Assembly (NCBI GenBank): GCA_021791515.1
Contig: JAJYWK010000022.1
Location: 1 to 33,658 of the forward strand
From: a bacterium
GTDB lineage: Bacteria > Patescibacteriota > Doudnabacteria > UBA920
DNA length: 33,658 bases
Direction of reading: 5' to 3'
Positions 1 to 33,658 of the stretch are shown here, in pieces; position 1 is the first letter of the stretch, and each line of letters opens with the position of its first letter. Made by a program: the position numbers and the translations under genes. The notes beneath the pieces were generated by a model, which was not told the origin of the DNA, made no database searches, and worked only from the letters and a program-made list of their open reading frames with translations.

Positions 1-121
1 ATAACTAATCTAACTAACTTATACTAATAATAAATAATAATCTAAATCTCTAACTGAAACCAAAACCAGAAAAGACAAAACCCAAAAACTGCAGAAAATG
101 AGGGGGGCAGATAATGGATTA

Positions 122-140
122 CCCGCCGCAAAGCGGCGGG
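122..140. repeat. Perfect 8-bp inverted repeat CCCGCCGC-AAA-GCGGCGGG upstream of the T4SS operon
   Basis: Read directly in sequence; GC-rich stem in AT-rich context, no following T-tract on +. Confidence 0.8.
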
Positions 141-205
141 CCAGAAGTAAGCCTTAGAGGGCTTGTGATTGTGTATTAGATACATAAATTTTAACTTCTG
201 TATTT

Positions 206-2932
206 ATGACCAACTTGATTGGCTACAATCTATGGTTAGAAACAGTCAAAAAAATTCCTACTTGGGAATGGACGACTGGAATACTAACATTTTGTGGTGC
301 CATTTTTCTCTTTTCACTTTATCAACTCTTTTCTCTCTATCAACTCGATTTTTTTCACGCCTTTGAAAAGGTTAAAATTAAAAAGAAAGATTTAGACAGG
401 ACGTCGCGAGACGTCCTGTATTTTGAAATCACCATCCCAAAAGATTCTCAAACAACTGCGTTCCAAATCCAGCAAAAAATACTCAAAGCCTTCCATTCGG
501 TCTACGAAGATCCCATTGAAGGCCCTCACAAGTTTTCCCGGCACTTTTACTTTTTCCAAAAACTCTACCGCCACTGGAAAGTTGCCCGGGCAAGACAAAC
601 ATTTTTTACCATGCAGGTCTGGGCTCAATACCCATACATATCCTTTCGCCTCCAAATCCCAATAGCCTTTTTCCAACGCGTGGAAAAGGCTATTTTTAAT
701 GCTTACCCCAATGCGGAAATTACTATGTTAGATAAAGCAAAAGTTTTAGCAGAAGTGGCAAAGTCCCAAAAAAGCTATTTGAGTTATGGTCAAACTATTA
801 TTGAGGGAAAGTTTTACCATAGAGTTAAAACTTTTAAGGATGTTTCTAGTGACCCCGTGGATTCCATTATCTCTACAATGGAAGCACTTTCCAAAGGTCG
901 TTTTATGGCTTACAACATCTTAATTTCCCCCTCCTCTCATTACTTCAATCAAGTCATTCATTACTTGATTGAAGATCAGGAACGCCAGCAGGCGGTGGCT
1001 CAAATGGAAAAACGTACTCCTTCGCGCAATAAAGAAACTCCATCGGATTTAACCGGTTCGCTTAAAATAGCCATGGAAGAAAAAATGAAAGCATCTCTTT
1101 TCCAAACCATTATTTCCTATTGGGCGGTTTCCGATACTCCCGAAGACGCGGAAATCAAACTGGCCAACATCCAGTCCGTACTCACCGAAGTCAACCAAAA
1201 AAATATGAATATGCTTAAGCATAAAAAGCTATTCACAAAACAAGTTGAGGAACTGGAAAGCTCTGGGCAATTACAACAAATTATTGAAACTAGGCCGATT
1301 TTAAAAAGTAAGAAATTTTGGTTTTGGCCTTTTGGCGGCTACAAAAATTTTGGACAAGTTATTTCTGATATTGAGTTATTCTCCCTGTGGCATTTACCCG
1401 ATACCAACGACAAGACAGTTTCCTCGGTCAAAATAATTAAGTTCAAAAAGAAACCGGCAACACAGCAAATGCGCGAGTATGACGATAACTTTTATGTTGA
1501 ACTTGGCAAGTCTAATTTCCGAATGCAGGAAGATGCCATTATTGGCATTCCTACATGGGACGATATGAAAAAACATATTTACATTCTTGGCGGCACCGGT
1601 AGCGGAAAATCCGAAACCCTCAAAAGCATTTTAAATCATATCTTACAAAAAACAGGCAAGGAAAAAGCCGCCTGTTTAATTATTGATCCGAAAAATGATT
1701 TTGCCACGGACTTGCTTACTATGATCCCCGAGGATAGAAAAGAAGATGTTATTTATTTTAACCCCTCCAAACAAAAAGACAAGCCCTTAAGTTTTCCGTT
1801 TTTCTCGCAGTTTTCCGGTGAAAAGACGGCCGAGGAAAAAATTGGCTTTTTGATTTCTATAATGAAACGGTTTGTGCAAATTGACTCGGTTAGTTCCTGG
1901 GGTCCGGAATTGGAAAACATCCTCCGCCAACTATTTGCCACGGCTTACATATTACCTGCTCAATCTCTCTCGGGTTTAGATCAACTCTTACACGAACCTA
2001 ACCAGATAAAAAACATTTTAAAATATCTGCCTACGCGACTGCAAAGCTTTTGGACTGACTCCATATTAAAGCGAAGCAATAACGATTTGGCAAGATATTT
2101 GGCTACGACCAATAATAAAATCGGCAAATTTCTGGACTACCAGGAATTTATGAATATTGCAGATCGTTTGGAAACAAAGATTACTTTTGAAGACATGATA
2201 AAAGACGGTAAAATATTTATTGCCAACTTCGGATCTTCCAGTGAACAGCTTAAAAAATATTATTCGGTTTATCTCTCCGCCCATATTGCGGAAACTATCT
2301 TCGGACAGGCCAGACTTAACAGCGAAGACCGCAAGCCCACGGTTTTCGTAGTGGACGAATTCCAAAGAGTAGCTAGTGACATTTTTGAAACTCTATTTTC
2401 CGAAGTTAGGGCTTTTAACACCGCTCTTGTTATCTCAAACCAATTTATGGGGCAACTGGACGAGCGGATCCAAAAATCCATTGAGTCCAACATTGCTACC
2501 AAAATCTTTATGCGCACTCAGTCCGTTAATGACGCGGAAATTGCGGAAAAGATTTTAGGGGGCAAAATCACGGTAGAAGATATTATCAACCTCCCTACTG
2601 GAACGGCTTACATTAAAACTTTGGTGCAAGGTATACCACAGGACGCAATGTCAATTAATATTCAAAGAACTTCGCACCCTAAAGACATATCAAGAGACAC
2701 CGAGGATTATTTTATCAAGGACACAATGGAGCGGTACGGTACACCGTTAGAAGTTATAAAACAAAAACGGGATAACGCTAATAGTATTTATTACTCGTCT
2801 AAAAAAGAACAGATTTTTAAAGAACTTATGGGAAGGCATACCACATTTGAACCAAACAAGGTGGAACAGCCGGTCATTATAAATCTCGCTAAAGAAATAA
2901 TTGCCATAACAGAAACCAATCAATCCAAGTAA
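206..2932 (+). CDS. Type IV secretion coupling protein-like ATPase (VirD4/TraG/HerA-like DNA-pumping ATPase)
   Basis: Walker A GGTGSGKSETLKS, Walker B-like VFVVDEFQRVASD, N-terminal TM; first gene of T4SS operon. Confidence 0.85.
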   Translation: MTNLIGYNLWLETVKKIPTWEWTTGILTFCGAIFLFSLYQLFSLYQLDFFHAFEKVKIKKKDLDRTSRDVLYFEITIPKDSQTTAFQIQQKILKAFHSVYEDPIEGPHKFSRHFYFFQKLYRHWKVARARQTFFTMQVWAQYPYISFRLQIPIAFFQRVEKAIFNAYPNAEITMLDKAKVLAEVAKSQKSYLSYGQTIIEGKFYHRVKTFKDVSSDPVDSIISTMEALSKGRFMAYNILISPSSHYFNQVIHYLIEDQERQQAVAQMEKRTPSRNKETPSDLTGSLKIAMEEKMKASLFQTIISYWAVSDTPEDAEIKLANIQSVLTEVNQKNMNMLKHKKLFTKQVEELESSGQLQQIIETRPILKSKKFWFWPFGGYKNFGQVISDIELFSLWHLPDTNDKTVSSVKIIKFKKKPATQQMREYDDNFYVELGKSNFRMQEDAIIGIPTWDDMKKHIYILGGTGSGKSETLKSILNHILQKTGKEKAACLIIDPKNDFATDLLTMIPEDRKEDVIYFNPSKQKDKPLSFPFFSQFSGEKTAEEKIGFLISIMKRFVQIDSVSSWGPELENILRQLFATAYILPAQSLSGLDQLLHEPNQIKNILKYLPTRLQSFWTDSILKRSNNDLARYLATTNNKIGKFLDYQEFMNIADRLETKITFEDMIKDGKIFIANFGSSSEQLKKYYSVYLSAHIAETIFGQARLNSEDRKPTVFVVDEFQRVASDIFETLFSEVRAFNTALVISNQFMGQLDERIQKSIESNIATKIFMRTQSVNDAEIAEKILGGKITVEDIINLPTGTAYIKTLVQGIPQDAMSINIQRTSHPKDISRDTEDYFIKDTMERYGTPLEVIKQKRDNANSIYYSSKKEQIFKELMGRHTTFEPNKVEQPVIINLAKEIIAITETNQSK

Positions 2933-2934
2933 TT

Positions 2935-3822
2935 ATGTATCTCAATACCATCGACGTAAAATTAACTCCCAGAAAAGACATTGGCTCGTATAACGTAGAC
3001 CTCAATGAGTCCACGCTGGAAATTTTAATTTTGATTTTGGAATTTAAGCTGGCCTCCAGTTGCCATATTTCCAGGTTTGTGAGCCAAAAAGAGCGCGGCC
3101 GGTACATATACACTAAACTCCGCAGGATGTGGCAAGCCAAGCTACTGGAAAGCTTTAAAGTCTTTTCGGGCAGTAGTTTTACCCTGTTTTATATGCTTTC
3201 CAAAAAAAGTTTAAAAATATTGGCTGAGTCCGGCCAATGTGAACCATACCGCTTAAAAAATTACCCGACAGCTAAAACCTTGCTTTCTTGGGGACTGTTT
3301 AAGCATGAAGCGCAAATTGTTGAATTGGCTAGTTTAGAAAGCTTAAACAAATCTACCAATCTTAATATCAGCTTTAAAGGCGAAGACAATTCTCAATTAG
3401 AAGACTTTAGAGACGATAGACAAATTGAAGCCTTAACGCCGGATTACACCGTAACCTACAAAAATAATCAGTCGGAATATAAAGTTTACACTGAATTTGA
3501 ACGCACCCGAAAATCCAACGAATCCTTACTCAATAAAATCCAAAGATATTTAGATTTTTCCAACCCACAAGATTTTCAAAAACATACTTTGCGGTTAGTA
3601 TTTCAGACACTAAGTATGGAGCGTTCGCTTTGGCTAAACATTTTTCTAAACAGGCCTAGCTTATTAAAACTCAACATCTTAACAACTAATCTTGATTTTA
3701 TTTTCGGCGCTAAACAATTTATGGAGCCGATCTATGCTTCGGAAAGCACAGTTAAGCTAAATAAAGACGGACTGCTCAAAGCCGAAATATCACAGAGGAT
3801 TAAATTATTTAATTTCTTATAA
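2935..3822 (+). CDS. Replication-relaxation-like (MobC-like) conjugation accessory protein
   Basis: N-terminal wHTH-like region and C-terminal TPDYTV...YTEFERTRKS pattern resembling the replication-relaxation family; 2-nt gap to coupling protein. Confidence 0.5.
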   Translation: MYLNTIDVKLTPRKDIGSYNVDLNESTLEILILILEFKLASSCHISRFVSQKERGRYIYTKLRRMWQAKLLESFKVFSGSSFTLFYMLSKKSLKILAESGQCEPYRLKNYPTAKTLLSWGLFKHEAQIVELASLESLNKSTNLNISFKGEDNSQLEDFRDDRQIEALTPDYTVTYKNNQSEYKVYTEFERTRKSNESLLNKIQRYLDFSNPQDFQKHTLRLVFQTLSMERSLWLNIFLNRPSLLKLNILTTNLDFIFGAKQFMEPIYASESTVKLNKDGLLKAEISQRIKLFNFL

Positions 3823-3839
3823 TCTTAAAAACATATCCA

Positions 3840-3865
3840 AAAAGCCTAAAATCAAAAAGGCTTTT
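3840..3865. terminator. Hairpin AAAAGCCT-N10-AGGCTTTT between the replication-relaxation-like gene and the pilin-like gene; possible terminator/attenuator
   Basis: Perfect 8-bp inverted repeat ending in TTTT. Confidence 0.5.
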
Positions 3866-3918
3866 GGTCGATGGATGAAAACTTAAAAACTAAATTAATA
3901 AAAATTAACTCAACAAAT

Positions 3919-4287
3919 ATGAAAAAACTTTTAGCATCAATAGTAGCCAGTTTCTCAACTCTATTTTTTACAGCTTCAATCGCGTTAGCAGATGACCTGC
4001 CAAAACCCGATATGACAGTTTGGCAATCAGATAAAATGAAACCTGTTAGGGATTTTGCCAACATAGGCATTGGGGTCATATTTGGCATAGCAGTCGTCTA
4101 TGCGGTTATTATGGTGGCGTGGTATGGCGTTAAACTGCAGTCCTCGGGGTCGGACCCGATTAAATCCCAAGAAGCCAAGGCAGGGCTGAAATCCACTGTT
4201 GTGGGTGTGGGCATAACCTTTGCCGCTATCTTTATCATCGGGCTCATTCTCTATGTCTTAGGACTCGTTGGCATAAAATCAAACTAA
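3919..4287 (+). CDS. VirB2/TrbC-like conjugal pilin
   Basis: Signal peptide (MKKLLASIVASFSTLFFTASIALA) plus two TM helices, T4SS context; ORF track extends upstream to 3871 but ATG at 3919 gives a clean signal peptide. Confidence 0.65.
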   Translation: MKKLLASIVASFSTLFFTASIALADDLPKPDMTVWQSDKMKPVRDFANIGIGVIFGIAVVYAVIMVAWYGVKLQSSGSDPIKSQEAKAGLKSTVVGVGITFAAIFIIGLILYVLGLVGIKSN

Positions 4288-4303
4288 TTTTAGGATTAAA
4301 ATT

Positions 4304-5239
4304 ATGGACGAAAAACAAGATGACAAACAATCAAATAACAGGAATTGGTTTTTGAAGTTTGATAATTTCATAAAAACCTTCATTCCAAACTTCAACGCGC
4401 GGGCGATTTTGTATATCAGCTTGCTGTTTGCCGTGGTTATATATTTGCAAGTCTGGCGTATATCCGGTTCAAACCATACCAAACCCGTTGAGACAAAAAA
4501 AGAAACGGTTATTGCTGACGAAAGTTATTGGAAAAGCCAGGAGTATAAAGACAAAATAAAAAACCAGACTGCGCAGTCTTTTACTGACGAGCTACAAAGT
4601 TGGCTCGACGGCAAGAACCAGGAATTCGTCCGCAGAAAATTTGAAGATATTCTGTTCATAAATAATGGTCTTACACCTATGACCGGAGGTGATTTAATAA
4701 CGGTAGTACCGGAAAACTTTAACTACTTAGAAAATCACGCCCGGGGTCGGTATCAGTACGCCAAAGAAAAAGGTTTTTTAAGTGAAAGCCCTGTCTTGGT
4801 AAAACTTGGCAATGCTGTTTGTGATTTAAACGATAAAACCGAAAAAGCCACTGGCATTGAACTGTACGATTGGCGTTATGCATCCATGCCCAAGCTTGCC
4901 CAATTCCTGAAAACCAGTCCCGACTGGAAAATGCAAATCGGAAATGAAATTTTAGATGTCAGCGACCCACGGATTGAAGACAAAGACGTATTGCGGTTAG
5001 AAAACTCCCAAACCCAGCCTGTTGGTTTATTGTCATTTCTAATATTCCGAGACACTCAGACTAACCACATATATTTAGCTGACACAGAAATACTTGAGAA
5101 CAATGGCATTGATGCGAAATTAAGTCTAAGCCGCATTGGCTCGATAGATAAACAGCCAAAACTTTATTTTAAGTACGGCTACGAGGGTTGCAAGCAAATT
5201 AATAGTGCTACCCAAATAAATTATGGACAACCTGATTAA
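4304..5239 (+). CDS. Single-TM T4SS-associated protein of unknown family (VirB8-like position)
   Basis: N-terminal TM (ARAILYISLLFAVVIYLQVW) then ~250 aa soluble domain; overlaps next gene by 17 nt. Confidence 0.7.
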   Translation: MDEKQDDKQSNNRNWFLKFDNFIKTFIPNFNARAILYISLLFAVVIYLQVWRISGSNHTKPVETKKETVIADESYWKSQEYKDKIKNQTAQSFTDELQSWLDGKNQEFVRRKFEDILFINNGLTPMTGGDLITVVPENFNYLENHARGRYQYAKEKGFLSESPVLVKLGNAVCDLNDKTEKATGIELYDWRYASMPKLAQFLKTSPDWKMQIGNEILDVSDPRIEDKDVLRLENSQTQPVGLLSFLIFRDTQTNHIYLADTEILENNGIDAKLSLSRIGSIDKQPKLYFKYGYEGCKQINSATQINYGQPD

Positions 5240-6530
5240 AGCGGTTTTATCCAATTACATACCCACCCTTATTGTTGTTAGCATAATCGTTGGTATTTTT
5301 GCGGTGGCTATTGCCGGGATTATTAGAAACTCCGGCAAACACGATGATGTAGCCCGCTCTAACTTAATTATCCAGACGGTTATTGTTGGCATGGTTATGC
5401 TGTTTGTGACAGGGGCTTTTGTGTTTGCATTTCACGAAGCGTATGTTAGTCATTTTTATGGCGGGATTCAGCAAAGTATTACGGATAAACTGCCCAAAGA
5501 TGGCGATGTGAATAATACCGATCTTTTCAAAGGCGATGTTGTTAGCGCATCCAATACATCTGAAGCCAAATGTATTTTAATTGTGGTTGATACCATAGAC
5601 TGCATAAAGAAAACCATAAACGATATTATTGGCTCCATTATTTCAAAACTCGTCAGAGGTATAGGCGAAGCTATAAGCAAGGTGGTAGAAAAATTTAATT
5701 TTAATTTCCTTTTTAACCTGCCGGCAGAATTGTTCGACAACAACCCCAATTTACCGGCAGACAAGCTGGCACGAATAGCAAGTTTTGACAGCCTTATTAA
5801 ACTTAGTGAAATTATTGGTTTAGCTTGGGTCTATTTATTAATAGTAACTCATTATTTTAAATCCATAATTTTTTCCTTGGAAAAAGACTTTTCCAATGAC
5901 TTTATTGGAGATATAGGCAAAATGTTGTTGGGATTCGGCGGGGTGTTTTTAGCCAGGTATGTAGCCGAAGCCGTAATATTAACCGCCCAAGCCTTTGCCG
6001 GATTTCTTTTTAATAGCCAATTAACCAGTGGTTTAACCGTTGCTCTTAAAGCGTTGATTACCGACGGGTTATGGAGTTCCTTTTCCAGCTTTGGCTTGTC
6101 GTTAGTTGGCCTGGCCGTGTTCGTTTTGGTCTATATTATTCTGTTTGGTTTTATTGTCTTCCGAAACGCTAAACGTTATTTTCTCCTGCTCATTATGATT
6201 TTGCTTGCCCCAATATTTACGCCAATGCTGTTTTTCGAGGAAACGAAAAATATGGGTATGATTTTTTGGAATAAATTCTTTGTTACCAGCTTTGGGCTAA
6301 TATTTGATTTGCTGATCCTCCTCATAGTTTTTGTGTTTTTAAGTTCCGGCGGTATTTCTTTGGGTAACTTAATTTTAATGCTGGTCGGCATGGCCATAGT
6401 AGCCGATAGCAACAATCTTATTCAGCAAGTCGCCAATGCTTCCGAAGTAGCTGGATTTAAATCCGTAATTAGAAAAGGTGTCCAATCAGGAGCCGGATTA
6501 TATTATAGGTTGCGCAGACTAAAAGGCTAA
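5223..6530 (+). CDS. Polytopic membrane protein, VirB6/TrbL-like
   Basis: Multiple TM segments, conserved position in T4SS operon. Confidence 0.65.
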   Translation: MDNLIKAVLSNYIPTLIVVSIIVGIFAVAIAGIIRNSGKHDDVARSNLIIQTVIVGMVMLFVTGAFVFAFHEAYVSHFYGGIQQSITDKLPKDGDVNNTDLFKGDVVSASNTSEAKCILIVVDTIDCIKKTINDIIGSIISKLVRGIGEAISKVVEKFNFNFLFNLPAELFDNNPNLPADKLARIASFDSLIKLSEIIGLAWVYLLIVTHYFKSIIFSLEKDFSNDFIGDIGKMLLGFGGVFLARYVAEAVILTAQAFAGFLFNSQLTSGLTVALKALITDGLWSSFSSFGLSLVGLAVFVLVYIILFGFIVFRNAKRYFLLLIMILLAPIFTPMLFFEETKNMGMIFWNKFFVTSFGLIFDLLILLIVFVFLSSGGISLGNLILMLVGMAIVADSNNLIQQVANASEVAGFKSVIRKGVQSGAGLYYRLRRLKG

Positions 6531-6541
6531 CATCTTAAATT

Positions 6542-7000
6542 ATGTCAGAAGACAAACAATTCAAAATAGATATTCCGGATTCCATAGAAGCCTACAAAGT
6601 TACTTTGTTTTGGGGTCTTGGCCTTAAGCAAATAATTTTGGTGTTTGGAGCTACTTTGTTTTTGGGTTTTGGAATTTTTAATTTAACGACCCGTCATTTC
6701 GTAACCATGGTGATTATGTTTATTATGACTGTGTTAATGCTTCTTGGTATAACTGAAATTCGGGGAAGAAATTTTTACCGGCATTGTTCATTCATTTTTT
6801 CTTATTACAAAAACAAGCCAAGAGTTCTTGTCTACAATCATTATTCTTCCAGCGGTTCGGCGGCAACACACGAAAAACAATTGGTCTTCCAAAAAGACAA
6901 CAATACCAAAATTTTTATTTTAATTTTTATTGGTTTAGTGTTAGGTCTCTTACTATTAATTTTAGTCGGAGTTCATATATACCATGTCATTCATCAATAA
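6542..7000 (+). CDS. PrgI-like/VirB3-like small membrane protein
   Basis: N-terminal FKIDIPDSIEAYKVTLFWGLGLKQ with paired TM, immediately upstream of and overlapping VirB4. Confidence 0.65.
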   Translation: MSEDKQFKIDIPDSIEAYKVTLFWGLGLKQIILVFGATLFLGFGIFNLTTRHFVTMVIMFIMTVLMLLGITEIRGRNFYRHCSFIFSYYKNKPRVLVYNHYSSSGSAATHEKQLVFQKDNNTKIFILIFIGLVLGLLLLILVGVHIYHVIHQ

Positions 7001-9383
7001 TATTTTTTTCAAAACCAAACCAAAATTTCAAACCCTGTCCAATTTTTGGCAGTTTAAAGATGTTAAGGACGGATGTCTGATTATGAAAAATGGCTCATAC
7101 CGAATGTGTCTGGAAGTATTTCCGGCCAACTTTGGTCTTATGGACGAAGAGGAAAAGAAACGGGCAGTCACGGGCTTTGAGCAGGTCTTAAGGGAAATAG
7201 ACATCAAGTACCCTTTGCGAGTATTGGTGCAAACCCGCAAAACCAATGCCGACGACTACATTGACCAGCTGGAACACACTTACAGCATCCGCGGTCTTGG
7301 TACTTATGACTTGTTTGAAAAATATGCTGATTTTATTAAGGACGTTAGCAAGGACTATGAAATTATCACCAAAAGATTCTATCTAATTTTAGAATTTAGC
7401 GAACTTAAATATACGCTGTCCAAAGATATTATTAGTCGGGAAGAAAAAGAAACGAAAAAAAGGCGGCAGATTACCGAGCAGGAAATTTTCCAAGAGGCAA
7501 GGCAAAGCATGATCTCTATCCTCACAACTTTCAAATCCCAGCTCCAAGCTATAAATTTAAAAACTAAAATTTTGGAAACAGAGGACATTGTCCGAGTAAT
7601 GATGGATTATTTAGACGAAGAAAAATTCCTAAATAACCGGCAATTTTACGAACACATTGAGGACTTTCGCAAAAAGGCTGCGGAGCAGTCCTTGCCATTT
7701 TCAGTAATTAACAAAATTAGCCCTGACTTCATTGAAGAAGAAAATATTGACCTGTTAAGCATTAATGGCAAAAACTTTCTGCGCTCAGAGTTCATTAGTG
7801 AGCTAGGCTCCTACGCATATATAGATTGGTTTAAGGAAATTATTATGTTTCCGTACGCAAGTGATTTAATGTTTACCTTTACCAGCAAAGACCCAAAGGC
7901 CACAGTAATGAAAATTACGGAAAAACGCCACCGCATAGAGTCCAAAATATTTGACGAAACCCAAGCCCACAAGCCTAAAAATATTGCCGACAACTTAGTA
8001 CTTGAAAGCACGGAACGAATTGAAAAGCAGTATTTAAAATCGGAAATCAAACCCATTGATTTAAAAATAGAAGTTACATTCCGCTCGGACACTTTGCAGG
8101 CCTTAAATATGGTGCATATGAATATGGAGCGCGTCTTAAGCCGCAAAATGATGCAGTCGCGAATATACCACTATGAACAGTTAGAAGGCCTCAAGGGCAC
8201 GTTTATTGCAGGCCACAACGATACCGATACCAGAAACCATAGGGACATAAACACGGGTGTAGCCTCGTTTACCTTTCCATTCATTACCCCGCAAATTTCT
8301 TCCAACACCGGCATACTCTACGGCGTGGACGAAATTAACCGCTCGCTTGTAACCATAGATATTAAAGAACTGGAAAGTTATAACCGTTCCATTATTGCTT
8401 CAACCGGTGCCGGAAAATCTTATTTTATTAAACTTGACCTGATACGTAGCAGGATGATCGGCTACCAATCATTTGTTTTAGATGTGGAAAACGAATTTGA
8501 AATGATTACCAGTTACTTAAAAGGAAAGTACATAGAACTTTCCGAACGCTCTATTTATTACATTAATCCTTTTCACATTCCGGGGCCGGAGTACAAAGCG
8601 CAAAAAATTGAATTTGTTAGGCAACTTTTCCAGAGCCTCTATCAAAACGAGAAGATTAACGTGACTGATATTACACAGCTGGAAAAAGCCATTGGCCAAG
8701 TGTATGAAAGAAGTTTACAAGATAACACCCAGCCAGTCCTTATAGATTTTATAAAAGAGATAGACCTACTAACAAAAAATAGGACAATCGAAAGTTTGCT
8801 TACAGTTTTAAGGTCGTATACCGAACCTCGGCATCCGCAGTATTACCTTTTTAACAAACAACAAAATATTGATTTTGCCAGCGACAACCTAGTTGTCTTT
8901 GCTTTGAAGTATGTAGACAAAAGAGACTTTGTAGTGGCTGTGATTTTAGAAAGCTATTGGAGTTACATTAACCATCCCAAAAATAAAGGAAGATTTAAAA
9001 ATTTAATCGTAGACGAGGCCAGCCAATTATTTCAATCCAGCCTCATTGTAGAAAAACTTGCTTCACTTGCTCTGCGGGGCAGAAAATATAACTCGGGCGT
9101 AACAACCATAGTCCAGTCAATAAACCATTATTACAATAGCGGCTTTGCCCGAACCAGTGATTTATTTGACCAGTCGTCGCTGACATTAATTATGAAACAT
9201 AAAGTCAGCGACTCATTCGACAAGCTCAACGAAAAAGTCCACATTAACAAACCCGAACGCGCCTACTTGGAACGGCTGGAAATTGGAAAAGGACTACTTA
9301 TAATAAATGATTCAAAAATTCCTCTTTCCATAAAAAGTAGCGAAGAGGAAGACAGAGTTTGCACCACCAAACCGCCGCGCTAA
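6984..9383 (+). CDS. virB4: VirB4-family T4SS ATPase
   Basis: Walker A ASTGAGKSYFIKLDLIRSRM, SFVLDVENEFEMI, Walker B NLIVDEASQLFQ. Confidence 0.9.
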   Translation: MSFINNIFFKTKPKFQTLSNFWQFKDVKDGCLIMKNGSYRMCLEVFPANFGLMDEEEKKRAVTGFEQVLREIDIKYPLRVLVQTRKTNADDYIDQLEHTYSIRGLGTYDLFEKYADFIKDVSKDYEIITKRFYLILEFSELKYTLSKDIISREEKETKKRRQITEQEIFQEARQSMISILTTFKSQLQAINLKTKILETEDIVRVMMDYLDEEKFLNNRQFYEHIEDFRKKAAEQSLPFSVINKISPDFIEEENIDLLSINGKNFLRSEFISELGSYAYIDWFKEIIMFPYASDLMFTFTSKDPKATVMKITEKRHRIESKIFDETQAHKPKNIADNLVLESTERIEKQYLKSEIKPIDLKIEVTFRSDTLQALNMVHMNMERVLSRKMMQSRIYHYEQLEGLKGTFIAGHNDTDTRNHRDINTGVASFTFPFITPQISSNTGILYGVDEINRSLVTIDIKELESYNRSIIASTGAGKSYFIKLDLIRSRMIGYQSFVLDVENEFEMITSYLKGKYIELSERSIYYINPFHIPGPEYKAQKIEFVRQLFQSLYQNEKINVTDITQLEKAIGQVYERSLQDNTQPVLIDFIKEIDLLTKNRTIESLLTVLRSYTEPRHPQYYLFNKQQNIDFASDNLVVFALKYVDKRDFVVAVILESYWSYINHPKNKGRFKNLIVDEASQLFQSSLIVEKLASLALRGRKYNSGVTTIVQSINHYYNSGFARTSDLFDQSSLTLIMKHKVSDSFDKLNEKVHINKPERAYLERLEIGKGLLIINDSKIPLSIKSSEEEDRVCTTKPPR

Positions 9384-9394
9384 TTATTTTTTTT

Positions 9395-10156
9395 ATGAAC
9401 CTTGCACAAGTAGCATATGCCGCTTATGAAAATAGGGACAAAATTAAAAGGTTTTTAAAGTGGCTGGCAATTCTTGTTTTGAGCGGCGCATTTATTCTTT
9501 ATTTAATTTTTGCAACTATTATTGCAGTGTTGCAGGGCAACGGTAAAGTAGCCGACAGTAGTATTAATCCGAATTTAGCTCAGTTTGTCGAATTCCAAAG
9601 TTTTAGTTACAGAACTATTTACGGCGAAACTTGGTATGACTTTAAACACCCATATTTTTTCCCGACCTTAGGAGCTTTAACCCAAGGGGTTATTCTGGAT
9701 TCCTCGGCAAAAGTCGGACGGTTGCATATTGCCTGGGACATTGCAGACCACCAGCCCAGGCAAACCGAAGTAAGGGCTTTTGCCGATGGAGTTGTAGAAG
9801 CGGTTAACAATAATATGCTAATAAAGACCACAAGGCGCTGGAAATTTTGTGATGATAATGATTATGGTATTTGTTGGTATGCGGTAAAAGAAACTACCGA
9901 TGTGCAATATGCTTGCGGATACGAAGTTATTATTGCTCATACAGATTCCTTAAAGAGCCAGTATTGCCACTTAGCGTCCGAACCGCCACTAAAAGTAGGA
10001 CAAAAAGTTGATGCCGGACAAATTATTGGTATTCAAGGTAGTACCGGCTGGGCAACAGGCAAGCACTTGCACTTTGCACTATGGCGGGACAACCAGCCAA
10101 TAGATCCTTCTTATGCTTTTTTACAAACTAGTTTAAGTGATTGGGAAGATAAATAA
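9395..10156 (+). CDS. Membrane-anchored M23 peptidase (peptidoglycan hydrolase of the T4SS)
   Basis: HIAWD ... HTDSLKSQYCHLA ... GKHLHFAL motifs of M23; N-terminal TM; longer ORF start at 9359 overlaps VirB4. Confidence 0.8.
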   Translation: MNLAQVAYAAYENRDKIKRFLKWLAILVLSGAFILYLIFATIIAVLQGNGKVADSSINPNLAQFVEFQSFSYRTIYGETWYDFKHPYFFPTLGALTQGVILDSSAKVGRLHIAWDIADHQPRQTEVRAFADGVVEAVNNNMLIKTTRRWKFCDDNDYGICWYAVKETTDVQYACGYEVIIAHTDSLKSQYCHLASEPPLKVGQKVDAGQIIGIQGSTGWATGKHLHFALWRDNQPIDPSYAFLQTSLSDWEDK

Positions 10157-10167
10157 TTTGTAAAATT

Positions 10168-10707
10168 ATGACAAAAAATACCAAGGCGATAATATGGGCG
10201 AGTGTAGCTGTAATGGCTCTTATTATTGGTGGAGTAACTTATGAAAAACAAAGGCCAAAGAAACCGGTTGTTCATAAAGACCCAATAATAAAAACTGCAG
10301 CGCAACCCGCCGAGCAATCGCCAACAACCACACCTATCGAAACAGCAACATCAAGTCCAATTGTAGTTGCTACTTCAACACCTATTACTAAAATCATTTC
10401 GCGCAAACCAAAATCTGCAACTATTAGTTATGGCGACGCTGTCGTTAAGTACGGATTCAACCGTATACAGTTTGCCCCAGGTTGTTTGCAGGCCGTTCCC
10501 AACCAAATAGCCACGGCCAACCCTGTAACACTCATGCTGGATAACCGTTCAGATGCCTGGCAGGCCATTACCATTGGTAGCCACCTTTATAATATTGCTC
10601 CTTACAACTATGTTATAGCAACTATTAACGAAACAGCATTGCCCATAAATTTATATATTTCCTGTAACCAACAGAAAAATGTGGGGCAAATAATTTTACA
10701 GAAATGA
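10168..10707 (+). CDS. Membrane-anchored protein with a cupredoxin-like C-terminal domain, ligands mostly absent
   Basis: N-terminal TM, Thr/Pro-rich linker, C-terminal beta pattern ANPVTLMLDNRSDAWQAITI...LPINLYISCNQQKNVGQIILQ. Confidence 0.5.
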   Translation: MTKNTKAIIWASVAVMALIIGGVTYEKQRPKKPVVHKDPIIKTAAQPAEQSPTTTPIETATSSPIVVATSTPITKIISRKPKSATISYGDAVVKYGFNRIQFAPGCLQAVPNQIATANPVTLMLDNRSDAWQAITIGSHLYNIAPYNYVIATINETALPINLYISCNQQKNVGQIILQK

Positions 10708-10736
10708 TCTTAGCATCTTATGGAGTACTCAGATAA

Positions 10737-10771
10737 AATGCGCGCGCAAGGGCGGGCGGGGCAAGCGCATT
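10737..10771. repeat. Inverted repeat AATGCGC/GCGCATT enclosing G-rich GGGCGGGCGGGG
   Basis: Read directly; at the junction of convergent gene blocks. Confidence 0.6.
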
Positions 10772-10792
10772 ACATATTTTAACTCCTTTTTT

Positions 10793-11275
10793 TTAAAAGA
10801 GGTGGCGTTCCTTAAAACTTGTATAAGAGTCAGTGGTTACAATGACATGGTCAAGCACATGGATGCCAAGAAGTTTTCCTGCATCTACCAATCGCTTGGT
10901 AACAGTAAGGTCTTCGGCAGAGGGTTCAAGACCTCCGCTTGGGTGGTTGTGGACGAATATTACAGAAGCGGAATTTTTTAATATGGCTGTCCTAAAGCAC
11001 TCCCTTGGGTGAATCAGGCTGGTGTTTAATGTGCCAATGCTGACTGTTTCCTTGCCGAGAATTCTGTTTTGGGTATCCAGGAAAAAGACGTAGAAATGTT
11101 CTTTTTTAGCTTTTCTGAAGTTCTTACACTTTGAGGCTATTTCCAAAGGGCTGTAAACGCCGTCCTTCATAGCCTTAACTTCCAAATTATTGCCTACATA
11201 ATTCTTGGCTTTATCTTTCGCCTCAGTTTCACTTTCTGCTGTGAACTGATAGTTGATGTTGATTTGGTATTCCAT
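10793..11275 (-). CDS. RadC-like JAB domain protein
   Basis: VHNHPSGGLEPSAEDLTVTKRLVDAGKLLGIHVLDHVIV JAMM motif; GGAG RBS upstream. Confidence 0.85.
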   Translation of the reverse strand: MEYQININYQFTAESETEAKDKAKNYVGNNLEVKAMKDGVYSPLEIASKCKNFRKAKKEHFYVFFLDTQNRILGKETVSIGTLNTSLIHPRECFRTAILKNSASVIFVHNHPSGGLEPSAEDLTVTKRLVDAGKLLGIHVLDHVIVTTDSYTSFKERHLF

Positions 11276-11277
11276 AA

Positions 11278-11440
11278 AACTCCTTTTTGCTTACTTATTA
11301 TGGCAAGCAAAAAACTCTGGAATGTTTTGGCAGTCAACGGGAGTAAAAACGATTTATGGCTTACGGCAGATAAAGAGGTTTTACCCTTGACCGGCCAAAA
11401 ACCCAGAGTTACAATGGAAATCCCTAAGGAAGCAAAAAGT
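11278..11440 (-). repeat. Leader copy 1 upstream of RadC-like gene; core 11328-11402
   Basis: 75-bp core matches 11994-12068 with 3 mismatches, weaker similarity on both flanks. Confidence 0.85.
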
Positions 11441-11517
11441 TTTTTGTATTTCAAAATTGTTTTTTATGAACATAGAAAAAGCCACCTTGTGAAGGATGGC
11501 TTAATTTTGTTTTGGGT

Positions 11518-11679
11518 TTAGACTTCAAAGTATTTTTTGATGTTTAAGTTGTAGGAGCCGCAACCCGGACAAGTTACTGTGTCCAGGTCTATAATTTCCT
11601 GCCTGCTGGCGCTCCAGCAATTTTGGCATTTTGGGCAGGTTATTAAGTATTGAAAGTAAGCTGTGAGTGTTTTTAGCAT
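11518..11679 (-). CDS. Small zinc-ribbon protein, 53 aa (not in ORF track)
   Basis: Translated by hand: MLKTLTAYFQYLITCPKCQNCWSASRQEIIDLDTVTCPGCGSYNLNIKKYFEV*; CPKC...CPGCG. Confidence 0.65.
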   Translation of the reverse strand: MLKTLTAYFQYLITCPKCQNCWSASRQEIIDLDTVTCPGCGSYNLNIKKYFEV

Positions 11680-11740
11680 TGGTGTTATGTTAGTTGTTTA
11701 AAGAAAGTATTTTTGTTTTTGTTTGTATTTTTGCGTTTGT

Positions 11741-11938
11741 TTAGAGCTGTTGTTTAACAGCGATGTACGCCGAGACTTTTTTCCCGAAATCGTGATAGTC
11801 GCTGGAAGCCGGGTCTACAGAATTTCTCAACTCTAAAAAGTAGTTGATACTTCTCTGCAAGGACGCTTTGATGATATTTGACTTCATCTCGGTCGTTAGT
11901 TCCTGCTTGTTAACTGGCTTGTAATTTTTGTTAGCCAT
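11741..11938 (-). CDS. Small hypothetical protein (65 aa)
   Basis: ORF with GGAG RBS; preceded by leader copy 2. Confidence 0.55.
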   Translation of the reverse strand: MANKNYKPVNKQELTTEMKSNIIKASLQRSINYFLELRNSVDPASSDYHDFGKKVSAYIAVKQQL

Positions 11939-11941
11939 ATT

Positions 11942-12100
11942 AACTCCTTTCTTTGCTTAATTATTATGGCGAAATAACACTGGCCGCAGGTTATGGCAGT
12001 CAACGGGATTAAAACCGATTTATGGCTCACGGCAGATAAAGAGGTTTTACCCTTGACCGGCCAAAAACGGCCAGTAAGATGAGAAACCATAAGAAAGCAA
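11942..12100 (-). repeat. Leader copy 2 upstream of the 65-aa gene; core 11994-12068
   Basis: Same repeat as 11278-11440. Confidence 0.85.
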
Positions 12101-12131
12101 GACAAGTATTAAAAGCCGAAGGCAACATAAA

Positions 12132-12154
12132 AGAGCGGTATTAATAACCGCTCT
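12132..12154. terminator. Hairpin AGAGCGGT-N7-ACCGCTCT followed by ACATTTTT
   Basis: Perfect 8-bp stem with T-run on +. Confidence 0.65.
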
Positions 12155-12216
12155 ACATTTTTAGAATTGTATTAAAATTTATAAATCAGGGTCGCCTATA
12201 TAAATTTCTAAATTTA

Positions 12217-14085
12217 CTACCTTACTGAAAATAGCTTAAGGCTGTTTAATATTACCAGTATTGCCATAATGGAGTCTGCCCCAATAGCCCATTGCAAATC
12301 CGCATGGCCGAGCAAGGCTAAAATCATAAACAAAGCTTTAATGCCGAGCGATACCCCAATGTTCTGCTTCATGGTCACAATAGCTTTTTTACCCAGCCTA
12401 ATAGCATACGGGATGTTTAAAAGATTATTATTCATGAGAGCGACATCGGCAGTTTCAATTGCCACGTCGCTGCCGCCAGCCCCCATGGCAATACCTACAG
12501 TGGCTGTTGCTAAAGAGGGAGCGTCATTTACTCCATCGCCAACCATGGCCACGTGTTGGTAATGCTGTTTTAATTGTTCTACCTGCTTGACCTTTTCGTC
12601 AGGAAGCAGCGACGCGTGCACTTCTTCTATGCCTAGTTGCCTTGCCACATACCCGGCGGTATGTTCGTTGTCTCCGGTAACAATTACGGATTTGATTTTG
12701 TTCTTTTTAAGCTGTGAGATAGTATCTTCGGACTCGGGACGAATTTCATCGGCAATTGCCAAAGCTCCCATGACGTTTTTGCCCTCGCTTACTAGCACTG
12801 CCGTTTTGCCCTGTCTTTCCAAATGTTCTGTTTTTTCCAAAACTTCTTTTGTCGCATGACTTTCAGCTCCAATGAACTTTAAATTGCCGATGCAGTGGTC
12901 TTTGTCTTCGCAAACCAGGCAGTTTGCTTTGCCGCCTTTGCCGGCAAAATTTTGGTATGAGCGCATATCGTGTGCTGCAATACCTTTGCTTTCCGCAAAA
13001 TCCATAATGCTCTTTGAGAGAGGGTGGGAAGAAAACTTCTCAATCCCCGCGGCGTCGGCAATCACCATCTCCTCGGCAAAGCCGTTAAAGGTGATAACCT
13101 CGGAAACGACCGGCTCGCCCAGAGTCAGTGTGCGGGTCTTGTCAAAAGCCACGGCCTTGATCTTGCTCAAAGCTTCCAAATACTTGCCGCCCTTAATGAG
13201 TATGCCCCGTTTGGAGGCGCCGCCAATTGCCGAGGCAATGGCAACTGGGGTCGAAATTACGAGAGAGCAAGGGCAGGCAATCACCAGCAGTACAAGCGCG
13301 CGATACAGCCAGTCCATAAATACCCCACCAAAGAACAACGGCGGAATAGTGGCCATTAGAAATGCAAGACCAACTACTGTCGGCGTATAGTATTTGGCAA
13401 ACACGTCGATAAATTCCTGCGCCGGAGCCTTGGAACGCTGGGCTTTTTCCACCAGGCTGACTATTTTGGCGAAGGTGGAATCCTTGCTTTCTTTAATAGT
13501 GATTACTTCCAGGTAGCCGTTTTGGTTTAAAGTTCCAGCAAAGACCTCGTCCCCTGAATGTTTTTCCTTGGGCACCGGTTCTCCGGTAATAGTTGCTTCA
13601 TCAACGGACGAGTTGCCGGTTGAGACCTTGCCGTCTAGCGGAACAAGGTCGCCTGGGCGGACTATGAATAAGTCATTAATTTTAACCTGCTCGATTGGCA
13701 CGGTTTCCCCGTTTTTCAGGGTCGCAGTTCGGGGAGATTTTTTGATTAAGGCTTCCACGGCCCTGCGGGAGCGCTCTATACCAAACTCTTCAAAGAACTC
13801 AGCCAGAGAAAAGAAAAAGATGACCGCTGCAGCCTCTGAGAGCTGATTTATGTAAAGCGCACCAATGGCAGCGATGGTTACAAGAAAATCTATGTTTAAA
13901 AATCTTTGTTTAACCAAACCACGAACTGCCCCTAAGACTACAAAGTAGCCGCCGGCTATCATGGAAAGGATGTATAAAAAGTCTACTGCTTGTTTTGGAG
14001 TGTTAAGCCAATTTAACAGAAAGGCCAGCAGGAATAATCCCCCGGATATGTAAGTCAATAATTTTTTTGCTAATTTTTTGTTCAT
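12217..14085 (-). CDS. P1B-type heavy-metal translocating ATPase (ZntA/CadA-like) with atypical DKTR phosphorylation motif
   Basis: CPCSLVISTP, TGEPVPKE, SSHPLS, MVGDGVNDAPSLATATVGIAMG; phosphorylation site reads FDKTRTLT. Confidence 0.9.
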   Translation of the reverse strand: MNKKLAKKLLTYISGGLFLLAFLLNWLNTPKQAVDFLYILSMIAGGYFVVLGAVRGLVKQRFLNIDFLVTIAAIGALYINQLSEAAAVIFFFSLAEFFEEFGIERSRRAVEALIKKSPRTATLKNGETVPIEQVKINDLFIVRPGDLVPLDGKVSTGNSSVDEATITGEPVPKEKHSGDEVFAGTLNQNGYLEVITIKESKDSTFAKIVSLVEKAQRSKAPAQEFIDVFAKYYTPTVVGLAFLMATIPPLFFGGVFMDWLYRALVLLVIACPCSLVISTPVAIASAIGGASKRGILIKGGKYLEALSKIKAVAFDKTRTLTLGEPVVSEVITFNGFAEEMVIADAAGIEKFSSHPLSKSIMDFAESKGIAAHDMRSYQNFAGKGGKANCLVCEDKDHCIGNLKFIGAESHATKEVLEKTEHLERQGKTAVLVSEGKNVMGALAIADEIRPESEDTISQLKKNKIKSVIVTGDNEHTAGYVARQLGIEEVHASLLPDEKVKQVEQLKQHYQHVAMVGDGVNDAPSLATATVGIAMGAGGSDVAIETADVALMNNNLLNIPYAIRLGKKAIVTMKQNIGVSLGIKALFMILALLGHADLQWAIGADSIMAILVILNSLKLFSVR

Positions 14086-14094
14086 AATGTGAAT

Positions 14095-15003
14095 TTAAAT
14101 TACTTCATCAGGTTTTAGATGGCACTTTCTCGCCTCGTTCGGTTTTTCAATTTGTATAGTCGCATGCCCAATACCAAAGCGCTTTTGGACTTCTTCAGCG
14201 ACGTTATGGCTAAGGTCGCCCGGCGGCATTTGAGGCATTACTAAATGAGCGGTCAGCGCGGTGTCCGCCGTTGTTACCGGCCAGATATGCAGGTCGTGTA
14301 CGCTTTGAACTCCGGTGAGGCTTTCCAGATAGGCGCGAACCGCGGCTATGTCGATGCCGGACGGCACGGCTTGCAAAGAAAGCCTAATAGCGTCGCGGAA
14401 CAGTCCCCAGGTGCTCCACACGATAGCGAAAGAGATGAGGATGCTTGCCAAAGGATCGGCCCACGCCACGCCGGTATAAAGAATAATAATGCCGGTTATT
14501 ACTACGCCAGCGGACACTCCCGCATCAGCAGCCAGGTGCCAGAAGGCGCTGCGGATGTTTAGGTCTTTGCCCTTGGCAAGGAGATACGCCGCGAAAGAAT
14601 TAATAAAGACGCCTATAGACGCAACAATGATTACGGTGCCGCCTTCGACCGGCGCAGGTGACATAAGCCGCTGGATTGCTTCCCATAAAATTGCGCCTGT
14701 GGCAATCAGAAGCAGCATGCCGTTTGCCAACGCGGCAAGAATGGTGGTAGAGCCGAGACCATAGGTGTAGCGCAGGCTTGGCGATCTTTTTGCCAGCGTG
14801 TACGCGCCCCATGCAAGTAGTAGCCCTATTACATCTCCTGTATTGTGCGCAGCGTCCGCAAGAAGGGCTGTTGAGTGGGCAAGAAGACCATAGGCAACTT
14901 CCACGGCTACAAAGCCGATATTTAAAACCGCCCCGATTGCAAAAGCGCGACCATAGGAAACTAAGTTATTATTGTCATTATAATGCTTGGTTGGGTCAGG
15001 CAT
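14095..15003 (-). CDS. Cation diffusion facilitator (CzcD-like)
   Basis: ALLADAAHNTGDVIGLLLAW and FWHLAADAGVSAGVVI metal-site motifs, multiple TMs. Confidence 0.9.
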   Translation of the reverse strand: MPDPTKHYNDNNNLVSYGRAFAIGAVLNIGFVAVEVAYGLLAHSTALLADAAHNTGDVIGLLLAWGAYTLAKRSPSLRYTYGLGSTTILAALANGMLLLIATGAILWEAIQRLMSPAPVEGGTVIIVASIGVFINSFAAYLLAKGKDLNIRSAFWHLAADAGVSAGVVITGIIILYTGVAWADPLASILISFAIVWSTWGLFRDAIRLSLQAVPSGIDIAAVRAYLESLTGVQSVHDLHIWPVTTADTALTAHLVMPQMPPGDLSHNVAEEVQKRFGIGHATIQIEKPNEARKCHLKPDEVI

Positions 15004-15009
15004 GCATAT

Positions 15010-15996
15010 CTAATTAATTTTTAAATTTAAAATTTTATTCTCATTAGGATTAGTATATTCGTAGCAGCCGTCGGTTGTTTTTTTGATTGGCTTAGCCGTA
15101 TAGGACAGCTCTGTTTCATTAGGGTTCAAACTAACTACTGAATAATCTATGCCTTCTTGGTTTAATAATTTTTCACTTTTGCCGCTTTCTATTTCTTTTA
15201 AAATAATATATCTTCCTACGTTTGCTCCCATTGAACCACAGACGTAACTATTAAGGTCGTAGTCAGTGTAAATAACTTTGCTATAGGAGTCTGCAAATAC
15301 GGCCCCATCGTACGCAAGATCCTCTAACGCTCCGCCTGTGGGGTTTATTGTATGGAAAGAATATTGGGTATATCCTCCGGAACCGCAGCTTGTGGGGTTG
15401 CCCAGTTTCGTGATAATTTTTTTATCATTTTTTGACCAAGCTAAGGGGAAATCAATCAACGTACAGCCTCCGGCTAAAGCTCTGTTTACCAGTAGCCTTT
15501 GATACCAGGAGCTTTGTTTGGGGTAAGAATATATTTTATTCGCATCTCCGGTTTTTAAATTTTTCACAACTATATTATATTTCCAATTTTGACATTGGCC
15601 ATTGTCGGAGGCATTGTAACTATTAAGAGCCTTAATGCAATCGCTAATCTCAGCGTATACGGCACGGGTTTTGTCATGCGACAGAATCAGTGAAGTAACA
15701 ATAAATCCGGAGGAGGGCGTAATATTAATGCCCTGGTCTTTGCGCTGGAGCTCCGGATCAAGATTAACAAAAGCAGCTTCAGCAGTTTGTTTCGTGCTTA
15801 GTTGAGATTGAGCGGCAGGACGCGGCTCGTCAGCAGTTTGTTTCGTGCTTAGTTGAGATTGAGCGGCAGGACGCGGCTCCTCTTTGCGAGAATTTTTATC
15901 TTTAAATATGTAAAAAGCAGCGATGAGGAATAAAGCAAATAAAACTGTTACAATGATTGCTTTTTTAGGTTCAAATTTTCCTGAGTGATTATGCAT
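15010..15996 (-). CDS. Membrane-anchored hypothetical protein with tandem 17-aa repeat in the linker
   Basis: N-terminal TM, EPRPAAQSQLSTKQTAD x2, ~240 aa exported domain. Confidence 0.7.
   Translation of the reverse strand: MHNHSGKFEPKKAIIVTVLFALFLIAAFYIFKDKNSRKEEPRPAAQSQLSTKQTADEPRPAAQSQLSTKQTAEAAFVNLDPELQRKDQGINITPSSGFIVTSLILSHDKTRAVYAEISDCIKALNSYNASDNGQCQNWKYNIVVKNLKTGDANKIYSYPKQSSWYQRLLVNRALAGGCTLIDFPLAWSKNDKKIITKLGNPTSCGSGGYTQYSFHTINPTGGALEDLAYDGAVFADSYSKVIYTDYDLNSYVCGSMGANVGRYIILKEIESGKSEKLLNQEGIDYSVVSLNPNETELSYTAKPIKKTTDGCYEYTNPNENKILNLKIN
15779..15880. repeat. 51-bp tandem duplication (50/51 identical) inside the 328-aa ORF
   Basis: Direct comparison of 15779-15829 and 15830-15880. 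Confidence 0.9.
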
Positions 15997-15998
15997 AT

Positions 15999-16508
15999 TT
16001 AGTCTGCATTAAGAATTCCAACAACAGTTTTTTTATTAACCAATCGAATTTTAAACGAACCTTTTTTGTCGGCCGTAAAGCCCAGCGTGCTGTCGCGCAG
16101 TGGTTCGATATAGGTGTCGTAATTATAACCTTCTATTACAACCTGGTCCCGAATGGAGGCGGTAAAAGTAATGCTAACTCTCTGCCCTTGCCGGGCAGAT
16201 ATGGTTTTGGGCTCCGGCGATCCGGCGCCAACATTGATTTGAGCAGTAACGTCCGGGGCGGGCTGCTCGCCGACTTTCGGGAAAGCAGACCAGCCCGTTT
16301 CAGGAGAGAGGTTGCCAGAATTAGGTTGAGGGGTTTTATCATTCGGCGCGGGCTGGATTGTCCGCGAAGTGCTGGGTTGGGGAAGATCCTCGGTATGGCT
16401 TGGGGTATCGCTTTTATAAATGGTTGTTTGGTTCCTGCCTGGCCTTGTAAAAACATAAACAGCCCCGGCTGCTAACAGGAGGATTATTATAATGATAATT
16501 TTTTTCAT
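15999..16508 (-). CDS. Membrane-anchored cupredoxin-like domain protein without His/Cys/Met ligands
   Basis: Signal anchor, Pro-rich linker, ISARQGQRVSITFTASIRDQVVIEGYNYDTYIEPLRDSTLGFTADKKGSFKIRLV. Confidence 0.65.
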   Translation of the reverse strand: MKKIIIIIILLLAAGAVYVFTRPGRNQTTIYKSDTPSHTEDLPQPSTSRTIQPAPNDKTPQPNSGNLSPETGWSAFPKVGEQPAPDVTAQINVGAGSPEPKTISARQGQRVSITFTASIRDQVVIEGYNYDTYIEPLRDSTLGFTADKKGSFKIRLVNKKTVVGILNAD

Positions 16509-16509
16509 A

Positions 16510-16765
16510 TTATTTGTCCTTTTTTAACAACCGCTGTTGGATTGTCGGGTATAACTTTAATCCTAATATTAGCCCTACTATCAATGAAGGAATTATCTGC
16601 CACAAATTTATGGAGTTTTTTTCGCTGAAGCGCGGCTGAACGAGAAAACCCAAATCTTCATTTTTTCCTGAAACAGGGTCTTTAAATTTTAAGTCGATGT
16701 CAAAGTAATTTTCCTTGTTGAATATATATTCAAACTGAAATGCTCATCCCAAGAAAAATAAAAAT
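16510..16765 (-). pseudogene. Truncated/frameshifted remnant of a C-terminally TM-anchored exported protein
   Basis: Hand translation: ...HFYFSWDEHF / frameshift / QFEYIFNKENYFDIDLKFKDPVSGKNEDLGFLVQPRFSEKNSINLWQIIPSLIVGLILGLKLYPTIQQRLLKKDK*; no start and no N-terminal part. Confidence 0.45.
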
Positions 16766-16809
16766 GGATTGCGTTTTATTCATATGTTTTAGTGAAATTT
16801 AAGACAAAG

Positions 16810-16899
16810 TTAAACGGCAATTACCGTCTGGCAACCGCATTTGCAAGTGCCGTCCTCTTTTCTATGTTCGTGATTGCAATCAGGACATTTAACTGGCAT
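16810..16899 (-). CDS. 29-aa Cys/His-rich putative metal-binding microprotein (not in ORF track)
   Basis: MPVKCPDCNHEHRKEDGTCKCGCQTVIAV* with AGGAGAAAATATG RBS/start. Confidence 0.6.
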   Translation of the reverse strand: MPVKCPDCNHEHRKEDGTCKCGCQTVIAV

Positions 16900-16941
16900 A
16901 TTTTCTCCTTTCTAAATTAATTTTATTAATCAGGAATTTTG

Positions 16942-17220
16942 TTATCCGCCGAACAAAAATGCCAACTGCTTAACCATATTTAAAGCCCAGTTAACGAATT
17001 GGGAAACAGGTCCTCGGTTTTCAGAAATAACCTGTGGCGCGCGTCCCAGAAATTTTATAGCCAGGTAGACGGCTAAAAAGAATAGCAGGGCAAAAACGAT
17101 TGCGCCAACGGCTAAAAATGCCAGAATTTTCTTTCTGTTCCGCCGGATAAACAAGCGCAGCCGTTCGTCGTTTGGATATTCGCCTCTTGATCTAAAAAAT
17201 TTTTCCAAGTGGTGGCCCAT
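16942..17220 (-). CDS. Small single-TM protein
   Basis: ORF with TM KILAFLAVGAIVFALLFFLAVYLAI; downstream of zinc-ribbon gene. Confidence 0.55.
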   Translation of the reverse strand: MGHHLEKFFRSRGEYPNDERLRLFIRRNRKKILAFLAVGAIVFALLFFLAVYLAIKFLGRAPQVISENRGPVSQFVNWALNMVKQLAFLFGG

Positions 17221-17229
17221 GGGTTTTGC

Positions 17230-17511
17230 CTAAAAATCAAATAGTTCGCCAAGAAGGCTTTTGCGTCGGCCGTGCTTGCCGTAATAACCGTAGCCACCGG
17301 GCTGGCCGTAAGACGGGTATGGCTGCTGCGCCGACGGCGGAGGCGTTTGTGAAGCCTTGCCGGATCCGGCGTTCGTTTCTTCCGTTCGCTCAATAATTTT
17401 GTCTAACTCCCCCCGATCAAGCCAAATTCCGCGGCATTTGGGGCAGTAATCAATTTCCACGCCTTGTCGTTCGGTCATTTGTAATTCACTCTCGTCAATT
17501 GGACATTTCAT
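17230..17511 (-). CDS. zf-TFIIB-like zinc-ribbon protein
   Basis: MKCPIDESELQMTERQGVEIDYCPKCRGIWLDRGELDKII. Confidence 0.8.
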   Translation of the reverse strand: MKCPIDESELQMTERQGVEIDYCPKCRGIWLDRGELDKIIERTEETNAGSGKASQTPPPSAQQPYPSYGQPGGYGYYGKHGRRKSLLGELFDF

Positions 17512-17561
17512 AATTCAATCCTTTCTTTAAATTAATAATTATTGTTTAAGCTGGAAATTTC

Positions 17562-18833
17562 CTATTTACTTTCCCCCAAAGTTACTGCCAATTTTTGCTC
17601 TTTTCCGTCCCGATAAACTGTTAAGAATATGATATCACCGGCATTGAAGTCTTTCAACGCCTTGGTGAGGCTGTTCTTAGGATCGATTTTAGCATCATTG
17701 AGCTTAAGGATGATGTCATTTTCTTTCACCCCCGCTTTTTCAGCGGGACTGCCGGCAACGACTGCCGCATCCTGCCCCCGAACAATAAGAGCGCCGTAGT
17801 CTTTAGGAAGATTTTCTTGCTTGGCAAGGCTTGGAGTAATCAATACGTAGCGGATGCCCAACACCGGCCGAGTGATCTTGCCCTTTTTTTGGAAGCTTGC
17901 AACTGCTTTGGAAGCATCGTTTGCCGGGATGGCAAAACCTACCAACTGGCCCTGTCTGTCAATTGCCGTATTAATGCCAATGACTTCTCCGGTAACGTTC
18001 AGCAGCGGCCCTCCGGAATTCCCGGGATTAATGGCCGCGTCAGTCTGGATAACGCCTTCGAGCTGTTCCGAGCTGCCGCTTCCGCCGGCGGTAATGCTTC
18101 TGCCGATGCCTGAGACGACGCCTGTGGTTACAGTATTTTGATATTGGCCGAGGGAGTTGCCAATTGCAATAACACGCTGCCCAATTTGCAGGTTAGCGGA
18201 ATCTGCCAATTCAAGCTTAGGAACGTTTTTCGTCTCTACCTTGACTATAGCCAAATCATTAACCGGATCCCGGGCCAGGACCTTGGCGTCCAGACTAGTT
18301 CCGTCAGTAGTTATTACGGTATAGCTGGCCTGCTCATCAGCCACCACATGCTTATTGGTTAATATTAACCCGTCGCTGGTTATAAAAAATCCGGTGCCTG
18401 CGCCGACCTGCTGGATATTTGGTTCAGACGGGGTTTGCTGCGGCTGCTGATAAAAAGGAAAAAAGAAATCGTTTTCAAAAGGGTTCCTGCCGTAGCCGGG
18501 AATTTTACTCAAATCTTTTGACACTACGATTGACACTACTGCCGGACTGGCTTTTTTGACCACTTCGGTTGTCGCGGATTCTTCATTAAGTATGATGCTT
18601 TGTTTAACCTGCGGCTGCGCTGGAACAGTTGGGTCGTTAGGATGTATGTATTTCTGGAAAGCCGGAAGTCTGGAAGCGTAAATTGTTGCAGCAACCCCGC
18701 CCGCACTGCCAAACACCAAAGCGAATATTATACTCACAACCATAGTTCTAAATGACCAGCTTCTCATTACTTGGGTTTTAAGATCGTCGGTCAAAGGAGA
18801 ATCTTCAAATTTTTTGTCATCGTGAGAAATCAT
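17562..18833 (-). CDS. HtrA/DegP-like trypsin-type serine protease with PDZ domain
   Basis: ILTNKHVVAD, NDLAIVKVE, INPGNSGGPLLN triad; C-terminal PDZ; N-terminal TM. Confidence 0.92.
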   Translation of the reverse strand: MISHDDKKFEDSPLTDDLKTQVMRSWSFRTMVVSIIFALVFGSAGGVAATIYASRLPAFQKYIHPNDPTVPAQPQVKQSIILNEESATTEVVKKASPAVVSIVVSKDLSKIPGYGRNPFENDFFFPFYQQPQQTPSEPNIQQVGAGTGFFITSDGLILTNKHVVADEQASYTVITTDGTSLDAKVLARDPVNDLAIVKVETKNVPKLELADSANLQIGQRVIAIGNSLGQYQNTVTTGVVSGIGRSITAGGSGSSEQLEGVIQTDAAINPGNSGGPLLNVTGEVIGINTAIDRQGQLVGFAIPANDASKAVASFQKKGKITRPVLGIRYVLITPSLAKQENLPKDYGALIVRGQDAAVVAGSPAEKAGVKENDIILKLNDAKIDPKNSLTKALKDFNAGDIIFLTVYRDGKEQKLAVTLGESK

Positions 18834-19117
18834 ATTTTCCTTAATTTTACCGCCTCTTTAAAAGCTTCACCAGCTTTAAACTTGGGCGTATTTAATTCAG
18901 GGATGGTAATTTTTTGGGAAGGATTGCGCGGGTTAACCCCGATCCTTGAAGCACGGTGGGAAACAGAAAACTGGCCAAAGCCGGAAATATTAACTTTTTC
19001 GCCTCCCCTCAGGACTTCATAAACCATTTGGATCAGGCTGTTTAAAAATCGTTCCGCCTCGGAATGGGTAACGGCCAGCTTGGCGGCCAGCTCTTCGGTA
19101 AGTTGAAGCTTGTTCAT
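18830..19117 (-). CDS. HU/IHF family DNA-binding protein
   Basis: VNISGFGQFSVSHRASRIGVNPRNPSQKITIPELNTPKFKAGEAFKEAV. Confidence 0.92.
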   Translation of the reverse strand: MNKLQLTEELAAKLAVTHSEAERFLNSLIQMVYEVLRGGEKVNISGFGQFSVSHRASRIGVNPRNPSQKITIPELNTPKFKAGEAFKEAVKLRKI

Positions 19118-19166
19118 ATATCGGCACTCCTTTCTTTAAGGTTAATAATTTTTTGGTTTGTAAAAT

Positions 19167-20075
19167 TTATTTTCCTAGCGACAGCAGTTCGGCAAATTTT
19201 GAGTCGGAAAATTTGTAGTATGCATCCCTTCCGGAGACTTGCCCCCACCAGTCGCCGCCTTTCTTTATAAGCTGCAGTTCTATTGGCTGTCCGGCGCCTG
19301 AAGTTAAGCGGATAACATTTTTATTGGCGGCCTTTTGGAATTCCGTTATTTCATCGTTATTCAAAAATCCGTCCGCTACCAAGGGGTTGATTGCCATAAG
19401 AATTTTGTCGGAAACCGCCTGCTCCAGAACCTGTTTTTTTCCGCTGGCTTCGGCTTCTAATTTGCCGTCCTGATTTTTGGCGGCTGTTACAGTCTTGCCT
19501 CCTGCTATAAGCTCCGCTTTTTGAAATTGGTCTTTAGCTATATCCAATACTGTTTTGTTGCGCCAAGCAGATACGTCTTGCGAAAGCTCGGTGCTGATAA
19601 AACCGCCCGACATTATATAAGCGTTTCCCGAGTTGTGCTTTTTAGCATAAAAGCCGCTTGAAGCGCTGTTGCCGATCAGGAAGCTGGTTGTTTGCCCCTT
19701 TTGGCTTAGGGTCAGCAAGATTCCGTTTGCTTCGTCCAAGCCATAGCTCTTATGATTGCCGGAGTTTTTAGAAACCAAAAACTCAGCCTTTATCTTTCCT
19801 AGCTGGCCGAAAAAATCCTGAACTTCAGTTTGCGAAGCTTCGTAGCCGTCGACTTGCCATACATTGTCTTTTTTATTGAACTTTTTTTCTTCTCCGCCTT
19901 TTTTGATGGAGAAGCTCTCAACCGATTGGGAAGTAAAAGGCGAAAAATCAACCTCCGCATTTAAAACTGCTTTACCGCCTTGGGGCTTGAATCGTCCGCT
20001 TAAGGCCGGGAAAAAAGCTATCAGCAGCAGGACGCAAAATATTCCAGCTAAGATGATTAATGTTTTTTTGTTCAT
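19167..20075 (-). CDS. DUF4340-like protein
   Basis: Signal anchor, repeated FxxKxGGxW-type elements, next to GldG-like fusion; 4-nt overlap. Confidence 0.65.
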   Translation of the reverse strand: MNKKTLIILAGIFCVLLLIAFFPALSGRFKPQGGKAVLNAEVDFSPFTSQSVESFSIKKGGEEKKFNKKDNVWQVDGYEASQTEVQDFFGQLGKIKAEFLVSKNSGNHKSYGLDEANGILLTLSQKGQTTSFLIGNSASSGFYAKKHNSGNAYIMSGGFISTELSQDVSAWRNKTVLDIAKDQFQKAELIAGGKTVTAAKNQDGKLEAEASGKKQVLEQAVSDKILMAINPLVADGFLNNDEITEFQKAANKNVIRLTSGAGQPIELQLIKKGGDWWGQVSGRDAYYKFSDSKFAELLSLGK

Positions 20076-22321
20076 ATGTTCGCATTTGAATAGTTAAGCC
20101 TTCTTAAATTCCTGCGGCGAATCAATCGGAATGAGCCGTAGGCCAAAGGCAGAATAATTGCCAGAGCCATATTGCCGTACTTTACCATTTGGACTTGAGT
20201 GCTGTTTTCAAATTGCAGGCGCCTTTCAGCTTTTTGCTTCAGTTGGATTCCCGCCAGGGATTCTTCCTGAGACAGCCAAGAAATTGCCTGTATGCCAAAC
20301 GCTAAGTTTTCCGGAGAATTTTGCACGAATTCATCGCTTAAAAAATTGGAGCTGCCTACCGTTATTACGCGCGCTTTTTTACCGTTCGCGGAAGCATTCA
20401 TGGATTCTATGCTGGCCGCCATAATTTTTTCTCCAAGGCCGGCCTGCGAGAATTCCTGATCGGGGTTAAGCGTTACGCTATCTGCTTTGCTGCCGGCGAA
20501 CTTCGTGGTTGCGAAGAGCTTGGCGGCTGTAAAGCTTTTTTCTTTAAGCTTTGCGTCGTCAATCTGGATTGAGCTGGCCCATGGCAGCACCATGCTTCCA
20601 ATTTTTGCCGTTACCGGCGATGATTGGCTGGCGGCTCCGGCTCTCAGCCAGAAAGGATAAGGCAAGACGTAGCCGAAGCCTCCGCCCCCTCCGCCGAAAT
20701 TTACGTTTTCATTGGAGCGAAGGTCGTAGACCATGTCTTGTTTGACTTCCACCCCGTATTCTTTAAGAAAGTCGGAAAAGTTTTCGGCATTGGGAGCCGC
20801 AGTCATAAATTGTGGATTTACCGCCATGCCGTCTACAAACAGTAAAATAGAACCGCCGTTATCTAAAAAGCTCTTTATCATCGCCCTCGTTTGATCATCG
20901 ATTTTTTGGGTAGGTCCAGCTATGACTAAAGTAGTGGAAGTTGCCGACAGGGGCGTAGTCGTGCTTAAAGCCTTGGAGGTGACCTCGAACTGTTTTTCCA
21001 GTTCTTGGTTTAAATAGCGGTATTCCGTTTCCGGATTTTTTTCTCCGTGTCCGGAAAGAAACACGACCTGTTTTTTATCTTCGGAGGTGAGTTTTTTTAT
21101 ATAGCTGGTCAGCTGGTATTCCAGATCAGAAGTATTTTGGATATACGGGATGACTTCTTTTTTGCCGGCATAGTTAATGGCTAGACCTAAAAAGCCCTTC
21201 TTAACCTGAAATTCTTCCTGGCCTATGACATTAAACTGAACTTCTCTTACACCGTCACTAGCCGCGGCCTGGGCGACTTCCGGATTGCCGGACGGGTCTT
21301 TGTAGGAAACCTGTAGGTTGCCTTTGGAAAACCGCTGGTAGTCGCGCAGCATATCTTTGGTATCGCGCAAAGACGGCTGCAATTGTGCGGGCAGCTGGCT
21401 GGAAGCATACAGGTTTACGTTTACCACGTCCGGCAGCTGTTTTAAAGCAGAGCGGGTCGCTTCGCTTAAGGTGTAGATCCGCCCTTGGGTCAAATCAATT
21501 CTTCCCGGAATGCGGCCGCCTACAACGTTGGTTAAAATCGCAGTGCCTATGAATAAGCTGACCCCCATTTTGTATGATCGGTAAATGGATCGCTGGTTCC
21601 CGAAGCGGCGCTTTAGAAGCTGCAAAAATGCCAGGCTTAAAAAGATGGCCATGGCCGACAAAAAATACCACAAGTCCCTAAGGTCTACTACGCCCCGGGC
21701 CATTGACTCAACGTGCGGGACAACAGCCAGCCTTTCAAACAGCCCCGCTAAAGACAGCGGCACGCTGTCGGTTACAAACTGGTAGCCGGCAATCACAAGA
21801 AAAAATCCGCTTGTCGCCGTCACCAGCAGGGCGGATATCGCGCTGGAAAAAAGAGAAGAAATAAAAATGCCCAAAGCCACGAGCACGCCTGCAAAAAACA
21901 GCGCGCCTATGTATTGTCCCGCAACCACCCCCCAGTCCAGACTGCCAAAGGAAGCAAAGCTTATGGCAATCGGGAAAATAAACAAAAGGCCAATGGCAAC
22001 AAATACCAAGTTGCCCAAAAATTTTCCCGCAAGCAGCTCAATATCTTTGAGCGGATGCGTCAGCAGGAACTCCAGCGTGCCTTCGCTTTTTTCCTGCGAG
22101 ACGCTGCCCATAGTTATGGCAGGGATGAGCAGCAGGGAAAGCCAAGGCAGATAGTCGAACAGTCCGCGCAGCGATGATTCTCCCACCAGCAGGGCGTTGC
22201 GGAAAAATAGGAATTCCCAGAGCAGCAAGAATACAGCCAAGGCAATATATGCCACGGGCAAATCAAACAGCGAGCGTAATTCTTTTTTGGTAATAATCCA
22301 AATGTTTTTTATTGTTTCCAT
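20072..22321 (-). CDS. ABC-2 permease fused to GldG-like auxiliary domain
   Basis: N-terminal ~240 aa six-TM permease, then GldG-like region (LTQGRIYTLSEATRSALKQLPDVVNVNLYAS) and C-terminal TM. Confidence 0.85.
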   Translation of the reverse strand: METIKNIWIITKKELRSLFDLPVAYIALAVFLLLWEFLFFRNALLVGESSLRGLFDYLPWLSLLLIPAITMGSVSQEKSEGTLEFLLTHPLKDIELLAGKFLGNLVFVAIGLLFIFPIAISFASFGSLDWGVVAGQYIGALFFAGVLVALGIFISSLFSSAISALLVTATSGFFLVIAGYQFVTDSVPLSLAGLFERLAVVPHVESMARGVVDLRDLWYFLSAMAIFLSLAFLQLLKRRFGNQRSIYRSYKMGVSLFIGTAILTNVVGGRIPGRIDLTQGRIYTLSEATRSALKQLPDVVNVNLYASSQLPAQLQPSLRDTKDMLRDYQRFSKGNLQVSYKDPSGNPEVAQAAASDGVREVQFNVIGQEEFQVKKGFLGLAINYAGKKEVIPYIQNTSDLEYQLTSYIKKLTSEDKKQVVFLSGHGEKNPETEYRYLNQELEKQFEVTSKALSTTTPLSATSTTLVIAGPTQKIDDQTRAMIKSFLDNGGSILLFVDGMAVNPQFMTAAPNAENFSDFLKEYGVEVKQDMVYDLRSNENVNFGGGGGGFGYVLPYPFWLRAGAASQSSPVTAKIGSMVLPWASSIQIDDAKLKEKSFTAAKLFATTKFAGSKADSVTLNPDQEFSQAGLGEKIMAASIESMNASANGKKARVITVGSSNFLSDEFVQNSPENLAFGIQAISWLSQEESLAGIQLKQKAERRLQFENSTQVQMVKYGNMALAIILPLAYGSFRLIRRRNLRRLNYSNANI

Positions 22322-22326
22322 AGAAT

Positions 22327-23250
22327 TTAGTCCTTAGTGATTATGTGAAAAATATCCTCAAGGCTTTGTTCTTCCTGCGCCAGCTTCCAGATAATCCAGC
22401 GGTACTCCCGGCTAAGCCTTGAAATTTCCGGCTGCAGTTTTTGGGAATCCTCGACCATAAGCTTTCCCTGCATGCGGCTGGAGCCAAGCATTTTTACCTC
22501 TGCAAGCTGCGATCCGAAAGCTCGTTTTAATACGCTGTCTACTTCGCGGCCTTCAATATCCAGCATCAGCGTTTGCTTTTCGAGCGCTTTCTTCGCCAGC
22601 TCCTGCGGAGTGCCTGCGGCGACCAGCTTTCCCTTGTTGATTATAATCATTCGGCTGCAGACCGCGGAGGCTTCTTGCATTACGTGAGTGCTCATAATTA
22701 TAGTATGGCGCTCTGCCAGCTTCCGTATCAAAGAACGAATTTCCGTGCGCTGGTTCGGGTCCAGGCCTTCAGTCGGCTCGTCCATAATTAAAATGTCCGG
22801 ATGGTTTAAAAGCGCAATGGCAATGCCCACGCGCTGCTTATAGCCTTTGGAAAGCTCCGCTACCGGACGGTAGAACACGTCGTCTATTGCAACGGCTTTC
22901 ACGGCAAAATCGAATGCTTCTTTTCTTTTGTTTTTGGGTACGTGCTTTAAGTCAGCGGATAATTCCAGAATTTCCGAAACCAGCATATTTTTATAGAGAG
23001 GATTGTTCTCCGGCAGATAGCCGATGCGGGACTGGGCAGCCGTTAAATCCGCCTCCAGCGCCTTGCCGCCAATGGTAATTGCGCCGCTGTCCGGCGAAAG
23101 AAACCCTGTAACCATGCGCATGGTAGTGGTCTTTCCGGCGCCGTTTGGGCCCAAAAAGCCTACGATCTCTCCCGCCTTGATTTCAAACGAAAGGTCGTCT
23201 ACGGCTTTGATATTTCCAAAATTCTTGGTAAGATGGTCAACTTTTATCAT
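22327..23250 (-). CDS. ABC transporter ATP-binding protein (GldA-like)
   Basis: GPNGAGKTTTMRM, LSKGYKQRVGIAIALL, ILIMDEPTEGLDP; start set at MIKVDHLTKNF. Confidence 0.93.
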   Translation of the reverse strand: MIKVDHLTKNFGNIKAVDDLSFEIKAGEIVGFLGPNGAGKTTTMRMVTGFLSPDSGAITIGGKALEADLTAAQSRIGYLPENNPLYKNMLVSEILELSADLKHVPKNKRKEAFDFAVKAVAIDDVFYRPVAELSKGYKQRVGIAIALLNHPDILIMDEPTEGLDPNQRTEIRSLIRKLAERHTIIMSTHVMQEASAVCSRMIIINKGKLVAAGTPQELAKKALEKQTLMLDIEGREVDSVLKRAFGSQLAEVKMLGSSRMQGKLMVEDSQKLQPEISRLSREYRWIIWKLAQEEQSLEDIFHIITKD

Positions 23251-23260
23251 GGTTTGTAAA

Positions 23261-24283
23261 TTAATTTTTAGCGAAAAATTTTTTATGTATGAAATTATCA
23301 AGACTGATGCGCCCCCCGTTGTTTATTACCAAATAACCCGCCAAAGCTAACAAAATATAGTGGGGCCAGACCGCTTCTTTAAAGAAAATAACCGACAAAA
23401 GCATAAGGGTAAAAGTTATTAAAGTATTGAGCCGGGTTTGGAAGCCTAAGATTAGCGCTGTTCCGACCGCTACTTGAGCCAAGCCTGTGCCGAGGGAGAT
23501 CAGCAGAGGATCGCTGGGAAACAGCCAGTTAATTTTGTTTAATCCGTAACGATTAACGATTTCAACTATAATAATCGGGTGCAGCAACTTAATTGTGATT
23601 GCCGGATAAAGAATTGAAATGCCGTAAGTCAGTCTAATAATTAAAATCTCCCATTGCTTGTATTTTTCCCTTAGTTTGTTTGCGCCTTTAAGCAAGTTGT
23701 CTAAAGACAGCCAGCCTCCGCCGAATATGATAAGCGCAATAAATTCTCCAAAGTAGTTGAAGTAAGTGAGAATATAGTCTTTGTAAATATACGTGGCGAC
23801 GAGAATAATGAGGAGCGATATAACGCCCGCCATTTGGCTGAACAGTCCTACAGCCAGCAACGCTCCGGTTGTGTAAAGGAGTCCTTGCATCAAGCTGCCG
23901 ACAGGAAAAGTCGAAAGGTAAATCTCAGGCCCCAGATAGACAAAATTTTTAGCAGAGAACAGCAAGGAAGCAGCAAGAGCCAGGCGCAGGAGCAGTTCGC
24001 TTAAACCCTCAAGCCGTAAAAGCTGCTTGTCCAGCCACAGGCCATGGCGGGAATGCTGAAACCAAAAGTAGAGCAAGAGAGCAATTACTGATCCTAAAGC
24101 CACTGAGAGAGCGACTCGGACATTGCCCGGGTTCTTAAGCGCATCTAAGACGTAAAGGCTGTAGTCGCGCATGCCCGCTTCAATGACTTCGGCCGGCAAT
24201 ACGTAATTTTCATGGGCAAGCGCTATTGCGGGGAACCCGACGATTGCAGGCAGGCTTAGCAGAATGTATTTGGTTTTGCTCAT
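23261..24283 (-). CDS. DoxX-like polytopic membrane protein
   Basis: Signal peptide, multiple TMs, two DoxX-like halves. Confidence 0.6.
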   Translation of the reverse strand: MSKTKYILLSLPAIVGFPAIALAHENYVLPAEVIEAGMRDYSLYVLDALKNPGNVRVALSVALGSVIALLLYFWFQHSRHGLWLDKQLLRLEGLSELLLRLALAASLLFSAKNFVYLGPEIYLSTFPVGSLMQGLLYTTGALLAVGLFSQMAGVISLLIILVATYIYKDYILTYFNYFGEFIALIIFGGGWLSLDNLLKGANKLREKYKQWEILIIRLTYGISILYPAITIKLLHPIIIVEIVNRYGLNKINWLFPSDPLLISLGTGLAQVAVGTALILGFQTRLNTLITFTLMLLSVIFFKEAVWPHYILLALAGYLVINNGGRISLDNFIHKKFFAKN

Positions 24284-24289
24284 AAATAA

Positions 24290-24571
24290 TTAATTTTGGC
24301 TTCCTTTGTCCCACTCTATTCCGCAGCTGGAGCAGAACCTGCCCTGGCTGGAAACATCTTTTTGGCAGTTCGGGCATTTTCTAGTTCCTTTTATATTCCC
24401 GCCGCATTGCTGGCAAAACTTTGCGCTGGCGTCGTTAGGGCTTCCTCATTTCGGGCAAGGCGTGCCCTGAACCTGCGGATAAGGCTGGTTGGGAGGAGGA
24501 TAACCTCCATGCTTATAGCCGTGATGCCCCATGCCCATACTTCTTTTAAACATGTCTTCAAAAAATCCCAT
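24290..24571 (-). pseudogene. Double zinc-ribbon protein interrupted by a single in-frame TGA at an expected Cys position
   Basis: MGFFEDMFKRSMGMGHHGYKHGGYPPPNQPYPQVQGTPCPK*GSPNDASAKFCQQCGGNIKGTRKCPNCQKDVSSQGRFCSSCGIEWDKGSQN*; TGA at 24446-24448. Confidence 0.75.
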
Positions 24572-24697
24572 AAAACCCTTTCTACCAAACTTTTGGTGAA
24601 TTATATTTTGAACCGATTGCTTTTTAATGCTAACCAATCTGGAAGCTCGCTGATTTGCCAGAATGCCTGGCCTTAGGAATAAAGGTCGATTGAGGGG

Positions 24698-24726
24698 AAT
24701 AAACCAGCGAACTTCGAGGCTGTCAA
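24698..24726 (-). promoter_or_regulatory. Candidate sigma70-type promoter for the zinc-ribbon locus
   Basis: TTGACA-N17-TTTATT on - strand. Confidence 0.45.
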
Positions 24727-24735
24727 GAATGCACA

Positions 24736-25464
24736 CTAATCCATTCTTGCTAGAGGCTGCTTGCCGTAGTCGGCAGAATTTGTTTTTAAAAATTTTACGG
24801 TTAAGTATATTATCCACGCTAGTGTGAAAAGAACATATGCTTGCGGCCCGAGCATTTTTGTTATCGGCATGCCTATATTGTAAGAGACCAACCCCCAAAC
24901 CAAGGCCCAGACAGCTACCCCCGCAATCATCCTTGCTGCAAAATTTTTAAAAGGCAGTTTTAATACTCCTGAGCCCGCTGAAATTAAAGAACTTAGGCCG
25001 GGGTGCGAATAAAAGACAAACAGCTTCAAGGGAGAAACATTATAGATTATTTTTTTGGCTTTTTCCAACGGATTATGCAATCCAAATTTCAGCAGGCTGC
25101 GATGGCCGCCGAGCCTTCCGAGCGCATAATTTACCAGGTGCGCAAGCAGGAAGCCGAGTATAACCACGGCGATGGAGATCAATATATTAGATTGGTTCTC
25201 TTTTGAAAAAGCCCACCCCGCAACTATTACTGTAGTGCCGGGAGCATACCAGTTGACCAACACCACTCCTTCTGCAATAGCGGCAAAAAATATTATCCAG
25301 TTTCCATAGAGCTTATAGTAAGCTTCGGCCGCGCTTATTAATCCAGCCTGCGAAGGCAAAGGCAAAAAGCGGGAGATGGAGATAAACGCAACCAAAACAA
25401 CAAGCAAGCTTAGCGGCCAGCGGATTGAATAGATAAAATTTTTACTCCATAATTTTTTAAGCAT
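24736..25464 (-). CDS. DedA/SNARE-associated family membrane protein
   Basis: Multiple TMs, APGTTVIVAGWAF, YALGRLGGHRSL, SAGSGVLKLPFKNFAARMIAGV. Confidence 0.8.
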   Translation of the reverse strand: MLKKLWSKNFIYSIRWPLSLLVVLVAFISISRFLPLPSQAGLISAAEAYYKLYGNWIIFFAAIAEGVVLVNWYAPGTTVIVAGWAFSKENQSNILISIAVVILGFLLAHLVNYALGRLGGHRSLLKFGLHNPLEKAKKIIYNVSPLKLFVFYSHPGLSSLISAGSGVLKLPFKNFAARMIAGVAVWALVWGLVSYNIGMPITKMLGPQAYVLFTLAWIIYLTVKFLKTNSADYGKQPLARMD

Positions 25465-25652
25465 ACCTTAGGCTATTTACTGTTAAGAGCTTTGCGCAGG
25501 TCGCTCCAAAATACTTTGTGGATTCTGATAGTATCAAAAAGATGTTTTCTGACTAAATGTTTAACATCCGCTTTTGCTTCCTTACTGCATACAATGTGGC
25601 AATGGCGGAAGCGTAGATTAAAGTTTTTTCTGACAGGAGCAATTCTCTCATA

Positions 25653-26516
25653 TTAATTAGCCAGCTGCTGGTCAATTATGGTTTTAAAAGCCGCGTAAGG
25701 CTGCGCTCCCACAACTCTGGTTCCTGTAATGGTTCCGTTAGATGCCGACTTGCCGATAAACCAAGTAGGAGTGCCTGAGACTCCTGCGGCAGCGCCATCG
25801 GCCGTATCCTTAGCCACTTCGTCTTTAAATTTTGCCGAATCCAAGCATTGCTGGAACTGGCTGGCGTTTAGTCCTAAGCTTTTAGCTATGACTGGCAGCT
25901 GGTCTAAGGCCAGGCCCGTGCCGTTGGAAGTTGTTTTGGTAAATATCTGGTCGTGGAATTTATAATAAACTGCATCTCCGCCCTGGGTTCTTGCGCACTC
26001 GGCAGCCTCCGCTTCTTTTTGGGCATTTTGATGGAACGACAAGGGGAAATCTCTGTATACCAGCTTAGCTTTGCCCGTATCAATGTAGTCTTTTTTCAGG
26101 TTCGGCAGCACGTCGGTAAACGAGCGTTTGCAAAAGGGGCATTCGTAATCGGAGAATTCTATAATCGTGAGCGGCGCATTTTTGTCGCCGAGGACTGGGT
26201 CGTTATCCTGCGAGACTTGGGCCGGACCTGCGTCGGGCTGGGCAGCCGTTGGGGCCGCAGGCGCTTGCGGAGCTTGATTATTTTTTTGCTGGACGATTCC
26301 CGCGAGAGCGCTGCTTTTGCTTATAAGCATTTTGCCGGAGTACGTAATAGAACCAGCGATAATTAAGCTGCTCAGAATTATGGCTCCGGACAGAAGATAA
26401 GCCTGCTTATCAACGGCAGTTTTTTTTACGTGGCTTGGTTCGCTCTCAGGCTTGCCGGCGTCTTCCTTGGCTGCTTCATGGTGGGAGTGGTGTGCATGTT
26501 CGTTATGTGGTTCCAT
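25653..26516 (-). CDS. DsbA-family thioredoxin-fold oxidoreductase, membrane anchored
   Basis: LTIIEFSDYECPFCKRSFTDVLP (CPFC), GVSGTPTWFIG cis-Pro motif. Confidence 0.92.
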   Translation of the reverse strand: MEPHNEHAHHSHHEAAKEDAGKPESEPSHVKKTAVDKQAYLLSGAIILSSLIIAGSITYSGKMLISKSSALAGIVQQKNNQAPQAPAAPTAAQPDAGPAQVSQDNDPVLGDKNAPLTIIEFSDYECPFCKRSFTDVLPNLKKDYIDTGKAKLVYRDFPLSFHQNAQKEAEAAECARTQGGDAVYYKFHDQIFTKTTSNGTGLALDQLPVIAKSLGLNASQFQQCLDSAKFKDEVAKDTADGAAAGVSGTPTWFIGKSASNGTITGTRVVGAQPYAAFKTIIDQQLAN

Positions 26517-26557
26517 AGTTTTTGTCTTTGCCTAACAAATTAATTAATAAATTAAAA

Positions 26558-26615
26558 AACCGGCACATGTTTTCAACGGAAAAATTAAAAAATTCCGCAA
26601 TGAAAAATGCCGGTT
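26558..26615. terminator. Nested inverted repeats between two - strand genes; structured terminator or RNA element
   Basis: AACCGGCA (26558-26565)/TGCCGGTT (26608-26615), inner CGGAA (26577-26581)/TTCCG (26593-26597). Confidence 0.6.
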
Positions 26616-26618
26616 GTA

Positions 26619-27044
26619 TTAAGCGTTGTAAATTTTGGGATGCAGAATCCCCGACGAGAAAGCTTGGGCTAAATAATTATAAAAGTTAGCCATGCCGTGC
26701 TTGGCGTAGTAGGCGGACAAGGCTGAAATTTTTCTTGCAAAAATTGTGGTTGCAAAAGCTGCGAGCAAGAATAATCCCGCAAAGGCCGCAGCAAATGCGC
26801 TTGCTTGGCTAAATAGGGTGGATGCGTTTTGTATAATTTCGTGCGCTATTTTATGGGTTTTGCTGTGTAAGACGCAGCATGCGGGCTGGTTTTTGTTGTC
26901 AAAGTGGTTGGAAACGGAAGAAGCTGAATCAGCCGCTAAGCTTTTATTACTCACTAAAAAACCGCAAAAAATAATAAAAACCGCTAAGATTAGCAGAAAA
27001 ATAAACGAACCGAAAATTTTAAACTTTCTGGTAGTCAGGCGCAT
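26619..27044 (-). CDS. Small membrane protein with exported ACCVLHSKTHK motif, unknown function
   Basis: Two TM segments flanking a Cys/His-containing loop. Confidence 0.6.
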   Translation of the reverse strand: MRLTTRKFKIFGSFIFLLILAVFIIFCGFLVSNKSLAADSASSVSNHFDNKNQPACCVLHSKTHKIAHEIIQNASTLFSQASAFAAAFAGLFLLAAFATTIFARKISALSAYYAKHGMANFYNYLAQAFSSGILHPKIYNA

Positions 27045-27110
27045 ATAATGATTATAACATAAATTGAGGAATCACTGAAAATTGTCAACTACTAGTTGTG
27101 GAAAAAATCT

Positions 27111-27263
27111 TTGACTGATACTCCGGCTTTTGGTATCTTAAAGAGGCATAAAAATTTAAACCAAATTTTCGGGGCATTGCCGTTAATATTGTTATTTTTT
27201 ATTTGATCATTGCCGACCGGAGAAATGGCTTAACTTGCGCGAGGGAACAAGTGAAGGAAACAT
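27111..27263 (+). promoter_or_regulatory. Promoter plus ~120-nt leader of the LysM/M23 gene
   Basis: TTGACT-N17-TATCTT then leader with hairpin ACTTG-N10-CAAGT and GAAGGAA RBS. Confidence 0.5.
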
Positions 27264-28370
27264 ATACAAATTTTTGATTACTCAAAACTTAAACGCAATA
27301 ACAAAATTGTTTTTCAAAAACTTAATAGAATTAAAACTCCTAAGTCCGAGTCCGGCTTAAAGGCGTTTGCAAAGAAACACCCCAGCGCTATCCTTATAAC
27401 CTTAGTTACTCTGATTGTTGCTGGTTTTAATTTTGCCTATTTTAATAATCGTTCTTCAGGCAAAACAGAACCTACAGGACAAGTGCTTGGAGCTTCTAAT
27501 ACAAAAGCCGAAGCGGCTCCATCATCGGGCAGCTTGTTTATCCCGACCGCTCAAGCGGCCGGGCTTCAGGACAACGATACTTCAGACAAAAAACCATTTG
27601 AGTACGAAGTGGAGGGCGGCGATACTGTTTCCGGCATTGCTGAAAAATACAACTTAAACATTAATACCATCCTTTGGGCGAACAATTTAACAGCCAAAAG
27701 TATTATAAGGCCCGGCCGGAAGTTAGTCCTGCTGCCGGTTGACGGCGTGCTCTATACCATCAAAAAAGGCGACACCATAGGTAAAGTTGCCGCGCTACAT
27801 GAGAGCAATACGCAGAAAATTATGGATTATAACGACATCGCCGATACCACTAAGATTCATGCGGGTGACGCTATTATTATTCCAGACGGCAAACCTTTGC
27901 CGCCTCCAGCTCCTAAAATTGCCAAAAATGCGCAGCGCCAAGCAGGGGAAAATATGAACAATGCACCAACGACCGCCGTAGCTCCCGGCTCATCGGCAGT
28001 TACTTCTCTAGTTTGGCCGACCACCACAAAAAATTTAAGCCAGGGATATTCTTCCAGCCACCGGGGATTTGATATAGCTAATGGCGGCAAACCGCCAATT
28101 CTGGCTGCCCTCAGCGGTACGGTGGAATTCGCCGGCGAATCCGGGGACTGGGGCAAGACTATGGTCATTCGCAGCGACGACGGGGCAATCATCACGCGCT
28201 ATTCGCACGCTTCTCAGCTCGATGTCCAAGCCGGGCAATACGTAAATGCCGGAGACCCCATAGGTATTGTAGGTAACACCGGCCACGTACATGGCAAAAC
28301 AGGTCTCCATCTAGACTTTCGGGTTTACAAGAATGGGGTTGCAGTCAATCCAAAAAGTATGTTGCAATAA
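27255..28370 (+). CDS. LysM-like plus M23 peptidase, N-terminally TM-anchored; start codon uncertain (non-ATG)
   Basis: YEVEGGDTVSGIAEKYNLNINTILWANN and YTIKKGDTIGKVAALHE LysM repeats; HRGFDIA ... HLDFRV M23; frame is open from the TGA at 27252. Confidence 0.85.
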   Translation, partial: RKHIQIFDYSKLKRNNKIVFQKLNRIKTPKSESGLKAFAKKHPSAILITLVTLIVAGFNFAYFNNRSSGKTEPTGQVLGASNTKAEAAPSSGSLFIPTAQAAGLQDNDTSDKKPFEYEVEGGDTVSGIAEKYNLNINTILWANNLTAKSIIRPGRKLVLLPVDGVLYTIKKGDTIGKVAALHESNTQKIMDYNDIADTTKIHAGDAIIIPDGKPLPPPAPKIAKNAQRQAGENMNNAPTTAVAPGSSAVTSLVWPTTTKNLSQGYSSSHRGFDIANGGKPPILAALSGTVEFAGESGDWGKTMVIRSDDGAIITRYSHASQLDVQAGQYVNAGDPIGIVGNTGHVHGKTGLHLDFRVYKNGVAVNPKSMLQ

Positions 28371-28401
28371 TATTTATAAACCTAACGCTCTAAATTTAAT
28401 T

Positions 28402-28427
28402 AAAAACAGGCGGCACCGCCTGTTTTT
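28402..28427. terminator. Strong bidirectional intrinsic terminator AAAAACAGGCGG-CA-CCGCCTGTTTTT
   Basis: Perfect 12-bp inverted repeat with A/T tails. Confidence 0.9.
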
Positions 28428-28476
28428 CAAATTATTTGAAATAAATAGCCAGTTTTAGTGTATATAATAAGTAGAG

Positions 28477-29214
28477 ATGGAACGACAACCTACTGACAAA
28501 ATTCTAAAAGACAGTATACTGACACCAATTGAAGACGGCAAAGTGAAAATGCGTCCGCGTTGGTATTTTTTTGTTCTGGCCACTTTGTATTTAGTAGGCG
28601 TCATATTGTGGATTTTATTTTTACTATACCTTGTCAGTTTCATTATATTTATTTTAGATCAAAACAGCATCTGGTTTTTGCCAGGGTTTGGTTTTAGAGG
28701 AATACATGAATTTTTAACATCCCTGCCATGGATTTTAATATTTTTAGCGATACCCTTAATTATTATTTTGGAAATTTTAGTAAAAAGATATTCATTTGTT
28801 TACCGCCGTCCGTTAATATATTCAATAATTGGAATTGTTGCATTTTCCATGATTGGGGGATTTGTGGTAGCCATGACGCCGTTTCATAATGGATTGTTGG
28901 GTCAAGCCGAAAAAAAACGTTTGCCTTTTGCAGGGGGATTATATCGCTATTATGGAATACCGAACAAACGCAATTTAGTGATAGGAAATATTACTAAAAT
29001 TACAAATAACGAATATCATATTAAGGGAACCCGAGGCGAAATTACTAATATACTAGTTAAGCCCCAAATGCACTTTTCTTCAGGAATGAATTTTGTCGTA
29101 GGAGATAAAATTATTGTATTTGGAAAATTTGAGGGTGATGCCATAGAGGCATTTGGAATAAAAAAAATTAATAATCATAACCAACCTCCTTTTCCAATGC
29201 AAGACTCGCGTTAA
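28477..29214 (+). CDS. Three-TM membrane protein with C-terminal beta-rich (OB-like) domain, unknown function
   Basis: TM segments plus NLVIGNITKITNNEYHIKGTRGEITNILVKP...VVGDKIIVFGKFEGDAIEAFGIKKI. Confidence 0.7.
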   Translation: MERQPTDKILKDSILTPIEDGKVKMRPRWYFFVLATLYLVGVILWILFLLYLVSFIIFILDQNSIWFLPGFGFRGIHEFLTSLPWILIFLAIPLIIILEILVKRYSFVYRRPLIYSIIGIVAFSMIGGFVVAMTPFHNGLLGQAEKKRLPFAGGLYRYYGIPNKRNLVIGNITKITNNEYHIKGTRGEITNILVKPQMHFSSGMNFVVGDKIIVFGKFEGDAIEAFGIKKINNHNQPPFPMQDSR

Positions 29215-29302
29215 ATATATTATGGGGGAAAGCTGGGTGCTAGAGGCTAGTATTAAGTGAATATGTGCTGTAGAGTATATTTGATTTTGCTCATAAAACA
29301 TC

Positions 29303-29527
29303 CTAAATAGCTTTTTCTCCCCGCACAGTATATCCTACTTTGGCAATTATGCCAGTAATAGCGTCTTGGCTTATTTTTTCCGGATCAAACTTCACTTGGG
29401 TTTCCTGTCTAGCGTAATTGGTATTGGCTTCCATTATTCTTTCCGTATCTTCTAATTCTCCATCGATGTTCATAGCGCAAGAAGTGCAGTGCATGCCAGA
29501 AATTTTAAATACTTTAGTTTCTATCAT
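29303..29527 (-). CDS. HMA-domain metallochaperone-like protein (CopZ-like)
   Basis: KISGMHCTSCAMNIDGEL motif. Confidence 0.92.
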   Translation of the reverse strand: MIETKVFKISGMHCTSCAMNIDGELEDTERIMEANTNYARQETQVKFDPEKISQDAITGIIAKVGYTVRGEKAI

Positions 29528-29529
29528 AG

Positions 29530-30576
29530 TTATATTACATTAATGACTCCTCGATACATGCCCATGCTGCACATAAAGGTTAGCGGACCTTTTTGGGTAG
29601 GTGCCGTAAAAGTGACCGTATCTGAATTCCCCAAAGGAACAATTTTTTGGACACCCAGCTTAGGGATAGTAAATGCTTGCGTGCAGCCTTGCCCACCGTT
29701 ATTTACAAGTTTAAGCGTGACCTGAGAACCCGCCTTCACAGTTAAAGTATTCGGAGTATAGCCATATGATCCTATAGTTACTGTTGCTTCAGAAACAGCA
29801 TTAGTCGCTTGATTTGCAGCAACGCTGGTGCTGTCATCATCACAATAGGCAATGGTGCAGAAAGCACTCTTTGCCATATTGCCAAAAGTATTTTGACTGC
29901 CTGTTAAAGCAATTGCGCCGTTTATGTTAAATAGGGCGAGCAAGATAATAGCCCATGCTGCCAGCTTCATAAACTTTCTGTGCCAAGCATCTCCAAGCTT
30001 ACTTGCAAAGTAACCCAAAATAAAGAATATGGGCGACGTTCCAAGGATAAAGGCAAACATAATCGCCATACCTAAAAGCGGACTGCCAGAAGCAATAGCC
30101 AATGCCATCATAGCTTGGGTTATGCCGCAGGGCAGAAACACAGTAAATGCTCCTAAGATCGCGGGCGCAAATACTTGCTTACTCTTTGATTGGTTCCTTA
30201 CCAGCCTCATTAGGAATTTAGGGGGCTGGATAATAAAATAGCGAAAGATTGGGTGGACGTTTAAGATAGACAGCGCAGTGCCGAGCATAAAAAATCCTAC
30301 GGCAAACTGCATAAATACTTTGAGGTCTAGCGAAAGTTGAAACAGTGAACCAAACCAACCCAGCAGTAATCCTAAAAGTGTATACACAACTAATTTAGAA
30401 GTGAGGAATGCGAGAATGGGCAAAGCATTCCCGCCATTTTTAATCTTTTCTTTCAATTTTTCTTCTTCCCTTTGGGCTATGGTAGTAGCCAGCAAACCGC
30501 CTTGCACGGCAAGACAGGTTAAGCCGCCCGTAAAAAGTCCTGTAGAAAAAATAGCTAGCAAATTTGTGTTTGTCAT
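29530..30576 (-). CDS. TauE/SafE (UreH/DsbD-like) membrane protein fused to C-terminal cupredoxin domain
   Basis: Six-TM region, then YGYTPNTLTVKAGSQVTLKLVNNGGQGCTQAFTIPKLG...FMCSMGMYRGVINV. Confidence 0.85.
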   Translation of the reverse strand: MTNTNLLAIFSTGLFTGGLTCLAVQGGLLATTIAQREEEKLKEKIKNGGNALPILAFLTSKLVVYTLLGLLLGWFGSLFQLSLDLKVFMQFAVGFFMLGTALSILNVHPIFRYFIIQPPKFLMRLVRNQSKSKQVFAPAILGAFTVFLPCGITQAMMALAIASGSPLLGMAIMFAFILGTSPIFFILGYFASKLGDAWHRKFMKLAAWAIILLALFNINGAIALTGSQNTFGNMAKSAFCTIAYCDDDSTSVAANQATNAVSEATVTIGSYGYTPNTLTVKAGSQVTLKLVNNGGQGCTQAFTIPKLGVQKIVPLGNSDTVTFTAPTQKGPLTFMCSMGMYRGVINVI

Positions 30577-30596
30577 ATAAGTAATTATAGCAAAAA

Positions 30597-30786
30597 TTAC
30601 ATGGCTAAGGGTTCTGGCGATTTATTTACGTTTGCTTTAATAAATTTCAATATTTTGGCTTCCTCAGAGACTTCCATTTTTTCCAGTCTTGTCCATGAAG
30701 CCCCAACCGGTATAGAAATAACCAAATATTGGTATTAGCAGTGAGAAAAGCAGTGCGGAGATGATAATTGATGGTTGTTTTTTCAT
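30597..30786 (-). other. Small-protein locus, possibly frameshifted
   Basis: Frame A MKKQPSIIISALLFSLLIPIFGYFYTGWGFMDKTGKNGSL*; overlapping frame B ...VISIPVGASWTRLEKMEVSEEAKILKFIKANVNKSPEPLAM*. Confidence 0.4.
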
Positions 30787-30807
30787 GCGTTTGATTTATC
30801 GGGTAAA

Positions 30808-31878
30808 CTATTGCAGCTTTTCCGGCCCCACGGCCCGGTCGTACCTCCGGCCATCAAACATGATGGTTGGGATTTTGATGGTCTGGATTGTATTTTCCAC
30901 CACGTCTTTCTGTCGATCCAGGCTATCTTTCACCTGGCCTGACCTTGCGGCTTCCTTAATCTGCTGTAACTGGGTTTCGGAATAACCCATTTCTTTCAGC
31001 CACGAAAGCAGTAAGTTCTCCGTTTCCTGCTCAGTGTAAGCCACATTGATTTTTTCCTGGAAGTAAATGCCGTCTGCGTCTTTGCCCGTAAATACTTTTT
31101 CTAATATTTGCCAGTCAGCCGGAACAGTTGTATCTAGAGGATAGAGCTTTACGGCTTCGGTGTAGGACGCGATAAGCCTTGAGTGGGGAAAGCGGTAGCC
31201 GTTCTCGTTTCTTGAATCAGGAATGGGATAGACCAGGTAAGTCAGGTTATACCTGTCGGCAAACCCCGTCTGCTTGATGTTGCCAAACAGCTTGGCGCAA
31301 AACTTACAGCCCGGGTCAATGATTTCCAGAGCCGTGGGCTTGGCCGGGTCATACGGGTTATAGTAGGTATTGGTTTGGGAAACAAATTCCTTTGCGTCCC
31401 AAGTTTTCAGCCGGTTTGGTATCCTGCTGACAGTCTGGCCAAAGGTCGTTACTCCATCGGTTGCCCAGGTTATGACCTGGCCGGTTTTGAGCGATGCCCA
31501 AAATCCCGGCTTGCCGGTATTGATGCCACACGCCTCGCCTCCAAGGGAACAGGATTCGGCGTTGTTGGGGTTGCAGGTGTCGTAGACAAACAGGTTAAGC
31601 CCGCTGTTGACGACGATAACCAGGCTCCAAATGCTCAGCGCGACAAACAGAACAGACAGCGCGCCTATCCAGCGGTCCAGAAAGCGGGCCAGCCGCGGTT
31701 TGGTTACCACCAGGCGGCCCAGCAGCCTGCTCTTCATCTCCTCCTGGAAATTGATGTCGCAGGGTTTGAGCCTTATCTTTTTCCATACGCACTGCCACGC
31801 CCGTTTGGCGAGCTCACGGTAGCTGGCAGAAAAGATGCCCAGAATAGCAAAAATAATGAACGCTGCAATGCAAAACAT
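30808..31878 (-). CDS. Membrane-anchored thioredoxin-fold (DsbG/DsbC-like) protein
   Basis: ALEIIDPGCKFCAKLFGNIK (CKFC), IPTIMFDGRRYD, N-terminal TMs. Confidence 0.75.
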   Translation of the reverse strand: MFCIAAFIIFAILGIFSASYRELAKRAWQCVWKKIRLKPCDINFQEEMKSRLLGRLVVTKPRLARFLDRWIGALSVLFVALSIWSLVIVVNSGLNLFVYDTCNPNNAESCSLGGEACGINTGKPGFWASLKTGQVITWATDGVTTFGQTVSRIPNRLKTWDAKEFVSQTNTYYNPYDPAKPTALEIIDPGCKFCAKLFGNIKQTGFADRYNLTYLVYPIPDSRNENGYRFPHSRLIASYTEAVKLYPLDTTVPADWQILEKVFTGKDADGIYFQEKINVAYTEQETENLLLSWLKEMGYSETQLQQIKEAARSGQVKDSLDRQKDVVENTIQTIKIPTIMFDGRRYDRAVGPEKLQ

Positions 31879-31881
31879 AAA

Positions 31882-33096
31882 TTAGGTGTTGTTAATAATT
31901 TTTTCAAGCACGTCCGCGAAGGTTTCCGCTTCTTTTTTGGTGCTGTGGAGCCCTAAAGAAACCCGAAGCAGCGGCGGATAGTTTTGTTGGTTCTTGAGGT
32001 AATAGTGGCAGCAGAAGTAGCCGCTGCGCACCATAATGTTTTGGGCGGACAGGTATATGGCCAGGCGGTGGGCGTCTATTTTTTCCGAGTAAAAGCTTAA
32101 GATTGGGCTGGCTGATTGGTTAATGAGCCGGACTGAACCCAGGGCCGACAATTTGCCAAACAGGTATTGGGAGAGCTGCGCCTGGTGCACACTTTGGTCC
32201 ATGCCTTCGGGCTTGTAACCTAAAAGCCACTTTAAGGCGGCAGAAAGCCCGGCGATTCCGGCAAAGTCCTGCAGGCCAGGCTCCAGCCTCGCGGGCAGGT
32301 CTTCTGCGACAGTAACCAGGCTGTATTCTTGTTCAAGCACGTCTTCTACCATGCCGCCGCCAATGAACTGGACGTCCAGTTCTTCCAGCAAGCTTTTCCT
32401 TATTACCATAACACCCAGGCTGGGGCCATACAGCTTGTGGCCGGAAAATGCCAGGGCGTCAAAGTCGATGCCGCGCACCAGCTCCCTGTCGTGGCCAAGC
32501 GACTGGGCGGCGTCAAGAATCAAGATGCCGCCGCTGGAATGGACATCTTCGGCAATATTTTTCCCGTTGCGCAGAATCCTACCGTCAATGTTGGAGGTGG
32601 TGTTCAGCACTACCACGCTGCCCTTAATATCATCTAGACTATATTCCAAACTGCCATCTGGAATTCGCTTGAGCACTGCTCGAGGCACGCCCAGCCTCTT
32701 GGCAGCTGTCATAGTAGGAAGGAACACTGAATTATGCTCGATTTCTGAAGTGATAACCCTCTCAAAACGCCTAGGCAGCTGACTGAGTATCAGGTTAATG
32801 CCATAAGTGGTATTTAGAGTAAAGGCCACAGCATAATCCGAGGCTGGCTTTCCGACTAGGCTTAGAACCTGCTTTCTGGTCTCCTCAATCATCCGGTCAA
32901 CTTTTATACCCCACTCATATTTTACCCGGCCGCCGCACGCGTTGTAGTTGTGGAAGTAGTCAGTCATGGCATCAATCACGGACTGCGGGCGCAAGGTCTG
33001 GCAGGCTGAATCTAAGTACACGGCTTTGCTGTCCATGTATTCAAAATCAGGCGTCGCCTTTGTAATATTCGGCTGGTGTTTGTCGAAGAATCCCAT
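31882..33096 (-). CDS. Class-V aminotransferase / SufS-like cysteine desulfurase
   Basis: ITSEIEHNSVFLP, LILDAAQSLGH, ALAFSGHKLYGPSLGVMVIR (PLP Lys), VRSGYFCCHYYL. Confidence 0.88.
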   Translation of the reverse strand: MGFFDKHQPNITKATPDFEYMDSKAVYLDSACQTLRPQSVIDAMTDYFHNYNACGGRVKYEWGIKVDRMIEETRKQVLSLVGKPASDYAVAFTLNTTYGINLILSQLPRRFERVITSEIEHNSVFLPTMTAAKRLGVPRAVLKRIPDGSLEYSLDDIKGSVVVLNTTSNIDGRILRNGKNIAEDVHSSGGILILDAAQSLGHDRELVRGIDFDALAFSGHKLYGPSLGVMVIRKSLLEELDVQFIGGGMVEDVLEQEYSLVTVAEDLPARLEPGLQDFAGIAGLSAALKWLLGYKPEGMDQSVHQAQLSQYLFGKLSALGSVRLINQSASPILSFYSEKIDAHRLAIYLSAQNIMVRSGYFCCHYYLKNQQNYPPLLRVSLGLHSTKKEAETFADVLEKIINNT

Positions 33097-33098
33097 AA

Positions 33099-33658
33099 TT
33101 ATGATTGTGCGTTTTCCTGAAGGATTTTATCTATCTTTTCCTTAAGAACCTCATACCGCTGGACTCCGGGTAGCATTTCCCCGTTAAAGAAGAAGGTGGG
33201 CGTGGAATTAACATTTAAGGCATTGCCGTCAGCCACATCCCTTTGTATCATTGGCATAAATTGTTCGTCCTTTATGGACTGGTTAAATTTTGCCCCATCA
33301 AGGCTTAATTCCGAGGCGTATCCCTTGAACATCTCCACAGCCTTATTCTGGCTGACCGAGCGCTGGTCGCTGCCCCACGCGTCCTGGTTTTCGAACAGCT
33401 TGTCCTGCATCTCCCAATACTTGCCCTGCTCGCCGGCAGCGGCAGCGGCCAAAGCGGCAACTTTGCTGTTTTTGTGGCTGGGCAGGGGGAAGTAGCGCTG
33501 CACAAAGTTGATTTTATCGCCGTACTCCGCGCGCAGCCGCTTGGTAACCGGATGTGCTGCCCGGCAGGCCTCGCACTGGAAATCAAGGAATTCCACCAAA
33601 GTGACTTTGGAATCTTTGTTACCCCAGGCGTAACTGTCCTCGCGGATTAATTTGCCGG
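33099..33658 (-). CDS. DsbA-family thioredoxin-fold protein, N-terminus beyond window edge
   Basis: GKLIREDSYAWGNKDSKVTLVEFLDFQCEACRAAHP (CEAC), VNSTPTFFFNG; frame open to the window end. Confidence 0.88.
   Translation of the reverse strand, partial: GKLIREDSYAWGNKDSKVTLVEFLDFQCEACRAAHPVTKRLRAEYGDKINFVQRYFPLPSHKNSKVAALAAAAAGEQGKYWEMQDKLFENQDAWGSDQRSVSQNKAVEMFKGYASELSLDGAKFNQSIKDEQFMPMIQRDVADGNALNVNSTPTFFFNGEMLPGVQRYEVLKEKIDKILQENAQS

Follow-up and report, generated by a model that had tools for sequence, protein, structure and literature searches.

The type IV secretion operon and its neighbouring leaders

We have analysed a stretch of 33.7 kb (hereafter the window), which is one contig of a genome of 1.17 Mb; the named relatives that share its radC gene are Candidatus Doudnabacteria. 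Its + strand carries a type IV secretion system (T4SS) operon (206..10707), which holds a coupling-protein-like ATPase (206-2932), a Replic_Relax gene (2935-3822), a VirB4/TraG ATPase (6984-9383) and an M23 peptidase (9359-10156), together with pilin-like and membrane genes. Beyond the operon, on the - strand, there are a radC-family gene encoding a RadC-like JAB domain protein of 160 aa (10793..11275; PF04002, 9.5e-43), and a 65-aa gene (11741..11938), which seems to form an operon, likewise conserved in relatives, with the 53-aa zinc-ribbon-like gene that comes after it (11518..11679; weak Pfam hits). The 65-aa product is predicted to be a two-helix hairpin (pLDDT 89), and aligns as one family with the small helical 58-aa protein of the HUH-Rep elements described below.

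Between the T4SS operon and radC, an inverted repeat, ATGCGC...GCGCAT, encloses a G-rich loop (10738..10771) and is conserved in three elements. The same ATGCGC-(G-rich)-GCGCAT repeat is also observed at 6727 of locus L122, and at 10068 and 437 of L126, the second L126 copy being inverted. It is a candidate for either an oriT or a bidirectional terminator.

Upstream of both radC and the 65-aa gene lies a direct repeat (11324-11402 and 11990-12068), in which 75 of 79 nt are identical (95%). The original prediction had reported a 75-bp core with three mismatches and weaker similarity reaching the start codons. Indeed, the core differs at exactly three positions (11343, 11349 and 11362), and the similarity does extend to the ribosome-binding site (RBS) and start codon of each gene. 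The full leaders, as delimited by a covariance model (CM), form the same imperfect hairpin at 11279..11439 (copy 1, upstream of radC) and 11945..12104 (copy 2, upstream of the 65-aa gene), both annotated on the - strand, and stop 2-4 nt ahead of the predicted start codons. We propose that copy 1 acts as a single-stranded DNA (ssDNA) promoter once the + (template) strand has folded.

By BLAST and then a CM search, with a model built from 14 copies, the leader of ~160 nt has been found in at least 19 copies in 7 of the 49 genomes of the order, all Ca. Doudnabacteria. This recovery rules out a chance local duplication. Several copies are paired or in triplets on one element, and the pairwise identity is 60-96% (median 69%). 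Wherever the gene has been identified, a copy lies 2-24 nt upstream of the start codon of radC or of a member of the 65/58-aa family, with one exception: a copy in L122 precedes a 53-aa zinc-ribbon-like gene, and no intact 65-aa gene was found there. The copies are confined to the order in our searches, since neither BLAST nor the CM detected any in the other Patescibacteria sampled, and none was found in the viral, plasmid and phage collections (72,556 plasmids; 50,697 phages).

A covarying hairpin with a probable promoter on the template strand

The entire leader folds as one long imperfect hairpin with compensatory changes. The outer stem differs by class while the two arms covary: the radC class has AACTCTGG/CCAGAGTT, the 65-aa class ACTGGCCG/CGGCCAGT and the 58-aa class AATTTTCG/CGAAAATT. 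That is, what had been described as a 24-nt variable block is really this outer stem, which changes together with its partner arm. In the model alignment of 19 unaltered copies, double-sided changes occur at 24 pairs, and the covariation score is 0.219, compared with 0.098 +/- 0.009 for shuffled alignments and at most 0.058 when the partners are slid; as the structure was derived from the same sequences, the slid control flatters it. The shuffle control on double changes is fairer, and gives 34 cells compared with 90 in the real alignment. The changes track base pairs, not codons.

On the template strand (the + strand of the window), the 3' arm of the hairpin reads, from loop to base, TTGAC, 16-18 nt, and a hexamer resembling TA(T/C/A)AAT. 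In copy 1, the -35 TTGACC (11387..11392, +) is base-paired, and the -10 TACAAT (11410..11415, +) follows at 17 nt, with -12 paired and the positions from -11 onwards unpaired. In copy 2, the -35 is again TTGACC (12053..12058, +), and the -10 TAAGAT (12075..12080, +), at 16 nt, matches at 4/6 positions, one of the two weakest among the 19. Overall, 17 of the 19 copies carry, 16-18 nt from the -35, a -10 that scores 5/6 or better and includes the A at -11 and the T at -7, where 0.29 would be expected from dinucleotide shuffles and the corresponding coding-strand arm shows it in 0/19; since the copies are related (pairwise identity 60-96%), these are not independent trials, but the three divergent classes agree.

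In addition, the mean -10 match is 5.26/6 (9.8 bits), while the facing arm is unconserved, with 2.74/6 (5.2 bits). The mean pairing probability is ~0.8-0.99 along most of the -35 and the spacer, apart from a drop at weak pairs midway, and then changes abruptly: from 0.90 at -12 it falls to 0.15 at -11, remains low until about -2, and recovers to 0.88 at +2. This unpaired stretch, from -11 until pairing resumes near +2, equals the bubble of a sigma70 open complex. Even the one copy that has lost the hairpin apex (L127:11386) keeps the -35, spacer, -10, bubble and outer stem.

The geometry of the folded + strand is such that a polymerase leaving at the hairpin base is led into the RBS and the gene. 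As for promoters of the Frpo/ssi type, a stem-loop reconstitutes the -35 and -10 at the right spacing, and the strand that folds is the template of the downstream gene, the promoter being on the + strand only and the genes on the - strand. From the hairpin register, the transcript is predicted to start within CCATAAT (11297..11303, -), position 11301 (A) being +1 on the assumption of bubble arms of equal length, and is followed by the RBS AAGGAG.

Taken alone, the architecture score is not unique across 1.34 Mb, and its best five hits are all leader copies. As a control, the F plasmid was analysed, and its template-strand hairpin, duplication and orientation were all reproduced; in the -35/-10 scan of F, however, the known Frpo promoter did not stand out, which indicates that the scan is tuned to near-consensus promoters. 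No analogous hairpin promoter above the opposite-strand control was found before ~75 other RadC genes (Dehalococcoidia, Anaerococcus and other Patescibacteria). A double-stranded promoter on the coding strand, at the conserved CATAAT near the hairpin base, was considered separately and rejected, as -35 matches at 15-19 nt from it are below random (2.6 vs 3.0).

These data bear on the question of whether the leader works as RNA, i.e., as a riboswitch-like or protein-binding 5' UTR transcribed from a promoter further upstream. The covarying hairpin ends at the RBS, and the RNA folds well (z of -4.2 and -5.5), as such a reading expects. However, it leaves the sigma70 spacing of the -10 and -35 on the antisense arm and the bubble from -11 to -1 unexplained. 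Furthermore, coding-strand mismatches outside the uncertain 53/147 pair comprise 13 A.C and 8 G.U, so that A.C is at least as common as G.U, unlike in RNA helices; a test of RNA versus DNA wobble pairs showed no clear strand preference, and only the RNA-like excess of G.U is missing. The sequence upstream of the hairpin is unconserved, and thus no common upstream promoter is seen. Rfam gave no match at the gathering score either, and at E<=10 returned only TLS-PK6 and Lnt below threshold. A structured RNA leader is quite unlikely on this balance.

The original prediction had left a choice between a shared cis-regulatory leader serving several genes and a leader peptide that couples translation. 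The first is strongly supported, since the 19 copies covary and always precede genes of the same families; the second is not supported, as set out below. The mechanism that we favour is narrower than this proposal: most likely it is the template DNA, and not the RNA, that functions.

Two kinds of elements that carry the leader

In all five loci that hold both on the fetched stretch, the leader genes are convergent with the T4SS operon. Should the template strand be the one transferred, transcription would run towards the 5' end of the T-strand, by analogy with the F leading region. Among 22 genomes of the family, the leader is present in 5/6 genomes with Replic_Relax and in 1/16 without it (p=0.0013). 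The window-type T4SS operon itself is patchy (5/22 family genomes), and is distinct from the T4SS of most complete family genomes (~27% VirB4 identity). On the other hand, its VirB4 is 81-95% identical across families, and still 81% identical in two other Patescibacteria families. A T4SS that is patchy yet this similar in other families indicates horizontal transfer. No canonical relaxase was recognised in the element, only Replic_Relax, and no ssb gene was seen adjoining the leaders.

Loci with this T4SS are 206-10707 of the window, L134, L135, L166 and L167-L168. No leader was detected with the same T4SS in genomes G012, G181 and G314 on the contigs seen, nor beside it in the two other families on the contigs examined. 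In G314, which belongs to another family, a metal P-type ATPase by the T4SS (L167, 115-1776) is 70% identical to that of the window (12217-14085), and further metal-resistance-like genes are located in the same neighbourhood. By sequence comparison, the metal P-type ATPase region is a putative common cargo of the element.

The leader is also used by a second kind of element. G009, the genome with the leader and without Replic_Relax, has small elements that combine a serine recombinase with an HUH Rep from the ORF2/G2P family, as do loci L123 and L124; this Rep assignment was tested for L124 and L128 (PF23343), and was made by position for L123. The elements span L123 6877-10648, L124 8397-11574 and L128 9204-12578, each with the serine recombinase, the leader with its 58-aa gene, and the HUH Rep, and those in L123 and L128 additionally carry a gene of ~70 aa. 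Such elements of Doudnabacteria are apparently integrative and possibly mobilizable. As HUH-Rep elements likewise pass through single-stranded DNA, the same hairpin is observed in two unlike elements that generate ssDNA, which supports a function on ssDNA. Reverse transcriptase genes (RVT_1) are also present within a few kb of some leaders (L132 9498-10505, where the gene sits between the leader genes and the T4SS, and L125 3316-4317), and could be retron- or DGR-like.

The occurrence in these elements also raises the question of whether the leader is a single-strand origin (sso), i.e., a site where RNA polymerase makes the primer for second-strand synthesis and not an mRNA. The corresponding elements of rolling-circle (RCR) plasmids and F are indeed folded ssDNA promoters for priming (PMC4595007). 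Some leader copies are located in HUH-Rep elements, as this reading would have it, and both roles may coexist. But up to three copies are found per element, nearly all directly before an RBS and gene, while one sso suffices; each copy being coupled to a gene argues for mRNA synthesis. The CS-6 loop motif of ssoA, TAGCG(A/T), is also absent. We therefore regard a priming role in place of mRNA synthesis as very unlikely.

It may also be asked whether the + strand simply has an ordinary double-stranded promoter for a divergent gene or an antisense RNA, the region being palindromic for other reasons. In the 58-aa class, a serine recombinase does start ~60 bp upstream in the opposite direction (L124 and L128), and at this distance a double-stranded promoter could serve it. 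The window and most copies of the radC and 65-aa classes have no closely divergent gene ahead, however, and a covarying hairpin of ~150 nt, a mismatched bubble and a fixed position relative to the RBS of another gene would all be left unexplained, so that we consider this highly improbable as the sole account. As an extra function, above all in the 58-aa class, the same -35 and -10 could, in double-stranded DNA, give rise to antisense transcripts leading away from the gene. The double-stranded form may point the other way, e.g., to the recombinase, which would make the leader a strand-state switch.

Hardly credible, finally, is a duplicated leader peptide whose translation would run past the start codon of the gene that follows: both window copies do have an uninterrupted minus-strand frame, as had been noted, but it is not the preserved frame that was claimed, since stops or frameshifts break it in at least 5 of the 19 copies (L131:11719, L124, L125, L128 and L127:11386), there is no conserved start, the frame relative to the gene varies, and the substitutions follow pairing.

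Proposed transcription from incoming single strands and its relation to known systems

Based on the above analyses, the leaders are probably ssDNA promoters for zygotic expression in the conjugative and mobilizable elements of Patescibacteria. The + strand of the window, i.e., the template of radC and of the 65-aa gene, would be single-stranded during transfer and would fold into the hairpin of ~150 nt. One arm would then act as the non-template strand of a sigma70-type promoter, with an apex that is AT-rich and UP-like, then the -35 TTGAC and a spacer of 16-18 nt, both paired, and last a TATAAT-like -10 that would already be melted for want of pairing with the facing arm. The RNA polymerase of the host may bind there, initiate near the conserved CCATAAT, leave via the hairpin base, and read the still single-stranded gene into an mRNA with a short 5' UTR (~26-29 nt) and a good RBS. 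In this way the recipient would make RadC and the small proteins early, until second-strand synthesis removes the hairpin and expression ends. We infer the ssDNA transcription, the identity of the transferred strand, and the role of the products in establishment or anti-defence.

The closest parallel is the ssDNA promoter Frpo/ssi, known from F and ColIb-P9 (Masai & Arai 1997; PMC9849209; PMC11541004). Frpo is a T-strand stem-loop that recreates the -35 and -10 (PMC9849209, PMC11541004), and in vitro it has both an mRNA promoter and a primer role. The leader shares with it a template-strand hairpin, with the -35/-10 in the stem and an AT-rich UP-like part. In F, the hairpin stands upstream of leading-region genes; the leader adjoins radC and the T4SS operon, in a possible leading region. 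Both occur in more than one near-identical copy per element (Frpo1 and Frpo2 of F are 89% identical over 559 bp), and the genes of F are transcribed towards oriT. The leader differs in being about half as long, in belonging to another phylum, and in having an openly mismatched -10 region; it serves radC and small helical proteins, whereas Frpo serves ssb/psiB. No significant similarity was found between the leader and the F leading region (best E 0.10, alignments of at most 29 nt).

Among the single-strand origins, ssoA/ssoU and the pBAA1-type sso1 of ICEBs1 (PMC4595007) are folded ssDNA as well, and are recognised by RNA polymerase; they belong to rolling-circle or conjugative elements. The leader, a single long hairpin without CS-6, differs from them in being gene-coupled and multi-copy. 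EGeRS1 of pLS20 (PMC8708921) resembles it in that repeated inverted-repeat leaders precede establishment genes of a conjugative element; according to its authors, the fold contains no promoter, and lies on the wrong strand for ssDNA transcription (PMC8708921). The Doudnabacteria leader, in contrast, has a promoter in the right register. DNA hairpin promoters are also used by the virion RNA polymerase of phage N4, but these are short, are recognised by a phage-specific polymerase and have no sigma70 -35/-10, while the leader is longer and has both. No report of ssDNA promoters in Patescibacteria was found in the open-access literature searched.

We consider it probable, though less firmly than the promoter function itself, that the leader represents a new family of ssDNA promoters, unrelated in sequence to Frpo/ssi and sso and used by T4SS integrative as well as HUH-Rep/serine-recombinase elements, which would imply that a Patescibacterial T4SS conjugates, with establishment genes expressed from the incoming single strands. 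A survey of 2025 made the case that Patescibacterial T4SSs are mostly without relaxases and have probably been repurposed away from conjugation (PMC12102498). A mobile T4SS lineage such as the present one would be missed by a relaxase-based survey. A promoter anatomy that is sensible only on transferred ssDNA would, if true, be independent evidence that at least one Patescibacterial T4SS lineage conjugates. RadC, the 65/58-aa proteins and the 53-aa protein would then be the first candidates for establishment or anti-defence factors in this lineage.

The leader further suggests more than one origin for ssDNA promoters. Since BLAST-based searches for Frpo cannot find this family, others may lie concealed ahead of early genes in many elements. 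A bubble-in-hairpin rule, i.e., a paired -35 and spacer, mismatched positions from -11 to -1, and a paired downstream part, offers a sequence-independent criterion for such searches.

Elsewhere in the window, we have observed a 51-bp tandem duplication (15779-15880) inside the minus-strand gene 15010-15996, which encodes the in-frame repeat EPRPAAQSQLSTKQTAD.
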